Below, piece by piece: positions 1-64,000 of a stretch of 64,000 nucleotides of DNA. The stretch comes from Streptomyces sp. NBC_00459 (lineage in GTDB: Bacteria > Actinomycetota > Actinomycetes > Streptomycetales > Streptomycetaceae): assembly GCF_036013955.1 (NCBI RefSeq), contig NZ_CP107903.1, forward strand, positions 1,364,001 to 1,428,000, read 5' to 3'. The notes under the pieces were generated by a model that was not told where the DNA came from, did no database searches, and was given only the letters and a program-made list of their open reading frames with translations. Each line of letters starts with the position of its first letter. Within the stretch, counting starts at the first letter, position 1. The translations under genes were made by a program, and so were the position numbers.

Positions 1-178
1 GGAGCGCGCTCGCCGCGTCCCGTACGGGAATTGTCCGACCGACGACGAGTTTGCGGGCCCGCGGTGTCAGTCGTAGCAGGCGGGTCGGGAATCCGCCGAC
101 GAGGGCGCGCCCGCCGTCGACGACGCGGGTGTGCCGGTCGAACGCGACGACGACACCGACGTCGGCGGGAAGCGTCAT
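1..178 (-). CDS. mftF: Mycofactocin glycosyltransferase MftF, N-terminal part (cut by window edge)
   Basis: Only the first 59 codons are present; the gene runs off the left edge. MftF is the GT2-type glycosyltransferase that adds glucose units to the mycofactocin core. The visible N-terminus (MTLPADVGVVVAFDRHTRVV, then DGGRALVGG and a leucine/arginine stretch) is the conserved region before the transferase domain. The ATG overlaps the TGA of mftE as ATGA, so the two are translationally coupled. The assignment rests on this N-terminal similarity and the gene order; the catalytic domain is not visible. Confidence 0.85.
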   Translation of the reverse strand, partial: MTLPADVGVVVAFDRHTRVVDGGRALVGGFPTRLLRLTPRARKLVVGRTIPVRDAASAL

Positions 179-906
179 CGGCGTACGGACCCGGTACGGC
201 GGGCCGGATCGGCGAGGCGGCCCCGGTAGTCGACCGTCCACGCGCCGATCCGGCGGACCGTGGCCGACACCATCGCCTCCATCGTCCGGCTGCCCTCCTC
301 GGCCGAGGCCCCGGCAGGATCGCCGAGCACACCGGAGGGCGAGACGGCGCGGACACCGTGGGCAGCGAGATCCGGCAGGAGGTCGGGCAGGGGGCGTGTG
401 TCGCCCGCGACGGCGGCGCCGAGCCGTACGCGCGCCGGGTCCAGGTGCAGCATCAGGGAGGTCTCCGTACGACCGGCGTGCGCGTCACCGCCGGGTGTCC
501 CGCAGGCGGTCCAGGCGATGTCGTGGCCCTCGGCGCGCAGCAGGCGGAGGGCGGTGTCGAGGGTGGCGGTGTTGCCTCCGTGGCCGTTGACGAACACGAT
601 GCGGCCCGCCCACAGGGAGAGGGAGCGTGTCAGTTCCACGACCACCGTGCTCAGCGCCTCGTGCCCGATCGAGACGGTCCCCGGGAAGTGCGCGTGTTCG
701 CCGCTGGCGCCGTAGGCGACCGGCGGTGCCACCCACGACGCGGGCAGGGCGTCCGCCGTGCGCTGTACGACGGCACGGGCGACGACGGTGTCGGTGTCGA
801 GCGGCAGATGCGGGCCGTGCTGCTCGGTGGACCCGACCGGGACGAGGACCAGCACACCGGACGGTACGGCCGGCCAGACGGCGTCGGCCAGGACGTGCGG
901 CGCCAT
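175..906 (-). CDS. mftE: Mycofactocin peptidase MftE (creatininase family)
   Basis: A 243-aa creatininase-fold metalloprotease. In mycofactocin maturation MftE cuts the modified MftA and releases the C-terminal Val-Tyr-derived piece (AHDP). Visible metal-site motifs are GSTEQHGPHLPLDTDT near residues 24-39 and FVNGHGGNTATLD near 100-112, with the downstream Glu in the RTETSLMLHLDP segment. The ATG at 906 is the first in-frame start after the mftD stop, 2 nt away. The longer open frame upstream is read-through inside mftD and was not used. Length and motifs are normal for the family. Confidence 0.93.
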   Translation of the reverse strand: MAPHVLADAVWPAVPSGVLVLVPVGSTEQHGPHLPLDTDTVVARAVVQRTADALPASWVAPPVAYGASGEHAHFPGTVSIGHEALSTVVVELTRSLSLWAGRIVFVNGHGGNTATLDTALRLLRAEGHDIAWTACGTPGGDAHAGRTETSLMLHLDPARVRLGAAVAGDTRPLPDLLPDLAAHGVRAVSPSGVLGDPAGASAEEGSRTMEAMVSATVRRIGAWTVDYRGRLADPARRTGSVRR

Positions 907-908
907 GG

Positions 909-2114
909 TCAGGCGACCGGGGCGGGACCCGGGAGGTCGGCGCCGCCCAGGGTCAGTGGGAAGCCCGGCGGTATCACCAGGTCCTCGGGCGACAGCTCGT
1001 GGACCGAGGAGTGACCGAGGCCCAGTACCGCCGAGTCGAGGCCGCCGCGCAGGATGTCCAGCACGTTCGCCACGCCGGCCTGCCCGTTGGCGGCCAGGCC
1101 CCACAGGTAGGCGCGGCCGATCAGGACGGCTCGGGCGCCGAGGGCGAGTGCCTTCGCGACATCGCTGCCGCGCCGGATGCCGCCGTCCAGAAGGACCTCG
1201 ACCTGGTCGCCGACCGCCTCCACGACGGACGGGAGCACGCGGATCGTGGCCGGGGTGGTGTCCAGGTTGTTCCCGCCGTGGTTGGACACGGACAGCGCCG
1301 ACACCCCCGCGTCGACCGCCCGTCTGGCGTCGTCGACCCGGGTCACCCCCTTGAGGAGGAAGGGTCCGCCCCACTCGGCGCGCAGCCACTTGACGTCGTC
1401 CCAGGTCGGCGGCGCGGTCTGCATCCACTCGCCGTAGGCGCCGAAGAAGGTGGGCGACCGGCCGCCGGGGGCCCGCAGGTTGGGCACGGTGAGGTCGGGG
1501 AGTCGGCCGGACCGGGCGTACTGCCAGAGCCACTTGGGCCGGGGCAGCACATCGGGGGCGAACCGCAGCGCGGTCCGGAGATCGAGCTTCTCCGGTATGG
1601 AAGGGCTCCCCCAGTCGCGGCCGTGGGAGAACGACCAGTCCAGGGTGACTATGAGGGCCTTGGCGCCGGCCGCCCTGGCCCGGTCCATCCGCTGGACCAT
1701 GGTGTCGCGCGTGCCGCTCCAGTAGAGCTGGTAGAAGAAGTCCGGCTGGGCGTCGGACACCTCCTCCACCGGCTTGCTCGCGAACGAACTGAGGCCCATG
1801 ACGACGCCCCGGTCGGCAGCGGCCCGGGCGACGGCGACCTCGCCGTCCGGGTGGACCGCCTGCACCCCCGTCGGCGAGATGAGCACCGGCAGCGAGGTGT
1901 GCACGCCCATTACCGTCGTCGACAGGTCGCGCTGCGCGTGATGTCCCACGACGCGCGGGGCGAAGCCCAGTTCGGCGAAGGCAGTGATGTTGTCGTCGAT
2001 GGTGCGCCCGCGCTCGGAGCCCGCAACCAGAGCGCCGTAGACCGAGCTCGGCAGCCGCCGCTTCGCCCGGCGCTGCGCCTCGGCAACCGTCTCGAACCAG
2101 GGGTTCCTAGGCAT
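909..2114 (-). CDS. mftD: MftD, FMN-dependent alpha-hydroxy-acid-type dehydrogenase of mycofactocin biosynthesis
   Basis: A 401-aa LldD/glycolate-oxidase-like flavoprotein. MftD oxidatively deaminates AHDP to pre-mycofactocin, the redox-active carrier. The N-terminus MPRNPWFETVAEAQRRAKRR is typical of MftD. The FMN barrel shows SPTGVQAVHPDGEVA, the catalytic-loop SNHGGNNLDTTPATI and the phosphate-binding LLDGGIRRGSDVAKALALGA. The ATG lies inside the 3' end of mftC (8-nt overlap), consistent with one transcript. Confidence 0.95.
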   Translation of the reverse strand: MPRNPWFETVAEAQRRAKRRLPSSVYGALVAGSERGRTIDDNITAFAELGFAPRVVGHHAQRDLSTTVMGVHTSLPVLISPTGVQAVHPDGEVAVARAAADRGVVMGLSSFASKPVEEVSDAQPDFFYQLYWSGTRDTMVQRMDRARAAGAKALIVTLDWSFSHGRDWGSPSIPEKLDLRTALRFAPDVLPRPKWLWQYARSGRLPDLTVPNLRAPGGRSPTFFGAYGEWMQTAPPTWDDVKWLRAEWGGPFLLKGVTRVDDARRAVDAGVSALSVSNHGGNNLDTTPATIRVLPSVVEAVGDQVEVLLDGGIRRGSDVAKALALGARAVLIGRAYLWGLAANGQAGVANVLDILRGGLDSAVLGLGHSSVHELSPEDLVIPPGFPLTLGGADLPGPAPVA

Positions 2115-3333
2115 GTGTGGCGTCCTTTCCGGTGGGCGTCAAATCCATCCCGGCCAGCGGATGTTCGTCGCAGTCGCTCACCGGCGGCCTGCCGGGTGGG
2201 CGGCGGGTGAGGACGAGGTCCACCGTCCTGCGGGAGTGGTCACCGGACGGCTTCGGCACCACCGTCGCGTCCCGATGGGCCAGCAGTTCCTCGCCGTACC
2301 CCTGTACGCACTCCGGGTCGGGGCCGTCCAGCGGCAGCCCGGTGAAGAACTTCGCGGCCATGCAGCCGCCCTTGCACGTGTCGTAGAAGGCGCAGGAGGC
2401 ACAGGCTCCGCCGTGCTGCGGGGTCCGCAGCCGCCGGAACAGCTCCGAGTCGCGCCACACCCCCGAAAAGCCGCCCGGCTCACGGACGTTGCCCGCGAGG
2501 AACTCGTCGTGGATGGCGAACGGGCAGGCGTAGACGTCACCGACCGGGTCGATCAGACAGACCACGCGTCCGGCACCGCACAGGTTGAGACCGGGCAACG
2601 CCTCGCCGTACGCGGAGAGATGGAAGAAGGAGTCCCCGGTCAGCACGTTGTCGCCGTGCGCCAACAGCCAGTCGTACAGCTCGCGTTGCTGCCCGGCGGT
2701 GGGGTGCAGGTCGTCCCAGACGTCGGCACCGCGTCCGGAGGGCCGCAGCCGGGTCAGGCGCAGTTGGGCGCCGAAGCGGTCGGCGAGCGCCTTGAAGGCG
2801 TCCAGCTGCGGGATGTTGTGCCGGGTGCAGACCACGGAGATCTTGAAGTTCCGCATTCCTGCGGCGGCCAGGTTCTCCAGCGCCCGCAACGCCGTGGCGT
2901 ACGAACCGGCCCCGCGCACCGCGTCGTTGACGTCGGCGGTCGCGCCGTCGAGGGAGATCTGGACGTCGACGTAGTCGTTGCGGGCCAGGCGGGTGGCGGC
3001 CTCGGGGGTGATGCGGACGCCGTTGGTGGAGAACTTGACGCCCACGTGGTGTGCCGTTGCGTAGTCCAGGAGTTCCCAGAAGTCGGCGCGGACGGTCGGC
3101 TCGCCGCCGCCGATGTTGACGTAGAAGACCTGCATGGCCTCCAGCTCGTCGATGACGGCCTTGGCCTCCTCTGTGCTCAGCTCGCGGGGGTCGCGCCTGC
3201 CGGAGCTGGACAGACAGTGGGCGCAGGCCAGGTTGCAGGCGTAGGTCAGCTCCCAGGTGAGGCAGATCGGCGCGTCGAGCCCGTGCTCGAACAGGTCGAC
3301 CAGCCGTGGTGTGGCAGCGGCGGGAGCGGTCAT
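2107..3333 (-). CDS. mftC: Radical SAM mycofactocin maturase MftC
   Basis: A 408-aa radical SAM/SPASM peptide maturase. MftC decarboxylates the C-terminal Tyr of MftA and then forms the Val-Tyr crosslink. The radical SAM cluster motif CNLACAHC sits near residue 30, followed by the SAM-binding GGGEP. The SPASM half carries auxiliary-cluster cysteines in NLCGAGRVVCLID, YACPFA and CASCAFYDTCKGGC. The start is the ATG at 3333, which overlaps the mftB stop as ATGA; the open frame continues about 105 codons upstream but that stretch is antisense-like read-through across mftB and mftA. Confidence 0.96.
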   Translation of the reverse strand: MTAPAAATPRLVDLFEHGLDAPICLTWELTYACNLACAHCLSSSGRRDPRELSTEEAKAVIDELEAMQVFYVNIGGGEPTVRADFWELLDYATAHHVGVKFSTNGVRITPEAATRLARNDYVDVQISLDGATADVNDAVRGAGSYATALRALENLAAAGMRNFKISVVCTRHNIPQLDAFKALADRFGAQLRLTRLRPSGRGADVWDDLHPTAGQQRELYDWLLAHGDNVLTGDSFFHLSAYGEALPGLNLCGAGRVVCLIDPVGDVYACPFAIHDEFLAGNVREPGGFSGVWRDSELFRRLRTPQHGGACASCAFYDTCKGGCMAAKFFTGLPLDGPDPECVQGYGEELLAHRDATVVPKPSGDHSRRTVDLVLTRRPPGRPPVSDCDEHPLAGMDLTPTGKDATHA

Positions 3334-3620
3334 GGTGTCCTTCCGACGACCATCGACGACTGGACAAGGACGGCCAACGCCCGTCTGTAGCGCGGGAGTT
3401 CGTCCTCCCCGAGGCCCGCAGCGAGGCAGGCGGCGCGGGCCGTGGGCGCCTGTGCGAGGCACTGGACGACGGCCAGCAGGCGACGGTCCTTGAGGAACGA
3501 GAGTTTGCGGGTGCCGAAGTGGTAGAGCAGCGCACCGAAGGGTTCCGGGCGCACGGAGACCTGAGGGTGCAGGTCCCAGGCCCTGTCGAGGTCCACCGGG
3601 CGGCCTAGTAGACGCCGCAC
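3330..3620 (-). CDS. mftB: Mycofactocin precursor-recognition protein MftB
   Basis: A 96-aa RRE-type chaperone that binds the MftA leader and delivers it to MftC. The core WDLHPQVSVRPEPFGALLYH followed by FGTRKLSFLKD is the family signature. The start is a GTG at 3620 that lies inside the last codons of mftA (16-nt overlap), and the stop overlaps the mftC ATG as ATGA, so mftA-B-C form a tightly coupled unit. No better in-frame start exists closer to the conserved core. Confidence 0.93.
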   Translation of the reverse strand: MRRLLGRPVDLDRAWDLHPQVSVRPEPFGALLYHFGTRKLSFLKDRRLLAVVQCLAQAPTARAACLAAGLGEDELPRYRRALAVLVQSSMVVGRTP

Positions 3621-3751
3621 ATGCCGTCGATGGAGACCTCCTCGACAAGGTCGTCGGCCTCGATCAGCGACTCCAGCGACTCTTCGGCAGGGGACTGCCC
3701 GGCCTGGATCCCGGTGGCCGGGACGGGCTGGGCGACGTGGATCTCGGTCAT
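3605..3751 (-). CDS. mftA: Mycofactocin precursor peptide MftA
   Basis: A 48-aa ribosomal precursor. The acidic leader (EESLESLIEADDLVEEVS) is followed by the conserved C-terminus IDGMCGVY, whose last Val-Tyr is the substrate that becomes mycofactocin. The ATG at 3751 is preceded by the SD GGGAGAG at a good distance. A much longer open frame continues upstream but has no family features. First gene of the minus-strand mft operon, divergent from mftG. Confidence 0.96.
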   Translation of the reverse strand: MTEIHVAQPVPATGIQAGQSPAEESLESLIEADDLVEEVSIDGMCGVY

Positions 3752-3871
3752 GCGACTCTCCCTGTACATCGCTCCCATCGGACTTCCGGAGAATAATGGC
3801 ACCGGGTGCCGAAAGTGAAGGGGGCAGGCGCCACGAGAACTGCGAGGGACCCAGAAGAAGGCCAACTCTCC
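3752..3871. promoter_or_regulatory. Divergent mftA/mftG promoter region with palindrome
   Basis: About 120 bp separate the mftA and mftG starts. It holds an AT-rich GAATAATGG stretch at 3791-3799, rare in this GC-rich DNA and -10-like. Directly beside it is a 13-nt palindrome GGCACCGGGTGCC at 3798-3810. The palindrome is a candidate site for the TetR-family MftR encoded nearby. That link is inference. Confidence 0.4.
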
Positions 3872-5410
3872 ATGAGGCAGGCAGATATGACGCCCGACGT
3901 CATCGTCATAGGGACCGGCGGCAGCGGTGCGCCGCTCGCGGCCCGACTGACCGAGGACGTCGATCGCACCGTGCTGGTACTGGAGTCCGGCCCAGTACCC
4001 CGCCAACTCTCGGCGTTTCCGCCCGAGTTGCTGGACGCGCGACTCGTGCCCGGAGCGCGGCCCGGGAACCCCGCGGTGCAGCCGTACCCGGCGCACCTCA
4101 CGCCGCGGCGGCCGTACACGGTCGTCCGGGGTCGCTTCCTGGGCGGCTCGACCACCGTGAACGGCGGGTACTTCGTGCGGGCCCGGCGCGAGGACTTCGA
4201 CCGGTGGTCGGCGGCGGGCGGTGCCGCCTGGTCGTACGAGGGTGTGCTGCCCTTCCTGCGGGCCCTGGAGGCCGATCTCGACCACGGCGCCGACGCGTCG
4301 CACGGGGCGGCCGGCCCGGTGCGGGTGCGGCGCACGGACCTGCGGCACCCCGCCGCCACGGCCTTCCGGGACGCGGCCCACCACCTGGGTTTTCCGTCGG
4401 AGCCGGACAAGAACGCCCAGCAGGAACCGGGGTTCGGACCGGTCCCGTGCAACGCGGTCGACGGACTGCGCCTCAACACCGGCGTCAGCTACCTGCTCCC
4501 CGCGCTCCACCGGCCCAACCTGACGGTCCGGGGCGGCAGTACGGTCCATCGGATCGTCGTCGAGCACGGCCGCGCCACCGGTGTGGTCGTGGAACGCGAC
4601 GGGCGCCGCGAAATCGTGGAATGCGGCGAAGTCGTCCTGTGTGCCGGGGCGTTGCGTTCCCCGCAGCTGCTGCACCTCTCGGGCGTCGGACCGCGCCGCG
4701 ACCTGGACCGCCTGGGTATCCCGGTGGTCCGGGACGCCCCGTCCGTCGGTGTCCGGTTCGGCGACCATCCCCAGGTCGTCCTGGAGTGGACGCCCCGCTC
4801 GCCCCTTCCCGAACCGGCCGGCTCCTGGCTCGGCGGAGTCCTGCATCTGCCGTCGTCGGACGGTCGTCACCCGGGCGGCGACCTGGAGATCCTCCAGTCG
4901 CTCCTCCCCCTGTCCGCTCTGGCCGGCGGGACGGTGGCAGCTCCCGGCGCACCCCTCGCGTTTCTCGTGTCCGTGCAGTCACCGGGCCTCGGGGGCCGTA
5001 TTCGCACCCGGTCCGCCGACCCCGCCGTAACCCCGGGCCTCGACTACCACTACCTGCGGACCCCCGAGGACAGACGCCGGATGCGCGAAGCGGTCCGCAC
5101 GACCGCCGCGCTGCTCGCCGCTCCCGCCTTCGACAAGGTGTCCGCCGGTCCCGTCGAACCCGGCCCCGAGGTACTGGACGACGACCGGTCGCTCGACGCC
5201 TGGATCCACGCCCACCTCGGCACCTCCCACCACATGTGCGCGACGGTCCCCATGGGCCCCGCCGTCGACCCGTACGGGAGGGTGCACGGCGTACACGGCC
5301 TCCGAGTCGCGGACACATCGATCCTCCCCTCGGCCCCACTGCGCGGCCCGGCGGCGACCGCCGTCCTCATAGGCGAGCTGATCGCAGACGCGATGCGCTC
5401 CGCGCGTTAG
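3872..5410 (+). CDS. mftG: MftG, GMC-family mycofactocin-associated oxidoreductase
   Basis: A GMC flavoprotein of about 512 aa that links reduced mycofactocin to the respiratory chain in the characterised mycobacterial case. The N-terminal FAD Rossmann motif is VIVIGTGGSGAPLAARL. FLGGSTTVNGGYFVRA is the GMC signature region. The C-terminal part has HLGTSHHMCATVPMGPAVD with the active-site His pair. I chose the ATG at 3872 (AGAAGG upstream); ATG 3887 and GTG 3806 are alternatives. Divergent from mftA. Confidence 0.9.
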   Translation: MRQADMTPDVIVIGTGGSGAPLAARLTEDVDRTVLVLESGPVPRQLSAFPPELLDARLVPGARPGNPAVQPYPAHLTPRRPYTVVRGRFLGGSTTVNGGYFVRARREDFDRWSAAGGAAWSYEGVLPFLRALEADLDHGADASHGAAGPVRVRRTDLRHPAATAFRDAAHHLGFPSEPDKNAQQEPGFGPVPCNAVDGLRLNTGVSYLLPALHRPNLTVRGGSTVHRIVVEHGRATGVVVERDGRREIVECGEVVLCAGALRSPQLLHLSGVGPRRDLDRLGIPVVRDAPSVGVRFGDHPQVVLEWTPRSPLPEPAGSWLGGVLHLPSSDGRHPGGDLEILQSLLPLSALAGGTVAAPGAPLAFLVSVQSPGLGGRIRTRSADPAVTPGLDYHYLRTPEDRRRMREAVRTTAALLAAPAFDKVSAGPVEPGPEVLDDDRSLDAWIHAHLGTSHHMCATVPMGPAVDPYGRVHGVHGLRVADTSILPSAPLRGPAATAVLIGELIADAMRSAR

Positions 5411-5452
5411 GCGGTTGTCCGTCAGCGGGCCGGTGGGCAATACCCCGGTGCG

Positions 5453-5520
5453 GCACAGCGCCCCCCAAGGGGCGCGGGGAACTGCGCGACCAGCCACGAC
5501 GGCGCCGCAGCGAACCCACG
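5453..5520 (+). repeat. Streptomyces intergenic repeat, copy 1
   Basis: It contains AAGGGGCGCGGGGAACTGCG followed by CGACCAGCCAC, and sits between the convergent ends of mftG and mftR. Near-identical copies occur at 11661-11720 and 20580-20640, all in the same orientation. The CCCCCC-AAGGGG flank can form a short stem. I recall this repeat as widespread near Streptomyces gene ends. Confidence 0.75.
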
Positions 5521-5551
5521 CCCCCTCGCCGCTCCTCCCGCGGAGCGCTCC

Positions 5552-6256
5552 TCACAGACCGCGCATCGTGACCCCGTCGAACCCAACGGCGAGCTGCCGT
5601 ACGGCCTGATCCAGAAGCGCGCCGAGACTCGCCTCCTCGTCCGTCAGCCAGTGCTCGTACGCGGCGATGCACGCGGCCAGGGCCGCGTGCCCGAGCAGCC
5701 GCGGCATCAGGTCGGACACCGACAGGCCCATGCGCCGCGCGGCGAACTCCGTGACGAGCGCCCGCCACGTCGTGTAGCGCACGGTCGAGTCGGCCTGGAG
5801 CGTCGGCACCCGAAGGATCAGCGTCATCCGTTGCCGGTGCCAGGGCACCACCGCCGGGTCGAACCGGTTGAACTCGACCACTGCGCCACGCAGCGCGTCC
5901 ATCATCGGGGCAGCCGGATCGGTCGCCGCCAGCAAGTGCTCAAGCCTCAGCAACTGGTCCTCGAAGTCGCCCCACACAAGGTCGTTCTTGGACGCGAAGT
6001 AGCGGAAGAAGGTGCGCCGGCCGATGCCGGCGGCGGCCGCGATGTCGTCGACCGTGGTCGCGTCGAAGCCCTGCCGGGCGAACAGCTCGAAGCCCAGGCG
6101 TTCGAGAGCGGCCCGCGAGGTCACCCTCGGGCGGCCCGTACGGCTCGCCCCTTCCCGGCCGTCACCACCGGCCCGGTACTCGGCCGACCGCACGCCCGCC
6201 GCTCCGCCCGCCACGCTCTCCCGCCGTCCCGTTTCAGCAACCACACCGCACATCAT
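5552..6256 (-). CDS. mftR: MftR, TetR-family regulator of the mycofactocin locus
   Basis: A TetR regulator of about 234 aa. The N-terminal HTH is clear: ARQGFDATTVDDIAAAAGIG then RRTFFRYFASKNDLVW. An all-alpha ligand domain follows, with conserved RMTLILRVPTLQADS typical of MftR. In mycobacteria MftR responds to long-chain acyl-CoA and represses mft genes. The start is uncertain: ATG 6256 or 6253, or GTG 6283. Position next to mftG supports the name. Confidence 0.85.
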   Translation of the reverse strand: MMCGVVAETGRRESVAGGAAGVRSAEYRAGGDGREGASRTGRPRVTSRAALERLGFELFARQGFDATTVDDIAAAAGIGRRTFFRYFASKNDLVWGDFEDQLLRLEHLLAATDPAAPMMDALRGAVVEFNRFDPAVVPWHRQRMTLILRVPTLQADSTVRYTTWRALVTEFAARRMGLSVSDLMPRLLGHAALAACIAAYEHWLTDEEASLGALLDQAVRQLAVGFDGVTMRGL

Positions 6257-6379
6257 GCATCGGCCGAGCCCCCGGACACCCACCCCGGGGCACGCGGGGA
6301 ATCATCGCAGGCGGGCCACTGTTGTCGCGTACGCCGGCGGCGGTACGAACACCCAGCACGAATCCCAAGGAGGCCGGGC

Positions 6380-6787
6380 GTGTACGGCGACCCAGCGACG
6401 ATCCGCAAGATCCTGACCGAGCTCGGCGACACCTGGGCGATCGTGGGCCTGTCGTCGAACCAGCAGCGGGCCGCGTACCGCGTGGCCGAGGTGCTCCAGC
6501 GCCACGGCAAACGGATCGTCCCCGTCCATCCGAAGGCCGAGACGGTCCACGGCGAGCAGGGTTACGCCTCGCTGGCCGACATCCCCTTCGCTGTCGACGT
6601 CGTCGACGTGTTCGTGAACAGCGACCTCGCCGGCCAGGTCGCCGACGAGGCCACCACCATCGGTGCCAAGGCCGTCTGGTACCAGCTCGGCGTCATCGAC
6701 GAGGCCGCCTACGACCGCGCCCGCGCCGCCGGCCTCGACATGGTCATGGACCGCTGCCCGGCCATCGAGCTGCCTCGCCTCGGCTGA
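6380..6787 (+). CDS. CoA-binding domain protein (YccU-like)
   Basis: A 135-aa single-domain Rossmann protein of the CoA_binding_2 family. Motifs are WAIVGLSSNQQRAAYRVAEV near residue 17, RIVPVHPKAETVHGE near 44 and AKAVWYQLGVIDE near 97, close to the C-terminal MDRCPAIELPRL. The biochemical role is unknown; the fold matches the CoA-binding part of succinyl-CoA synthetases. The GTG at 6380 follows a very strong SD (AAGGAGG at 6367-6373) and gives the normal family length. It is divergent from mftR across about 120 bp. Confidence 0.85.
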   Translation: MYGDPATIRKILTELGDTWAIVGLSSNQQRAAYRVAEVLQRHGKRIVPVHPKAETVHGEQGYASLADIPFAVDVVDVFVNSDLAGQVADEATTIGAKAVWYQLGVIDEAAYDRARAAGLDMVMDRCPAIELPRLG

Positions 6788-6814
6788 CCCTCGTACCGAC
6801 CCGGTTCGGCGGCC

Positions 6815-8278
6815 TCACTGTGCCGGGCCACCCGCCCGACCCCGTCGCCGCAGCAGCAGGAGTCCGCCCGCGAGAGCGGTGACACCGGTCGCGGCGGTCC
6901 AGGCGACGACGTCCGTCGTACCGGTCGCGGCGAGGTCCTCGCCCTTGCCGCCCTGGGCAGTCGGACCGGCCGACGGAGACGCATCCGCTTCGCCGGCGCT
7001 CACGCTCTCCCCACCGGCGCTCGGGCCGGGGCTCGCACTCACGCGCGCGATCTCCTTGTCCCGGGTGAACGCCAGTGTCCCGAAGCCGAGTTGGTCGTAT
7101 CCCCCGCTGTTGGGTCCGTAGTCACCGCCGCCGCCCTCGGGGGTCGCCCGGGCGGCGATCCGGGTCAGATAGGTGGCGGACAGGCCCCGGCGCTTGGTGT
7201 AGTGGTTGGCGATCATGGCCCAGATCGGGCGGGTCATCGCCGGGTCCACGCCGGCGGCACCGGTCGCGCTCTCGCTGCCCGACCAGCCGCCCACGGCACC
7301 CTTCCTGCGGGTGTTCGCCGTGTACGGCACCTCGCCTCCCATGCTCCACTTGGCCACGTACTGGGCGCCCTTGAGGAAGCGGCTGTCGTCGTAGCCGTAC
7401 AGGTCGATGCCCTGGTTCCAGGCCATCTCGCAGACGGTGCCCATCAGGCCGACGCCGAGCAGCGCGTGCCCCTGGTCGCGGCCCGCCTCGACCCATTCGC
7501 CGAGCCCCTGGTCGTCGTACACGACCGGGATGGCGTTCTTGACGGAGCCCATGCCGGCGCCGTGCTTGAAGTACTCGACGGCCCGGTCGATCCTGGCGCG
7601 GTCGTCACAGAGGATGCCGATGGCCAGGACGCAGGCGATGGCCGTGAGGTCCCAGTTGGCCCAGTAGTTGGTGATGACGGCACCGTTGTGGTTGGCCAGG
7701 AAGTCCTCACTGAGCGGACAGAAGACGTCCAGCATCATCTTCTGGAAGCGGGCGAGGTCGAAGTCGGTGTGGTCGCGCACGAGTTCGGCCGCGTTGGCGA
7801 ACTGGTAGCCGTACAGGCCCGCCGCGAGGAACCGGTCGGCGGAGCCCGCCACCGCGGTCAGCTTCGCCGACCAGGCGTTGAGGATCGCGACGGCGGTGTC
7901 CGCGTACGCGCTCTCACCGGTGACATGCCACCGCAGGGCGTTCTGATAGGCCGCGTGGATGTCGTTGTAGAGAATCGCGTAGTTCTGTGGAGATCCCGAA
8001 CCCCGGTAGACCGTGGCCTGCGGGTTGGCCGTCCAGCCGCTCTGCGCATGGCGGTTGGCGGTCAGCCGTGCGAAGCCCGCCGTGTACGGCGCCGCACCGG
8101 CCTTCACCTTCTTCGCCATCCGGTCCAGATCCGTACGGGTGTGCAGCATGCCCGGGTGGACGAGACCGGCGCCGGCCGCGGTGGCCTGTGGGGCGGCGAG
8201 GGTCGTACCGACGGTGACGGCGCCCGCCGTCGCGCCGGTGAACTTCAACATGCCGCGACGGCTGATACCTGTGTTCAA
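6815..8278 (-). CDS. Secreted alginate-lyase-domain protein with Tat signal and LAXTG sortase anchor
   Basis: About 487 aa. The N-terminus has a twin-arginine signal (SRRGMLKFTGATAGAV, then an APQATAAG cleavage region). The middle is an alpha-toroid alginate-lyase-type domain with NTYW-like VITNYWANWDLT and EAGRDQGHALLG motifs. After a Ser/Pro-rich linker the C-terminus reads LAATGTTD, a hydrophobic helix and LLLLRRRGR, a class E sortase signal, so the enzyme should be anchored to the wall. The TTG at 8278 is chosen because the ATG further in would delete the twin arginines. The true polysaccharide substrate is unknown. Confidence 0.82.
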   Translation of the reverse strand: MNTGISRRGMLKFTGATAGAVTVGTTLAAPQATAAGAGLVHPGMLHTRTDLDRMAKKVKAGAAPYTAGFARLTANRHAQSGWTANPQATVYRGSGSPQNYAILYNDIHAAYQNALRWHVTGESAYADTAVAILNAWSAKLTAVAGSADRFLAAGLYGYQFANAAELVRDHTDFDLARFQKMMLDVFCPLSEDFLANHNGAVITNYWANWDLTAIACVLAIGILCDDRARIDRAVEYFKHGAGMGSVKNAIPVVYDDQGLGEWVEAGRDQGHALLGVGLMGTVCEMAWNQGIDLYGYDDSRFLKGAQYVAKWSMGGEVPYTANTRRKGAVGGWSGSESATGAAGVDPAMTRPIWAMIANHYTKRRGLSATYLTRIAARATPEGGGGDYGPNSGGYDQLGFGTLAFTRDKEIARVSASPGPSAGGESVSAGEADASPSAGPTAQGGKGEDLAATGTTDVVAWTAATGVTALAGGLLLLRRRGRAGGPAQ

Positions 8279-8367
8279 AGCTCCGGTCCTTGGCTCTGGG
8301 GGGTGAGTTGCTCTCGGAGTTGCGGAGAGGAGACGCGTGCCGGGGCCGTCGATAACGAAAAGTGCGG

Positions 8368-8404
8368 TTGCCCGACCGTGGCGGGCGGCGGACATAATGT
8401 TCGG
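8368..8404 (+). promoter_or_regulatory. Promoter of a probably leaderless monooxygenase mRNA
   Basis: A TTGCCC box at 8368-8373 and CATAAT at 8393-8398 are 19 bp apart. The -10 box ends 6 nt before the GTG at 8405, and no SD is visible. Transcription would therefore start on or next to the start codon. Confidence 0.5.
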
Positions 8405-9640
8405 GTGACCTTCGCCTCACCTCCCCCCGATCTCACACCCAACTCCCCGTCCGCACAACGGTTTCCGGTGGTGATCGTGGGCGCGGGACCGGCCGGGCTC
8501 ACCGTCGGGAACATCCTGCGGGCCGCCGGTATCGACTGCGTGGTGCTGGAGACGGAGAGCCGGGAGTTCATCGAGCAGCACCCCCGGGCCGGCTTCATCG
8601 AGGAGTGGGCGGTACGCGCGCTCCAACAGCGGGGCCTGGCCGACACGTTGCTGGAGCGGGCCGGTACCCACACGACGTGCGAGTTCCGGTTCGGCGGTCG
8701 ACGTCATCGCTTCGAGTACGCCGAGCTGTCGGGCCACCGCCACTTCGCCTATCCCCAGCCGCTGTTGGTGACGGACCTGGTGCGCGAGTACGCGGACGTG
8801 CGCGGCGGTGACATCCGCTTCAGCGTGCGGGACGTGCTCGTCCACGACCTCGACACCGACCGGCCGGCGGTGTCCTACGTCTCCGCGGAGTCAGGCCAAC
8901 GGGAGTACGTGCAGGGCGAGTTCATCGCCGGATGCGACGGGGCACGCGGGGTGACCCGTACGGCGATTCCGGCGGCGCACACCCGTGTCGCGCGGCACGA
9001 CTACGGCGTCGGCTGGCTGGCCCTTCTCGCCGAGGCGCCGCCGTCCAACGACTGCGTGATGTTCGGCATCCATCCGCGCGGCTTCGCCGGGCACATGGCC
9101 CGGGGCCCCGAGGTCACCCGCTACTACCTGGAATGCCCGCCCGGAGACGACCCGGAGAACTGGCCGGACGAACGCGTCTGGGCCGAACTGCACGAACGGC
9201 TCGGCGCGTTGGGCGCACCACCGCTCAACGAGGGCCGTCTGATCGAGAAGCGCGTCCTCGACATGCACAACTACGTGGTGGAACCCATGCAGTTCGGGCG
9301 GCTGTTCCTGGCCGGCGACGCGGCCCATCTCACCGCGCCCATCGCCGCCAAGGGAATGAACCTCGCCCTCCACGACGCCTTCCTGCTCGGCGACGGACTC
9401 GTCGACTACCTCACGAAGGGCGACCCCGACGCGCTCAACGACTACTCGAAGGCGTGTCTGCGGCGCGTGTGGCAGTACCAGGAGTTCTCCCTGTGGCTGT
9501 CCGACATCTATCACGGGGCGTCGTCGGGCGACCCGTTCCGCTCCGGCACGACCCTGGCCCGTCTCCGCCGTATCCTCAGCTCCCCCGCGGCCGCAGCGGC
9601 TTTCGCCGACGTGTACATCGGCAAGGACGCCGACCACTGA
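8405..9640 (+). CDS. pobA: FAD-dependent 4-hydroxybenzoate 3-monooxygenase (PobA-type)
   Basis: A 411-aa class A flavoprotein hydroxylase that would turn 4-hydroxybenzoate into protocatechuate using NADPH and oxygen. Motifs are the FAD-binding VVIVGAGPAGLTVGNILRAA at about residues 22-41, the DG fingerprint EFIAGCDGARG near 178, and GRLFLAGDAAHLTAPIAAKG near 298. The latter is the GD motif and active-site region of PobA. The C-terminal W-rich SLWLSDIYHG segment also fits. It stands alone here; no protocatechuate genes are adjacent. Substrate is inferred from similarity. Confidence 0.87.
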   Translation: MTFASPPPDLTPNSPSAQRFPVVIVGAGPAGLTVGNILRAAGIDCVVLETESREFIEQHPRAGFIEEWAVRALQQRGLADTLLERAGTHTTCEFRFGGRRHRFEYAELSGHRHFAYPQPLLVTDLVREYADVRGGDIRFSVRDVLVHDLDTDRPAVSYVSAESGQREYVQGEFIAGCDGARGVTRTAIPAAHTRVARHDYGVGWLALLAEAPPSNDCVMFGIHPRGFAGHMARGPEVTRYYLECPPGDDPENWPDERVWAELHERLGALGAPPLNEGRLIEKRVLDMHNYVVEPMQFGRLFLAGDAAHLTAPIAAKGMNLALHDAFLLGDGLVDYLTKGDPDALNDYSKACLRRVWQYQEFSLWLSDIYHGASSGDPFRSGTTLARLRRILSSPAAAAAFADVYIGKDADH

Positions 9641-9697
9641 CCCCGGAATACGCGACGACCTGTACCTGCCGCGGGCTCACCAGCCCACGGCCTGCGG

Positions 9698-10006
9698 TCA
9701 GTTGATGCCCAGCCCGGCCACCACCACGGCACCGGGAAGCTCGGCGAACACCTTCCCCGGCACCAGCAGCTTGCCGCGCCGCGCCCGCTGCCGACCAGCA
9801 CCCAGGGAAGGTCGATGACGGCCGGGTCGACCAACAGGGGCCAGGTGTCGGGGAGTCCGATCGGCGTGATGCCTCCGTACTCCATGCCGCTCTCCCCGAC
9901 GGCCGTGTCCATCGACGCGAACGACGCCTTGCGGGCGCCGAGTGAGTTCGTCTAGGCAGTCCGGGGCGGGGGTGGCGGTGTCGAAGTCTCCGATGGGGGC
10001 GCGTAT
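9698..10006 (-). pseudogene. YbaK/EbsC-type aminoacyl-tRNA deacylase, decayed
   Basis: Pieces of a YbaK-family protein lie on the minus strand in broken frames. The N-terminal remnant RAPIGDFDTATPAPDCLDEL is followed at once by LGARKASFASMDTAVGESGM and YGGITPIGLPDTWPLLVD, so about 70-80 residues are missing in between. A stop/frame break lies at the joint. A second frameshift falls in the GSGR-RRGKLLVPGKVF stretch near 9780, after which the tail LPGAVVVAGLGIN reads in another frame. The start codon is also lost. At least three lesions argue for real decay rather than one sequencing error. Confidence 0.75.
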
Positions 10007-10050
10007 GACGGCACGCCGACAGCCGTGGGCCGCCGGTCCGGCCGGGCGTC

Positions 10051-10650
10051 TCAGCTCACCGGCGGGACCGACACCGACATCAGCATCTCCAGCGGTTCGG
10101 CGCCGTCATTGCCGTATGTGTGGGGGACGTTGGCCTCGAAGGTGGCACTCGCGCCCGTCGGGACACGGTGTTCGACTCCGTCGACCGTGAGCGTCAGTTC
10201 GCCCGCCGTGACGTGGAGGATCTCGAACGTGCCCGCGGGGTGCGGGTCGGAGGGGCTGCTGTCGCCGGGCATGAGGTGCCAGTCCCACAGCTCCAGCGGT
10301 CCCGGTGCCTCGGTGCCCGCGAGGAGCCGGTTGTAGCTGCCGGCGTCGGTGTGCCACAGCCGTACGGCCTGGTCGGCGGCGATGACGCGGACCTTCGGGC
10401 CCTGTTCGTGGTCGAGCAGGGTGGTGATACTGACGCCGAGCGCGTCACCGATCTTCACGACCGTGCCGAGGCTGGGGTTGGTGCGGGCCTGCTCGATCTG
10501 GATGAGCATCCCGCGGCTGACCCCGGCACGGGCGGCGAGCGCCTCCAGGGTGAAACCGCGCTCGGCGCGCCAGCGCTTCACGCTGCGCGCCAACGACTGG
10601 GTCAGCAGGTCGAGGTCCGACAACGTTCCGTCCAAGTTCTCGTCCGACAC
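10051..10650 (-). CDS. XRE-cupin transcriptional regulator
   Basis: About 199 aa with an N-terminal XRE helix-turn-helix (GFTLEALAARAGVSRGMLIQ, then IEQARTNPSL). The C-terminal cupin has the pattern DPHPAGTFEILHVTAGELTL and PHTYGN. Such regulators bind a small ligand in the cupin and control an adjacent transporter or catabolic gene. The GTG at 10650 is chosen because the conserved part starts soon after; an ATG at 10728 would place the start inside the operator-like inverted repeat. It is divergent from an EamA transporter, its likely target. Confidence 0.85.
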   Translation of the reverse strand: MSDENLDGTLSDLDLLTQSLARSVKRWRAERGFTLEALAARAGVSRGMLIQIEQARTNPSLGTVVKIGDALGVSITTLLDHEQGPKVRVIAADQAVRLWHTDAGSYNRLLAGTEAPGPLELWDWHLMPGDSSPSDPHPAGTFEILHVTAGELTLTVDGVEHRVPTGASATFEANVPHTYGNDGAEPLEMLMSVSVPPVS

Positions 10651-10700
10651 TCTTGTCTTCGGCCTTGTCTTCGGTGCCTCATCCTGCCGCACTCTCCTGA

Positions 10701-10738
10701 GTGCAAGATTTTGAATGACAAAGTTCAATTTCTTGCAC
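10701..10738. promoter_or_regulatory. Operator-like inverted repeat between regulator and transporter
   Basis: Arms GTGCAAGATTTTGAA (10701-10715) and TTCAATTTCTTGCAC (10724-10738) match at 13 of 15 positions with an 8-bp spacer. The AT-rich composition stands out from the surroundings. Position between the divergent XRE-cupin and EamA genes suggests autoregulation and control of the transporter. Confidence 0.65.
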
Positions 10739-10789
10739 TACCGTGTGGTGCACCGAACTGTTCACTCCACTGTACTGCGAGGCGTCCTC

Positions 10790-11647
10790 ATGACCGCATT
10801 CTTCGCCCTGGTCACCAGCCTGCTCTGGGGGCTGGCCGACTTCGGCGGCGGCCTGCTGACCCGGCGTGTGCCCGCGTTGACGGTGGTCGTGGTCTCGCAG
10901 TCGATCGCGGCGGTCGTGCTCGGCACGATCGTGGTCCTGACCGGCGGCTGGAGCGAGGCAGGTCCGAGGCTCTGGTTCGCGGTCGCCGCGGGCGTCGCCG
11001 GACCGGTGGCCCTGCTCTCCTTCTACAAGGCACTCGCCCTCGGCCCGATGGGGGTCGTCTCCCCGCTCGGCTCCCTCGGCGTCGCCGTGCCCATCAGCGT
11101 CGGGCTCTTCCTCGGCGAGCGTCCCGGGCTGCTCCAGTTCGCGGGGATCGCGGTCGCCGTGGTGGGGGTCGTGCTCGCGGGCGGACCGCAGCTCAGGGGC
11201 GCGCCCGTACAACGGCAGGCGATCCTGCTCAGCCTGCTCGCGGCATTCGGCTTCGGCACGGTGTTCGCCCTGATCGCGGAGGCGTCGACCACGCTCACGG
11301 GGCTGTTCCTCGCCCTCTTCGTGCAGCGCGTGACGAACGTGGTTGTCGGCGGCGCCGCGCTGTACGTCTCGGTCAGGCGTGGCGGCGCCGCCCTTCCGGC
11401 GGGCGGCTTCCCCTGGCGCATGCTGCCCGCGCTCGGCTTCGTCGGCCTCGCCGATGTCGCCGCCAACGGCACCTACTCGATCGCCGCCCAGCACGGCCCG
11501 GTCACCGTGGCCGCCGTCCTCGCCTCGCTCTACCCGGTGGTCACCGCCCTGGCGGCACGCGGATTCCTCAGCGAACGCCTGCGCGCGGTCCAGGCGGCCG
11601 GCGCGGGCCTGGCGCTCGTGGGCACGCTCCTGTTGGCGACAGGCTGA
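10790..11647 (+). CDS. EamA/DMT-superfamily transporter
   Basis: A 285-aa integral membrane protein with about ten hydrophobic segments in two repeats, the normal EamA layout. The first segment is ALVTSLLWGLADFGGGLLTR and the last is AGAGLALVGTLLLATG. The conserved Gly/Pro-rich ALALGPMGVVSPLGSLGVAV closes the first repeat. It probably exports or imports a small metabolite or amino acid; the substrate cannot be read from sequence. The ATG at 10790 has GAGG about 9 nt upstream. Likely regulated by the divergent XRE-cupin protein. Confidence 0.85.
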   Translation: MTAFFALVTSLLWGLADFGGGLLTRRVPALTVVVVSQSIAAVVLGTIVVLTGGWSEAGPRLWFAVAAGVAGPVALLSFYKALALGPMGVVSPLGSLGVAVPISVGLFLGERPGLLQFAGIAVAVVGVVLAGGPQLRGAPVQRQAILLSLLAAFGFGTVFALIAEASTTLTGLFLALFVQRVTNVVVGGAALYVSVRRGGAALPAGGFPWRMLPALGFVGLADVAANGTYSIAAQHGPVTVAAVLASLYPVVTALAARGFLSERLRAVQAAGAGLALVGTLLLATG

Positions 11648-11660
11648 ACGGGCAGCCCCG

Positions 11661-11720
11661 AAGGGGCGCCCTTCAGGGGCGCGGGGAACTGCGCGACAAG
11701 CCCCCACCGAACCCGCGGAG
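11661..11720 (+). repeat. Streptomyces intergenic repeat, copy 2
   Basis: It contains CAGGGGCGCGGGGAACTGCG followed by CGACAAGCCCCC, between the convergent ends of the EamA and acyltransferase genes. An adjoining AAGGGGCGCCCTT palindrome at 11661-11673 can form a hairpin. Same family and orientation as copies at 5453 and 20580. Confidence 0.75.
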
Positions 11721-11767
11721 TCCACACCGCACTACCCGCGGAGCGTCAGGCACCGCTCACCGCCGGA

Positions 11768-12553
11768 TCAGGACTCGGCCCGGTCCGCGGCGCGTCCCAG
11801 CTCCGCCAGCCGCGCCACAGCCCCCTCGTCCAGCTCCGCCAACGCCCGCAGCTGGTCCGGGGTGGTCCCCTCCGGTATCGGTGTGGGGGCCGGTGTCCGC
11901 AGCGGTGGCCGCCAGCCCCCGGCCGGCGTCCAGCGGCGTACGACCCTGGCCGGAGCCCCCGCCACCACCGAGTGGTCGGGCACCGTCCCGCGGACCACCG
12001 CACCGGCAGCCACCACCACGTTCCGCCCGATCCGCGCTCCCGGCAGGATCACCGCGCCGGTGCCGATCCAGCAGCCCGGGCCGATCTCCACCGGCTCCAT
12101 GCGCGGCCACTGCTTGCCGATGGGCTCGTGCGGATCGTCGTACGAGTGGTTGGTGGACGTCACGTACACGTAGGGGCCGAAGTAGCAGTCGCTGCCGATG
12201 GTGACCGTCGTGTCGGCGATGACATGGCTGCCGCGGCCGAGGACGACGCCGTCGCCGATGCGCAGGATGGGGTCAGGGCCGAGGTCGAGGTCCGGCATCA
12301 GGCCCGCCGTCAGGGTCACCTGCTCGCCGACGATGCAGTGGGAGCCGAGTTCGATCCAGGGTTCACCGAAGACGGTGCCCAGCGGGAAGGCGAGCCTGGT
12401 ACCTGTTCCCATCGCCCGGAAGGCCAGCCGCCCGGGGTTCTCGGCGGTGACGGAGCCCGTGCGCTGCACCCAGGCCCAGCCCGCGTGCACCGCGCGCTGC
12501 GCCAGCCGACGCCGCCATGACGAGAACGTGTTCTTGGGCTTGGGCACCCGCAC
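11768..12553 (-). CDS. Left-handed beta-helix (hexapeptide repeat) acyltransferase
   Basis: About 261 aa, O-acetyltransferase/LbH family. Hexapeptide turns are seen across residues 60-200, for example IGDGVVLGRGSHVIADTTVT, IGPGCWIGTGAVILPGARIG and NVVVAAGAVVRGTV. The likely active-site His is in TSTNHSYDDP. The C-terminal 60 residues are a Pro-rich then helical tail. The acceptor is unknown. Start is uncertain: GTG 12553 or 12547 just before the conserved PKPKNTFSSWRRR, or ATG 12583. Divergent from the carbonic anhydrase gene. Confidence 0.8.
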   Translation of the reverse strand: MRVPKPKNTFSSWRRRLAQRAVHAGWAWVQRTGSVTAENPGRLAFRAMGTGTRLAFPLGTVFGEPWIELGSHCIVGEQVTLTAGLMPDLDLGPDPILRIGDGVVLGRGSHVIADTTVTIGSDCYFGPYVYVTSTNHSYDDPHEPIGKQWPRMEPVEIGPGCWIGTGAVILPGARIGRNVVVAAGAVVRGTVPDHSVVAGAPARVVRRWTPAGGWRPPLRTPAPTPIPEGTTPDQLRALAELDEGAVARLAELGRAADRAES

Positions 12554-12655
12554 ACCGTACTCACGGCCGAGCGGGCCCAGCATGCCGCACACCTGTGATC
12601 TTCGCCCCACGGCGGGTGGCGTACGGTCTGACGTACTTGAGGACCAGGAGGCGAA

Positions 12656-13183
12656 ATGACGCACAAGGCGTTGGTCACCGGCATCGGCGGCAGGGAACCG
12701 AAGCTGGACGGGGACGTGTTCGTGGCGCCCACGTCCTCGGTGATCGGGGACGTGACCCTTCAGGCGGGTGCGAGCGTCTGGTACGGGGCGGTGCTGCGCG
12801 GCGACGTCGAGCGGATCTCCGTCGGCGCCCGGAGCAACATCCAGGACAACTGCACGCTGCACGCCGATCCGGGCTTCCCCGTGACCATCGGCGAGCGCGT
12901 CTCCGTCGGCCACAACGCGGTGGTGCACGGCGCGACGGTCGAGGACGACTGCCTGATCGGCATGGGCGCGACGGTACTGAACGGCGCGGTGATCGGCGCG
13001 GGATCCCTGGTGGCGGCACAGGCACTGGTACCGCAGGGCATGCAGGTCCCGCCGGGTTCACTGGTGGCGGGGGTGCCGGCGAAGGTACGCCGGGAGCTGA
13101 CCGAGGAAGAGCGCCAGGGTGTGACTCTCAACGGCACGCACTACGCGGAACTGGCACAGGCCCACCGTCAGATCCACGAGTAG
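12656..13183 (+). CDS. Gamma-class carbonic anhydrase-like protein
   Basis: A 175-aa trimeric LbH protein. Family motifs are VIGDVTLQAGASVWYGAVLR, GDVERISVGARSNIQDNCTL and VSVGHNAVVHGATVEDDCLI, supplying the zinc-binding histidines (HADPG, GHN, HGA). Members hydrate CO2 or act as related acyltransferases; activity here is not proven. The ATG at 12656 follows a strong AGGAGG at 12646-12651. The stop is followed by a short gap to the convergent DedA gene. Confidence 0.9.
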   Translation: MTHKALVTGIGGREPKLDGDVFVAPTSSVIGDVTLQAGASVWYGAVLRGDVERISVGARSNIQDNCTLHADPGFPVTIGERVSVGHNAVVHGATVEDDCLIGMGATVLNGAVIGAGSLVAAQALVPQGMQVPPGSLVAGVPAKVRRELTEEERQGVTLNGTHYAELAQAHRQIHE

Positions 13184-13235
13184 GGCACCTGCCCAGGGGT
13201 GCGGGCCGTGTCGATCTGCGGACCCGCGCCCTACG

Positions 13236-13883
13236 TCACTCCGCAGCCCCCACGGTCTCCACTTCCGCTTCCGCTTCCCGCGAAACGGACTTCGCCTTGC
13301 GCTTGAGCACCAGCATCGAGGTCAGACCGATGAGCACGGCCAGGACCAGCCCGAGCCACGAGAACCGCTTCAACCACGACTCGGCGACGACCCCGACGTA
13401 GTAGATGACGGCGGTCGTCCCGCCCGCCCAGACGATCCCACCGAACACGTTGGCGATCAGGAACTTCCAGTAGGGCATGTGCAGCACACCCGCCAACGGC
13501 CCCGCGAAGATCCGCAGCAGTGCGACGAAGCGGCCGAAGAAGACCGCCCACATGCCCCACTTCTCGAAGGACCGCTCGGCGGTGGCGATGTGTCCCTCCC
13601 CGAAGTGCCTGGGGAACTTGGCCCCGAGCCAGGCCAGCAGCGGCCGACCGCCCTTGCGGCCGATGGCGTAGCCGATCGAGTCACCGATGATCGCGCCGGC
13701 GCTCGCGCACGCGCCGAGGACGAACGGGTCGATCTCCCCGTGCTGGGAGGCGAGCAGCGCGGCGGAGACCAGAATGATCTCGCCCGGCAGCGGAATGCCC
13801 AGGCTCTCCAGCCCGATGACCAGTCCCACCAGCGCGTAGATGCTGACCGCGGGGATCGTCTCCAGCCATTCCTGCACGTGCAA
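13236..13883 (-). CDS. DedA-family membrane protein
   Basis: 215 aa. DedA/VTT proteins are implicated in lipid-carrier (undecaprenyl phosphate or phospholipid) flipping and envelope homeostasis. Visible motifs are the re-entrant-loop ESLGIPLPGEIILVSAALLA near residue 26, GAIIGDSIGYAIGRKGGRPL near 65 and FFGRFVALLRIFAGPLAGVL near 115. These include the conserved acidic and arginine residues. Four to five hydrophobic segments precede a charged C-terminal tail. A TTG at 13883 is the best start (AAGGAAA about 6 nt upstream); GTG 13877 is the alternative. Confidence 0.9.
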   Translation of the reverse strand: MHVQEWLETIPAVSIYALVGLVIGLESLGIPLPGEIILVSAALLASQHGEIDPFVLGACASAGAIIGDSIGYAIGRKGGRPLLAWLGAKFPRHFGEGHIATAERSFEKWGMWAVFFGRFVALLRIFAGPLAGVLHMPYWKFLIANVFGGIVWAGGTTAVIYYVGVVAESWLKRFSWLGLVLAVLIGLTSMLVLKRKAKSVSREAEAEVETVGAAE

Positions 13884-13932
13884 CGCCGGTTTCCTTCCGA
13901 TCTCGCCGTACGCCCGGCACGTCTGCGTCCCC

Positions 13933-13960
13933 GGCGTGCGCCCGGCCCCGGGCGCACGCC
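13933..13960 (-). terminator. Hairpin downstream of the lectin-domain gene
   Basis: Perfect 13-bp arms GGCGTGCGCCCGG and CCGGGCGCACGCC with a 2-nt centre. It lies between the 3' end of the gene at 14125 and the DedA start. No U-tract is seen, as is common in Streptomyces terminators. Confidence 0.5.
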
Positions 13961-14124
13961 GAAAGCCTACCGGGTCAGGGTGACACCGAGGACTCCTGCG
14001 CAGCCCACGGATCGCACTGGTGTTCCTGTGCGGTGGTCACGCCGAGGGCGTTCCCGCCTGTCCCGGCAGACGGTCCGGTACTGGGGCTCCTTCCTGCACG
14101 GTGGCCGACAATGACTCGTGTCAG

Positions 14125-16086
14125 TCATCTGGGCATCAGCACACTGACAACCCCCTTGATCGAGCCGACCGCCTGGACCACCGAGCCGGCGACCGGCTCC
14201 ATCGCACCCTGCGGCTGCGGCGGCAGGGCCGCCGCCGGAACGGGCGCGGACTGCTCGTTGCTGTCGTCCGTGACGTACCGGGTCTGGAACTGCTGGTCCG
14301 AGGAAGCCTCGGGTGAGGGTGAGGGCGCGGGCGACCCGCCGGATCCCGGAGTCCCGTCTCCCGCATCGAGCTCGGGCCCCTGCTGCTTGCCTTCCGGACC
14401 GCCCTTCCCCTTTTCCTTCTGCCGCGGTCCGGACTCGCCGTTCTTCGCGTCCTTGTCGCCGTCCTGCCGGACGCCCTTCTCGGCGGAATCGTCGGGCGCG
14501 GACGACTTGGAGGCGAAGGCCCAGATCTCCTCCGCCGTCCCGGACCTCGTTTTGACCACCACGTCCGCGCCGGCGCGGAACGAGACGGGCGCGACGGCCA
14601 GTTCCTCGCGCCAGCGGGGCAGCAGTTCGCCCTGGAAGGTGATGTCGTAGCGAACGTCGTCGGCGTGGGACCCGACGCAGCCGGAGAGAACCACGTTTCC
14701 GTCACCGGCGTGGGAGTCGAGGCACAGGCTGGGGTCGGCGAGGCTGCGCAGGAGTCCGTCGTACTCGTACGACCACTGCTGGGTCTCGGCGGCCGAGCAC
14801 ACGGCCAGCCGCGTCCCGGAGCCGGCCACTACCCGGTCACCCTGGATGTCCAGGCACAGGTTCGTGGCGACGTGGCGCAGCCTGCCGCGTTCCGACTCAC
14901 CGGGATAGGCGGCAGGGGTGGCCGGCGGCGAGCCGTCGGCCTGCGGCCGGGAGGCCGACCCGTGGTCGTCGGGGCTCGGGGAGTCGGTGTCCGGGGCTGC
15001 CGAGTAGCCGCTCGCCATGCCCCAGGTGGCCGTCGGCATGGTGCTCTCGCCCGTCCAGTTGCGGGCGCCGAGCACGCTCGCGAGCAGCGCGAAGGACATG
15101 GCGCCGACTCCGACAGCCACGGCACGCCTCCGCCTTCCCGGGAGGACGAACCGCTCGTCGGGCAGCGGGAGATGGGCCATGAGCCGATGGCGGCCACCGG
15201 CGCGTCCGCCGCCCCGGCCGGCCGGGCCGCGGGGAGAGGCACCCTGGCCGCCGCGCCCCGGGCGGGAGTCGAGATAGCGCCGGGCTCCCCAGCCGAGCAC
15301 CGCCTCGGCGAGGAGAGTGCCGAGTTCGCCCTCGAAATAACCGAGTTGCTCGGCGGCGTGCCGGCAGTGCGGGCACGTCAGCAGATGCTGCTCGACATCG
15401 GGCAGCAGGGCACCGCCGCGTCGGATCGAGACATCGAGGAGGCGGTTGTAGAAGCGGCATTCATTGGTCGGCGCGAGTTCGCGATGGGCACGTACACAGG
15501 TGGAGCGGAATTGCTCGCGGGCCTGCTCAAGTGCCGCCGAAGCGCTTGTGGAGTCCACCCCCAACAGACCGGCCGTTGTGGAAATGGGCTCGGCCTCGAC
15601 CTCGGTGTGCCAGAGCAGACACTGAGCCGCTCTCGGCAGGGCACGGAATGACCGCTCGGCCAGTACCCGCTTTTCGGATGTCCGTGCCCTCGCCGCGCGT
15701 AGACCACGCGCGCCGGTGGGTTTGCGGAGTTCCGGGAGCACCACCGAAATACCGTCTTCGGCGGACCACTCCCGGACCGTCTCCCGTACCGCCACGAGGA
15801 GTTGGGGCCGCAGGGCCTGATTCGACTCGCTGCGCTCCAGCCGCCCGAACACCCGGTGAAAGGCCGACGTGGCCGCCATGCCGGCGAGGTCTCCCTCGGC
15901 CGCCAGACAGATGGCCGCATAGTCGTAGGTGGACTGCCAGTGCCGTGCCAGTAGCATCGCGACGGCGTACGCGCTCTCGCCCTCCACTCGCCCGCGCAGT
16001 TGGGCGGCGAGGTTCATGTCGGATTCAGCCGGGCTCGCCCCAGGACGAGGGGGGTAGGGCGGACGCGGGGGGTGAGGGGATTGCAC
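14125..16086 (-). CDS. Membrane protein with sigma-like helical N-terminus and ricin-type lectin region
   Basis: About 653 aa. Residues 1-190 resemble a degenerate ECF sigma-factor layout (LLARHWQSTYDYAAICLAAE, then FRALPRAAQCLLWHTEVEAE and GLLGVDSTSASAALEQAREQ). Next comes an anti-sigma-like zinc-finger motif (HLLTCPHCRHAAEQL), a single membrane segment (VAVGVGAMSFALLASVLGA) and a Ser/Pro linker. The outer part is a beta-trefoil lectin-like region (VATNLCLDIQGDRVVAGSGT, then SLADPSLCLDSH). A long Pro/Ser/Lys-rich tail follows. I picked the GTG at 16086 with GGAAGGAA upstream; ATG 16134 and ATG 16017 are alternatives. It suggests a one-piece surface-sensing regulator, but function is unknown. 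Confidence 0.7.
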   Translation of the reverse strand: MQSPHPPRPPYPPRPGASPAESDMNLAAQLRGRVEGESAYAVAMLLARHWQSTYDYAAICLAAEGDLAGMAATSAFHRVFGRLERSESNQALRPQLLVAVRETVREWSAEDGISVVLPELRKPTGARGLRAARARTSEKRVLAERSFRALPRAAQCLLWHTEVEAEPISTTAGLLGVDSTSASAALEQAREQFRSTCVRAHRELAPTNECRFYNRLLDVSIRRGGALLPDVEQHLLTCPHCRHAAEQLGYFEGELGTLLAEAVLGWGARRYLDSRPGRGGQGASPRGPAGRGGGRAGGRHRLMAHLPLPDERFVLPGRRRRAVAVGVGAMSFALLASVLGARNWTGESTMPTATWGMASGYSAAPDTDSPSPDDHGSASRPQADGSPPATPAAYPGESERGRLRHVATNLCLDIQGDRVVAGSGTRLAVCSAAETQQWSYEYDGLLRSLADPSLCLDSHAGDGNVVLSGCVGSHADDVRYDITFQGELLPRWREELAVAPVSFRAGADVVVKTRSGTAEEIWAFASKSSAPDDSAEKGVRQDGDKDAKNGESGPRQKEKGKGGPEGKQQGPELDAGDGTPGSGGSPAPSPSPEASSDQQFQTRYVTDDSNEQSAPVPAAALPPQPQGAMEPVAGSVVQAVGSIKGVVSVLMPR

Positions 16087-16134
16087 AGACCCAATTCCTT
16101 CCAAGCCGCAGGACGGCACAAGCGAATTGCACAT

Positions 16135-16572
16135 CCACGGGAAAGAGATGCGTGATTGGTGCGTACCTACGACTCGTCAGCTGTGGGACTTCGGGTCGAC
16201 CGGCACACAATCCCGAGCGGGAAAAGGGGGTCTGACCTCCGCCCCCGCGCGAGTTGGCTCACACTCGCACACACGTCTCACCATAAACAAGCAGTCCGAG
16301 TGACCAAAGTTCAAAACGAAGAGAATTCAGATGTGTTACCGGCGGTATCCGCACCGGCATTCGAAATTGCACCCCGGTCGCCCGCCGAGTTGTGTGCATG
16401 AGCACCCGGATGGCACACACAATCTTCAACTTCCGGCCTCCTGGGGACGGTATGGGACGCAGCGCGTCGAGAGCGTCGCCGCGCAGCCGGGGCATCCAGG
16501 CCCAACCGCTCTACACCCTGAGGGAGTTGACCCCCGACACCGGCCGCCACAGCCGGATGGCGGCCCGAAGGA
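16135..16572. other. Intergenic region upstream of the lectin-domain gene
   Basis: About 440 bp with no convincing gene. It is less GC-rich than its surroundings, especially 16280-16340, and holds an imperfect inverted repeat TTGTGTGC/GCACACACAA at about 16390-16422. It presumably carries the promoter of the minus-strand gene ending at 14125. Confidence 0.4.
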
Positions 16573-16610
16573 CCACGACCCGGCAGGTCCGTGGACCTGC
16601 CGGGTCGTGG
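16573..16610 (-). terminator. Perfect 18-bp hairpin after the thioesterase gene
   Basis: CCACGACCCGGCAGGTCC and its exact reverse complement are separated by only GT, so the loop must open a few pairs. It lies 39 nt beyond the stop of the minus-strand thioesterase gene, in terminator position. Confidence 0.75.
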
Positions 16611-16648
16611 TGGGCCCCGAGAGCCGGTGAAGCACCGAGGGGAGGCCG

Positions 16649-17101
16649 TCAGCCGTTCGGACGGAGGGTCCAGATGACGGTCATCTCACCGGTGACGGCA
16701 CCGTCCTCGCGCTGGATGGCGACGGTCACCGGGAACTCGGGGCGCTTGCCCTCGTCGAGTTCGGCGACGACCTCGGCGACCGGGCGACCGAGGGTCGCGA
16801 TGGCCCTGACGGGGCCGAGCGCGATCTTCTTGAACGCGATCTCGGCGGTGACGGGCAGCGGTACGGCACGGGACAGCTGCTCACCGAAGGCCGCCAGGAC
16901 GACAGCTCCACTGGCCGACTCCCCGAGCGTGAACATGGCGCCGGCGTGCGGTCCGCCGACATGGTTGCGGTACTCCTCCTGGTCCGGCAGAGCCAGCACG
17001 GCCTTCTCCGGAGTGGTCTCCAGATACTCGAGGTTCAGCGTGCGAACCATCGGCACCGTGGCGGTGAGAAGTTCACCGATCGACATCCGCTCTGCACTCA
17101 T
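16649..17101 (-). CDS. Hotdog-fold thioesterase (PaaI/DUF4442 type)
   Basis: About 150 aa, a single hotdog domain. The motif RNHVGGPHAGAMFTLGESAS at about residues 46-65 corresponds to the active-site helix of PaaI-like acyl-CoA thioesterases. The remaining strands (PLPVTAEIAFKKIALGPVRA, then VAEVVAELDEG) also fit. The physiological acyl-CoA is unknown. The ATG at 17101 is used; an in-frame GTG at 17107 is possible. It is followed by a strong terminator hairpin and is divergent from the Pro/Gln-rich membrane protein. Confidence 0.82.
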   Translation of the reverse strand: MSAERMSIGELLTATVPMVRTLNLEYLETTPEKAVLALPDQEEYRNHVGGPHAGAMFTLGESASGAVVLAAFGEQLSRAVPLPVTAEIAFKKIALGPVRAIATLGRPVAEVVAELDEGKRPEFPVTVAIQREDGAVTGEMTVIWTLRPNG

Positions 17102-17172
17102 GTCCACATGTTACCCGTCGGTAGCCAATGCTGACCGGATACAGCCCGCCGACCGCCGTATCGTTACCGGCC

Positions 17173-18267
17173 ATGTGGCCAGAACAGCAGCCGCCCGGGG
17201 GCGAGCAGAACCCGCAGGACCCGCAGCACGCGCAGGTCCCGCCGCACAATCCCTACCAGCAGCCGGGCTATCAGCAACCGAACCCGTACCAGCAGCCCGG
17301 ATACCAACAGACGGGGTATCCGCAGCCAAACCCCCATCCACAGCCGCCGCAACAGCAGCCGGGGTGGGGCGCTCCGACACCGACGGGCGTGCCGCAGCCC
17401 CCGCCGGGCGGGGGCGGAGACGGAAACCGTACGAAGATCACCGCGATCGTCGCGGCCACCGCTGTCGTGATCACGGCCGGGGTGACCGGTTTCCTCGTCC
17501 TGGGCGGCGACAAGGACAAGGAGGCGGGCTCGGACAACAAGGACAAGCAGTCCAGCGAGTCCGCGCCGGCCTCGACGCCCGCCTCGACGCCCGCGGACCC
17601 GAGCGGCTCGGCCTCCGCGCCGGCCTCGGACGACAACCCGCGGGACTCCCAGGCCGAGAAGCCGACCGTCGCCGGCTGGAAGGTGGTCGTGAATCCGAAG
17701 TGGGGCACCGCCTTCGACGTGCCGGCGGACTGGGAGGTGGAGACGCCTGGCACGCTGATCGGCTTCGAGGACGACAACGCCACGGCCGGCGCCAAACCGC
17801 TCATCACCATGTCGGCGCCCGCCTACTACAAGTCGAAGTGGTGCGTGTCGGACGACGACAAGGACGGGCGCACGTCGGACACCGCACTCGCGGCCGTGGG
17901 CACCAAGGGCGCGAGCGGAGCGAAGAACGCCGACGAGGTCGCTGTGAACCAGGTCCCCTGGTGGGTCTACGGCGGCTACACACAGCCGGACAAGAAGAGC
18001 CTCGTCCTCGACGAGAAGGCGACGCCGTACACGACCAAATCCGGCATCAAGGGCAGCTTCGCCCGGGCCCACTCGAAGAACACACCGCAGACGGGGAAGT
18101 GCGCGAGCGACGGCAAGGCCATCACCTTCGGCTTCAAGAACTCGGTCGGCGACTACGTGGCGTGGAGCCTCTACGGTGCCACGGGTGTCCCCGATGAGGT
18201 CTCCGAGAAGACGGTCATGCAGATCCTGAGCACGGTACGGCTGCACGGGGACCCGACGGGGGCGTGA
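17173..18267 (+). CDS. Pro/Gln-rich single-pass membrane protein with extracellular domain
   Basis: 364 aa. The cytoplasmic N-terminus is low-complexity, with repeated NPYQQPGYQQ units up to about residue 90. One membrane segment follows (ITAIVAATAVVITAGVTGFL). A Ser/Ala/Pro linker leads to an extracellular globular domain of about 200 aa with GWKVVVNPKWGTAFDVPADW and two cysteines in KSKWCVSDD and GKCASDGK. This architecture is common in Streptomyces surface proteins (DUF8017-like); no function is known. ATG at 17173. Confidence 0.75.
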   Translation: MWPEQQPPGGEQNPQDPQHAQVPPHNPYQQPGYQQPNPYQQPGYQQTGYPQPNPHPQPPQQQPGWGAPTPTGVPQPPPGGGGDGNRTKITAIVAATAVVITAGVTGFLVLGGDKDKEAGSDNKDKQSSESAPASTPASTPADPSGSASAPASDDNPRDSQAEKPTVAGWKVVVNPKWGTAFDVPADWEVETPGTLIGFEDDNATAGAKPLITMSAPAYYKSKWCVSDDDKDGRTSDTALAAVGTKGASGAKNADEVAVNQVPWWVYGGYTQPDKKSLVLDEKATPYTTKSGIKGSFARAHSKNTPQTGKCASDGKAITFGFKNSVGDYVAWSLYGATGVPDEVSEKTVMQILSTVRLHGDPTGA

Positions 18268-18373
18268 GGAACCTGCGGGGCGGGGCGCGGCGGGCGCCGG
18301 TAACCGGCTGAAAGCGGTCGCGTCGGGTCGGAAATCGATTGGCAAGTCGGCGGCGGGCCGCGATAGTCGCCCG

Positions 18374-19672
18374 GTGACCTCCCCCGACTCCCCCGCCCCG
18401 CGCCCGCGCCGCCCCTCCTGGGCCGGCCGCAACTACAGGCTGCTGACCGCCTCGGCGGTCGTGACGAACCTCGGCAGCCACGGGGCGACGATCGCCGCCG
18501 CGTTCGCCGTCCTCGAGGTGGGCGGCGACGCCGGTGACGTGGGTCTCGTGGCGGCGGCGCGGACGCTGCCGCTGGTCCTGTTCCTGCTGATCGGCGGCGC
18601 GATCGCCGACCGGCTCCCCCGGCATCACGTGATGGTCGCCGCCAACGCCCTCAACTGCCTCTCGCAGGCGGCGTTCGCGGTGCTCGTCCTGGCCGGGGAG
18701 CCCCAGCTGTGGCAGATGATGCTCCTGACGGCACTCGGCGGCACCGGGCAGGCGTTCTTCGGCCCGGCGGCCGAGGGCATGCTGCTGTCCTCGGTCGAGG
18801 GCGACCAGGCCGCCCGCGCCTTCGCGGTGTTCCGGATGGCGATGCAGAGCGCGGCACTCGGCGGCGCGGCTGTCGGCGGCGCGATGGTCGCCGTACTCGG
18901 GCCCGGCTGGGTCCTCGCGGTGGACGCGGTGGCGTTCGCGGTCGCCGGGGCGCTGCGCTCCTTCCTCGACGTGAGTCACATCCCGGCGCGCGGGCCGGGC
19001 GGCGGGATGCTCGCCGATCTGCGGGAGGGCTGGCGGGAGTTCGCCGGACGGTCGTGGCTGTGGGTGATCGTCGTCCAGTTCGCCGTCGCCAACGCGGTCA
19101 TCGCCGCCGCCCAGTCGGTCTACGGTCCGCTCGTGGCCCGCGACAGTCTCGGCGGGGCCGGGCCATGGGGGCTGGCACTGGCCATGTTCGGGGCCGGCAC
19201 GGTCGCCGGGGCCGTGCTGATGATGCGCTGGAAACCGCGCCGCCTGCTGCTCGCCGGCACACTCTGCGTGTTCCCGCTGGCCCTGCCGGCCGCCGCGCTG
19301 GCCGTACCGGTGCCGATCGCCGTGCTGTGCGCGGTGATGTTCGTGACCGGCGTGACGCAGGAGGTGTTCGGCGTGAGCTGGATGACCGCGCTGCATCAGG
19401 AGATCCCCGAGGACAAACTCTCCCGCGTGTCCGCGTACGACTGGTTCGGCTCGGTCGCGATGCTCCCGCTCGCCACGGCACTGGCGGGCCCGGCGGAACA
19501 CACCTTCGGCCGCACGCCGGCCCTGTGGGGCTGCGCGGTCCTGATCGTGGTGGTGACCGCGGGAGCCCTGTCCGTACGGGACGTACGAAACCTCACCCGG
19601 CGCACGAGGAAGGTCACCCGGGACGCCCAGGACACGCCGGTGAAGGGCGAGTTGGAGAGCACCGGCGGCTGA
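18374..19672 (+). CDS. MFS transporter
   Basis: A 432-aa major facilitator with about twelve hydrophobic segments. The loop motif GGAIADRLPRHHVMV after the second segment is the conserved MFS GxxxDRxxRR signature. The family resembles MFS_3/enterobactin-exporter-like drug and siderophore exporters, but substrate cannot be stated. The GTG at 18374 lacks an SD and lies 6 nt after a GATAGT box (18362-18367), so the mRNA may be leaderless. The C-terminal tail is charged. No regulator is adjacent. Confidence 0.85.
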   Translation: MTSPDSPAPRPRRPSWAGRNYRLLTASAVVTNLGSHGATIAAAFAVLEVGGDAGDVGLVAAARTLPLVLFLLIGGAIADRLPRHHVMVAANALNCLSQAAFAVLVLAGEPQLWQMMLLTALGGTGQAFFGPAAEGMLLSSVEGDQAARAFAVFRMAMQSAALGGAAVGGAMVAVLGPGWVLAVDAVAFAVAGALRSFLDVSHIPARGPGGGMLADLREGWREFAGRSWLWVIVVQFAVANAVIAAAQSVYGPLVARDSLGGAGPWGLALAMFGAGTVAGAVLMMRWKPRRLLLAGTLCVFPLALPAAALAVPVPIAVLCAVMFVTGVTQEVFGVSWMTALHQEIPEDKLSRVSAYDWFGSVAMLPLATALAGPAEHTFGRTPALWGCAVLIVVVTAGALSVRDVRNLTRRTRKVTRDAQDTPVKGELESTGG

Positions 19673-19712
19673 CGACCGTTCCACCGCCCTCGACCACCGA
19701 GCCCGCCGAGCC

Positions 19713-20561
19713 TCACCCGATGCCGAACGCTCCCTGTGGCGGCACCGGTGACGGCACCGCGTCCTCGTCCCGGACAGGTGCGGCGCCCCCGATGAAGTCC
19801 CTCAGCGCGGGCCCGTGTTCGAGCCGGGCCGGGAAGGCGTCGGAGGCGACCCGCCGGGCCAGGGCAGCCGGGTCCAGGGGGCGGTGCGAGGCGACGAGCA
19901 CCGCGTTGCCGAAGCGCCGGCCGCGCAGGACGCCCGGTTCGGCGATCAGCGCCAGCTCCTCGAACACCGCTGAGAATGTGGCGAGTTGGGATCGCAGAAA
20001 GGCGAAGGGCGCGGCGTCGGCCAGGTTGGCGAGGTAGACGCCGTCGCCACGCAGCACCCGCTCGGCCTCTTCCGCGTACGTCAGGGACGTCAGATGCGCC
20101 GGAACGCGCGAGCCGCCGAACACGTCGGCGACGAGCACGTCGGCGGAGTCCTGCGGTGCGGCTTCGAGCCAGGCACGGGCGTCGGCCACGTGCAGGGCGA
20201 TGCCCGCGTCGTCGGGAAGCGGAAGGTGTTCGACAACCAGGTCGAGCAGCCCGCGATCGGCCTCGACGACGTCCTGCCGGGACCCGGGCCGGGTCCCGGC
20301 GACGTACCGGGGCAGCGTGAGCGCACCCCCACCGAGGTGCAGCACGTCCAGCGCCCGCCCCGGCTCCGCAAGGGTGTCCAGTACATGACCGAGCCGACGC
20401 GTGTACTCGAACTCCAGATGCGTCGGCTCATCCAGATCGACGTACGACTGAGGCGCCCCGTCGACGGTGAGCAGCCAGGCGCGCTCACGGTCGACGTCGG
20501 GCATCAGCTTGGCGAACCCGTGATCGACGGCACGGGCAACGGGTATCGACTCCTCGTTCAC
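19713..20561 (-). CDS. Spermidine-synthase-like SAM-fold protein
   Basis: About 282 aa in the SpeE-like class I SAM-binding fold. Motifs are YVDLDEPTHLEFEYTRRLGH near residue 42, the nucleotide-binding LDVLHLGGGALTLPRYVA near 74 and ADVLVADVFGGSRVPAHLTS near 141. It lacks the full set of canonical polyamine-binding residues that I can recognise, so a true aminopropyltransferase role is not assured. GTG 20561 is chosen. It is downstream of tuf3 on the same strand, separated by intergenic repeat copy 3. Confidence 0.78.
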   Translation of the reverse strand: MNEESIPVARAVDHGFAKLMPDVDRERAWLLTVDGAPQSYVDLDEPTHLEFEYTRRLGHVLDTLAEPGRALDVLHLGGGALTLPRYVAGTRPGSRQDVVEADRGLLDLVVEHLPLPDDAGIALHVADARAWLEAAPQDSADVLVADVFGGSRVPAHLTSLTYAEEAERVLRGDGVYLANLADAAPFAFLRSQLATFSAVFEELALIAEPGVLRGRRFGNAVLVASHRPLDPAALARRVASDAFPARLEHGPALRDFIGGAAPVRDEDAVPSPVPPQGAFGIG

Positions 20562-20579
20562 TTCTTCATTGTGCCTGTG

Positions 20580-20640
20580 GCGAGGCGCCGCGAAGGGGCG
20601 CGGGGAACTGCGCGACCAGCCACAACCGGCCCGCAGCCCC
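20580..20640 (+). repeat. Streptomyces intergenic repeat, copy 3
   Basis: It contains AAGGGGCGCGGGGAACTGCG followed by CGACCAGCCAC at 20591-20621. It sits directly after the stop of tuf3 (minus strand) and before the spermidine-synthase-like gene. Same family as copies 1 and 2; here it may act as an attenuator or terminator between the two genes. Confidence 0.75.
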
Positions 20641-20659
20641 CCACACACATCCGCCACCC

Positions 20660-21829
20660 TCACACGACGGCTGTCACGGTCCCCGCCCCCACGGTCCGCC
20701 CGCCCTCACGGATGGCGAACCCGAGCCCCGCCTCCAACGGCACCTCACGCCCCAGTTCGACGGTCATGTCGACCGTCTCCCCGGGCCGCGCGACAGCCAC
20801 CTCACCGAGGTCCACATCACCCACGACATCCGCCGTACGGATGTAGAACTGTGGCCGATACCCCGTCGCGACCGGCGTCGTACGTCCGCCCTCACGGGTG
20901 GACAGCACATACACCTGCGCGGAGAAACGCCGGCTCGGTACGACGCTGCCGGGCGCCGCGACGATGTGCCCGCGTCGGACCGCGTCCCGGGGCACCCCGC
21001 GCAGCAGCAGCGCCACGTTGTCCCCGGCCTGCGCCTCCTCCATGGGCTTGCCGAAGGTCTCCACGCCGGTGACGACCGTGTCCACGTCCGCGCCCAGCAC
21101 CTCGACCCGGTCACCCACCCGGACGGTGCCGCGCTCGACCGCGCCCGTGACCACCGTCCCGCGGCCGGTGATGGTGAGCACGTTCTCGACCGGCAACAGG
21201 AACGGCGCGTCCACGTACCGCTCGGGCATGGGCACATACGTGTCCACCGCGTCGAGCAGCGCGTCGATCGACGCCGTCCAACGGGGGTCCCCCTCAAGGG
21301 CCTTGAGGCCGGAAACCCGTACGACGGGTACCGCGTCGCCGCCGTAGCCGTGCGCGGTGAGCAGTTCGCGGACCTCCAGCTCCACGAGGTCCGTCAGCTC
21401 CTCGTCCCCCGTGTCGGCCTTGTTGAGGGCGACGACGATGTGGTTGACGCCCACCTGCCGGGCCAGCAGGACGTGTTCGGCGGTCTGCGGCATGATGCCG
21501 TCGAGCGCGGAGACGACGAGGATCGCCCCGTCGAGCTGCGCGGCCCCGGTGACCATGTTCTTGACGTAGTCGGCGTGGCCCGGCATGTCCACGTGCGCGT
21601 AGTGCCGGGTGTCGGTCTCGTACTCCACGTGCGCGATGTTGATGGTGATGCCCCGAGCGGCCTCCTCCGGGGCGCGGTCGATCCGGTCGAACGGGACGAA
21701 CGTGCCGGAGCCGCGCTCGGCGAGCACCTTGGTGATGGCGGCGGTCAGGGTCGTCTTGCCGTGGTCGACGTGACCCATCGTGCCGATGTTGAGATGCGGT
21801 TTCGTGCGGACGTATGCCGTCTTGGACAT
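20660..21829 (-). CDS. tuf3: Divergent elongation factor Tu (Tuf3 type)
   Basis: A 389-aa EF-Tu. GTPase motifs are GHVDHGKT (residues 19-26), [34 protein letters not shown] and NKAD. Domains 2 and 3 are intact ([15 protein letters not shown], then [13 protein letters not shown] and [16 protein letters not shown]). Compared with the usual Streptomyces EF-Tu it carries many substitutions, including Met for Cys in the DCPGH motif and shortened switch-region sequence ([10 protein letters not shown]). That matches the second, diverged EF-Tu known in streptomycetes as Tuf3, which is linked to stress or stringent conditions. GAGG precedes the ATG. Confidence 0.9.
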
Positions 21830-22301
21830 GGCGGTACCTCGAAGCCTCTTCAGCGGTACTGAGTGATGGCCCCGGCGCGGAGAACGCGGCCGGGACGGGG
21901 ACCCCGAGGAAGTGCGCCGACCCTCCCCCTGCGGGGTCCGCCGGACGATCCGGGAAGGGTCAGCTTCGGGCGCCGTCGACGACTGCCACGATGATCGGGA
22001 CGGCAGCCTTCGGGGCATCCGCGACTGCGGATGCTGCGAGGAGGAAGGCGTACCGGAACATGAGGCCGATCCTCGCCGACGCGTCGCCGCACGTCGAATG
22101 GTTTTCCGCGGACCGGGGACTCAGGGGCGGAACGGGACCTCGGCGCACGAGAACCCCGCCGCAGTGGCGCATGTCACGACATGCCGTTTCCGCAGGGTGT
22201 GGGCGCACGTGTCACCCGGCGCGCCGGTCGTCCCCCCGCTTGTTCCACCGTTGGGACCAACCATACGGCGATCACACATACTCGTCGGTTAGTGTCGCCG
22301 A
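21830..22301. other. Intergenic region upstream of tuf3
   Basis: About 470 bp between divergent tuf3 and the TVP38-type gene. I see no recognisable gene. A minus-strand frame ending at 21960 starts [20 protein letters not shown] (33 aa) but has no clear SD. The tuf3 leader is long, about 130 bp or more if the promoter lies beyond that frame. The right end has a TTAGTG -10-like box at 22289-22294 before the ATG at 22302. Confidence 0.4.
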
Positions 22302-23087
22302 ATGCTCGATGCCACCACCCGCTCTGGGGGCACCGCCACGGCCACTCCCCCGGCCATCGCCACGGAGCTCTCCCCGCTCTCCCCCGCCGTCATAGTCGTC
22401 GCCCCGGCCGGCGGCCTCGCCGCGCGCTACACGAGAGCACTGCTCTCACCGTGGTCTCGGCTGTCGCTCCTGGTGCTGCTGCTCGGCGCCGCGGCGACGT
22501 GCGTCCTCCTCTTCGAACCGCAGCGGCTGCTTGCCGACGGCTGGCCTCCCCAGGTCGGCGGAGCGGTCGCGGCGGTGGTCTTCGGGGCCGCGTACGGGCT
22601 GTGCACCGTGGCGTTCGTGCCACGCCCGCTGCTGAACCTCGCGGCGGGCGCGCTGTTCGGTTCCCAGCTGGGTCTCGCCGCCGCGCTCGCGGGCACGGTC
22701 CTGGGCGCCGGCGCCGCCTTCGGTCTGGGCCGTGTGCTGGGCCAGGACGCGCTGCGCCCGTTGTTGCGCGCCCGCTGGCTCCAGGCGGCGGACGGCCAGC
22801 TCAGTCGGCACGGCTTCCGCTCGATGATGGCGGCCAGGCTGTTCCCCGGGGTGCCCTTCTGGGCCGCCAACTACTGCGCCGCCGTCTCCCGCATGGGCTG
22901 GCTGCCGTTCCTGCTCGCGACGGCTCTCGGGTCCGTCCCGAACACCGCCGCGTACGTCGTCGCCGGGGCCCGGGCCTCGTCGCCCACCTCCCCCGCCTTC
23001 CTGATCGCGATGGCCTTCATCGCCGTACCGGCCGTGGTGGGCGCCGTGGTTGCCTGGCGCAAGCGACACCACCTGCGCGGGCACTGA
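22302..23087 (+). CDS. TVP38/TMEM64-family (VTT domain) membrane protein
   Basis: 261 aa. After a variable Thr/Pro/Ala-rich N-terminus and one hydrophobic segment (SRLSLLVLLLGAAATCVLLF) comes the VTT/DedA-superfamily core. It shows FVPRPLLNLAAGALFGSQLG near residue 105, GTVLGAGAAFGLGRVLGQD near 130 and RLFPGVPFWAANYCAAVSRM near 188. Proteins of this class are implicated in lipid scrambling. The ATG has no SD; a TTAGTG box lies 8 nt upstream, so the transcript may be leaderless. No operon partner on this strand. Confidence 0.83.
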   Translation: MLDATTRSGGTATATPPAIATELSPLSPAVIVVAPAGGLAARYTRALLSPWSRLSLLVLLLGAAATCVLLFEPQRLLADGWPPQVGGAVAAVVFGAAYGLCTVAFVPRPLLNLAAGALFGSQLGLAAALAGTVLGAGAAFGLGRVLGQDALRPLLRARWLQAADGQLSRHGFRSMMAARLFPGVPFWAANYCAAVSRMGWLPFLLATALGSVPNTAAYVVAGARASSPTSPAFLIAMAFIAVPAVVGAVVAWRKRHHLRGH

Positions 23088-23121
23088 CACTGATTCCTCA
23101 GGAAGCCGTACAGGCACCCCC

Positions 23122-23853
23122 TCAGGAGGTGCCCCGGTACACGTCCAGCCGCCCGCACATCCCGAACTTCCCACGCGCCGAAGGCTGTTCGGCCCGTACC
23201 GCGGCCTCCGCGAGGTGGGACGTGTCACCCCGTTCCAAACGGTCGAGCTGCTCGCCCGTGGCGCCGGCCGCCGCCTCGGCACCGCGCCGCCAGCGCTCGC
23301 GCCAGTCGGCGAGCCGGGGCCGTACGAGAGCGGCCGCGGCCTCGTGGAAGGCGGCCAGGGCCTCCGGTCCCTCCGCCTCCCGCAACGCCCGGTACCCCTC
23401 AAGCGCCAGGTCGCGCCGGGCCCGGGCGACCCGCTCCTGTTCGGCCACGGGCGCGTCGGCCGGAATCACGGTCGCGGCGGCGTACGTCTCCGGGTCGGTC
23501 AGGTACGGCGGCGGCAGCGTGAGCACGGCGTCACCCGCCTCCGGCAGCCCGCTGTTCTGCATGAGGACGGTGATGCGCAGTTCGTCCTCGTTGACCAGCC
23601 GGTGGATGGTGCCCGGCGTGAACCAGGCGACCGTGCCGGGGGCGAGCGGCGTCTCCTCGTACCCGGACGTCGTGAGCGTCTGCACCGCGCCCCGCCCACC
23701 CGTGACGACGTACGCCTCCGAACAGGTCAGGTGCATATGGGGAGTTCCGCCGCAGACACCGTCGACAGCCGGCCAGTCGTAGACGGAGAGATGCGAGACG
23801 GCGACGCCGCCCGGCAGACCGGCGAAGGCCGCTCCCCCGGGCCCCGGGCTCAC
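23122..23853 (-). CDS. Cupin-domain protein of a sugar-type operon
   Basis: 243 aa. The cupin core has GGTPHMHLTCSEAYVVTGGR near residue 36 (metal-type His-His-Glu arrangement) and FTPGTIHRLVNEDE near 78. A helical C-terminal half (EQERVARARRDLALEGYRAL) follows. It may be a sugar isomerase or sensor-like protein. GTG 23853 overlaps the preceding stop as GTGA. Third and last gene of the operon with the PmoA-like and Gfo/Idh/MocA proteins, which argues for a carbohydrate substrate. Confidence 0.75.
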   Translation of the reverse strand: MSPGPGGAAFAGLPGGVAVSHLSVYDWPAVDGVCGGTPHMHLTCSEAYVVTGGRGAVQTLTTSGYEETPLAPGTVAWFTPGTIHRLVNEDELRITVLMQNSGLPEAGDAVLTLPPPYLTDPETYAAATVIPADAPVAEQERVARARRDLALEGYRALREAEGPEALAAFHEAAAALVRPRLADWRERWRRGAEAAAGATGEQLDRLERGDTSHLAEAAVRAEQPSARGKFGMCGRLDVYRGTS

Positions 23854-24785
23854 CACGGGTGCTCCTCCAGGTACTTGGCGACGCCCTCGCGCTCCCACTC
23901 CCCGTCGGCGACGACGACCCGGTAGCGGCGGGTGAGCGTGTCGCCGGGCGCGAGCTCCAGTTCGTCGTAGAAGGCCCAGGAGGGAGCGACGGCGGCGAAC
24001 GGCTCGTTGCGCACGAACCAGTGGGCGGGATGCGCGCCCTCGGCCCCCAGGTGATCGTTCTCGGGCGCGTGTGCGAAGACCAGCGTGGCGTGGCCGTCGG
24101 CACCGTCGAACTCTCCGGAGTACGCCAGCCACGGCGCCTGCTCGCCCATCAGGCCCGGCCCCTCGGAGTCGGGGCCGAGGACACGACCGTCCCGGAAGGC
24201 ACGCGGTCCGCGCCAGAACAGGCCGGTGTAGCCCGCCGCTTCGCGCCCGGCGGTGGTCGGGCTGCCGAAGAGCAGCGGCTCGTCACGCCGGTTGGTGATC
24301 GCGCTCGTCCAGGTCAGCGCCCAGGAACCCGCCGCCGGATCGACGTCGTGCACCTCGACCCGCCGCGACTCCTCCGCCCACAGCTCCCCGCTGTACGGGT
24401 GCCAGGTGAGCCGCTCCGCGATGACGACCCGTCCCGCGTCCGAGGCGACCTCGTCGAAGCCGACGTGGGCCATCGAACCGACGCGCTCGGGAAGCGCGAG
24501 ATAGCCCTCACCGTGGACGTACGAGTTGCCGCCCCAGAGGTTCGCCCCCGACAGGTGCGAGGCCGTCAGCTGGAGGCCCTTGTGCCAACGGTGGTCGTTG
24601 GGCCGGTAGTCGGTGACAACGTTTCCGGCGAGCGTCCGGATCGGGTGCAGATACGGCTTCGGCGCCTCCCAGGCCGCCTCGGCCCCGTACACGTAGCTGA
24701 ACAGCTCGACCCCGGTGACGGGTTCGGTCACGGTGATGCGGTCGCCGTGCGCGTGCACGATGCGCAGGTCCTCGGACGTGGTCAC
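23850..24785 (-). CDS. PmoA-like (PF14100-type) protein
   Basis: 311 aa. It matches the bacterial PmoA/DUF6807 family, which despite the name is usually found in sugar-utilisation operons. Recognisable stretches are PYLHPIRTLAGNVVTDYRPN at about 43-62, DHRWHKGLQLTASHLSGANL right after, and the C-terminal PENDHLGAEGAHPAHWFVRN. The conserved histidines suggest a metal or sugar site. Biochemical function is not established. GTG start overlaps the Gfo stop (GTGA) and its own stop overlaps the cupin start. Confidence 0.8.
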   Translation of the reverse strand: MTTSEDLRIVHAHGDRITVTEPVTGVELFSYVYGAEAAWEAPKPYLHPIRTLAGNVVTDYRPNDHRWHKGLQLTASHLSGANLWGGNSYVHGEGYLALPERVGSMAHVGFDEVASDAGRVVIAERLTWHPYSGELWAEESRRVEVHDVDPAAGSWALTWTSAITNRRDEPLLFGSPTTAGREAAGYTGLFWRGPRAFRDGRVLGPDSEGPGLMGEQAPWLAYSGEFDGADGHATLVFAHAPENDHLGAEGAHPAHWFVRNEPFAAVAPSWAFYDELELAPGDTLTRRYRVVVADGEWEREGVAKYLEEHPW

Positions 24786-26077
24786 GCGGACGCCTCCTCG
24801 GTGGATTCGGTAACGAACTGGGTGGCGGATCCGGGAACATCGCCATCCTCGTCGCCATCGTCGTCGATCGCGGGCGCCCAGCCGGGAGCACCGCCGTGCA
24901 GCGCGACGTAATAGGGGTCGCCGGGGCCGATGTCGCCGGCCTTGACCGTCGTGTCCGTGAAGGCCGACTTGTACAGCGCGGTGATCAGTTCCAGGCTGGT
25001 CCGCCCGTCCGCCCCGCTGCTGCGCGGCCGTTCCCCGGCGCGCATGCTCGCGACCAGTTCGCGCAGCTGCGCGAGGTGCGAACTCGGCACATCCGCCCCG
25101 AAGTCACGCCAGGCGGCCACCTCCGCCTCCGGCACGTCCGGCGCCGGGGTGATCGTCCAGTTGGCGTTGGAGTGCCCATACAGATGGGTGAGTTCGACGG
25201 TGGCCCGCTCGCAGTCGATGCGGATACGGCTGACCTCGTCGGGGCTGAGCACACTGTTGACGACGGTCGCCAGCGCGCCGTTCGCGAACCGGACGAGCGC
25301 CGTGGAGACGTCCTCGGTCTCGACGTCATGGACGAGCCGTCCGGCCATCCCCCGCACCTCGCTCCACGGCCCGAGCAGATCCAGGAGCAGATCCATCTGG
25401 TGGATGCCGTGCCCCATCGCGGGCCCGCCGCCCTCGGTCTGCCAGCGCCCGCGCCAGGGCACTGCGTAGTAGGCGGTGTCGCGGTACCAGGTGGTCTGGC
25501 AGTGCGCCACGAGCGGCCGGCCCAGGGCCCCCTCGGCGAGCAGCCGCCGTACGTGGGTCGAAGCCGAGCCGAAGCGGTGCTGGAAGACGATCGAGGCGTA
25601 CGGTCCGCCCCCGAGCCCTTCCTCCTCCTCGATGGCGTCGAAGTCGGCGAGCGTCGGCACCGGCGGCTTCTCGCACCACACCCAGGCCCCGGCGCGCAGC
25701 GCGGCCACGGTCTGCTCACGGTGCAGGGTGGGCGGCGTACAGATGGTCACCAGGTCGGGCCGCTGTTCCCGGAGCATCTGCTCCAGGTCGGTGTACGCGT
25801 GCGGAATCCCGCTCTCCGCGCAGAACGCCTTCACCGCGTCGGCGTTGATGTCGACGGCGGCGACGACCTCCGTCTCACCCTCGTCGGCCAGCTCGGCGAG
25901 CGCCGGAAGATGCGACCCGCGCCCGATGGCGCCAGCCCCGATGACTGCGGCCCTGATGCGACGGCCGGTGAGCGGCGGGAGAGGGGCGAGTGAGGTGAGG
26001 TCGGCAGGAGTGCCGGCGGCCCGGGATCGCCCCGGGGAGGCGGGGGACGTGTCGGGACTGGTTGCGGGTGTGGTCAT
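24782..26077 (-). CDS. Gfo/Idh/MocA-family oxidoreductase
   Basis: About 431 aa. The NAD(P)-binding motif AAVIGAGAIGRGSHLPALAE is near residue 43. The CEKPP motif (AWVWCEKPPVPTLADFD) is near 136, and the catalytic region GGGPAMGHGIHQMDLLLDLL is near 225. It would oxidise or epimerise a sugar or inositol-like compound. The start is uncertain: ATG 26077 or GTG 26092. First gene of a coupled three-gene operon with a LacI-type operator upstream; the C-terminus is acidic. Confidence 0.85.
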   Translation of the reverse strand: MTTPATSPDTSPASPGRSRAAGTPADLTSLAPLPPLTGRRIRAAVIGAGAIGRGSHLPALAELADEGETEVVAAVDINADAVKAFCAESGIPHAYTDLEQMLREQRPDLVTICTPPTLHREQTVAALRAGAWVWCEKPPVPTLADFDAIEEEEGLGGGPYASIVFQHRFGSASTHVRRLLAEGALGRPLVAHCQTTWYRDTAYYAVPWRGRWQTEGGGPAMGHGIHQMDLLLDLLGPWSEVRGMAGRLVHDVETEDVSTALVRFANGALATVVNSVLSPDEVSRIRIDCERATVELTHLYGHSNANWTITPAPDVPEAEVAAWRDFGADVPSSHLAQLRELVASMRAGERPRSSGADGRTSLELITALYKSAFTDTTVKAGDIGPGDPYYVALHGGAPGWAPAIDDDGDEDGDVPGSATQFVTESTEEASA

Positions 26078-26154
26078 GTGCGTGATCAGCACTCCATCGG
26101 ACGCGATGTCTGCCGTGGGCCAACGCGTGATGACTCCGGACCCTCCCGGGGGCA

Positions 26155-26166
26155 GCAAGCGCTTTC
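26155..26166. promoter_or_regulatory. LacI-type operator upstream of the sugar operon
   Basis: On the minus strand the site reads GAAAGCGCTTGC, a near match to the GAAAGCGCTTTC palindrome bound by many Streptomyces LacI-family regulators. It lies 78 bp before the Gfo/Idh/MocA ATG. No lacI-type gene is in the window. Confidence 0.6.
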
Positions 26167-26428
26167 TCTTCGCTGGCAACGTATGTTCCGCCCAAGCGGC
26201 CGGTCAACACCACGACGGGGGTGTCCACGGGATGGACCGCGCGGACGCACAATATGGAGAACCCCGCCCTTTACCACCCCTTGACCCCGGCCCCTGTGCT
26301 CGCCCTGTCACCGGGGGCCGCTAGGCTGCCCCCAACACACCTGCTCTCCGCTGTCCTTCGCTGTCGCGCGCGACGGCCGGGTGTGTCCGTCGGCCCTTCC
26401 ACGATCAGCGCTTGGACCACGTAACTTC

Positions 26429-27304
26429 ATGTCTTGGTTTGAATCCCTCATCCTCGGACTCGTCCAGGGGCTGACCGAATTCCTCCCCGTCTCCTCCAGT
26501 GCGCACCTGCGCCTGACGGCCGCGTTCTCCGGCTGGAAGGACCCGGGGGCCGCCTTCACCGCGATCACCCAGCTGGGTACGGAAGCGGCGGTGCTGATCT
26601 ACTTCCGCAAGGACGTCGGGCGGATCCTCTCGGCGTGGTTCCGCTCGCTCACCAACAAGGAGATGCGCAGCGACCACGACGCGGTGATGGGGTGGCTGGT
26701 GATCGTCGGATCGATTCCGATCGGCGTTCTCGGGGTCACGCTCAAGGACCAGATCGAAGGCCCCTTCCGCGACCTCCGGATCACGGCGACGATGCTGATC
26801 GTGATGGGCATCGTCATCGGCATCGCCGACCGCCTCGCGGCACGCGACGAGACCGGCGGGAAGCACCGGGCGGCCAAGGAGCGCAAGGGCCTCAAGGACC
26901 TGGGTGTACGGGACGGCCTGATCTACGGCCTGTGCCAGGCGATGGCACTGGTCCCCGGCGTCTCCCGGTCCGGCGCGACCATCAGTGGTGGTCTGTTCAT
27001 GGGCTACACCCGTGAGGCGGCGGCCCGTTACTCCTTCCTGCTGGCCATGCCGGCCGTACTCGCCTCGGGTGTCTTCGAGCTCAAGGACGCGTCGGAGGGA
27101 GGCCATGTCTCCTGGGGCCCGACGGCCTTCGCGACGGTGATCGCCTTCGCGGTCGGATATGCCGTGATCGCATGGTTCATGAAGTTCATCTCGACCAAGT
27201 CGTTCATGCCGTTCGTCTACTACCGCATCGTCCTGGGCATCGTGATCATCGCCCTGGTGGCGACGGGCGCCCTGAGCCCGCACGCGGCGGAGTCGTCGAG
27301 CTGA
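26429..27304 (+). CDS. uppP: Undecaprenyl-diphosphatase UppP (BacA)
   Basis: A 291-aa polytopic membrane enzyme that dephosphorylates undecaprenyl diphosphate to recycle the cell-wall lipid carrier; it also confers bacitracin tolerance. Both signatures are present: LVQGLTEFLPVSSSAHLRLT near residue 12 (the Glu-rich motif) and LVPGVSRSGATISGGLFMGY near 175 (the PGxSRSG motif). ATG 26429 gives the standard N-terminus MSWFESLILG; a GTG at 26381 is open but not conserved. The insertion TGGKHRAAKERKGLKDLGV is normal for actinobacteria. The SD is weak. Confidence 0.95.
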   Translation: MSWFESLILGLVQGLTEFLPVSSSAHLRLTAAFSGWKDPGAAFTAITQLGTEAAVLIYFRKDVGRILSAWFRSLTNKEMRSDHDAVMGWLVIVGSIPIGVLGVTLKDQIEGPFRDLRITATMLIVMGIVIGIADRLAARDETGGKHRAAKERKGLKDLGVRDGLIYGLCQAMALVPGVSRSGATISGGLFMGYTREAAARYSFLLAMPAVLASGVFELKDASEGGHVSWGPTAFATVIAFAVGYAVIAWFMKFISTKSFMPFVYYRIVLGIVIIALVATGALSPHAAESSS

Positions 27305-27325
27305 CGCCCTGACCGGCACACATGA

Positions 27326-27339
27326 CGGATGATCATCCG
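27326..27339. promoter_or_regulatory. 14-bp perfect palindrome between uppP and a small ORF
   Basis: CGGATGATCATCCG at 27326-27339, 22 bp after the uppP stop and about 75 bp before the small ORF. It is short for a terminator and looks more like a dimeric-regulator site. No regulator can be assigned. Confidence 0.35.
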
Positions 27340-27414
27340 ACCGTGACCAACCACATACCGTTCGCGTAGCCACCTGGTAGCGCAGTGTCAGTCCTTGCGC
27401 CTACGCTGGTGCGC

Positions 27415-27594
27415 ATGTCCCCCGATTCCCTGGCCCCTGGTTCCGTGCGGTCTGCTGCTGCGTTGAACGAGCAGATCCGTGCGCTCTGGCTCCGCGCGGG
27501 CGGATCCCTCTCGGCCCAAGAGCGGGAGGAGTACGAGCTGTTGGTGGTCAGGTGGGCCGCGGCGATACGCGGCGAGATCATCGAGGCCGCCTGA
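27415..27594 (+). CDS. Small conserved-type hypothetical protein
   Basis: 59 aa, starting MSPDSLAPGSVRSAAALNEQ and ending in a helical segment AQEREEYELLVVRWAAAIRG. It is mostly alpha-helical and charged. A TACGCT -10-like box at 27402-27407 just upstream of the ATG suggests a leaderless transcript. I do not recognise a function. Codon use (strong GC3) supports that it is coding. Confidence 0.6.
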   Translation: MSPDSLAPGSVRSAAALNEQIRALWLRAGGSLSAQEREEYELLVVRWAAAIRGEIIEAA

Positions 27595-27689
27595 CCGCGA
27601 GGCGGGCACCTGGAGTGCACGGCGCCTGTCCCGCTCCCCCGCACCACTGATTCGTACGCCGTCCGCCCTCCCCTTCCGGCCACGCAGCG

Positions 27690-28433
27690 TCACCGCCCGC
27701 CCGACACCCGCAGCACAGCTCCCGTCGTGTACGAGGACTCCGCGGACATCAACCAGGCGATGGCGGCCGCGACTTCCTCGGCCAGCCCCGGTCTGCGGAG
27801 CGGAATCGCCGGGGACACGCGTTCCGCCCGGCCCGGGTCACCCATCGTCGCGTGCATGTCGGTGTCGATGATGCCCGGCGCGACCGCGTTGACCCGGACG
27901 CCGTCCGGACCGAGTTCCTTCGCCAGGCCCACGGTCAGCGCGTCGACAGCCGCCTTGGTCGCCGCGTAGTGGACATAGTCCCCGGGGCTGCCGAGAGTGG
28001 CAGCCGCCGAGGACACGTTCACGATCACACCGGTCCCCCGAGCCGTCATGGAACGCGCGGCACGACGCGAACACAGCAGCGTGCCCAGCAGGTTGACGTC
28101 CACGACACGGCGCAGAACGGCGGGGTCGGCGTCGGCCAGCCTGCCCAACGGGCCGGTCACTCCGGCGTTGTTCACCAACCCAGTGACCGGCCCGAGCAGT
28201 TCCTCCACCAGGTCGAACAGCCGGTCCACCTCCGCCTCGACCGAGGTGTCGACCCGAACGGTCACACACCGCGCTCCGGCTTCCCGCACCGCCGCCGCGA
28301 CCGACTCGGCGGCCCGGACGTCCCGCACGTACCCCACCGCGACATCGTGACCGTCCGCCGCGAGCCGCAGACAGGTCGCGGCACCGATCCCCCGACTCCC
28401 ACCCGTGACCACCGTGACCGACGACCCGCTCAT
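27690..28433 (-). CDS. SDR-family oxidoreductase
   Basis: A 247-aa classical short-chain dehydrogenase. Motifs are the NAD(P)-binding VVTGGSRGIGAATCLRLAAD near residue 8, NNAG, the catalytic Ser in VIVNVSSAAATLG and YVHYAATKAAVDAL (YxxxK). The C-terminal ITDTGAVLRV-type end (SSYTTGAVLRVSGGR) is FabG-like. Substrate unknown. The ATG at 28433 has GGAGGT about 6 nt upstream. It stands alone, convergent with the small ORF on the left. Confidence 0.88.
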   Translation of the reverse strand: MSGSSVTVVTGGSRGIGAATCLRLAADGHDVAVGYVRDVRAAESVAAAVREAGARCVTVRVDTSVEAEVDRLFDLVEELLGPVTGLVNNAGVTGPLGRLADADPAVLRRVVDVNLLGTLLCSRRAARSMTARGTGVIVNVSSAAATLGSPGDYVHYAATKAAVDALTVGLAKELGPDGVRVNAVAPGIIDTDMHATMGDPGRAERVSPAIPLRRPGLAEEVAAAIAWLMSAESSYTTGAVLRVSGGR

Positions 28434-28478
28434 GGGCGTACCTCCATATCGAGTGGCTCCGCACCCTGTCATCCACGT

Positions 28479-28523
28479 CTTCAATGCCTTCTACGTCTTC
28501 TGCGTCTTCTACGCCCTCTACGG
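28479..28523. repeat. Tandem 9-nt repeat, five imperfect units
   Basis: Units CTTCAATGC, CTTCTACGT, CTTCTGCGT, CTTCTACGC and CCTCTACGG follow one another directly. This lies in the leader of the minus-strand SDR gene. It keeps a 3-nt phase, but no supported gene covers it. Confidence 0.6.
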
Positions 28524-28724
28524 TCGCAGTTGCGCGAGCACGTGCTCGATCCCGACGATGCACTCGTCGGCGTACCGAGCCGCGGATCACCCTCCGGGGA
28601 CCAACTCCCGGACCCACCGCACCCGCACCGATACCCGCCTCAACCGCGGCTTCCAGGCACCCTGGGCATCCTTCGTCGCGCCGATCACGTGACGTGGCCG
28701 CCGTCTCGGCAGGAGACTGGTCCG
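28524..28724. other. Intergenic stretch left of the DUF1905 gene
   Basis: About 200 bp without a supported gene. On the minus strand a short frame reads SAARYADECIVGIEHVLAQL between two stops. It loosely resembles the RYADEW stretch of the DUF4291 proteins further right, but is too short to call. Confidence 0.3.
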
Positions 28725-29018
28725 ATGGAGTTGATCTTTTCCGGGCCTGTGATCGAATGGCGCGGGCCGTCGCCGTACTACTTCGTTCCCGTGCCGGACG
28801 AGGAGTCCGCCGACATCCGCGAGGTGGCCGCAATGGTCACCTACGGCTGGGGCGTGATCCCGGTGGAGGCCCGGATCGGCGAGGTCGTCTTCCGGACGTC
28901 GCTCTTCCCCAAGGACAGCGGCTACCTGCTGCCCCTCAAGGCCGCTGTACGCAAGCAGAGCCACCTCGCAGCAGGGGACGACGTGACCGTGAGGATGACT
29001 GTCGCTCTCAGACAATGA
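28725..29018 (+). CDS. DUF1905-domain protein
   Basis: 97 aa. It starts MELIFSGPVIEWRGPSPYYF and carries the DUF1905 pattern VTYGWGVIPVEARIGEVVFR and KDSGYLLPLKAAVRKQSHL, ending in GDDVTVRMTV. This small beta-barrel domain is widespread in Streptomyces with unknown function. An AGGAGA precedes the ATG. Length is normal for the family. Confidence 0.85.
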   Translation: MELIFSGPVIEWRGPSPYYFVPVPDEESADIREVAAMVTYGWGVIPVEARIGEVVFRTSLFPKDSGYLLPLKAAVRKQSHLAAGDDVTVRMTVALRQ

Positions 29019-29166
29019 TCGCCGTGCGACTCCTCGGCGCCCGCGTCCGCCCCCGTATGGGGCCGGGATGCCCGTATGCCGGGATGCGACGCCCCGGGGA
29101 AGGGGAGACGATGGAAAGGCAGGCCGCGGCGCGATCACCGCCCCCGGGGGGACGTGGAGATGCGAC

Positions 29167-30003
29167 ATGTCCGTTCACAAGGTTCGCCCGGACATCAGGG
29201 TTCTGAACGACAGCCTTGAGGTGCCCGGGATCGGGCACCTCCCGGTGAACGCCTTCGTACTGCTCGCCGCGCAACCCGTCGTCATCGACACGGGACTTGG
29301 GCTGCCCGACCGCGACTTCCTGGAGGCGGTCGGCTCCGTGGTGGATCCGGCCGATGTGCGATGGATCTGGCTCACGCACCCGGATCGTGATCACACGGGT
29401 GGAATCTTCGACCTTCTCGCCGCGGCACCCGAGGCACGTGTCGTGACCACTTTTCTCTCCGCCGGGCTCATGTCCTGCGAACGGCCGCTGCCGCTCGATC
29501 GTCTGTATCTGCTCAACCCGGGTCAGAGCCTGGACGTCGGCGACCGCACCCTCACGGGGTTCAGGCCGCCGTTGTTCGACAACCCGGCCACCGTAGGCCT
29601 CTTCGACGACCGGTCGGGCGTCTGTTTCAGCTCCGACTGCTTCGGTGGGCCGATGGCCAGTGCCGAACTGGCACACGCCGACGATGTCCGCGCGGTCGGC
29701 GTGGAGGACCTCCGGGCCGCACAACTGCTGTGGGCCACGGTCGACAGCCCGTGGGTGCACAACGTGGATGTCCAGAAGTTCCTCGACACCTTCCGGCTGC
29801 TGCAGGACCTGAATCCGGAACTCGTCCTCTCCACGCATCTGCCGCCGGCCCCCGGAATGACCGGAGCGATGATCGACACGCTGGGCTCGGCACCAGGAGA
29901 ATCGGCGTTCACAGGACCGGACCAGGCTGCGCTGGAGCAGATGCTGGCCGGGTTCGAACCCACTGGTGGCGGGCAACAGCCCCCACCCGACAGCCCGGTG
30001 TGA
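29167..30003 (+). CDS. MBL-fold metallohydrolase
   Basis: 278 aa. The metal-binding motif LTHPDRDHTGGIFDL near residue 74 (HxDxDH) together with VCFSSDCFGGP near 160 and the final STHLPPA gives the flavodiiron/ODP-type di-metal site of the metallo-beta-lactamase fold. The N-terminus LPVNAFVLLAAQPVVIDTGL is typical. Its reaction is not predictable beyond hydrolase or oxygen-sensing class. Its end lies 39 bp from the decayed DUF4291 copy on the opposite strand. Confidence 0.82.
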   Translation: MSVHKVRPDIRVLNDSLEVPGIGHLPVNAFVLLAAQPVVIDTGLGLPDRDFLEAVGSVVDPADVRWIWLTHPDRDHTGGIFDLLAAAPEARVVTTFLSAGLMSCERPLPLDRLYLLNPGQSLDVGDRTLTGFRPPLFDNPATVGLFDDRSGVCFSSDCFGGPMASAELAHADDVRAVGVEDLRAAQLLWATVDSPWVHNVDVQKFLDTFRLLQDLNPELVLSTHLPPAPGMTGAMIDTLGSAPGESAFTGPDQAALEQMLAGFEPTGGGQQPPPDSPV

Positions 30004-30042
30004 CGGTCGACCGCCAGGTGACTCGGTCCGTCATTCCAGGAG

Positions 30043-30470
30043 TCACCCCAGGAAATGGCCAAGAGGCTCCTCGCCAACGGGACAAGGCCGCTCCTGGAGC
30101 AGCAGCCGGGCCGGCGGAGTCCAAGTCTCCTGCGCTGACGAGGGCGTGGATCTCGTGGGCGAGCGGCGTCACGTCGCGGATGGCGACCGTCCACTCGTCC
30201 GCGTAGCGTCGTACGGCCTCACCGGACAGCCCCAGTTGCAAGGACCGGTACGGCAGGGGCCGGAGGCGCAGGTCCCGCTCGGGATCCCACTGCACACGGG
30301 CCGGCGCACGCTTCGACTGGCGCTGCCAGGTAGCTCGGTCGGGGTGCACCCCGCGGACGTAGCCCGACAGGCACGCATGGCGCAGCGCCCACTCGAAGCG
30401 CTCACCGCTGATCTCGACAGCGAGGACAGTCTCCTGCCCGGCGTTCATGCCCCAGCAGCAGCGGTGATAG
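30043..30470 (-). pseudogene. DUF4291 remnant A (C-terminal two thirds, frameshifted)
   Basis: It aligns with the intact DUF4291 protein at 35128 from its GQETVLAIEI region onward: GQETVLAVEI, FEWALRHACLSGYVRGVHPD, ARVQWDPERDLRLRPLPYRS and RYADEWTVAI. The last 20 codons continue only after a frameshift near 30105-30115, where RLLLQERPCPVGEEPLGHFL reads in another frame to a TGA. Homology on the upstream side fades at a YHRCCWG stretch near 30460, so the N-terminal third is missing. Confidence 0.75.
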
Positions 30471-30488
30471 CGGACAGTCGGGATTCCT

Positions 30489-30529
30489 CACTGGCGGCCA
30501 GTTAGCGGGGAGTTATCTGGCCGCCAGTG
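30489..30529. terminator. 13-bp perfect inverted repeat after the GNAT gene
   Basis: CACTGGCGGCCAG (30489-30501) and CTGGCCGCCAGTG (30517-30529) flank a 15-nt loop. It lies 53 nt beyond the GNAT stop on the minus strand, as a terminator would. It also sits just where the DUF4291 remnant A loses homology. Confidence 0.55.
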
Positions 30530-30581
30530 ATCACTCCGGGTGAGCGGGCCCGCGTCGGCTTGCCACGGTGGAGCCCTGGCC

Positions 30582-31343
30582 TCACCGGGCCGCGATGTGC
30601 GCCGCCCCGAACAGGCGCTTGGCCATGCCGAGGCGTTCATACGTGGCGATGGCCGGCGCGTTACCGGTGAGCACCATGAGCGCGGCGCGGCCGTGCTGGT
30701 TGACGAGGGCGTCCACGACGAAGCCGCACACGGCCCGCGCAAGACCCCGCCCGCGGGCGGCAGGGTGGGTGACCACCCCGCCCATGAACCCGCACCCGGC
30801 CGCGGACCACGCGTCCGCCGCCACCGCCAGCGGCTTCGCCCCGACGCTGCCGTCCACCTCGCCGACGACCCCCGCCCAGCGGCGCATGCCCGCGCGTCCC
30901 GGCTGCGCGTAGGAGTCAGGGAAGAAGCGGTCGAACAGCGAGGCCGTCTCCTTCTCCTCGCGGGCGTTCAGCCACCGCACGCCTGCGGCGGCGGCACCGG
31001 ATGGGGACGTGGCCTCCATCCAGAAAAAGTTGTGGACCGGCGCCAGGTTGGGCAACTGCCCAACCAGCGCATCGATCAAGGCAGCTTCCCCCAAGACTCG
31101 GTAGGACGGGCCGATCTCCTCCAGGATCCGCCGGACCAACACGGCCACGTCGACGCCGTCGCCCTTGACCGCAAGCCGGTCCTGTTGAGGGTTCGGGCTC
31201 GCCACCGCCAGCGCCGCGCCGTGGCACCAGGCCCGTACCCCCGACCCCAGGCCGTCACCGCCTTGTCCCTGGGCGGCCCAGACCAGATGTCCGTCGCCGG
31301 CCGCGGCCTGCTCGATATCGCTGAGCCGTGCAAGTTCCTCCAT
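30582..31343 (-). CDS. GNAT-family N-acetyltransferase
   Basis: 253 aa. The C-terminal half has the GNAT acetyl-CoA motif GGVVTHPAARGRGLARAVCG near residue 196 (RGRGLA pyrophosphate loop), followed by NAPAIATYERLGM, the usual final helix. The N-terminal half is unlike well-known subfamilies and may hold the acceptor site. Substrate unknown. ATG at 31343. It lies in the accessory region between DUF4291 remnants. Confidence 0.82.
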   Translation of the reverse strand: MEELARLSDIEQAAAGDGHLVWAAQGQGGDGLGSGVRAWCHGAALAVASPNPQQDRLAVKGDGVDVAVLVRRILEEIGPSYRVLGEAALIDALVGQLPNLAPVHNFFWMEATSPSGAAAAGVRWLNAREEKETASLFDRFFPDSYAQPGRAGMRRWAGVVGEVDGSVGAKPLAVAADAWSAAGCGFMGGVVTHPAARGRGLARAVCGFVVDALVNQHGRAALMVLTGNAPAIATYERLGMAKRLFGAAHIAAR

Positions 31344-31439
31344 ACGCCGTGCTTACCAGGCGTTCTTGGAGGCCCGCTGTGACCCAGCCCTCATCGATCA
31401 CTGCCTGTGATCACGTATCTGGCCGTACTTGGGGAATGT

Positions 31440-31514
31440 GAAGTGGCCGCCGACACAGCGGTACATCATCCATAGGAACGACGGCTTGATCCATATCAAG
31501 CCTTGTTCACAGAC
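31440..31514 (-). pseudogene. DUF4291 remnant B
   Basis: A short piece reading VCEQGLIWIKPSFLWMMYRC then VGGHF. It matches the intact protein at RMTWIKPSFMWMMYRSGWG. Nothing upstream or downstream aligns. It begins at a GTCTGTGAAC sequence shared with the other remnants. Confidence 0.65.
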
Positions 31515-31671
31515 CTCTCTCTGGAGCAAGCCCTCGCTGACATGAATGAAGAGCCCTACGAGCAGCTTTGATGTGTCCCGTCGGTTGGGTCGTCTGCACG
31601 GTCCCGGACACACGTCGGACGATCTTGACAGAGAGGCATCATAGGAGTCCGATTTCGAAGGAGGGACGCCC

Positions 31672-31923
31672 ATGAGACTGGTCTCCGACCCCGGGTCCGG
31701 CGAAGTGGACCTCGCCGCGTCGGCGGATGAGCTGATGCGGTTGGCAAGCGCTGTGGCCCTGGGTGAAGGACTGGTCAGGGCCACCTCCTTGCCGGGCAGC
31801 ACCGCCCTGACCGGGATCCGGGTGAACAAGACTTCCGGCCCTGGTGCCCTTGTCCGCCGGGACGCCGAGCAGCAGATCCTTGTCATCAGTGGTGACTCGG
31901 CAAGCAGGGCAGTACAGCGCTGA
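31672..31923 (+). CDS. Imm32-like immunity protein, probably C-terminally truncated
   Basis: 83 aa: MRLVSDPGSGEVDLAASADE, then RLASAVALGEGLVR, GIRVNKTSGPG and ILVISGDSASRAV. This is the pattern I associate with the Imm32 immunity family of polymorphic-toxin systems. Family members usually continue another 30-40 residues, but here a stop follows RAVQR. A +1 frame just downstream gives AQDGG, similar to the expected continuation, so a frameshift is possible. SD GAAGGAGGG is strong. No toxin gene is adjacent. Confidence 0.5.
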   Translation: MRLVSDPGSGEVDLAASADELMRLASAVALGEGLVRATSLPGSTALTGIRVNKTSGPGALVRRDAEQQILVISGDSASRAVQR

Positions 31924-32442
31924 GCGTCGCTGCCGTTGCTGTGCTCAGGACGGCGGGTGCACAGAGATGCATCACTGCTCGTCGCGACGAAGATCTCTCC
32001 CCGGAGGGAGAGATGTCGAAGGCTCGTACTCCCGCGCATCCGGTCGGGTAGACCTTCGCGACCGGATGCTACGGACCGAGGTCACCGAAGGGGCCGGCTC
32101 CCGCGCGGCCACCCTGGCGATGGTGTTCATGCCCGTCGAATCCACCCAGGCCCGCCGACGAGCCGTTTACGCACCTCACCTCGTCGCTCTCGTCCGTGCC
32201 GGAGCCCGCTTCGAGCGCAGCCACCTCGTCGAACGCCCCGAGAGCCACGTGGCCTGAACGACCTCGATTCATCCACGGATCTTGACTGCAACTCCCCTGC
32301 CCGCGCCGTCCGGGGCAGCAGGCCGACGGGTCAGACCGATGAGTCTGCCGGCTGCCTGAAGTCTTCTTCGTGACATGCCCGCCCCGTCGGTGGATCAGGA
32401 ATCGGCGGGTCCCGGTGTCTTGGAGGAGAGAGGGAGGCCAGG
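31924..32442. other. Low-content stretch with an unrecognised ORF
   Basis: About 520 bp. A plus-strand frame up to 32257 includes MLRTEVTEGAGSRAATLAMV and RRAVYAPHLVALVRAGARFE. Its composition is coding-like but it has no SD and I cannot name it. It could be the tail of a lost gene. The rest holds only the probable promoter of the dihydrofolate-reductase-like gene. Confidence 0.35.
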
Positions 32443-33027
32443 ATGCACAATCCGATTCGGCTGTACATGTCGATGTCGCTCGACGGCTACATCGCCGGGC
32501 CGGACGATCGGCCGGGCCAGGAGCTCGGACGCGACGGCGGGCGGCTTTTCAACTGGCTCGACGACCGGAAGTCCGACGGTCCGAGCGGCCAGGTGTACCG
32601 CGAGGCGCTGGCGACCGGCGCCGTGATTTCCGGCCGACGGACCTTCGAACTCGCCGGGCGCTGGCAGGGCGACCACCACGACGGCGTGCCGATCTTCGTC
32701 CTCACCCACCGCGTGGATGACGGGGACGTGCCACCCGGCCACGCGCGTTTCGTCACCGACGTCGAGGAATGCGCCCGTCAGGCTCGCGCCGCCGCCGGGG
32801 ACCGGCCGGTCATGGTCCATGGGGCGGGAGCGGCCCAAGGGCTTCTCCGAGCCGGGCAGCTGGACGAGATGGAGATCCACCTGATTCCGGTCCTCCTCGG
32901 GGACGGCCGACGGCTGTTCGACCACCTCGGTGGTGATCACATCGAACTCGACCTCGTCCGACGGCTCGAGGATCGAGACGTCACGCACCTCCGCTACCAG
33001 GTGCGCCGCCCCGGAGAGGCCGCATGA
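32443..33027 (+). CDS. Dihydrofolate-reductase-family (RibD C-domain) protein
   Basis: 194 aa. It opens with the typical IRLYMSMSLDGYIAGPDDRP, followed by AVISGRRTFELAGRW and the NADPH-site-like VMVHGAGAAQGLLRAGQLDE, then IHLIPVLLGDGRRLFDHLGG. These are the hallmarks of the RibD/YyaP-type reductases, whose real substrates are mostly unknown. The stop overlaps the VOC gene start as ATGA, so the two form an operon. SD AGGGAGG before the ATG. Confidence 0.87.
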   Translation: MHNPIRLYMSMSLDGYIAGPDDRPGQELGRDGGRLFNWLDDRKSDGPSGQVYREALATGAVISGRRTFELAGRWQGDHHDGVPIFVLTHRVDDGDVPPGHARFVTDVEECARQARAAAGDRPVMVHGAGAAQGLLRAGQLDEMEIHLIPVLLGDGRRLFDHLGGDHIELDLVRRLEDRDVTHLRYQVRRPGEAA

Positions 33028-33437
33028 AGACGCTCTTCGTCTCCTACCGCGTCACCGATCTGGACCGCTCGCTCGGTTTCTACACCGCCTTGGGCTACGG
33101 AGAACTGGGCAGAGTCGAGATCGGCGACGGAAGTCGCCTCGTGATCCTCAAGTTCCCCGGCGAACCGGCGGCCTCGCTCGAACTGGTCCACCGTCCCGCC
33201 GACGGACGTGTCGACGTGGGCAGCGGATTCGACCACCTCGCGATCCAGGTGGACACGCTGACTGTCACCCTGAGGACGCTGGCCGAAGCCGGCCTGGAGC
33301 CGGAGCGTGTTCAGTATCCAGGCGGCCCTCACGGCCCGAAGACGTCGTGGCTCACTGACCCGGACGGTTACCGGATCGAGCTGGTGGAGTGGCCGTTCGG
33401 ACATCCCGACGGCATCACCGCAGCAGACTTCTCCTGA
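33024..33437 (+). CDS. VOC-family (glyoxalase-fold) protein
   Basis: 137 aa. The glyoxalase/bleomycin-resistance fold is shown by SYRVTDLDRSLGFYTALGYG, SGFDHLAIQVDTLTVTLRTL and the C-terminal TSWLTDPDGYRIELVEWP, with metal-ligand positions His and Glu. The order and length fit lactoylglutathione-lyase-like proteins. Whether it is a detoxifying enzyme or a resistance protein is open. It is translationally coupled to the upstream reductase. Confidence 0.87.
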   Translation: MKTLFVSYRVTDLDRSLGFYTALGYGELGRVEIGDGSRLVILKFPGEPAASLELVHRPADGRVDVGSGFDHLAIQVDTLTVTLRTLAEAGLEPERVQYPGGPHGPKTSWLTDPDGYRIELVEWPFGHPDGITAADFS

Positions 33438-33562
33438 GGTGGTCACGGTGAGCGGGGTGGCGACGCTCCCCTCGACGCGGCCGTAGCGCGACGCGCAGCG
33501 TCATTCCCGTCCCCGTCCCACAGGTCTTGTCGGTCGCTCGCCCCGGGGGACGGTACCGCTTC

Positions 33563-33871
33563 TCACAAAAGGCTCTCGTCCCGGACGATCCAACCCTCAC
33601 CCAACTCGCGGCGCAGGACCTCCAATGCCGCATGCGCCTGCTGTTTGAACACTTGAAGTTCCTCGTCGGGCCAAGGAGACGGATCCGGCGGATAGTCCCA
33701 GTCGATCGACGACTGGTACCACTGGCTCAGTCTCGCCAACTCGTTCTGGGTCTCCTGGCTGATCGGCAGGCGCGACAGATCACAGGGGTAGCCGTACGGG
33801 CTGTCCATCTCTTCCGGCCACAGCGGGGTGTCCACACCGGCCTCGAAGAAGAACCGCAGATATTGGATCAT
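33563..33871 (-). CDS. Hypothetical protein, 102 aa
   Basis: It starts MIQYLRFFFEAGVDTPLWPE and contains YPCDLSRLPISQETQNELAR, QWYQSSIDWDYPPDPSPWPD and a helical C-terminus. It is acidic and Trp/Tyr-rich in the middle. The ATG at 33871 has AAGGTG upstream; an open extension to 33928 is not supported. I recall similar proteins in Streptomyces accessory regions but know no function. Confidence 0.65.
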   Translation of the reverse strand: MIQYLRFFFEAGVDTPLWPEEMDSPYGYPCDLSRLPISQETQNELARLSQWYQSSIDWDYPPDPSPWPDEELQVFKQQAHAALEVLRRELGEGWIVRDESLL

Positions 33872-33949
33872 GCCGCACCTTCGCACACGCTTGCCGGTGC
33901 CCCATGCGGCGAACTGTGTCCGGGGCATCCCGTCAGTAAGGCGGTTGGG

Positions 33950-33995
33950 GTCTGTGAACGCGGCTTGATGATCATGTCAAGCCGCGTTCACAGAC
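33950..33995. repeat. Perfect 19-bp inverted repeat related to DUF4291 remnants
   Basis: GTCTGTGAACGCGGCTTGA (33950-33968) and its exact reverse complement (33977-33995) flank TGATCATG. The left half plus centre resembles 35785-35818, and the right half resembles 34960-34985. Both of those lie in DUF4291-derived pieces. It could be a terminator or a recombination product. Confidence 0.7.
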
Positions 33996-34166
33996 GTTTT
34001 CCCAACGGGACAGAACTACGCGCATCGTCCCTCAGCCCCAAAACCCGTTCCGCCTCCCGATCTGACGATCTAGTCTGCTGCTCGATGCTGTGAGCCAAGT
34101 GAAGAGCTCGGGCAGTACTTCTGAGCCGACGGGCACTTGTGCGCGCTCACACAGGAACGGGTGGGG

Positions 34167-34913
34167 ATGAGAGTGGTTCGCCAATCACGGGTCGGCATTG
34201 CTATTGCCATGCTCATGACCTTCTGCGCGCTTTCCGCATGCGAGTCGGGGCAGGGCTCCCGGGCAGGTGCAGCGTCGGAGTCGGAAGAGACCAGGACGGC
34301 CGGCGCAGAGGACAAGCCGTTGGGCAAGGCGGACCTGGAGCGGGTAGCGATCACCGTCGCGGATCTCGACGGCTACGAGGTCGAACAGACCCTGGCTGCT
34401 CCCATGGCGTCTCGCCGGACGGCGGATCCTGCCGAATGCGCGCCCGTCGTTCAGGCGACGGGGGGAAGCAGCGGCTTCGTAGCCACCGCGCGCATCGGCC
34501 GGACGATGTTCCCGAAGGAGCACGGCCCCGGAACCTCCGTGATCCTTGCGTCCCACAGTTCCGGGGACGCCGCTCGGGTGATCGACGCACTCCGCACGGC
34601 CGCCGAGCGATGCAAGACCTTCTTGGACATCGGGGTGGGCTTCCGCTACGACGAGGTCGCACTCCAGCCCGACCCCGGCTACGGCGATGAATCCGTGTCT
34701 CTGCGGCTCACACAACTCGCGGCGTTCGATGAGGACGACGAGCCCGTCCGAGTTCCCTACGCCGTGGTGGCCGTTCGGCAAGGGGCGACGGTCGCCATGT
34801 TCTACGCGTTCAACCGCCCCGGAGCGGCAAGGTCCAAGGGGCCGGCTGTCGTACCGGAAGAGATCATCAAGACACAGATGGACAGGATTGGTAATCCGAC
34901 GACCTCCAAGTGA
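34167..34913 (+). CDS. Lipoprotein, function unknown
   Basis: 248 aa. The signal peptide (RQSRVGIAIAMLMTFCALSAC) ends in the lipobox ALSAC, so it should be attached to the outside of the membrane. The mature part has AITVADLDGYEVEQTLAA, a CAPVVQATGG stretch and SVILASHSSGDAARVIDALR. This resembles the sensor-type PknH-like or lipoprotein domain seen in many Streptomyces lipoproteins. Start ATG 34167 with GGGG upstream. No operon partner. Confidence 0.78.
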   Translation: MRVVRQSRVGIAIAMLMTFCALSACESGQGSRAGAASESEETRTAGAEDKPLGKADLERVAITVADLDGYEVEQTLAAPMASRRTADPAECAPVVQATGGSSGFVATARIGRTMFPKEHGPGTSVILASHSSGDAARVIDALRTAAERCKTFLDIGVGFRYDEVALQPDPGYGDESVSLRLTQLAAFDEDDEPVRVPYAVVAVRQGATVAMFYAFNRPGAARSKGPAVVPEEIIKTQMDRIGNPTTSK

Positions 34914-34945
34914 TCTTAGGAACGTACCGACTTGAGGTCCGCAGG

Positions 34946-34984
34946 GAACGACGGTGAGACCCATGTCAAGCCGTCCTCACAGAC
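34946..34984 (-). pseudogene. DUF4291 remnant D
   Basis: A 13-codon minus-strand piece reading VCEDGLTWVSPSF. It parallels VCEQGLIWIKPSF of remnant B and MTWIKPSF of the intact gene. It begins at GTCTGTGAGG. The piece is too short to stand alone; it is called because it shares the breakpoint motif with the other remnants. Confidence 0.45.
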
Positions 34985-35127
34985 TTTTCGTGAGCCAAGC
35001 GCCACGCATCCCTGGCCGCACGCTGGTTGGCCCGCGCGGGCGACTGCCTGCCGCGCGTGGCCGGCCTGCTCCGTCGCGTCGCGCAACGGTCGAAAATCGG
35101 TGGTCACCTGAGTCGGCCGACCCCACG

Positions 35128-35730
35128 ATGTACGCCATGGAAGAACCGCACCGCAGGATCCGCGCGCTCCACACAGCATCCACGATCACCGTCTACCAGG
35201 CGTACTCCCCTGAGATCGGACTGCCCGCCATCCGAGACGGCGGCTTTCCCGCCGCGTGGAAGCCGGGCCGCATGACGTGGATCAAGCCCAGTTTCATGTG
35301 GATGATGTACCGCTCCGGCTGGGGCACGAAGGAGGGTCAGGAGACCGTCCTCGCCATCGAGATCACTCGCGACGGCTTCGAGTGGGCGCTGCGCCATGCC
35401 TGCCTGGCGGGTTACATCCAGGGACTGCATTCCGATCGCGGCGCCTGGCAGCGGGACCTCAAGCACGCACCGGCCCGTGTCCAGTGGGATCCCGAACGCG
35501 ATCTGCACCTGCGTCCCCTACCGCACCGCTCCTTGCAACTGGGGCTCTCGGGTGAGGCATCATCGCGTTACGCGGACGAGTGGATCATGTCCATCAGTGA
35601 CGTGACTCCGCTCGCCAACGAGATCCACGCACTCGTCAGGGACGGCGAACTGGATGCAGCCACCCGCCTGCTCCCTCAGGAGCGGGGGTACCCCGCTGGT
35701 GAAGAGCTACTCGCCCACCTGCGTCCCTGA
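35128..35730 (+). CDS. DUF4291-domain protein, intact
   Basis: About 200 aa. The full domain is present: RRIRALHTASTITVYQAYSP, then GFPAAWKPGRMTWIKPSFMW and MMYRSGWGTKEGQETVLAIE. The C-terminal half has GFEWALRHACLAGYIQGLHS, ARVQWDPERDLHLRPLPHRS and SSRYADEWIMSISDV. The function of DUF4291 is not established. ATG 35128 (MYAMEEPH) or 35137 are both possible. It is surrounded by at least four fragments of the same gene, so it appears to be the surviving copy of a repeatedly duplicated locus. Confidence 0.85.
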   Translation: MYAMEEPHRRIRALHTASTITVYQAYSPEIGLPAIRDGGFPAAWKPGRMTWIKPSFMWMMYRSGWGTKEGQETVLAIEITRDGFEWALRHACLAGYIQGLHSDRGAWQRDLKHAPARVQWDPERDLHLRPLPHRSLQLGLSGEASSRYADEWIMSISDVTPLANEIHALVRDGELDAATRLLPQERGYPAGEELLAHLRP

Positions 35731-35767
35731 CCGGCTGTCCGGCACGACGGCTGGCATCACCCCCGGG

Positions 35768-35991
35768 TCACATGGCGGAAAAGGCCTGTGAGCGCGGCTT
35801 GATGACCCATGTCATACGGTCCCGCTGCCACGCCGCCGGAAACCGCCCCTCCCGGGCCACCGCGAGCCCGATCTGCGGATCGTGGGCCTGATAGACGGTC
35901 ACCGTGGACGCCGTGTGGAGGGCACGTACGCGGAACTTGGGTTCCTGCTCGGGGGGTGCATCGGAAACACCGACTGTCTGATCGTTCACGC
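35768..35991 (-). pseudogene. DUF4291 remnant C (N-terminal part)
   Basis: It reads RVRALHTASTVTVYQAHDPQ, then GRFPAAWQRDRMTWVIKP, matching residues 7-50 of the intact protein. It then breaks at the TGTGAGCGCGGCTTGA motif into RSQAFSAM and a stop. An in-frame GTG at 35991 could still start it, giving a 74-aa product, so expression as a short protein is possible. It faces the intact gene tail to tail. Confidence 0.7.
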
Positions 35992-36079
35992 GACCGGCCT
36001 GGGTACAGGACACGCCCATCGGCCACCGAATATCCGCACCTCCCTTGGCTGTGCCCGTCCCGTGCCCAACACTGAGCCG

Positions 36080-36571
36080 ATGACGCAGCGTGTAGAGCTC
36101 GCGACCGTGATGGACCGGCTCTCCCTCGACGGACTGGTCACCGCGTACGCGGTGGCGGTGGACGACGGCGACTGGGAGGCGTACGTGGAACTGTTCGCGC
36201 CGGACGGCCGGGCGGACTACCGCTCGGCCGGCGGCATCGAGGGGGACGCCCGACAGGTCGCCGGGTGGCTCAGGCAGAACATGGAACTGTTTCCGATGCG
36301 GCAGCATCTGATCGTCAACCGCCGGGTCGGCTTCGGCCTCCTGGAGCAGGACACCGGCGACACCGCCCGTGTCCAGGCGGACTACGTCAACCCCATGCGC
36401 CTCGCGGCCCGTGCCGGCGAGGGCGGATCCACCGCTCCCGACTTCGTATGCGGCGGCCGGTACGCCTTCGGGTTGATCCGTACGCAGGACGGCTGGCGGT
36501 TGCGCGAGGTGGTCGTCCAGGAGAAGTGGCGCCGAATGCCCGACCCGCACCCGGAACCGGCCACCGGCTGA
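36080..36571 (+). CDS. SnoaL-like/NTF2-fold protein
   Basis: 163 aa. The cone-shaped NTF2 fold is indicated by MDRLSLDGLVTAYAVAVDDG, EAYVELFAPDGRADYRSAGG and the final strand-rich YAFGLIRTQDGWRLREVVV. SnoaL-like members are ring-cyclising or dehydratase enzymes or simply bind ligands; the function here is open. The ATG at 36080 has only a weak upstream SD. It is the first ordinary gene to the right of the DUF4291 region. Confidence 0.8.
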   Translation: MTQRVELATVMDRLSLDGLVTAYAVAVDDGDWEAYVELFAPDGRADYRSAGGIEGDARQVAGWLRQNMELFPMRQHLIVNRRVGFGLLEQDTGDTARVQADYVNPMRLAARAGEGGSTAPDFVCGGRYAFGLIRTQDGWRLREVVVQEKWRRMPDPHPEPATG

Positions 36572-36757
36572 CCGCCGGCCTTCGTCCACGGACCAGCCGC
36601 CGTACGCCGTACGAGGAATCCGCTGCTCCTGGCCGGAGTCCTGCTGGTCCGAGATCGTCCCCACCACGCACACTGAACCCAGGTGACCCACGTAAGAGGT
36701 GACCGACTGGGTAGTCGACCCGGTGGTCCTGGGGAACCGACCGGTAGGAGGCGCCGT

Positions 36758-38332
36758 ATGAAACTGCCCGGACACTGGCTCGCCTCCCCGTGGCGGCGTT
36801 CAGTCGTCGCCGCGCTGGCCGGTGCTCTGCCGATGTTCGCCTTCCCTGCGCCGGGCCTGTGGTGGTTCGCCTACGTCGCGCTCGTGCCCTGGATCCTGCT
36901 CGTCCGGTCCGCGCCGACCGACAAACGGGCAGCGTACGACGGCTGGTTCGGTGGCCTCGGGTTCATGCTGGCCGTGCATCACTGGCTGCTGCCGAGTCTG
37001 CATGTGTTCACGGTCCTCATCGCGGCGCTGCTGGGCGCGCTCTGGGCACCCTGGGGCGTCCTCGTACGCCGGTTCCTCGGAGGCAGGCCCTCCGCCGGGC
37101 GGATCGCCGCCGGGCTCGTCGTGCTGCCGTCGGGGTGGCTCATGGTCGAGCTGGTCCGCTCGTGGCAGGGGCTGGGCGGGCCCTGGGGCATGATCGGATC
37201 CAGCCAGTGGCAGGTGGCGCCCGCGCTGCGGCTGGCCTCGGTCGGCGGGGTGTGGCTGCTCAGCTTCCTGGTGGTGACCGTGAACGTCGCAGTCGCCGTG
37301 CTGGTCGCGGTGCGCGAGTCGCGGGTCCCGGCGGTGGCCGGGCTCGTCGCCACCGCCGCCGTGACCTCTGCCGCCTGGGTGTGGTCGCCGCGCCCGGAGG
37401 CGGACGGCCGGGTGCGGATCGCCGTCGTGCAGCCGGGCATCGTCGACGGGGCCGACAGCGCCGGGAAGCGGTTCGCGCTGGAGGAGGCGCTCACCCGCCG
37501 GCTGGCCGGCCAGGACGTGGATCTCATCGTCTGGGGCGAGAGCAGCGTCGGCTACGACCTCGCCGACCGCCCCGACCTGGCGAAACGGCTCGCGTCGCTG
37601 TCACGCACGACCGGGACCGACATCCTCGTCAATGTGGACGCCAGGCGCTCCGACCGGCCCGGGATCTACAAGAGTTCGGTGCTCGTCGGACCGGACGGCC
37701 CCACCGGCGACCGGTACGACAAGATGCGGCTCGTGCCCTTCGGTGAGTACATTCCCGCGCGTTCGCTGCTGGGCTGGGCCACCTCCGTCGGCAAGGCGGC
37801 GGGCGAGGACCGCAAACGCGGCACCGAGCAGGTCGTGATGAATGTCGGGCAGGGGCTGCGCATCGGGCCCATGGTCTGCTTCGAGTCCGCGTTCCCGGAC
37901 ATGAGCCGCCATCTCGCCCAGGACGGCGCCGAGGTACTCATCGCCCAGTCCTCGACCTCGTCGTTCCAGCACAGCTGGGCCCCCGAGCAGCACGCCTCGA
38001 TCGCGGCCCTGCGCGCCGCCGAGACCGGCCGGCCCATGGTGCACGCCACGCTGACCGGCGTCTCGGCCGTCTACGGACCGAGCGGCGAGCGCGTCGGCTC
38101 CTGGCTCGGCACCGGTGCGAGCACCTCGGCGGTGTACGACGTACCGCTGGCCCGCGGTGTCACGCCGTACGTCCGCTTCGGCGACTGGCCGGTGCACGCG
38201 GCCGTGCTCGTCCTCGTCGTCCTGGGTGTCGTCGAGGGTTTGGGCCTGGTCAGGCGGCGCCGGTCCGCTCCTCCACGGCACGTACCACCCGCTCGCACAG
38301 TTCATGGGTCGCCAGTGCGTCCCGGGCGCTGA
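36758..38332 (+). CDS. lnt: Apolipoprotein N-acyltransferase
   Basis: A 524-aa membrane enzyme that N-acylates the lipid-modified cysteine of lipoproteins. About six hydrophobic segments come first, then the nitrilase-fold periplasmic domain. The catalytic triad can be seen: Glu in VDLIVWGESSVG, Lys in DRYDKMRLVPFGEYIPARSL and Cys in IGPMVCFESAFPDMSRHLA. A last hydrophobic segment closes the protein. The SD GTAGGAGG is strong. The 3' end overlaps the convergent Gfo/Idh/MocA gene by 83 bp. Streptomycetes typically have two lnt genes. Confidence 0.93.
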   Translation: MKLPGHWLASPWRRSVVAALAGALPMFAFPAPGLWWFAYVALVPWILLVRSAPTDKRAAYDGWFGGLGFMLAVHHWLLPSLHVFTVLIAALLGALWAPWGVLVRRFLGGRPSAGRIAAGLVVLPSGWLMVELVRSWQGLGGPWGMIGSSQWQVAPALRLASVGGVWLLSFLVVTVNVAVAVLVAVRESRVPAVAGLVATAAVTSAAWVWSPRPEADGRVRIAVVQPGIVDGADSAGKRFALEEALTRRLAGQDVDLIVWGESSVGYDLADRPDLAKRLASLSRTTGTDILVNVDARRSDRPGIYKSSVLVGPDGPTGDRYDKMRLVPFGEYIPARSLLGWATSVGKAAGEDRKRGTEQVVMNVGQGLRIGPMVCFESAFPDMSRHLAQDGAEVLIAQSSTSSFQHSWAPEQHASIAALRAAETGRPMVHATLTGVSAVYGPSGERVGSWLGTGASTSAVYDVPLARGVTPYVRFGDWPVHAAVLVLVVLGVVEGLGLVRRRRSAPPRHVPPARTVHGSPVRPGR

Positions 38333-39161
38333 GCACCTTGCCCGCGCGCACGGCGTCGAGGAAGGTGAGCACGGCCTGTTCGATGCCGCGCTGCCGGGCC
38401 ACGGGCACCCAGTCGCCGCGTCGCCGTACGGTCGGCTGGCCCTTGTGGTCGATCACCTCGGCGAGGTTGACCACCTGACGCTTGGTGTCCTGCCCGGACA
38501 CTTCGAGGATCTCCTCGGCCGAGCCGCTGAGCCGGTTCATCACCCCGAGGGCGGTGAAACCGTCCCCGGCGAGCTGGAGCACCACGTGGTGCAGGAGTCC
38601 GCCCTCCGTGCGGGCGCGCACGGTCACGTCGTCGACCTGGCCCGGCACCAGGAACCGCAGCGTGTCCACGACATGGATGAAGTCGTCGAGGATCATCGCG
38701 CGGGGTTCCTCGGGGAGCCCGATCCGGTTCTTCTGCATCAGGATCAGCTCGCGCGGGTGGTCGGCGCACTGCGTGTACCCGGGCGCGAAGCGCCTGTTGA
38801 ACCCGACGGCGAGTGAGACCCCACGCTCCTCCGCCAGCCTCACCAGCCGCTCCGACGCGGCGAGTTCGTACGCGAGCGGCTTGTCGACGTACGTCGGTAC
38901 GCCCGCCTCCAGCAACCTGGTCACGATCTCCGGGTGCACGACGGTCGGCGCGTGCACGAAGGCCGCGTCGAGGCCCTGGCCGATCAGCTCGTCGAGGTCG
39001 GCATGGCGCTGCCCGGCCGGCAGGCGCAGTCCGTCGGCGACCCGGGCGAGAGTGGCGGGCGTCCGCGTGTGCAGATGCAGTTCGACGCCGGGCCGCGCGC
39101 CCAGCACCGGCAGATACGCCTTATGCGCGATGTCACCGAGTCCGATGCAGCCGACCTTCAC
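38250..39161 (-). CDS. Gfo/Idh/MocA-family oxidoreductase
   Basis: 303 aa. The N-terminal dinucleotide site is VGCIGLGDIAHKAYLPVLGA. The Lys-Pro motif YVDKPLAYELAASERLVRLA lies near residue 93, followed by VGFNRRFAPGYTQCADHP. It has the short C-terminal domain of the MviM-like group. GTG 39161 follows AAGGAGA. Substrate unknown; distinct from the Gfo at 24782. Its last 83 bp overlap the end of lnt on the other strand. Confidence 0.87.
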   Translation of the reverse strand: MKVGCIGLGDIAHKAYLPVLGARPGVELHLHTRTPATLARVADGLRLPAGQRHADLDELIGQGLDAAFVHAPTVVHPEIVTRLLEAGVPTYVDKPLAYELAASERLVRLAEERGVSLAVGFNRRFAPGYTQCADHPRELILMQKNRIGLPEEPRAMILDDFIHVVDTLRFLVPGQVDDVTVRARTEGGLLHHVVLQLAGDGFTALGVMNRLSGSAEEILEVSGQDTKRQVVNLAEVIDHKGQPTVRRRGDWVPVARQRGIEQAVLTFLDAVRAGKVLSARDALATHELCERVVRAVEERTGAA

Positions 39162-39289
39162 GGGGTCTCCTTCAGCGGTTGCCTGCCGGGGTCATGCCGG
39201 AAGCATAGGGCCGCCGGAGGCTTCGTCGGCTGGCCGGGTCTCCGGAAAACACGTGGTGGGGGGCGGTCTCGGTAGGCGACCATGCCTGC

Positions 39290-39808
39290 ATGACGACATC
39301 GACGCCGCGCAGTGAACCCGCGCAGAACGCCGACGAGCGCACCATGCTGGAGGGCTGGCTGGACTACCACCGGCAGACCCTGGCGTGGAAGTGCGAGGGC
39401 CTGACCGACGCCCAGCTCAGGACCGCCTCGGTGGAACCCTCCGAACTGTCCCTGATGGGCCTGGTACGGCACATGGCGGAAGTGGAGCGGGGCTGGTTCC
39501 GCACAGTGCTGGTGGCCGACGATCCGGGGCCGATCTACTACACCGAGGAGGACCGGGACGGCGAGTTCCATCTGACCGAGGCGGACACCTGGGAGGAGGC
39601 TTACAGCACCTGGCAGGCCGAGATCGGGATCGCCCGGCGCAACGCCGCCGGTTTCGGTCTCGACGACCTCTCGAAGGGCAGAAGCAGGCACAGCGACGAA
39701 CCGTTCAACCTGCGCTGGATCTACACGCACATGATCGAGGAGTACGCCCGCCACAACGGCCACGCCGACCTGCTCCGCGAACGGCTCGACGGTAAGACGG
39801 GCGACTGA
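39290..39808 (+). CDS. DinB-family (DUF664) protein
   Basis: A 172-aa four-helix-bundle protein. The DUF664 pattern is clear: RTMLEGWLDYHRQTLAWKCE, SLMGLVRHMAEVERGWFRTV (first metal His) and WIYTHMIEEYARHNGHADLL with the other histidines. Such proteins include mycothiol-dependent and related thiol transferases. The exact substrate is unknown. The ATG at 39290 has little SD. It is followed by a long stem-loop region. Confidence 0.88.
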   Translation: MTTSTPRSEPAQNADERTMLEGWLDYHRQTLAWKCEGLTDAQLRTASVEPSELSLMGLVRHMAEVERGWFRTVLVADDPGPIYYTEEDRDGEFHLTEADTWEEAYSTWQAEIGIARRNAAGFGLDDLSKGRSRHSDEPFNLRWIYTHMIEEYARHNGHADLLRERLDGKTGD

Positions 39809-39819
39809 TCCGAGCCTGC

Positions 39820-39865
39820 GGAGGGTCGCGCGTCGGGACGGCGAAGCCGTCAGCCGTGGCCCTCC
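39820..39865 (+). terminator. Stem-loop after the DinB gene
   Basis: GGAGGG at 39820-39825 can pair with CCCTCC at 39860-39865. A second hairpin GACGGCGAAGCCGTC at 39838-39852 sits inside it. It begins 12 nt after the DinB stop. Confidence 0.5.
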
Positions 39866-39959
39866 CGGGCCCTCCGTAAGGGGCCGGAGATCACCCGTGT
39901 GGGGCATCCTCCGCTTGTCCACGGTTCCGAATCCGGCCGGACACAGCAGAGTTGCGCGG

Positions 39960-40460
39960 GTGCATCGAACGACGACCACCGCAACGCTTCTGGTCACTGT
40001 GGCTGTCACGGCCCTCTCCGGTTGCGTCACGATCCAGCACCCGATCGCTCCCGGTCCACCCCCGGCGCCGTCCCAGCCGTCGGTGCCCCGTCCGGACGTC
40101 CGGGCCGAACCGCAGATCGTGCAGGCGCCCGCACGGGAGGCACTGGAGCTCATCGGCCCCGACCGCAAGCCCGCTCGGGCCCCGCGGACACCACAGGCCG
40201 CGGGCGAGCCGCACCACCCGGCCGGAGCGGCACCCGTGGCCCCGCCGGCCGCCGCTCCGGCCCCTCCCCCTCGCCGGACCAAGCCGAAGAAGCGCCCGCC
40301 GAAGCCGGAACGGCGCCACACCCAGCCCCGCGTCGAACTCCCCGAGGTGTCCCGCCCGGTGCGCGAGAACACGGACGTGTGCGCTCTCGGCAAGAAGTAC
40401 GGCGGCTGGGGCAAGGACAGCCCCCAGACGGTCATCTGCAAGGAGGCGTACGGGCGTTGA
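39960..40460 (+). CDS. Pro-rich lipoprotein, hypothetical
   Basis: 166 aa. The signal segment TTTTATLLVTVAVTALSGC ends in a lipobox. The middle is a Pro/Ala/Lys-rich low-complexity stretch (APPPRRTKPKKRPPKPERRH). A small conserved C-terminus has two cysteines (DVCALGKKYGGWGKDSPQTV, ICKEAYG). GTG 39960 starts directly before the basic n-region. Possibly a wall-spanning lipoprotein; no function is known. Confidence 0.65.
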   Translation: MHRTTTTATLLVTVAVTALSGCVTIQHPIAPGPPPAPSQPSVPRPDVRAEPQIVQAPAREALELIGPDRKPARAPRTPQAAGEPHHPAGAAPVAPPAAAPAPPPRRTKPKKRPPKPERRHTQPRVELPEVSRPVRENTDVCALGKKYGGWGKDSPQTVICKEAYGR

Positions 40461-40548
40461 GCACACAGAGACCGCATGACGGCTGGAGATCAGTCCGTGC
40501 CGGACTGACGCTGACGGACAGCCACCATTCGGCGCCCTCCGGAACCCG

Positions 40549-41088
40549 CTAGGGCCGCTGCCTCGGCGGCCCCCAGGATTCCCCCTCCGGTCCCCCTGAG
40601 GAGTCCCCCTCCCCCAGGCGCAGCTCCAGTCGGCCGATGGCCGCCCTGACCCCGTCGCCGTAGCTGTCGTCGCCCAGGGCGTCGACCGCGCCGCGGGCGC
40701 GACGGAGGTGGGTGCGGGCGGCGTCGGGGCGGTCCAGCTTGACGTAGTCGGCGGCGAGGTTCAGATGCAGTGACGGGTACAGGGCACGCACCGCGAGCGC
40801 TCCCTGGTGCCGGACCACCTCCGCGACCCGCTCGTCCGACAGCTCCTGTGCCGCCGACAACGCCCTGAGGTCCCACGCCAGTTCGTCCGAGGGGTCGTCC
40901 TGCGTGTCGGCCATGTAGTGCGCCAGCGTGCAGCGGTGCAACGGGTCGCCGGTCGCGCCGATCTCCGCCCACAGCCCCAGGAGGCGCCCCCGGGCCTCTT
41001 CTCGGTCCCCGCCGTGATGCAGCATGACGGCCTGTCCGATCCGGGTCATCATGGCATCCGGCGCCACCTGTTCCTGCCGCTCCGTCAC
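40549..41088 (-). CDS. Tetratricopeptide-like helical protein
   Basis: About 179 aa, largely alpha-helical. Helical pairs include MTRIGQAVMLHHGGDREEAR, RLLGLWAEIGATGDPLHRCT and LAADYVKLDRPDAARTHLRR, the last resembling a TPR. The C-terminal tail is Gly/Pro-rich. Several Streptomyces carry this type next to unrelated genes; no function is assigned. GTG 41088 follows GGAGGACGCG; an upstream ATG at 41154 is also open. Confidence 0.7.
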   Translation of the reverse strand: MTERQEQVAPDAMMTRIGQAVMLHHGGDREEARGRLLGLWAEIGATGDPLHRCTLAHYMADTQDDPSDELAWDLRALSAAQELSDERVAEVVRHQGALAVRALYPSLHLNLAADYVKLDRPDAARTHLRRARGAVDALGDDSYGDGVRAAIGRLELRLGEGDSSGGPEGESWGPPRQRP

Positions 41089-41276
41089 CGCGTCCTCCGC
41101 CCTACGTCCGCTGTGCCCGCTGTCCCTCCCGACGCTAGCCGCAGGCAATGACAATCCAGGTCAGGCGAGCCCGTACGGCACTGGACCGGCCCCGTGACGG
41201 ACGCGGACCGGCCCGGCGACGCGGCTCACCGCTCCCCGGTCGTCGGACCAGGTCGTGAATCAGCGCGGGCAGGGAC

Positions 41277-41960
41277 TCAGCCCAGGTCGGGAATCGTCCA
41301 GTCGATCGGCGTGTGCCCCTGGCCGGCCACCGCCTCGTTGATCTGGGTGAACGGGCGCGAGCCGAAGAACTTCTTCGCCGACAGCGGCGACGGGTGCGCC
41401 CCCTTCACCACCACGTGCCGCTCCTCGTCGATCAGCGGGAGCTTCTTCTGCGCGTAGTTGCCCCACAGGACGAAGACCGCCGGGTCGGGACGGTCGGCCA
41501 CGGACCGGATGACCGCGTCCGTGAACCTCTCCCAGCCCTTCCCCTTGTGCGAGTTGGCCTCGCCGGAACGGACCGTGAGCACCGCGTTGAGCAGCAGCAC
41601 GCCCTGCTCGGCCCACGGCATCAGATAGCCGTTGTCGGGGACGGGCGTGCCCAGCTCCTCCTTCATCTCCTTGTAGATGTTGCGGAGCGAGGGCGGGGTC
41701 TTCACCCCGGGGCGGACCGAGAAGCACAGGCCGTGGCCCTGTCCTTCGCCGTGGTAGGGGTCCTGACCGAGGATCAGTACCTTCACCTTGTCGTACGGCG
41801 TCGCGTCGAGCGCGGCGAACACCTCGTCGCGCGGAGGATAGACAGGACCTTTCGCCCGCTCCTCCTCGACGAACTCGGTCAGCTCCTTGAAGTAGGGCTG
41901 CTGCAGCTCGTCACCCAGGACGCCGCGCCAGGACTCGGGCAGCATGGCGATGTCGGTCAC
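41277..41960 (-). CDS. ung: Uracil-DNA glycosylase
   Basis: A 227-aa family-1 UDG that removes uracil from DNA. All motifs are present: the water-activating loop VLILGQDPYHGEGQGHGLCF near residue 60, the Asn-containing LLLNAVLTVRSGEANSHKGK near 120 and the minor-groove loop GAHPSPLSAKKFFGSRPF near 186. GTG 41960 follows AGGAAG; the extra open frame upstream is not conserved. Single gene, next to the binding-protein gene. Confidence 0.96.
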   Translation of the reverse strand: MTDIAMLPESWRGVLGDELQQPYFKELTEFVEEERAKGPVYPPRDEVFAALDATPYDKVKVLILGQDPYHGEGQGHGLCFSVRPGVKTPPSLRNIYKEMKEELGTPVPDNGYLMPWAEQGVLLLNAVLTVRSGEANSHKGKGWERFTDAVIRSVADRPDPAVFVLWGNYAQKKLPLIDEERHVVVKGAHPSPLSAKKFFGSRPFTQINEAVAGQGHTPIDWTIPDLG

Positions 41961-42077
41961 GTGAACTTCCTCCGATGTGCGGTGTGTTCCACTCACCGAA
42001 GAACCTACCGGCGCCCACTGACAACGGGGCACCGACGTCGGCTCCCGACGCCGGCCGTGCTCAGGCCACGGGCTCCG

Positions 42078-43658
42078 CTACCAGCTGGTCTTCCAGTACA
42101 GCTCCCACATCACCATCATGGTCGCCGGGTCGATGGACACCTCGGAGCCGCCAATTTCCTCGCTCGCCGCCACATGCTGCTTGCCCTGCCACAGCGGCAG
42201 CAGCCGGGCGTCGTCCAGGAGGATCTGCTGGGCCTCCTCGAACTGCTCGCCGACGGCCCCGCGGTCGCTCTCGCGGCGCGACGCGGGCAGTAGTTCACCA
42301 GTGATCTCGGGCGATGTGTACGGCGTGCCGAGCGCGTTCTGCTCACCCACGAAGGGGGCGATGAAGTTGTCGGCGTCGGGGAAGTCGGGGAACCAGCCGC
42401 GCCCGAACACCGGGTACTCGCCCTTCTGGTAGCCGTCCACGTAGGTCTTCCAGGGGCGGCTCTGGAGCGTGACGCTGAACAGGCCGGAGGCCTCCAACTG
42501 TCGCTTCAGCTCCTCGAAGGCGGGCTTGGTCTGGGAGCCGTAGCGGTCGCTCGTGTACCAGAGGGTGAGCGGGACCCGGTCGGTGATGCCGTCCTCCAGG
42601 AGGATCTGCCTGGCCTTGGAGGAACTGGGATTCCCGAAGTTGTCGAAGAAGCCCGTGGTGTGTCCGACCAGACCCTTGGGGATCATGGAGTACAGCGGCT
42701 CGACCGTGTCCTTGTAGATGTTGTGGGCGAGCGCCGGACGGTCGACGATCTGGGCGATCGCCTTGCGGACCGAGAGCTTGCTGGACCACGGATCCTTGGG
42801 GTTGAACACCAGGTAGCTGATCTCGGTGGTGGCGTTCTCGACGAGCTGGAGGCCCTCCTCCTTCTCGTTCTCCTCGATGTCGACGACGTCGGCCGCGCTG
42901 AGACCGCGGTAGACGACGTCGATCGCCTTGTCCCGGAGTGCGTCGGCCATCACGGACGACTTCTGGAAGTAGCGGATGGTGACGGCGTCGTTCTGGGGGT
43001 CCGCGATGCCCTTGTAGCGGTCGTTCCTGACGAGAACGGCCTTGTCGCCCTCCTTGTAGGACTCCAGGGCGTACGGCCCGGAGCCGTTGACCTTGCCGTC
43101 CTGGCGGAGGGACTTCGCGGGGTACTCCTCGGGGTCCACGATCGACATCGCGGGTGTGGAGAGCACGAAGGGGAAGGTCGCGTCGGCCTGGTTCAGGTGG
43201 AAGACGATCCCGCGGTCGCCCTTCACCTCGATCCGGTCGAGGCTGGTCAGCAGTCCGGCGGGGCCGCCGTTGACGTTGATCGTCCTGATCCGGTCGATGG
43301 AGTACTTGACCGCCTGCGCGTCCAGTTCGTGTCCGTCCGAGAACTTCAGGCCCTCGCGCAGCTCACAGCTGTACACCGTGCTCGAACTGTCGGTGAACTC
43401 GCAGCTCTTGGCGGCGTCGGGCTTGGGCTCGGACCCGCCGGTGTCGAAGTTGAGGAGGGTCTGGTGGACGTTGCGGAAGAGCTCCCACGAGTTGTCCCAG
43501 GAGGCCGCCGGGTCCAGGGTGCTGGGTTCGCTGGTCGTCCCCACCACGATCGGCTTCCCATCGTTGGAGGAGTCGGAGGAGAAGACGCCGCATCCGGCGA
43601 CCATGGATATGGACGCGGCTGTCGCCAGCTGCCGCAGGCCCCGGTTCCGGTTGAACAC
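42078..43658 (-). CDS. ABC-type oligopeptide/solute-binding lipoprotein (SBP family 5)
   Basis: About 526 aa. The signal peptide (LRQLATAASISMVAGC) ends in a lipobox. The mature protein is a DppA/OppA-like binding protein: VVGTTSEPSTLDPAASWDNS, then LREGLKFSDGHELDAQAVKY (the family 5 signature) and PRRDN-like GSGPYALESYKEGDK. The ligand is unknown, probably a peptide or similar. GTG 43658 is best placed relative to AGGAG; GTG 43664 is too close. No permease or ATPase genes are adjacent. Confidence 0.87.
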   Translation of the reverse strand: MFNRNRGLRQLATAASISMVAGCGVFSSDSSNDGKPIVVGTTSEPSTLDPAASWDNSWELFRNVHQTLLNFDTGGSEPKPDAAKSCEFTDSSSTVYSCELREGLKFSDGHELDAQAVKYSIDRIRTINVNGGPAGLLTSLDRIEVKGDRGIVFHLNQADATFPFVLSTPAMSIVDPEEYPAKSLRQDGKVNGSGPYALESYKEGDKAVLVRNDRYKGIADPQNDAVTIRYFQKSSVMADALRDKAIDVVYRGLSAADVVDIEENEKEEGLQLVENATTEISYLVFNPKDPWSSKLSVRKAIAQIVDRPALAHNIYKDTVEPLYSMIPKGLVGHTTGFFDNFGNPSSSKARQILLEDGITDRVPLTLWYTSDRYGSQTKPAFEELKRQLEASGLFSVTLQSRPWKTYVDGYQKGEYPVFGRGWFPDFPDADNFIAPFVGEQNALGTPYTSPEITGELLPASRRESDRGAVGEQFEEAQQILLDDARLLPLWQGKQHVAASEEIGGSEVSIDPATMMVMWELYWKTSW

Positions 43659-43949
43659 GTGCACGCTCCTCGATCTGCCATACCAAGCCAACGGTCGGCA
43701 GACCATACCGCAGTGCCCCACCGGGCGGTCCAGCTTCCCGCACAGCCCGTTGATCAGCACGTATCGGACATCACCGCCATCGGAGTGTGTGACCTCGGAC
43801 GTCGACACAGGAGCTTTTTCTGTCAGCCGGGGACGCACGGGTCCGCGCCGGTCGACATGAAGACTTTCCGCCGCTCATCTTCCGGTCGGTGTCGGAGTGG
43901 ACATCGCATCCGACGGCATGGGTCGACGGCGCAGACGGTGGCGAACCCC
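43659..43949. other. Intergenic region upstream of the binding-protein gene
   Basis: About 290 bp. No gene supported. It should carry the minus-strand promoter of the binding-protein gene; I see no clear operator. The right end runs into the terminator hairpin of the SDR pair. Confidence 0.4.
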
Positions 43950-43995
43950 GAAGTGGGGCGGACGATCCCTCATCGGGTACCGTCCGCCCCACTTC
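43950..43995 (-). terminator. 15-bp hairpin after the SDR pair
   Basis: GAAGTGGGGCGGACG (43950-43964) and CGTCCGCCCCACTTC (43981-43995) are perfect complements around a 16-nt loop. It lies 21 nt beyond the stop of the minus-strand SDR gene. Confidence 0.8.
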
Positions 43996-44016
43996 GCCCC
44001 CATATGGGTCTTTACG

Positions 44017-44775
44017 TCAGCTGTTGCCGGCCTTGAGGAAGATGCCTCCGTCGACCACGAGCGTCTGGCCGGTGATCCAGTCGGCCTGGGACGAGGTCAG
44101 GAACGCGGCGGCGCCACCGATGTCGGCGGGTACCCCGAGCCGGCCGAGCGGGTAGGCCGCGGCGGCCTCCTCTTCCCTGCCCTCGTACAGCGCCTGCGCG
44201 AACTTCGTCTTCACCACGGCCGGCGCGATCGAGTTGACCCGCACCCGGGGCGCGTACTCGTGCGCCAGTTGCAGCGTCAGGTTATCCATCGCGGCCTTGC
44301 TGACGCCGTACGCGCCGATGAACGGCGAGGCCGAGAGGCCGGCGACGGACGTGATGTTGACGATCGCGCCGCCGTTCTCCTTCTGCCAGGCGTGCCAGGT
44401 CTTCTGGGCGAAGCCGAGCGCCGAGACGACGTTGGTCTCGAAGACCTTGCGCGCCACATTGAGGTCGAGGTCCGCGATCGGCCCGAACACCGGGTTCGTA
44501 CCGGCGTTGTTGACGAGGAAGTCGACGCGCCCGAACGCCTCCAGGGTGCGCTCGACGGCGACGGCCTGGTGGGCCTCGTCGTGAGCCTTGCCCGCCACGC
44601 CGATGACCCGGTCCGCACCGAGTGTCTCGACGGCCTCCTTGAGCGCGTCCTCGTTGCGTCCGGTGATGCACACCCGGTCACCGCGCGCGAGCAGCGCCTC
44701 GGCGATGCCGTAGCCGATGCCCCGGCTGGCGCCGGTGATGAGGGCGACCTTGCCCGAGAGTTCCACTGTCGTCAT
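44017..44775 (-). CDS. SDR-family oxidoreductase
   Basis: A 252-aa classical SDR. The cofactor motif VALITGASRGIGYGIAEALL is near residue 10; NNAGTNPVFG, ITSVAGLSASPFIGAYGVSK (YxxxK) and the C-terminal GQTLVVDGGIFL follow. It resembles 3-oxoacyl reductases of fatty-acid-like catabolism. It is 17 bp downstream of the second SDR gene, so the two form an operon. Substrate unknown. Confidence 0.9.
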   Translation of the reverse strand: MTTVELSGKVALITGASRGIGYGIAEALLARGDRVCITGRNEDALKEAVETLGADRVIGVAGKAHDEAHQAVAVERTLEAFGRVDFLVNNAGTNPVFGPIADLDLNVARKVFETNVVSALGFAQKTWHAWQKENGGAIVNITSVAGLSASPFIGAYGVSKAAMDNLTLQLAHEYAPRVRVNSIAPAVVKTKFAQALYEGREEEAAAAYPLGRLGVPADIGGAAAFLTSSQADWITGQTLVVDGGIFLKAGNS

Positions 44776-44792
44776 GTTCCTGTTCCCCAGCC

Positions 44793-45554
44793 CTAGTCGA
44801 GCGGTCCGCCGGCGACGTACAGGACCTGGCCGGAGACGAATCCGGCGGCCTCGCCCGTGAAGAAGGCGATCGCGTTGGAGATGTCGTCCGGGTTGCCCAC
44901 GCGCTGGACGGGGATCTGGGTCGCGGCGGCGGCCTTGAAGTCCTCGAAGCCCATGCCGACGCGCTCGGCGGTGGCGGCGGTCATGTCGGTGGCGATGAAG
45001 CCGGGGGCGACGGCGTTCGCGGTGACGCCGAACTTGCCGAGTTCGAGGGCGAGGGTCTTGGTGAAGCCCTGGAGACCGGCCTTGGCGGACGAGTAGTTGA
45101 CCTGGCCGCGGTTGCCCTGGGCGGAGGACGAGGACAGGTTGACGATCCGGCCGAACTTGGCTTCCACCATGTACTTCTGACAGGCCCTCGACATCAGGAA
45201 GGCGCCGCGCAGGTGCACGTTCATGACCGTGTCCCAGTCGGAGACGCTCATCTTGAAGAGCAGGTTGTCGCGCAGGACGCCCGCGTTGTTGACGAGGATC
45301 GTGGGTCCGCCCAGTTCCTCGGCGATGCGCGTGACCGCGGCCTCGACCTGGGCCTCGTCGGAGACGTCGCAGCCGACGGCGATCGCCTTGCCACCGGCGG
45401 CGGTGATCTTCTCGACGGTGTCCTTGCAGGCGGCCTCGTCGAGGTCGATCACCGCGACGGCGCGACCCTCCGCCGCCAGTCGTACGGCGGTCGCGGCGCC
45501 GATGCCACGCGCACCGCCGGTGACCACGGCGACCCGCTGCTCAGTGGTGGACAT
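44793..45554 (-). CDS. fabG: FabG-type 3-oxoacyl-(ACP/CoA) reductase
   Basis: A 253-aa SDR. Motifs are VAVVTGGARGIGAATAVRLA, NNAGVLRDNLLFKMSVSDWD (typical of FabG-like), IVNLSSSSAQGNRGQVNYSS with YSSAK, and the end GFVSGQVLYVAGG. It likely reduces a 3-oxoacyl thioester. The ATG follows AGGAGAACC. First gene of a two-SDR operon with a TetR-type operator candidate about 55 bp upstream. Confidence 0.88.
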   Translation of the reverse strand: MSTTEQRVAVVTGGARGIGAATAVRLAAEGRAVAVIDLDEAACKDTVEKITAAGGKAIAVGCDVSDEAQVEAAVTRIAEELGGPTILVNNAGVLRDNLLFKMSVSDWDTVMNVHLRGAFLMSRACQKYMVEAKFGRIVNLSSSSAQGNRGQVNYSSAKAGLQGFTKTLALELGKFGVTANAVAPGFIATDMTAATAERVGMGFEDFKAAAATQIPVQRVGNPDDISNAIAFFTGEAAGFVSGQVLYVAGGPLD

Positions 45555-45606
45555 TGCTGGTTCTCCTCGCCCTTGAAAAGCCTGCGGCCCACGGTACGCC
45601 CTCAGG

Positions 45607-45620
45607 TGAGCGACCGCTTA
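45607..45620. promoter_or_regulatory. TetR-type operator candidate upstream of the SDR pair
   Basis: TGAGCGACCGCTTA is an inverted repeat with one mismatch. It resembles the CTAAGCG-type sites found before acyl-CoA dehydrogenase and fatty-acid genes in actinobacteria. The regulator is not in the window. Confidence 0.4.
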
Positions 45621-45692
45621 GTACCTTCAGTACACGTGACGCTAGAAGTCCTGGCACCCGGTGTCAACGTCAGGCAACGCCGGTGTGAGCCA

Positions 45693-46076
45693 TTACCTGA
45701 CCAGCAGAGCGAGCAGCCGCTCCGCCTCGGCTCCCGGATCGGTGGTGAGGCCCGTGTGCACAGGCCCCGGCTGGACCACCGTCGAGCGCGGCGCGATCAG
45801 CCAGCGAAAGCGCCGCCCGGCATCGTCCGATGCCGCCTGGCCTGCTGCTTTCCCGCCCGCGCAGACCCCTTCGACGGCACGCAGCGCGGCCCGCACACCG
45901 GCCACGTCGGCCTCGGGGTCCAGCGCCCTCAGCTTGCCCTCGTCCAGATGCGTACGAGCAGCGACGAAGGACTTGGCGCGGCAGTAGACAAGAACGCCGG
46001 CGTTGAAACACTCGCCGCGCTCGATCCGCGGTACGACCCGCAGCAGCGCGTACTCGAAGACGTCCCGCTCGCTCAC
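45693..46076 (-). CDS. DUF3037-domain protein, partner of the HipA-like kinase
   Basis: 127 aa. The DUF3037 pattern is FEYALLRVVPRIERGECFNA, GVLVYCRAKSFVAA and the final PGAEAERLLALLV. The start overlaps the HipA-like stop (GTGA). DUF3037 is commonly encoded next to HipA-like kinases and may be its partner or inhibitor; biochemical proof is lacking to my knowledge. Confidence 0.87.
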   Translation of the reverse strand: MSERDVFEYALLRVVPRIERGECFNAGVLVYCRAKSFVAARTHLDEGKLRALDPEADVAGVRAALRAVEGVCAGGKAAGQAASDDAGRRFRWLIAPRSTVVQPGPVHTGLTTDPGAEAERLLALLVR

Positions 46077-46837
46077 TTCTCCCCCTCGGCGCCCTTGATG
46101 CGCTCATGGATGACGGCCGCGCGTTCGAGGAGCGGCTCCGCGTAGGCCCGGCGGAGTGCGTCCGGCGAGTCGAAGCCGGGTTCGTCCGTGAGCCACGCGT
46201 CGGGGATCTCGGCGGTCACCTCGGCGAGCAGTTCCTCGGTGACCAGCGGCGCCAGTTCGGCGGCGGCCGAGGCGATGTCCGGGCCGAAGGGCGCGAGCGC
46301 GTGCTCGGTGACGTCGTAGGGCTTGGCGGCCGAGGTCCGGGCTCCGGGCCAGTGGTGGTGCCAGATCATCGTGGCGCCGTGGTCGATGAGCCACAGGTCG
46401 CCGCGCCACATCAGCAGGTTGGGGTTGCGCCAGGAGCGGTCGACGTTGTTGACGAGCGCGTCGAACCACACCACCCGCCCGGCCTCCCAGGCGCTCACCT
46501 CGAAGGCGAGGGCGTCGAAGCCGATCGCCCCCGACAGGAAGTCCATACCGAGGTTGGTGCCACCGCTCGACCTGAGCAGCCCCTGCACCTCCTCGTCGGG
46601 CTCGCCGAGGCCCAGCACCGGGTCGAGTGCGACCGTCACCAGCCCCGGCACCCGCAGCCCCAGCCGTCGGGCCAGTTCACCGCAGACGACCTCGGCGACG
46701 AGCGTCTTGCGGCCCTGTCCCGCGCCGGTGAACTTCATGACGTACGTGCCGAGATCGTCGGCCTCGACGAGCCCCGGCAGCGAACCCCCCTCACGCAGGG
46801 GCGTGATGTAGCGGGTCGCGGTGACCTCTTTCAGCAT
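46073..46837 (-). CDS. HipA-like kinase
   Basis: A 254-aa short HipA-family protein. The nucleotide-binding Lys is in LGTYVMKFTGAGQGRKTLVA near residue 30. The catalytic and metal motifs are in VVWFDALVNNVDRSWRNPNL near 124 and LWLIDHGATMIWHH near 149 (HRD-like Asp and Asn, then DHG). Unlike classical HipA it lacks the N-subdomain 1 and the xre-type HipB. It is coupled to DUF3037. Whether it acts as a toxin or as another phosphotransferase is open. The ATG overlaps the tail of an integrase remnant. Confidence 0.85.
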   Translation of the reverse strand: MLKEVTATRYITPLREGGSLPGLVEADDLGTYVMKFTGAGQGRKTLVAEVVCGELARRLGLRVPGLVTVALDPVLGLGEPDEEVQGLLRSSGGTNLGMDFLSGAIGFDALAFEVSAWEAGRVVWFDALVNNVDRSWRNPNLLMWRGDLWLIDHGATMIWHHHWPGARTSAAKPYDVTEHALAPFGPDIASAAAELAPLVTEELLAEVTAEIPDAWLTDEPGFDSPDALRRAYAEPLLERAAVIHERIKGAEGEK

Positions 46838-46961
46838 TTTCCCAGGCCACCTGTCTCGTCAACGTTGAAATCCACGAACGCTTCCGGGGAGTCGACGGCG
46901 GTTCGCCCCTTGGCTTCGGCCTCCGGCATGAAGTGAGCATAGTAACCAAGGGTGATCACGG
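46831..46961 (-). pseudogene. Tyrosine recombinase (integrase) C-terminal remnant
   Basis: The minus strand reads PVITLGYYAHFMPEAEAKGR, then TAVDSPEAF and on to a stop overlapping the HipA-like start. This is the end of a phage-type integrase, with the nucleophilic Tyr in the YYAHFMPE motif. No catalytic Arg/His boxes are found upstream, so only the tail remains. Confidence 0.65.
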
Positions 46962-47115
46962 GCGAGGAGCGCCGGAGCCACCGCGCCGAGGTCACGACTG
47001 TCTCTCGGTCTCCGCTGATCGCGAAGCGAGTGCACATGCGGCCTTGACCACGGAAACAAGCCGTTCACGCCATATGACCCCTTCGGGAAACAAGCGGTTT
47101 CTAGCGTGTCCGCTC

Positions 47116-47720
47116 ATGGATTCGGAGCTGTGTACGTGCTCGGACGCCGTTCCGTATGCGGCTGCGCCACCGGCTCTCTCCCTGCGTGAGGCGGTCCGCG
47201 CGAAGCTCCGCGCGGCCGTGTTCGACGGCGGCCTCGGCCCGCGCGAGTGCGGTGACGGCGGGATCTTCGTCACGATCCCCAGCCTCAGCCGGCTCAGGGG
47301 CTTCTACGAACTCCGGGTCGCCCTCGAACCGCACGGGGCCGCCCGCGCGGTCGAGGCCCCCTCCACCCGCCACGATCCAGCCGTCATCGCGGCCGAACTC
47401 TGGCCCTCCGGTACTCGATGCGCGAGGAGCCGCCGACCCCGGACACGCGCTTCGTCGACCCTTTCCTCGTCCAGGACGAGCTCTTCCACGCCGAACTCTC
47501 CCGCGTCTCCGGCAACTCCGGCCTCACGGACGCGCTCGTGGCGGCCGGCGAGCCGGTCCGGCGGCTGCGGATGTACGGCTTCCTCACCCGGGACCGCGGC
47601 GAGGCGACCGTCACCGGACACATCGAGATCACGGAGTTGGTCCGCACCGGCGGTCCCGATGCCGCCCGGCGCGCCATGACACAGATGGCCCTGCACGCCG
47701 ACCTCCTCCCGAAGCCCGGG
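47116..47720 (+). pseudogene. GntR/FCD-family regulator, broken
   Basis: The start is intact (ATG 47116), and LSLREAVRAKLRAAVFDGGL is a typical GntR N-terminus, but it jumps directly to RECGDGGIFVTIPSLSRLRG. The recognition-helix part of the HTH is therefore deleted. A second break near 47400 shifts the frame; the FCD domain continues as DPFLVQDELFHAELSRVSGN and HIEITELVRTGGPDAARRAM in another frame. It precedes the NCS1 permease and may once have controlled it. Confidence 0.75.
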
Positions 47721-47832
47721 AACCGCACCGGTCCCCGTCAACTCCCCGGCCGTCGACGCCGCCTGCCGGGGCGCCCCACCGCTCACCGCACCCGCATGTA
47801 CGCAGCACCCCCACATCCCCGAAGGGCCGCCC

Positions 47833-49488
47833 ATGAGCACCACTGAGTCACCTCAGACCGCCGCCGCACCGGACTCCCCAACCAGCCAGGCGACCAAGGA
47901 GACCCTGGAGGACTACACCCTCCGCTTCGCGCCCCGCAGTTACCGCCGCTGGACCCCGATGGTCGTGGCCACCACGGCACTCGGTGGCATCGCCTACATG
48001 GCCGACTTCTCCATCGGCGCCGGCATCGGCCTGGCCCACGGCACCGGCAACGCGCTGGTGGCGATCGCCGTCGCCGCCGTCGTCATCTTCATCACCGGTT
48101 TCCCGCTCGCCTACTACGGCGCCCGCTACAACATCGACCTGGACCTGATCACTCGCGGCTCCGGCTTCGGCTACTACGGCTCGGTCCTCACCAGCGTCAT
48201 CTTCGCCAGCTTCACCTTCATCTTCTTCGCCCTCGAAGGCTCGATCATGGCCCAGGGCCTCAAACTGGGCCTCGGACTGCCGCTCTGGCTGGGCTACGCC
48301 ATCTCCACGCTGATGGTGATCCCGCTGGTCATCTACGGCATGAAGGCGCTCAGCAAGCTCCAGGTGTGGACCACCCCCGTCTGGCTGGTGCTGATGGTCG
48401 CCCCGCTCGTCTACCTCATCGCCACCGACCCGGGCACCGTCAACCGCTTCCTGTCCTACGCCGGCACCGATGGCGAGGGCGGCGTCAACACCGCGTCCGT
48501 ACTGCTGGGCGCGGGGGTGTGTCTGTCACTGATCGCGCAGATCGGTGAGCAGATCGACTACCTGCGCTTCATGCCGCCCAAGACCGAGGCCAACAAGCGC
48601 ACCTGGTGGACCGCCGTCGTCATGGCCGGCCCCGGCTGGGTCGTCCTCGGGGCACTGAAGCAGGCCATCGGTGTCTTCCTCGCCGTCTACATCCTGGCCA
48701 AGGTCGGCGCGGACGCCGCCCCCGAGCCGATCCAGCAGTTCAAGGGCGCCTTCGACGCGATGATGCCGTCCTGGCTCGTGATCCCGCTGGCCGTGGCCCT
48801 CGTCGTCATCAGCCAGATCAAGATCAACGTCACCAACGCCTACTCCGGCTCGCTCGCCTGGACCAACTCCTTCACCCGCGTCACCAAGCACTACCCGGGC
48901 CGCATGGTCTTCGTCCTGGTCAACCTCGGCTTCGCGCTCGCCCTGATGGAAGCCGACATGTTCAGCTTCCTCAACAACATCCTCGGCTTCTACTCGAACT
49001 GCGCCATCGCCTGGATCGTCACCGTCGCCACCGACATCGGCATCAACAAGTACCTGCTGAAGCTGTCCCCGCTCCAGCCCGAGTTCCGCAGGGGCATGCT
49101 CCACGCGGTCAACCCGGTGGGTGTGGTGGCCTTCGTCGCCGCGTCCGGGCTGTCGATCGCCATGTACTTCCACGCCCTCGGCGACACCCTCCAGCCGTAC
49201 TCGCCCGTGGCCGCGGCCGTCATCGCCTTCGTCCTCACCCCGCTCATGGCCGTCGTCACCAAGGGGAAGTACTACCTGCGCCGTACCGAGGACGGCATCG
49301 ACGAGCCGCTCCTGGACGAGGACGGCAACCCCAGCGCCGTGACGTACGACTGCCACGTCTGCCACCAGCCCTACGAGCGCCCCGACCTGGCCGCCTGCCG
49401 GACACATGACGCGATGGTCTGCTCGCTGTGCCTGAGCACGGACAAGGTCGGCGACCACATACTGCCCGCCCAGCCGTCCGCGGCCTGA
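47833..49488 (+). CDS. NCS1-family nucleobase/hydantoin-type permease with a cysteine-rich tail
   Basis: A 551-aa permease with about twelve hydrophobic segments (for example ATTALGGIAYMADFSIGAGI near residue 45 and INVTNAYSGSLAWTNSFTRV near 331). The family imports cytosine, purines, allantoin or hydantoins; the substrate is not fixed by what I can see. After the last segment a cytoplasmic tail carries CHVC near residue 510, a third Cys about 17 residues on and CSLC near 534. This resembles a small zinc-binding domain and is unusual for NCS1. ATG 47833 has GAAGGG upstream. Confidence 0.87.
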   Translation: MSTTESPQTAAAPDSPTSQATKETLEDYTLRFAPRSYRRWTPMVVATTALGGIAYMADFSIGAGIGLAHGTGNALVAIAVAAVVIFITGFPLAYYGARYNIDLDLITRGSGFGYYGSVLTSVIFASFTFIFFALEGSIMAQGLKLGLGLPLWLGYAISTLMVIPLVIYGMKALSKLQVWTTPVWLVLMVAPLVYLIATDPGTVNRFLSYAGTDGEGGVNTASVLLGAGVCLSLIAQIGEQIDYLRFMPPKTEANKRTWWTAVVMAGPGWVVLGALKQAIGVFLAVYILAKVGADAAPEPIQQFKGAFDAMMPSWLVIPLAVALVVISQIKINVTNAYSGSLAWTNSFTRVTKHYPGRMVFVLVNLGFALALMEADMFSFLNNILGFYSNCAIAWIVTVATDIGINKYLLKLSPLQPEFRRGMLHAVNPVGVVAFVAASGLSIAMYFHALGDTLQPYSPVAAAVIAFVLTPLMAVVTKGKYYLRRTEDGIDEPLLDEDGNPSAVTYDCHVCHQPYERPDLAACRTHDAMVCSLCLSTDKVGDHILPAQPSAA

Positions 49489-49492
49489 ACCC

Positions 49493-49533
49493 CAGGGCGG
49501 GGCGGCGGGAAAATACCCCGACGCTCCGCCCTG
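49493..49533 (+). terminator. Hairpin after the NCS1 permease
   Basis: CAGGGCGGGGCG (49493-49504) pairs with CGCTCCGCCCTG (49522-49533), 11 of 12 positions, loop 17 nt. It begins 5 nt after the stop codon. Confidence 0.75.
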
Positions 49534-49859
49534 CCCTGCCCAAATCGTCGCCAGGCACGTGCCCTTGACCCGCGGATCGTGGCCGCGCGGTCCGACGCGG
49601 GCATGGAGCTGGGTCGCAGGACCGGACGGGGAACTCACCTGCATGGCCAGGATCGAACCTCCAGGCGGGACCGGCCCGAGGGACCCGGACCGGACCGCAC
49701 CGCCGGTCGAGGGGTCCGGCTGCTGTTCTCGGGGACCGGCCGGGAAACACGGGTGCGGCGTTTCCCGCCCGCGAGGCGCTTCAAGCACTCCGAACGCGTG
49801 TCCCTCCTCACCATCCGAATGCCGGACGTGATCCCGCGCCCGGGAGGACTGCCCCGTAG
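49534..49859. other. Intergenic region before the metE riboswitch
   Basis: About 325 bp without a supported gene. It must contain the metE promoter. No motif stands out. Confidence 0.4.
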
Positions 49860-50085
49860 GCTGCCGGGTGCAGCTGGTTCGCCCCGTCCGCCAGGCGGGA
49901 TGCGTCGTAAGAGGGAACCCGGTGGGAATCCGGGACTGCCCCGCAGCGGTGAGCGAGAACGACCGCCGTCATACGCACTGGGTCCGGTGAACAGGGTCTG
50001 GGAAGCGACGGCCAGTAGGTTGTCCTCCGTAGTCGATACGAGGGCGTGCTCGCGAGTCCGAAGACCTGCCCGTTGCCCGCGCACG
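49860..50085 (+). ncRNA. Cobalamin riboswitch upstream of metE
   Basis: Conserved boxes of the AdoCbl riboswitch are seen in order. They are AAGAGGGAACCCGGTGGGAA with TCCGGGACTGCCCCGCAGCG at about 49908-49950, ACGACCGCCGTCATACG, CTGGGAAGCGACGGCCAGTA near 50000 and GAGTCCGAAGACCTGCCCG near 50055. It precedes the B12-independent methionine synthase gene, which B12 should switch off. It is the classical arrangement in Streptomyces. Confidence 0.95.
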
Positions 50086-50100
50086 ACCGTTCGTGCGCGG
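50077..50100 (+). promoter_or_regulatory. Hairpin after the riboswitch (expression platform candidate)
   Basis: CCGCGCACGA and TCGTGCGCGG form a perfect 10-bp stem with loop CCGT. It starts within the last bases of the aptamer, so aptamer folding and this stem may compete. No U-tract follows. Confidence 0.6.
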
Positions 50101-50243
50101 ATGTCCCGGTGACCTCGTGGGCGGGTCGGCGCACATATCGCGGTGGGCACGGTCGTGGTCGTGTCTCCGTCCGATGTGTCGTTCCTTCGCGTTCCTCGTC
50201 CCGTCCCGGGATTCCAGGGAGATATCTCGCGAAGGAGATTTCC

Positions 50244-52562
50244 GTGACAGCGACGTCCGCAGCCGCGGCAGCACGGGCCACCGTGTACGGCTACCCCCGC
50301 CAGGGCCCCAACCGGGAACTGAAGAAGGCGATCGAGGCCTACTGGAAGGGCCGCACCGACGCCGACACCCTCCACACCACCGCCGCCGACCTGCGCGCCG
50401 CCAACTGGCGACAGCTCGCCGAGGCCGGCATCGACGAGATCCCGACCGGAGACTTCTCGTACTACGACCACGTCCTGGACACCACCGTCATGGTCGGCGC
50501 GATCCCGCAGCGGCACCGCGCCGCCGTCGAATCCGACGCGCTGGACGGCTACTTCGCCATGGCACGCGGAACGCAGGAGATCGGTCCGCTGGAGATGACC
50601 AAGTGGTTCGACACCAACTACCACTACCTCGTACCCGAGTTGGGCCCCGACACCGTCTTCAGGGCTGACCCGGCCAAGCAGGTCGCGGAGTTGCGGGAAG
50701 CCCTCGCCCTCGGACTCGACGCCCGCCCGGTGCTGGTCGGCCCGGTCACCTACCTGCTGCTGGCCAAGCCCGCGCCCGGTGTCGGAGCCGACTTCGACCC
50801 GCTGACCCTGCTGGACCGGCTGCTGCCGGTGTACGCCGACGTCCTCGCCGACCTGCGCGCCGCCGGCGCCGAATGGGTACAGCTCGACGAGCCCGCCCTC
50901 GTCCAGGACCGCACCCCGGCCGAACTGAACACCGCCGCGCGCGCCTACCGCGACCTCGGCACCCGCACCGACCGGCCCAAGCTCCTGGTCGCCTCCTACT
51001 TCGACCGGCTCGGCGACGCCCTCCCGATCCTGGCCAAGGCACCGGTGGAGGGTCTAGCGCTGGACTTCACCGCCGCCGCCGCAGCCAACCTCGCGGACCT
51101 CGCCGCCGTCGGCGGGCTGCCCGGCAAGCGCCTGATCGCCGGCGTCGTCAACGGCCGCAACATCTGGGCCGACGACCTGACGAAGTCCCTCGCGACCCTC
51201 GGCACCCTGCTCGGGCTGGCCGGCCGGGTCGACGTCTCCGCGTCCTGCTCCCTCCTCCACGTCCCTCTCGACACGGCCGCCGAGCGGGACATCGACCCGC
51301 AGATCCTGCGCTGGCTCGCCTTCGCCCGCCAGAAGGCCGCCGAGATCGTCACCCTCGCCAAGGGCCTGTCCCTCGGCACCGATGCGATCGTCGGCGAACT
51401 GACCACCAACCGCACCGCACTCGCCGCCCGCGCGAACTCCCCCATCACCCGCGACCCCGCCGTACGGGCCCGAGCCGCCGCCGTCTCGGACACCGACGCC
51501 CGCCGCTCCCAGCCCTACCGGGAACGCTCCGCGGCCCAACGCGCCCACCTGCGCCTGCCGTTGCTGCCGACCACCACCATCGGCTCCTTCCCCCAGACCA
51601 ACGAACTGCGCACCGCCCGCGCCGACTTGAAGGCCGGTCGGATCGACACGGCCGACTACGAGGAACGCGTCAAGGCCGAGATCAGCGAGGTGATCGGCTT
51701 CCAGGAGAAGTCCGGCCTCGACGTCCTCGTCCACGGCGAACCCGAACGCAACGACATGGTCCAGTACTTCGCCGAGCAGCTCACCGGCTACCTCGCCACC
51801 CAGCACGGCTGGGTCCAGTCGTACGGCACCCGATACGTCCGCCCGCCGATCCTGGCCGGCGACATCTCCCGCCCCGAACCGATGACGGTGCGCTGGACGA
51901 CATACGCCCAGTCCCTCACCGGCAAGCCCGTCAAGGGCATGCTCACCGGACCGGTCACCATGCTCGCCTGGTCCTTCGTCCGCGACGACCAGCCCCTCGG
52001 AGACACCGCCCGACAAGTAGCACTTGCCCTGCGCGACGAGGTCAACGACCTGGAAAAGGCCGGGACTTCGGTCATCCAGGTCGATGAACCCGCACTGCGC
52101 GAAACCCTCCCCCTGCGCGCCGCCGACCACCCCGCCTACCTCGCCTGGGCCACCGAATCCTTCCGGCTCACCACAGGTGGCGTACGGCCCGACACCCAGA
52201 TCCACACCCACATGTGCTACGCCGAGTTCGGCGACATCGTCCAGGCCATCGACGACCTCGACGCCGACGTCATCAGCCTCGAAGCCACCCGCTCCCACAT
52301 GCAGGTCGCCCGCGAACTCGCCGTCCACGGCTACCCCCGCGAAGCCGGACCCGGCGTCTACGACATCCACTCCCCACGCGTGCCGAGCACCGAGGAAGCC
52401 GCCGAACTGCTCCGTACCGGCCTCAAGGCCATCCCCGCCGACCGTCTCTGGGTCAACCCCGACTGCGGCCTGAAGACCCGCGGCTGGCCCGAAACCCGTG
52501 CCTCCCTGGAGAACCTGGTCAGCGCCGCCCGCGCGGTCCGCGCGGAACTCTCCGCGTCCTGA
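50244..52562 (+). CDS. metE: Cobalamin-independent methionine synthase
   Basis: A 772-aa two-domain enzyme that transfers a methyl group from methyltetrahydrofolate-polyglutamate to homocysteine. The N-terminal half starts YGYPRQGPNRELKKAIEAYW. The C-terminal catalytic domain has LPTTTIGSFPQTNELRTARA, HGEPERNDMVQYFAEQLTGY and the zinc ligands in QIHTHMCYAEFGDI and LWVNPDCGLKTRGWPETR. GTG 50244 follows GAAGGAGA and gives the normal length. Controlled by the upstream cobalamin riboswitch; a terminator follows. Confidence 0.97.
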   Translation: MTATSAAAAARATVYGYPRQGPNRELKKAIEAYWKGRTDADTLHTTAADLRAANWRQLAEAGIDEIPTGDFSYYDHVLDTTVMVGAIPQRHRAAVESDALDGYFAMARGTQEIGPLEMTKWFDTNYHYLVPELGPDTVFRADPAKQVAELREALALGLDARPVLVGPVTYLLLAKPAPGVGADFDPLTLLDRLLPVYADVLADLRAAGAEWVQLDEPALVQDRTPAELNTAARAYRDLGTRTDRPKLLVASYFDRLGDALPILAKAPVEGLALDFTAAAAANLADLAAVGGLPGKRLIAGVVNGRNIWADDLTKSLATLGTLLGLAGRVDVSASCSLLHVPLDTAAERDIDPQILRWLAFARQKAAEIVTLAKGLSLGTDAIVGELTTNRTALAARANSPITRDPAVRARAAAVSDTDARRSQPYRERSAAQRAHLRLPLLPTTTIGSFPQTNELRTARADLKAGRIDTADYEERVKAEISEVIGFQEKSGLDVLVHGEPERNDMVQYFAEQLTGYLATQHGWVQSYGTRYVRPPILAGDISRPEPMTVRWTTYAQSLTGKPVKGMLTGPVTMLAWSFVRDDQPLGDTARQVALALRDEVNDLEKAGTSVIQVDEPALRETLPLRAADHPAYLAWATESFRLTTGGVRPDTQIHTHMCYAEFGDIVQAIDDLDADVISLEATRSHMQVARELAVHGYPREAGPGVYDIHSPRVPSTEEAAELLRTGLKAIPADRLWVNPDCGLKTRGWPETRASLENLVSAARAVRAELSAS

Positions 52563-52576
52563 CGACAAGCTCCGTC

Positions 52577-52613
52577 GGCCGGGGGAGGAAACGCCCGACT
52601 TCCTCCCCCGGCC
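52577..52613 (+). terminator. Terminator of metE
   Basis: GGCCGGGGGAGGA (52577-52589) and TCCTCCCCCGGCC (52601-52613) form a perfect 13-bp stem around an 11-nt loop, 14 nt after the stop. Confidence 0.85.
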
Positions 52614-52773
52614 CCGGCATCACCCCATGGCTCTCGGCATCCCCAGCACACGAGCAGACAGCGCAGCAACCATCCGTGCCCTGGCGACACGTTGCACGCT
52701 CCGCACGAACTGCGGGGGTCCACGCTGATCGCGACGGGGACGGCTACCGCGAGTTCCAGGTCCTGCGGGACGG

Positions 52774-53262
52774 TCAGAGGGCCGTCCAGGTGAACGCCAC
52801 CTTGTCACCGGCGTTCAGCTTGAACTGGCAGCCACCGACCGGCGTGGACGTGCCGTTGACCGAGATGTTCCAGTACGCGGCCCCGCCGCCGCCGACGTTC
52901 TTGATCGTGTCGACGGAGTAGTCGTCGAAGGACGCGTACCAGGTGCCGTCCCAGGTGAAGTGCCGCTTGCGCGCCGCATCGTCGAGAGCTGCCGTCGGGG
53001 TGGGGACGGCGGTGGGGTTGGCCCCGCCGTTGGTCCCGTCGCATGTGTGGGTGCCGCCCGTGGCAGTGGTCACGTCGTGACCCTTTGTCTTGATCTTCCC
53101 CTTGAAGAGCAGGCCGTCCGGTCCCTGCACGGTCAACGTGACCTTGACCGGGGCGTTCGTGCCCGCGGTGTCCTGCGCGTGGGCGACAGCGGGAGCGGAG
53201 GCGAGGGCGAGTGCGAGGGCAGCCGTGGTGATCAGGCCATGTCGTGCGGGTATGCGGTGCAA
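52774..53262 (-). CDS. Secreted DUF4430 (transcobalamin C-terminal-like) protein
   Basis: About 162 aa. A Sec signal (HGLITTAALALALASAPAVA, cleavage near AHAQD) precedes a single DUF4430 domain: KVTLTVQGPDGLLFKGKIKT, VDTIKNVGGGGAAYWNISVN and GGCQFKLNAGDKVAFTW. This domain corresponds to the C-terminal beta domain of vitamin B12-binding transcobalamins. The TTG at 53262 follows AGGAAGG at 7 nt; the longer open frame upstream runs through the riboswitch. The B12 riboswitch upstream supports a role in B12 binding. Two cysteines (HTCDG, GGCQF) probably form a disulfide. Confidence 0.8.
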   Translation of the reverse strand: MHRIPARHGLITTAALALALASAPAVAHAQDTAGTNAPVKVTLTVQGPDGLLFKGKIKTKGHDVTTATGGTHTCDGTNGGANPTAVPTPTAALDDAARKRHFTWDGTWYASFDDYSVDTIKNVGGGGAAYWNISVNGTSTPVGGCQFKLNAGDKVAFTWTAL

Positions 53263-53439
53263 GGCTGAGCCTTCCTGGTACGGGGCCCACGGCCCGTCGC
53301 CGAGGAGGCCGACCGGTACTCCGGCGCCGGCGTCCGCTGCCACACCCGGCGCCGGCTGAACGGGCAGGGCGGTCAGGCGGCGGAACACACCGGATCGACG
53401 GGACCGGGCCAGGACCCTCGGCTTCGCGCCGCAGACCGT

Positions 53440-53615
53440 GACAGTGGGGGCGGGCGGTACACACGGCGCGCTCCGGGTGTACCGACTGACGGCCCCCCAG
53501 AGCCGCACAGGTTGCAGGTCAGTGCCGGACTCCCACCGGCTTCCCCCCCCCAGTCGCACGCCTATGCAGTTGTCGGTGTGTCTGTCGCACCCGGACACCG
53601 GCGTATGCCGCCGGG
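53440..53615 (-). ncRNA. Second cobalamin riboswitch, upstream of the DUF4430 gene
   Basis: On the minus strand the core GGGGAAGCCGGTGGGAGTCC followed by GGCACTGACCTGCAACC at about 53500-53540 fits the B12-box consensus. A 3' part GTCAGTCGGTACACCCGG near 53480 follows. A TAGGAT -10-like box lies upstream at about 53632-53637. The 3' box differs from the metE riboswitch, so this is probably the other AdoCbl subclass. Confidence 0.8.
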
Positions 53616-53759
53616 ACGCGAAGTCCTCGAATCCTAGGGTGGGTTGAGGCCGGTCGCCAGAGGGAGTCGGTGTGGTGAGGCAGTTTGGTGTCGGCGGTCG
53701 ACCGGGCATCGTAGACGTGCCGGATCCCCCGGCACGGCGGAAGTCACGAGGTGGCACAG

Positions 53760-53981
53760 ATGGCAGCTGACGTGAGCCCGGAACCGGTCGCGACCTTCTG
53801 CGGGGACTGCGACTGCGGTTGTCCCCAGCTCTTCGTGGACCCGCACGCGCCCGCGGACAAGCGGGTGCGCATCACCGACGACTTCGGGCAGCATGTGCAG
53901 ATGAGCGAGGAGCAGTTCGCCGACCTCGTCGCCCAGGCCAGGTCCGGCGCGCTGGACCGGCTCACCGTGGCGTCGCGCTGA
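53760..53981 (+). CDS. Small cysteine-cluster protein
   Basis: 73 aa. A CGDCDCGCPQLFVD motif at about residues 14-27 holds four cysteines and could bind a metal. It is followed by KRVRITDDFGQHVQMSEEQF and DLVAQARSGALDRL. This type is common in Streptomyces without known function. ATG 53760 follows GAGGTGG; GTG 53751 is an alternative. It is convergent with the ABC ATPase gene of the metallophore region. Confidence 0.75.
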   Translation: MAADVSPEPVATFCGDCDCGCPQLFVDPHAPADKRVRITDDFGQHVQMSEEQFADLVAQARSGALDRLTVASR

Positions 53982-54024
53982 GACCCGGATCATGTACGAG
54001 CCCCACAGCGAGTGACGGCGGTCG

Positions 54025-54825
54025 TCACAGTTCCGCGTGCTCGGGCTCCCTGTCACCGGCGAGAGGCTGAGCCGCGTAGGTGACGCGGACGACGCCGTCG
54101 GCATGGCGTTCCGTGGCACCCCGTACGCCGAAGACGTCGCGGAGGAGGTCCGGGGTCAGGACGTCCAGGACAGGTCCGGCCGCGACCACCGCGCCCTCGT
54201 GGAGCACGACGAGGTGGTCGCAGAGCCGGGCGGCGAGATCCAGGTCGTGCAGGACCGCGAGGGTGGTGATGCCCGTGCTGCGGATCAGGTCCAGGAGTTC
54301 GAACCGGGCGCGGATGTCCAGGTGGTTGGTGAGTTCGTCCAGGACCAGGAGCTGGGGGCGTTGGGCTAGAGCCCTGGCCAGCAGGACCCGTTGGCGCTCG
54401 CCGCCCGAGAGGGTGGCGTAGTCGCGGTGTGCGAACGGGGTGACACCGCAGCGCGCGACCGCGTCGGCGACGGCCTCGTGGTCCTCGGATCCGTCGCGGC
54501 CCATCAGGCCGTGGTGGGGCGTACGGCCGAGGGCGACGATCTCGGTCACCGTCAGTCCGGTGGTGGTGCCGGCGTCCTGGAGTACGGCCGCCGTGCGGCG
54601 GGCTGCCGTACGCGCGGAGAGTTCCCATACGTCGTCGCCGCCCACTCTGACCACCCCGTCGGCCGGGCGCAGTGAGCGGTAGACGGCGCGGAGCAGGGTG
54701 GACTTGCCGCTGCCGTTGGGGCCCACCAGGCCGACGATGTCGCCCTTGGCGGCCTCCAGGTTCACCTGCCGGAGGATCGGCCTGCGGTCCAGGGTGATGT
54801 GGAGCTGGTCCACGGTCAGTTTCAT
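54025..54825 (-). CDS. ABC transporter ATPase (FecE/BtuD type)
   Basis: 266 aa. Walker A is GLVGPNGSGKSTLLRAVYRS near residue 33, the signature is YATLSGGERQRVLLARALAQ near 138 and Walker B is QLLVLDELTNHLDIRARFEL near 160. This is the ATP-driving subunit of an iron-siderophore/B12-type importer. It overlaps the permease stop by 4 nt (ATGA). Last gene of the minus-strand run after the isonitrile-lipopeptide NRPS, so it probably serves uptake of that metallophore. Confidence 0.9.
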   Translation of the reverse strand: MKLTVDQLHITLDRRPILRQVNLEAAKGDIVGLVGPNGSGKSTLLRAVYRSLRPADGVVRVGGDDVWELSARTAARRTAAVLQDAGTTTGLTVTEIVALGRTPHHGLMGRDGSEDHEAVADAVARCGVTPFAHRDYATLSGGERQRVLLARALAQRPQLLVLDELTNHLDIRARFELLDLIRSTGITTLAVLHDLDLAARLCDHLVVLHEGAVVAAGPVLDVLTPDLLRDVFGVRGATERHADGVVRVTYAAQPLAGDREPEHAEL

Positions 54826-55859
54826 ACGGTGTCCAGGCCCTTGTTGCGGCGCAGCAGCCACAGGAAGAAGGGGGCCCCGAGCAGGGCGGTGAGGATGCCC
54901 AGCGGGAGTTCGTTGGGGCGGGTGAGGGTGCGGGAGAGCAGGTCGACGAGGACGAGGTAGACGGCACCGAGGAGTGCGGTCAGCGGAATGAGTCTGCGGT
55001 GGTCGGCGCCGGTGCTGAGGCGGACCAGGTGCGGAATCATCAGGCCGACGAAGCCGACCCCGCCCGCGACGGCGATGACGGTGCCGGTGAGCAGCGCGCT
55101 GACGACCAGCAGACCGGCCCGCAGCCGGTTGACGTCCACGCCGAGCGCGGTCGCCGACTCGTCACCGGCGAGCAGCGCGTTGAGGCGTCGGCCCAGCAGG
55201 GTCAGCAGGGCCGTGCTCGTCAGGACGACGACCGTGACAGTGGGGAGCTGGTTCCACTGGGCGCCGGCCACACTGCCCAGCATCCAGAACATCACCGTAC
55301 GCAGCTCGGTCGGCGTCGCGAGCAGTTGGACGAAGCTGGTCATCGACAGCAGGACGTAGCCGACCGCGACCCCCGCCAGCACCACCCGGGTGGGAGCGAG
55401 CCGGCCCTGCCGCTGCCCCAGGACGAAGACCAGGGCACCGGCCGCCAGGGCGCCGACGAACGCCGCGCCGGACACTCCGAGCGCGCCCAGGCCGCCGAGC
55501 GCGACTCCGCCGAGCGTGATGACGAGCACCGCGCCGAACGAGGCGCCGTAGGAGAAACCGAGGACGACCGGGTCGGCGAGCGGGTTGGTGACCAGAGTCT
55601 GCAGCACCGCCCCCGCCACCGCCAGACCCGCGCCGACCAGCGCGGCCAGGGCGACTCGGGGTGCCCGGAAGGTCCACACGATCTGGTCCAGTGCGGGGTC
55701 GGCGGTGCCGCCGCCCCGGCCGGTGACGTGGTGCAGGAGGATCCCCCACACGTCGCCGACCGGGATGTTGACCGCGCCGATGCTCACCGCCAGCACCATG
55801 ACGGCGACGAGCACGGTGAGCAGGACACCGGCGGCGAGAGACAGCCTCAGCCCGTTCAG
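54822..55859 (-). CDS. FecCD-type ABC permease
   Basis: About 345 aa with ten hydrophobic segments. Family motifs are RAPRVALAALVGAGLAVAGA near residue 62, LQTLVTNPLADPVVLGFSYG right after, and VGFVGLMIPHLVRLSTGADH near 270. No ATG, GTG or TTG exists at the right place: the first in-frame ones are inside the first membrane segment or 38 codons upstream within the preceding gene. A CTG overlapping the previous stop as CTGA at 55859 gives normal length and is proposed as start. Confidence 0.85.
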   Translation of the reverse strand: MNGLRLSLAAGVLLTVLVAVMVLAVSIGAVNIPVGDVWGILLHHVTGRGGGTADPALDQIVWTFRAPRVALAALVGAGLAVAGAVLQTLVTNPLADPVVLGFSYGASFGAVLVITLGGVALGGLGALGVSGAAFVGALAAGALVFVLGQRQGRLAPTRVVLAGVAVGYVLLSMTSFVQLLATPTELRTVMFWMLGSVAGAQWNQLPTVTVVVLTSTALLTLLGRRLNALLAGDESATALGVDVNRLRAGLLVVSALLTGTVIAVAGGVGFVGLMIPHLVRLSTGADHRRLIPLTALLGAVYLVLVDLLSRTLTRPNELPLGILTALLGAPFFLWLLRRNKGLDTV

Positions 55860-56899
55860 ACCTTGTCGGGGTGCAGGGCCTTGGCGATCTTCTCGACGGC
55901 CAGGTCGTTGCTGGGGCCGAGGTACATCGAGTCCGACAGTGCCACGTACGTGTTGGTCTTCGCGGCCGGCCACTGGGGGAACTCCTTCAGCAGTTTCTTG
56001 GCGTAGGCCGCCGGGTTCGGGTCGTTGTAGCCGATGACGACGAGCGCGTCGACGTCGGTCGCGGCCACCTTCTCCTTGCTCAGGTCGGCGAAGGAGGTCT
56101 TCGAGGCGTTCTCGAAGGCGTTGGAGCCGCCGGCCTTGGCGAGGATGTCGTTGTAGATGCCCTTGGCGACGACCGAGCTGAAGTCGTTGCCGCCCATGGC
56201 CATGTTGGAGAACAGCACCATGACCTTCGGCTGCTTCTCGCCCTTCACCTTGGCGGCGACCTCGGCGATGTGCTTCTCCGACGCGGCGATGATCTTCTCT
56301 GCCTCGTCGCTCCTGTCGAAGACCTTGCCCAGGTCGCGCAGCAGCGTGTAGCTGTCGGCGATCGTCATCCTGGAGGTGTCCTGGTCGCAGCCCTGCGGGG
56401 ACACGTAGGTGTTGGCTCCCACCGCCCCCAGCTGCTCGCGGGTGGCGAAGCCGTTCCTCTCGTCGAAGCCGTACGAGGTGGTGGACAGCACCAGGTCGGG
56501 GCGCAGTCCGATCATCGCCTCGCGCGGAATGTCGTAGGCGTCGTTCAGTTTCACGTCACCCGTGGGGAGCGCCTTGATGGCGGCGGCACGTCCCGCGACC
56601 TCGGACATGCCGTAGGTCTGCTGATTGGCGACGATCCTGTCCTGCACGCCCAGGGCGAGAAGCGTGGAGACCTCGGCGACCGAGGCACCGTTCATCACGA
56701 CGACCCGGCCGGGTTCCTCGGTGATCTCTTCCGACACTCCGCAGTTCTCAAGGGTGACCGGGTAGCCGGTGTTCGCTGCGGCGGCTGCCGCCTTGCCGTC
56801 GGCGACACCGTCCGTGTGGGTCGAGGAGTCGGTGCAGGCCGCGGTGACCAGACACAGGGCGCCGGCCAGGGCGATGGCGACGGGCCGTTTCTTCGGCAT
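55856..56899 (-). CDS. Periplasmic-type metallophore-binding lipoprotein (FecB/BtuF family)
   Basis: 347 aa. The signal peptide (RPVAIALAGALCLVTAAC) ends in a lipobox. The mature part has the class III binding-protein layout: RVVVMNGASVAEVSTLLALG, GLRPDLVLSTTSYGFDERN, a long helix and VDALVVIGYNDPNPAAYAKK. It would bind the metal-loaded metallophore outside the cell; B12 is the other possible ligand. The ATG at 56899 follows AAGGAG. It starts 90 bp after the NRPS stop, on the same strand. Confidence 0.87.
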   Translation of the reverse strand: MPKKRPVAIALAGALCLVTAACTDSSTHTDGVADGKAAAAAANTGYPVTLENCGVSEEITEEPGRVVVMNGASVAEVSTLLALGVQDRIVANQQTYGMSEVAGRAAAIKALPTGDVKLNDAYDIPREAMIGLRPDLVLSTTSYGFDERNGFATREQLGAVGANTYVSPQGCDQDTSRMTIADSYTLLRDLGKVFDRSDEAEKIIAASEKHIAEVAAKVKGEKQPKVMVLFSNMAMGGNDFSSVVAKGIYNDILAKAGGSNAFENASKTSFADLSKEKVAATDVDALVVIGYNDPNPAAYAKKLLKEFPQWPAAKTNTYVALSDSMYLGPSNDLAVEKIAKALHPDKV

Positions 56900-56989
56900 G
56901 CGTGCTCCTTGCAGCGGGGTGTCCATGAAACGAGGGACTCTGTTGCAGTAGTCGGGAGGAAGAGCCGGTGAGTTCCCGGGACCTCCCAA

Positions 56990-59900
56990 CTACTTCGCTG
57001 GGGCTGCCAGATGACTTTTCCGTCCCGCCGGGGCAGGCAGGAGGCCGGTGGTGACGCAGTGGTCGAGGTAGCGGAAGACGAGGTCCCGGTCGGCGGGCGG
57101 GCAGGTGATGCCGCTGCCGTGCAGTCCGTTCACTACGTTGTCGGCGCACACGCGTCCCAGGCGCAGACCGGGGTCGGCGGCGTCTTCGGGGGCCGCGTCC
57201 CACGAGTCGAAGAAGGCGAGTGTGGTCGCCGCGACACCGGAGGACTCCGGGAGTTCGGCTCTCCACTGCGCCAGCGGCACGCGGCGCAGCGAATAGCCGT
57301 ACTCCTCCAGCCAGTCGTAGATGTCGCCCAGCCGCACGGGGGCGGTGGCTGCGTGGTTGAAGACCGTCGCCGCCCTCCGCTGCCCGAGGCAGAGGTGGAC
57401 GAGGGCTTCGGCGACATGGTCGACGGGTGTCCAGGTCTCCTCCTCGAACAGTTCGGGGACGATGCCGGCGGGAACCCCGGCGCGCAGCACGCTCCACAGG
57501 AAGTCCCGCTCGTTCACGTAGCCGGTCGCGGCCGGGCCGACGATCCGGCCGAGCCGGTGCACGGTGACGGGCAGCCCCCGCTCGGCGGCCTGTTCCAGCA
57601 GCCGCTCGGCAGCCCACTTCGACTGCTGGTAGCCGTAGCGCAGTCCGGAGTGGGGCGGGAAGAACGCCTCGGGGACCTCGGTGGCGAGGGCGAGCGGCGG
57701 GGCCACGGAGAGGGTCGACACGAAGTGCAGAGGGACCGGGCGTACGGCCGCCAGGCGCAGCAGCTCCCTGGTCGACCCGGTGTTGGCGGCGCGCAGGGTG
57801 GCGTAGTCGCGCATGATGCTCACGGTCGCCGCGTTGTGGAAGATCGCCCCGCAGGTGCGGGCCAGTTCGGCGAACGTCCCGTCGGCCAGGCCGAGTCGGG
57901 GGCGGGCGAGGTCAGCGGGAAGTGCCGTGACGCGTTCCCACGCCGTGTCCGGAACGCGGATCCGGTGGGTCTCCAGGGCCTGCTGGATGCGGGCGGTGGC
58001 CTCGGCGGGACTCGGTGCCCGGACGGTGCAGACGATCTCCGCCTCCGTGTCCGTCAGGAGCTGTGCCAGCAGGTGTACGCCGACGAATCCGGTCGCGCCG
58101 GTCAGCAGGATCCGCTCCGGTGTTCCGCCCGCGCGGAGGCCGTCGCCGGGGCGGATGTCCGGGTCGAGGACGGTGTCGGCGGCCATTGTCTGCGGGAGGC
58201 CGGGGGTTGTCGGCCCTTCCTGCTGCTGCAGGAAGCGCGCGAGGTCGGCGATGCGCGGGTGCTGGAACAGCCAGGCGACCTTCATCTCCCGGCCCAGTTC
58301 GACACCGAGGCGGTTGGCGACCTGGATCGCCTGGAGCGACTGGGCACCGAGGTCGAACACGTCGTCCTGAGCGGCGACGGAGGCCAGGCCGAGCACCTGC
58401 TGCCAGACGGAGGCGATGGTGCGTTCCAGTGTTCTGTCCGGCGAGTTCGTCCGCCGCGTACCGAGGTCGGGGTGCGGTGTGGCGAGGAGCTTCCTGTCGA
58501 TCTTCCCGGAGCTCGTCCGGGGCAGGCCGGCCAGGAACTCGATCGCCGAGGGGATCATCGCCGGGGGCAGGGCCGTACGGAGGCGATCCCTGATCCCGGC
58601 CACGGACAGGTCCGGCCCGTCCTGTCTGAACAGCCCGTCCGGCTCGTCCGGGACGACGTACGCGGCCAGCCGCCGCGTCCCGTCCTCCAGCACCTGGCCC
58701 ACGACGGCGGCGTCCCGCACCCCCGCGCAGGCCAGGAGGGCGCTCTCGACCTCGGCGGGGTGCACACGATGTCCGCTGATCTTGAACTCGGTGTCTGTTC
58801 GGCCCAGATAGCGCAGTTGCCCGTCGTCGCCGATCCGTACCCGGTCGCCGGTGCGGTAGGCGCGTGGTGCTCCGGGGAGGACGTCCAGGGGCGCGAAGCG
58901 GGCGGTGTCCGGAAGCGCGCCTCCCCGGTAGCCGGCGGCCAGGTTGTCGCCGAGGAGGTGGAGTTCGCCGTCGACGACCGCGGCCCGGGTGCCCGGCAGC
59001 GGCAGCCCGATGGGTACGTCTCCCGGGGCCAGGGCGGGATCGTGGAGGTCGGCGGCGGTGGCGACCACGGTGGCCTCGGTCGGCCCGTAGGTGTTCAGCA
59101 GCCGTACGGATGTCCCGACGGCCTTGCGCCAGCGGTCGACGCGTTCGGGCAGGGCCGCCTCGCCGCCGATGACGACGGTCCGCACCGCGGCGGGCAGGGC
59201 GGCGGCACCCGTCGAGACGGCGTAGGCCAGTTCGTGCCAGTAGGCCGTGGGCAGGTCGAGGAAGCTGATCCGCAGTCGTGCGCAGGTGTTCAGGAACGCG
59301 GGGACCGAGTCGGTCATGTCGTCGGTACGCACGACGAGCGTCGCGCCCGCGCACAGGGCGAGGAAGATCTCCTCGACGCTCGTGTCGAAGTGCAGCGGGG
59401 CGAACTGCAGGACGCGGTCGTGGCGTTGGACTCCGTAGCGGTGGGTGGCGCCGGCGACGAAGTGGGCGAGGGCCCGGTGGCCGATCTCGACACCCTTGGG
59501 GCGGCCGGTGGAGCCGGAGGTGTGCAGGACGTAGGCGAGTTCGTCCGGTGCCGGAGCGGTCGGCCTGGCTGTGGCGAGGTCGGCCGTGACGTCGGCGTAG
59601 GTGCTCGTCGTCAGTGTCAGCGCGGGCCGGGCGCCTTCCAGTAGCTCGGCCCTGCGTGCCTCGGGGGCCGTCGGGTCGAGCGGGCAGTAGGCAGCGCCGG
59701 AGAGCAGGACACCGAGGACGGCGGTGATCGCGTCGATGCCGCGCGGCAGGGCCACGGCCACCAGGTCGCCGGGACCCACGCCACGGGCGGCCAGTCGGTG
59801 GGCCAAGTCCCGCGCCGAGCCGAAGAGTTCCGCGTACGTGATGCTGTGTCCGTCGTGTTCGACGGCCACCGAGCCGCCGCTGCGGGCAGCGTGGTCGGCG

Positions 59901-61264
59901 ATCAGGCCGAGCACCGGGCGCGCCGGTCCGGGCAGCGGGCCGCCGTCCAGGACGGGCACGGACTCACGCGCCCGCAGTTCCCCGAGGGGCCGGTCGGGGG
60001 CGGCGACGGCCTCGCTCAGCAGGGCGAGCAGGCCCTCCTGGAGTGCGGTGACGTCCGTCTCGTCGTAGAGGTCGGGGTTGGCGTCGACGGCGATGCGCAG
60101 GCCCGAGCCCTCGGAGCGGTCGTAGACGTTGACGGACAGATCGTCGACGGGACCGGCGGAGACGTTGTGGACCGTGCTGCGGTGTCCGGCGAAGCGCAGG
60201 TCGTACTCGAAGGGCATGATGTTGACGCCGGGACCGGACAACCGGCGCTGTCCGCCGACCAGTTTGAGGTCACGGCGCATGTGTTCGTAGCGGTAGCGCT
60301 GGTGCGGGAGACCTGCGCGGAGTTCGCGGGAGATCCGGGCAGCGAGGTCGCGCAGGGTGTCCGTCGCGGTGACCGTCACACGCAGGGGCAGGATGTTGCG
60401 GACCATGCACGGCACGCGCAGGGAGACCGACCCGAGGCGGCCCATCGCGGGGAGGCTGAGGACGATCTCCGGTGCGCCGGTCGCGTGGTGCAGTCGAGCC
60501 GCCGTGACCGCCAGCAGCACCTCGGACCAGGTGACCTTCAGGTCGCGGGCCACGCCACGCAGGTTCCGCGTCTGTGCCGCGTCGAGGTCGCCGACGCGGC
60601 GACGGAAAGTGCGCGCGGGCAGGGCCGAACGGCCGGCCGGGGTCACCACCGGCGGCCGGTCCGCGTACCGGTCCGTCCAGTGGGCGCGGTCCTCGGCGAA
60701 GCGGGGCGACTCCTGGTAGGCGCGTTCCTCGTCCCGTACCGAGGCCAGGGTGCCGAAGCCGCTCTCCCCCACCGGTTCCCCCGCCGCCAGGGCCGTGTAG
60801 ACCTCGGCGACGCGGCGGGCGACCAGGGACAGGCCGAAGCCGTCGAGGGCGATGTGGTGGACGCGGTGGTACCAGAGGTACTCGTCCGGCGCGATCCGCA
60901 GCAGGGCATGGCCGAAGACGTGGTCGCACGTGAGGTCGACCGGGCGGGCCATGTCCTCGTCCATCCAGGCCAGGGCCGCCGCGTGCGGGTCCGGTTCGGT
61001 GGTGAGGTCGGCGGTGTGCGGGCGCCAGGCGCCGGTCGGAGCGGCTGTCTCCCAGGGCTGCCCCTGGTCGTCGACGACGTAGGAGACGTTCAGGGCCTCC
61101 GTCTCCGCGACCACCTGCCGCAGGGCGGCTTCGAAGACGGCCGGGTCCACCGGGCCGTGGATGTGTACGTATTCGGCCGTGTTGTAGGCGGGGCTGTCCG
61201 GGTCGAGCCGCTGGCCCGTCCAGACGCCTTCCTGAGCGGCGAGCAGTGGTTGACGCGCCGTCAC
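56990..61264 (-). CDS. scoA: Isonitrile-lipopeptide NRPS (C-A-T-R), ScoA-like
   Basis: 1424 aa, one module with reductive release. The condensation domain spans about 1-440 with HHIALDG at 136-142. The adenylation domain spans about 450-930 with HTSGSTGRPKG at 581-591, YGPTEAT and SSGKIDR near 918. The thiolation domain has DLGAQSLQAI with Ser near 976. The thioester-reductase domain begins LLTGATGFVG at about 1053 and has YGYQQSKWAAERLL. It would condense isonitrile-fatty acyl groups with an amino acid and release it as aldehyde or alcohol, as ScoA/MmaA do. GTG 61264 overlaps the carrier gene stop (GTGA). The amino acid cannot be read with confidence. Confidence 0.93.
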   Translation of the reverse strand: MTARQPLLAAQEGVWTGQRLDPDSPAYNTAEYVHIHGPVDPAVFEAALRQVVAETEALNVSYVVDDQGQPWETAAPTGAWRPHTADLTTEPDPHAAALAWMDEDMARPVDLTCDHVFGHALLRIAPDEYLWYHRVHHIALDGFGLSLVARRVAEVYTALAAGEPVGESGFGTLASVRDEERAYQESPRFAEDRAHWTDRYADRPPVVTPAGRSALPARTFRRRVGDLDAAQTRNLRGVARDLKVTWSEVLLAVTAARLHHATGAPEIVLSLPAMGRLGSVSLRVPCMVRNILPLRVTVTATDTLRDLAARISRELRAGLPHQRYRYEHMRRDLKLVGGQRRLSGPGVNIMPFEYDLRFAGHRSTVHNVSAGPVDDLSVNVYDRSEGSGLRIAVDANPDLYDETDVTALQEGLLALLSEAVAAPDRPLGELRARESVPVLDGGPLPGPARPVLGLIADHAARSGGSVAVEHDGHSITYAELFGSARDLAHRLAARGVGPGDLVAVALPRGIDAITAVLGVLLSGAAYCPLDPTAPEARRAELLEGARPALTLTTSTYADVTADLATARPTAPAPDELAYVLHTSGSTGRPKGVEIGHRALAHFVAGATHRYGVQRHDRVLQFAPLHFDTSVEEIFLALCAGATLVVRTDDMTDSVPAFLNTCARLRISFLDLPTAYWHELAYAVSTGAAALPAAVRTVVIGGEAALPERVDRWRKAVGTSVRLLNTYGPTEATVVATAADLHDPALAPGDVPIGLPLPGTRAAVVDGELHLLGDNLAAGYRGGALPDTARFAPLDVLPGAPRAYRTGDRVRIGDDGQLRYLGRTDTEFKISGHRVHPAEVESALLACAGVRDAAVVGQVLEDGTRRLAAYVVPDEPDGLFRQDGPDLSVAGIRDRLRTALPPAMIPSAIEFLAGLPRTSSGKIDRKLLATPHPDLGTRRTNSPDRTLERTIASVWQQVLGLASVAAQDDVFDLGAQSLQAIQVANRLGVELGREMKVAWLFQHPRIADLARFLQQQEGPTTPGLPQTMAADTVLDPDIRPGDGLRAGGTPERILLTGATGFVGVHLLAQLLTDTEAEIVCTVRAPSPAEATARIQQALETHRIRVPDTAWERVTALPADLARPRLGLADGTFAELARTCGAIFHNAATVSIMRDYATLRAANTGSTRELLRLAAVRPVPLHFVSTLSVAPPLALATEVPEAFFPPHSGLRYGYQQSKWAAERLLEQAAERGLPVTVHRLGRIVGPAATGYVNERDFLWSVLRAGVPAGIVPELFEEETWTPVDHVAEALVHLCLGQRRAATVFNHAATAPVRLGDIYDWLEEYGYSLRRVPLAQWRAELPESSGVAATTLAFFDSWDAAPEDAADPGLRLGRVCADNVVNGLHGSGITCPPADRDLVFRYLDHCVTTGLLPAPAGRKSHLAAPAK

Positions 61265-61506
61265 CTCGTTGTCTCCTGACGTGCGGAGAGCAGCTGCCAC
61301 CACTGGGCGAACGAGGTGCGCTCGGCCAGTTCGACGAAGGTCACGTCCGCACCGGTTTCCCGCCACCGTTCGATGAGGGTGACGATGCGCAGGGAGTCCA
61401 GCCCCGCGTAGAGAGGGTTCTCGTCGAGGTCGATCTCGTCGGGCCGCAGGTAGAGGTACTCCGCCAGGTCCGCGCGGAAGCCCTCCATCGTGAGGGGAGC
61501 AGGCAT
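61261..61506 (-). CDS. scoB: Acyl carrier protein, ScoB-like
   Basis: 81 aa. The phosphopantetheine site is in PLYAGLDSLRIVTLIERW with the Ser near residue 38. Surrounding sequence (RADLAEYLYLRPDEIDLDEN) is a typical carrier helix 1 and acidic loop. In the Sco/Mma pathway this carrier holds the unsaturated fatty acyl chain while Gly is added and the isonitrile is made. It is coupled to the NRPS by a 4-nt overlap. Order matches Rv0100 before Rv0101. Confidence 0.92.
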   Translation of the reverse strand: MPAPLTMEGFRADLAEYLYLRPDEIDLDENPLYAGLDSLRIVTLIERWRETGADVTFVELAERTSFAQWWQLLSARQETTR

Positions 61507-61543
61507 GTCGTTCTCACTCCAGTTCTCTCCGAGGGAGTACCGG

Positions 61544-63106
61544 TCAGTTGACCTTGCGGGCGGAGTCGCCCCAGAAGCGGTCGCGCAGTTCGCGGCGCAG
61601 GATCTTGCCGCTGGGGTTGCGGGGGACGCTGTCGATGAACTCGTAACGGGCGGGCAGCTTGAAGCTCGCGAGCCGCGGGACCAGGAAGGTGTGCAGGTCC
61701 CGGGGCGTGGGCTGCTGTTCGGGGTCCGGGACGACGAAGGCGTGCACGTACTCGCCCCAGCGTTCGTCGGGGGCGCCGACGACCACGGCCTCGGCCACAC
61801 CGGGGTGGCCTTCCAGTACGTTCTCGATCTCGGCCGGGTAGACGTTCTCACCGGCCACGAGGATGGCGTCCTTGATGCGGTCGCGGATGAAGACGTAGCC
61901 GTCCTCGTCGACGTAGCCGGCGTCCCCGGTGTGGATCCAGCCGTCGACGAGGGTCTCTGCGGTCTTCTCGGGCAGTCCCCAGTACTCGACCATGCGGGCC
62001 GGGGTGGCCAGGCACACCTCCCCGACCTCGCCCGGCGGGAGTTCACGGCCCCCGCCGTCGATCACCTTGCTGCGCACGCCCGGGTAGGGGTGCCCGGCCG
62101 CCTGCATGAGAGGGCCGCCGGGGACATGGGCGGCCGGGGGCAGGCAGACGGCGGTGTTGCCGGTCTCGGTGAGGCCGTAGATCTGGGCGAACTCGCACGC
62201 CAGGACCGCGAGGCTCTCCTCCAGCAGGGCCTCGGAGATCGGGGAGCCGCCGTAGACCGTCTTGCGCAGGGTGGTGAAGTCCTTGGCGCCGACGCCCGGT
62301 TCGGTCAGCATCATGCGGAGCATGGCCGGGACTACACACGCGGTGGTGATACCCAGGTCGCGGATGAGGTCGACGGCCTGGCGTGCGACGAAGGCACGCA
62401 TCGCGACGACGGTCGTACCCGCGTTGAAGTTCTGCGTGGCCCACCACAGGCCGCCGATGTGGAATCCCGGGATGCCGATGAGCGCGATGTCACCGGCCCG
62501 CCAGTCGATCCAGTCGAGGCCCTCGCTCGCCAGGGCGTCCCGGATCGCGAAGAAGCTGCGGTGGGCCAGCACGACGCCCTTGGGCAGTCCGGTCGTCCCG
62601 CTGGTGTAGAGCTGGGCGACCGGGGTGTCCGGGGTGGCGCTGTCCGGAAGTTCGGTGTCGGGGTGGGGTGCCTTCCAGGCGGTGAAGCTCTCGCCGAGGG
62701 CGACGGCCTTCTCCGGGGGCGCGGTCGGCATCCTCTCCACGATCGCCTCGAACTCGTCCTCCAGGAACAGGAGTCGGGTCCCGGAGTCCTGGAGGATGTG
62801 GCTGACCTCGGGCGCGGTGAGCCGCCAGTTGACGGGGACCAGGACGGTGCCGCTCTTGGCGCAGGCGAACAGGATCTCGTAGTAGTGCTCGGACTCCTTG
62901 CCGAGGTACGCGACGCGGTCCCCCGCGCCGAGTCCGGCGTCCTGGAGTGCGTGGGCGATGCGGTTGCTCTCACGGTGCAGTTGCTCGTACGTCAGGGTGC
63001 GGCCCTCGCAGAGGACCGCGGGGGTGGTGGGCCGGTGCCGGGCGTGGAAGCCGGTGGTCCGGGCGAGCGTTCGGAGCTCCGGGTGGTGGAGCCTGTCCGT
63101 GGTCAT
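61544..63106 (-). CDS. scoC: Fatty acyl-AMP/acyl-ACP ligase, ScoC-like
   Basis: A 520-aa ANL-superfamily ligase. Motifs are QLYTSGTTGLPKGVVLAHRS near residue 165, FAQIYGLTETGNTAVCLPP near 311, GWIHTGDAGYVDEDGYVFIR near 393 and the PSGKILRRELRD Lys near 501. It would activate a short or medium beta-unsaturated fatty acid and load it on the ScoB carrier, the role of MmaC/FadD10. The ATG lies 68 bp after the ScoD stop. Confidence 0.92.
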   Translation of the reverse strand: MTTDRLHHPELRTLARTTGFHARHRPTTPAVLCEGRTLTYEQLHRESNRIAHALQDAGLGAGDRVAYLGKESEHYYEILFACAKSGTVLVPVNWRLTAPEVSHILQDSGTRLLFLEDEFEAIVERMPTAPPEKAVALGESFTAWKAPHPDTELPDSATPDTPVAQLYTSGTTGLPKGVVLAHRSFFAIRDALASEGLDWIDWRAGDIALIGIPGFHIGGLWWATQNFNAGTTVVAMRAFVARQAVDLIRDLGITTACVVPAMLRMMLTEPGVGAKDFTTLRKTVYGGSPISEALLEESLAVLACEFAQIYGLTETGNTAVCLPPAAHVPGGPLMQAAGHPYPGVRSKVIDGGGRELPPGEVGEVCLATPARMVEYWGLPEKTAETLVDGWIHTGDAGYVDEDGYVFIRDRIKDAILVAGENVYPAEIENVLEGHPGVAEAVVVGAPDERWGEYVHAFVVPDPEQQPTPRDLHTFLVPRLASFKLPARYEFIDSVPRNPSGKILRRELRDRFWGDSARKVN

Positions 63107-63174
63107 GGCTTTGTCTCTCGCCTCGTGTCGGGGGACGTTCGAGTCGGGGGTGTTCGTGTCAGGGGGCGGTCGCG

Positions 63175-63672
63175 TCAGGGGACGTTGACGAACGCCAGGG
63201 TCGCCTCGCCGTCGCAGCGGCCGGACTCGGCGTCCCAGTACCGGAAGGCGGTGTCGGCGTGCAGGAACGGGCTGCCGGCGGCCGGGGCACGTCGGGTGAC
63301 GGACCGGAACTCCATCTCCCCGGAGAATTCACGGGGATTGACGGGTCGCCGGAAACTGGCGGCGAAACGGGCGATGAGAATGTCCGGGAGCTGGTGCTTC
63401 CAGAAGTCGTCCAGCGTCCACGATCGGAAACCCGAGCCCAGTCCTTCCTGGACGGACTTGGCGACGAGGTAATACATCATCTGGTTGTAGCAGATGTTCA
63501 CCTCGACGGAATTCAGATGGCCCGTGTCGTCGATGTAGCACGACTCGGGTATCGCGAACTCACAACGGACGGAAGCACGGCCGTCCGTCTCTGTCACGAC
63601 AGCCGAACGCAGGTACTTGCAATGGTCCTTGTAGGGCGCCAGCACCTGCGCCAACAGGGCTTCGTCCGTCAT
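63175..63672 (-). CDS. scoD: FcoT-type Gly-adding enzyme, ScoD-like
   Basis: A 165-aa hotdog-fold protein of the FcoT (Rv0098) family. Recognisable are [20 protein letters not shown], the central [20 protein letters not shown]-like stretch (residues about 44-66) with [14 protein letters not shown], and [19 protein letters not shown]. In the isonitrile pathway ScoD/MmaD catalyses conjugate addition of glycine to the acyl-ACP double bond, although the fold was first called thioesterase. It overlaps the ScoE stop as ATGA. Confidence 0.92.
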
Positions 63673-64000
63673 GCCGCCCTGATCCCGTCGTGCAGCCCGC
63701 GTTCGTCGTGGACCGTGACGCGGTAGGAGACGGTCGGCTCGGGCGTGGTCGTGTGCCGCGCGCGGTGGATCAGGCTGCGGTTGTCCCAGACCAGCAGGTC
63801 GCCCTTCTCGAAGCTCTGCAGGTGGATGTTCTCGTGCTCGAAGCTCTCGTCGAGTTGGCCGGTGACGTCGAACAGCCGCTTGAGCAGCTCCTCGTCGAGC
63901 GGGTTGCCGTCCTGGTCCTCGATGCCGACGGTGAAGCCCTCGCTGATGTAGAGGACCGTCTCGCCGGTCATGGGGTGGGCGAAGGTGGTCGGCTGGACGA
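63669..64000 (-). CDS. scoE: Isonitrile-forming Fe(II)/2-oxoglutarate dioxygenase, ScoE-like (C-terminal part)
   Basis: Only the last 110 codons are in the window; the gene starts beyond the right edge. The sequence has [20 protein letters not shown], then [20 protein letters not shown] with the distal iron-ligand His, and [12 protein letters not shown] with the 2-oxoglutarate-binding Arg. These are TauD-like features kept in ScoE, which turns the N-carboxymethyl group into the isonitrile. First known gene of the operon here; promoter not visible. Confidence 0.9.

Follow-up and report, generated by a model that had tools for sequence, protein, structure and literature searches.

An integrase-less cassette array probably inserted into a Streptomyces DUF4291 gene by site-specific recombination

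The window (the whole stretch of 64,000 nucleotides analysed here, from Streptomyces sp. NBC_00459) contains a 4.3-kb array of small cassettes located between two pieces of DUF4291, fragments C and B (Table 1). This array, which encodes no integrase, was probably inserted into DUF4291 by site-specific recombination, the likely enzyme being a large serine integrase of the type carried by AICEs (actinomycete integrative and conjugative elements). The end of C and the start of B coincide at one DUF4291 codon motif, and the chromosomal target corresponds to the codons for M-T-W-[IV]-K-P-S. Across 58 loci, a DUF4291 N-terminal half ending at profile positions 44–52 stands before 20 of 32 right half-sites, and a C-terminal half starting at positions 25–48 comes after 20 of 41 left half-sites, while the others (12/32 right, 21/41 left) have no DUF4291 half by this strict criterion.

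Table 1. Features of the DUF4291 locus in the window
Feature	Coordinates	Strand	Remarks
Fragment C, N-terminal half of native DUF4291, insertion target	35795..35991	-	Pfam, profile 2-46
Outer junction 1 (attL-like), right half of site joined to DUF4291 N-half	35776..35814	-	
Intact DUF4291 as cassette	35128..35730	+	3' end 82 bp from site
Fragment D, internal recombination site (degenerate) at a boundary of two cassettes	34945..34988	-	
Cassette gene, lipoprotein-like by eye, without Pfam family	34167..34913	+	L138 and L143 share the cassette
Full internal site	33944..34000	-	19-bp arms GTCTGTGAACGCGGCTTGA / TCAAGCCGCGTTCACAGAC, spacer 8 bp
Cassette gene without Pfam family	33563..33871	-	cluster recurs in 5 loci
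Cassette gene, glyoxalase/VOC-like	33024..33437	+	named by eye
Cassette gene, RibD_C-like	32443..33027	+	Pfam scan on cluster mate in L082
Truncated Imm32-type gene	31672..31923	+	window piece without Pfam match of its own; longer L138 homologue matches PF15566
Outer junction 2 (attR-like), DUF4291 C-terminal side joined to left half of site	31475..31519	-	
Fragment B, start of DUF4291 C-terminal half	31440..31499	-	profile 41-56
Separate insertion	30470..31440		GNAT acetyltransferase gene 30582-31343 (-)
Fragment A, from second diverged DUF4291 gene	30066..30466	-	profile 53-170

The preliminary description of this locus counted one intact and at least four broken copies of DUF4291. With the DUF4291 profile (PF14124, cut-off 27 bits), a scan of the window recovers the intact gene (242.9 bits) and shows that A (120.7 bits, profile 61–170), C (43.3 bits) and B (28.7 bits) are real pieces of DUF4291. 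A search of the whole genome gives matches at these four places and none elsewhere, B scoring there 24.8, below the cut-off. The fourth supposed copy, D, is a degenerate recombination site instead, and the same site of the same cassette is found in L138 and L143. Fragment C is 87% identical to the intact native DUF4291 of the relative L146. Fragment A is only 73–74% identical to that L146 gene whereas the flanks are 88–92% identical to the relatives, so that it derives from a second DUF4291 gene, as B probably does too. The locus thus comprises two broken DUF4291 genes and one intact cassette gene. The separate insertion between A and B has no match in the relatives L138 and L146, and a 24-bp inverted repeat (30481–30537) lies at one of its edges.

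An empty site is provided by L146, where DUF4291 is uninterrupted: in L138, the sequences on either side of a 7.2-kb array both align to it, and they overlap by 12 bp. The window and L138 share a common locus (92% identity) but their cassettes differ at the sites, L138 carrying the array of the window plus two more cassettes, with one block placed elsewhere. Among compared loci, 478 of 1611 ends of homologous stretches are at most 30 bp away from a site, versus 80 of 1611 random positions, although the pairs overlap and are not independent. The turnover noticed in the preliminary description is real, as gain, loss and reordering of cassettes at sites, but its proposed mechanism, duplication and loss of DUF4291, is not: the empty site, the changes located at palindromic sites and the identical split codons in many genomes all run against it, and the locus was made by cassettes that entered DUF4291 site-specifically.

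The site that separates the cassettes is an imperfect palindrome of ~47 bp, present in the window as one full copy (33950–33995) and as half copies near 31.5, 34.96 and 35.8 kb. The motif noticed at the breaks in the preliminary description is genuine, with 5 matches in the window at up to 3 mismatches (0.07 expected); its 17-nt core (up to 2 mismatches) has 4 matches in the 9.76-Mb genome, all at the locus. Sites were detected in 66 of 392 Streptomyces genomes and on one megaplasmid among plasmids, but neither in viral contigs (exact pattern) nor in the phages searched; 18 of the 31 motif-bearing genomes listed have a single copy of the motif. The median distance between sites is 1.4 kb (n=83). 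All sites have the same orientation in 34 of the 35 loci with two or more of them, and the orientation of genes relative to the site is constant in 11 of 13 gene clusters. The spacer is 9 bp long in 61 of 63 full sites (2–16 bp being allowed); it contains a T and a G conserved in 34/36 and 36/36 sites, respectively, while adjacent bases vary. In pairs sharing the start (67) or the end (22) of a cassette, linkage is lost inside this spacer, from about -7 to +2. The arms of the 36 sites vary independently of each other, yet stay largely complementary; reading the palindrome as a hairpin or an RNA was set aside, as its arms do not covary and as, at the Rfam gathering score, nothing but cobalamin riboswitches was found in the window, L078 and L079.

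The best candidate helpers are AICE-type elements inserted at the same place. All nine copies of a large serine integrase with at least 75% identity lie 19–127 bp from a DUF4291 N-terminal half, whereas none of the 40 examined at 66% identity or less does. In L358, L359, L360/L361, L362/L363, L364 and L318, the element has this integrase at one end, inside DUF4291, where it adjoins the att site. The integrase has Resolvase, Recombinase and zinc-ribbon domains (the last just below cut-off in L318 and above it in L358), and FtsK-type genes occur in both elements scanned (L358 and L364), RepSA in one of them (L364). AICEs with serine integrases inserted in protein-coding genes are already described (PMC3218068). 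An AICE located beside L139 was discarded as a helper, since its integrase is only a distant relative (108 bits) and it is apparently a chance neighbour.

The following model can be drawn. The cassettes, bounded by directly repeated ~47-bp dyad sites, would travel as circles and would be acted on in trans by the AICE-type serine integrase or a close relative, as suggested by the shared DUF4291 position and the similar site arms. The outer junctions are gene/site hybrids (attL and attR) and the inner sites site-site junctions (attP-like), and strands are most likely exchanged at the conserved TG in the centre of the site. Recombination between two attP-type sites is not known as a standard reaction of serine integrases, so that the growth of the array is not accounted for by this model; the half-site of the cassettes, which is 3 nt longer, may allow arrays to grow site by site.

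This length difference comes from the site assembled from the element ends, whose spacer is 6 bp versus 9 bp in cassette sites, and it could mean that another integrase is involved. The cassettes would then be moved by an enzyme specific for the 9-bp spacer, the AICE integrase being a relative with the same target. The excess of site-bearing genomes over those with a close integrase (7/392) points in this direction. However, cassettes and elements share target codons and have similar arms and, in L319, a gene whose product is 68–74% identical to a recurrent cassette protein lies next to the attR of an element whose integrase is decayed. A separate enzyme is a serious but distinctly less probable explanation.

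Searches of the arrays themselves gave no recombinase: none was found among the 60 of 95 cassette protein cluster representatives scanned, and phmmer detected none between sites, its matches lying 0.6–6.2 kb from the nearest site. Neither a recombinase near the locus nor a close homologue of the DUF4291-targeting serine integrase was found in the genome of the window. Tyrosine recombinases (ten site-bearing genomes) and resolvases (five) were not near an array among the matches listed.

In a formal sense, the junctions also fit inverted repeats with a duplicated 9-bp piece of the gene on their flanks, which would make the cassettes MITE-like non-autonomous transposons with ~19-bp terminal inverted repeats and a fixed, duplicated 9-bp target, the palindromes arising from adjacent insertions. 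Duplication of a host target predicts similar spacers within an array; in fact, spacer identity is nearly the same within arrays (4.54/6, 181 pairs) as between arrays (4.49/6, 7694 pairs), which counts against this reading, and all six bases are equal in 18% of pairs within arrays versus 13% between. In contrast to DDE transposons with target duplication, the spacers of the arrays are not copied from the host target. Moreover, scanning 60 cassette proteins revealed no transposase and an integrase is present at the identical target; this origin is improbable.

Even less credit can be given to a true integron, in which an IntI tyrosine integrase would recombine single-stranded attC-like hairpins. 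Cassettes of one to few genes, direct repeats and the half of scanned proteins without family would fit, but the IntI profile TIGR02249 has no match over cut-off in any of 23 site-bearing genomes (weaker matches to general tyrosine recombinases occur in 21 of these 23 and in 14 of 14 controls), the arms show no compensatory change and the crossover maps to the central spacer.

The array can be compared with known elements. It resembles AICEs through its candidate helpers, which combine a serine integrase in DUF4291 with FtsK-type and RepSA genes, but differs from them as genes for integration, replication and transfer are all absent from the window array. Like CIMEs (cis-mobilizable, integrase-less elements) and the products of tandem accretion of integrase-less islands (PMC5704250), the array units keep att sites, lack integration and transfer genes and stand in tandem, and the window array retains attL and attR at its two ends; the absence of integrase and transfer genes holds for the window array, other arrays being covered through the 60 of 95 representatives scanned. 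Unlike CIMEs, the units comprise one to few genes, are several per array and recur in other contexts across genomes, which makes them closer to integron cassettes. Integron arrays likewise consist of small directional cassettes, mostly of unknown genes, in tandem with a repeated recombination site; the present arrays differ in that no IntI match exceeds the cut-off in the 23 genomes scanned, the arms do not covary, the crossover maps to the central spacer and the enzyme is likely a serine integrase. Cassette shuffling of the integron type is the best-known bacterial route for collecting small adaptive genes. A 2008 survey (PMC2426708) noted that 37 complete actinobacterial genomes lack integrons. 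These arrays could, though we put this forward tentatively, represent a Streptomyces analogue of integrons based on a serine integrase, in which circular attP-bearing cassettes insert in fixed direction into DUF4291 or into cassette sites and build shuffled arrays in which orphan genes stand with immunity and defence-like ones and with a replacement copy of DUF4291. Roughly a sixth of the Streptomyces genomes examined (66 of 392) have cassette sites, with a chemistry that differs from that of integrons and is probably serine integrase-based. If so, the 47-bp site would be a marker for finding such cassettes, and engineering of Streptomyces would gain a new attB/attP pair in the DUF4291 target and the site. 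No description of such arrays was found among the matches listed in the literature searched (titles and abstract openings).

The likeness to immunity loci proposed in the preliminary description holds for the cargo, as Imm32, SUKH-1 and AbiEi/AbiEii genes occur among cassettes or between sites, but not for the mechanism, which is site-specific insertion. Half of the 60 representatives scanned belong to no family, and NCBIfam gave no match for ten orphan cassette proteins. Out of ten proteins compared with a defence library, that of the Mrr-TerD cassette has a type IV restriction match, two others have weak or generic matches and seven have none.

DUF4291 itself has a match over cut-off in 233 of 295 Streptomyces genomes and, rather than being a stable single-copy gene in all relatives, it is split in some. 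Fragment A is a true second copy, though a diverged one, and decayed extra pieces are present in the relatives L146 and L138; but the same break point and site recur genus-wide, with cargo separating the two halves, and there is a precise empty site, so repeated duplication and decay retains hardly any probability overall and, for B, C and D, is refuted as the main cause. The intact DUF4291 of the array is a mobile homologue that may replace the interrupted gene. It falls in a clade of 23 members that holds all 12 cassette-borne copies; in 12 of these 12 the serine codon of the target is AGY, which holds for 24 of 100 other intact genes whose target is readable. A rescue role for copies recoded in this way was considered and is not claimed, since the split target of L138 also has AGC and since common ancestry within the clade may explain the bias. 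DUF4291 was not found named in the literature searched. Its predicted fold is that of an ADP-ribosyltransferase: the best match of the model, well over background, is the C-terminal ADP-ribosyltransferase domain of RhsP2 (7rt7; Z 11.2, rmsd 3.1 over 129 residues), from which DUF4291 differs by having only 9% identity to it and by being a common chromosomal gene in Streptomyces, and the next structures matched are other ADP-ribosyltransferases (Z 5–6).

Cassettes enter DUF4291 site-specifically, directionally and cassette by cassette. In the window, a Pfam search matches PF14124 to the intact gene and to fragments A, B and C, in agreement with the preliminary description of one intact DUF4291 gene and broken pieces, and a profile search of the whole 9.76-Mb genome found these four places and no others (B lying under the cut-off there). 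Fragment C is the orthologous N-half (87% identity to the native gene of a relative). Fragment A shares only 73–74% identity with the native gene and is thus a second DUF4291 copy, to which B probably belongs. A 0.97-kb stretch containing a GNAT acetyltransferase gene separates B and A; unmatched in the related loci L138 and L146, and carrying a 24-bp inverted repeat at one edge, it is a second kind of insertion beside the array.

Coordinates of the features in the window and in the compared loci
Feature	Sequence	Positions	Strand
Intact DUF4291 gene	window	35128-35730	
Fragment A	window	30066-30466	-
Fragment B	window	31440-31499	-
Fragment C	window	35795-35991	-
Complete palindrome	window	33950-33995	
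GNAT insertion	window	30470-31440	
Its inverted repeat	window	30481-30537	
Cobalamin riboswitch (RF00174, 85 bits)	window	49858-50087	
Mrr/TerD and AbiEi/AbiEii stretch	G280, L154	3049-7943	
Tandem tyrosine recombinase matches	G323:C565	53710-56062	
Lone cassette site	L312	9001-9039	
AICE-like genes	L139	979-6449	
AICE-like genes	L224	9201-12261	

The motif pointed out earlier at the fragment edges is real but proves to be a single arm of a larger palindrome, whose complete copy has 19-bp arms that are complementary throughout. Its 17-nt core, with at most two mismatches, has 4 matches in the genome, all at this locus; with three mismatches, 9 matches occur elsewhere, versus 38 in total for a reversed control pattern. 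The spacer is 9 bp in 61 of the 63 full sites from 58 loci (lengths of 2–16 bp being permitted), 8 bp in the window and 10 bp in one other. With one mismatch permitted, the motif is found in 31 of 295 Streptomyces genomes, 13 of which have at least two copies. In 20 compared regions, the palindrome mostly recurs every 0.4–6 kb with genes in between; L086, L091, L094 and L096 hold a single copy or weak matches only. A sequence model built from 36 sites matches 66 of 392 Streptomyces genomes (E ≤ 0.001), 5 of 246 in a phylum-wide draw (four Streptomyces, own genome counted, and a weak match of 21.6 bits outside the genus) and 12 of 200 within the family (eight from Streptomyces, the other four from a second genus and carrying left half-sites). 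Single full sites without adjoining split DUF4291 (L086, L145, L160, L161; L145 has an intact gene) could possibly be secondary insertion sites or remnants. A lone full site also lies on the 970-kb S. cadmiisoli plasmid NZ_CP030074, with no annotated DUF4291 nearby.

Across the 58 loci, 20 of 32 right half-sites directly follow a DUF4291 N-half ending at profile positions 44–52, and 20 of 41 left half-sites precede a C-half; some loci (e.g., L149, L152, L153, L155) have one unit only between the halves. At the window's own locus, L146 has an uninterrupted, empty DUF4291, in which the flanks of the L138 array join with a 12-bp overlap, TGACRTGGRTCA. The window and L138 have flanks about 92% identical and three array blocks in common (90–97% identity), L138 holding two cassettes more; the Imm32 block, shortened in the window, lies on opposite sides of its neighbour in the two. 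Between loci, homology breaks off no more than 30 bp from a site in 478 of 1611 cases, versus 80 of 1611 random positions, locus pairs being non-independent. Sites are uniformly oriented in 34 of 35 multi-site loci, and of the 13 gene clusters that have three or more members, 11 hold one orientation relative to the site; the exceptions are the DUF4291 cluster, which includes two split target genes, and a RibD-like cluster (2 versus 2).

Cassette genes were called by a simple script. Among 60 scanned representatives of 95 clusters, 30 lack a Pfam match (E ≤ 0.001); the others include Imm32, SUKH-1, AbiEi/AbiEii, Mrr+TerD, DUF3885, NB-ARC/TPR, AlkZ and hydrolases. Some of these genes sit where neighbouring sites are far apart and may belong to no cassette. 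In G280, a stretch with Mrr/TerD and AbiEi/AbiEii is flanked by two DUF4291 C-halves and adjoins an integrase-bearing element.

All 12 cassette-borne DUF4291 genes, which have a site 79–87 bp past the last aligned codon, fall in one clade of 23 among 114 sequences (support 100/100). Alone they form no clade (six label changes), and 7 of the 11 remaining members have a site in the stretch examined. The native gene of L146 is placed elsewhere in the tree; the window's intact gene is therefore most likely a mobile homologue rather than the native gene. In structure comparison, the AlphaFold model of DUF4291 (mean pLDDT 87.7) is nearest to the ADP-ribosyltransferase toxin domain of RhsP2, a resemblance in predicted fold that implies no function.

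The two arms vary independently over 36 sites (complementary pairs within three of expected at each of 25 positions), so the dyad most probably works in double-stranded form. Among pairs whose neighbours differ, 67 sharing a cassette start and 22 sharing a cassette end, linkage to the cassette breaks off within the spacer. Serine integrases need a two-base crossover match and tyrosine recombinases would need more; the conserved spacer T (34/36) and G (36/36), alongside variable bases, fit the former better. A transposase generating target duplications is spoken against by spacers that are hardly array-specific. Three tyrosine recombinase matches in tandem, reminiscent of a recombinase-trio element, occur in G323, the genome of L138.

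An integrase family has the same DUF4291 target. L318, a locus from the second genus, encodes a serine recombinase (465 aa) that starts 20 bp past the DUF4291 N-half. Homologues (E ≤ 1e-70) occur in 31 of 392 Streptomyces genomes; all seven with at least 75% identity (L349 partial, L351 broken) sit 19–127 bp from an N-half, and so do both copies at ≥92% identity in the family search, L318 included. None of 40 homologues at ≤66% identity (one further match, G253, left out) lies within about 1.5 kb on each side of one. Decayed copies at N-halves also occur in L319 and L321. The elements span about 6.5–19 kb, from integrase to left half-site and C-half. L364 carries RepSA and FtsK-type genes and L358 an FtsK-type gene, as do actinomycete integrative and conjugative elements (AICEs; PMC3218068).

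The serine integrase of L318-type elements is likely the enzyme acting on the cassettes. All five genomes with an intact element are among the 66 matched by the site model (in G316, the sole match is the element's own half-site), G306 carries both an element and a one-unit array, the element left arm resembles the cassette arm, and the gene beside attR in L319 shares 68–74% identity with a protein that recurs in eight site-bearing loci. This DUF4291-associated integrase would move the cassettes, which would travel via circles. Three nucleotides of the cassette sites are missing from the element right half. Site-bearing genomes (66) far outnumber those with a close integrase (7 of 392). In L139, the AICE-like genes directly behind a split DUF4291 C-half come with another serine integrase, distinct from this one. 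The AICE-like integrase and replication genes of L224 lie 2.7 kb from a cassette site and adjoin a fragment that by eye looks like msrA, and msrA may be the target of that element.
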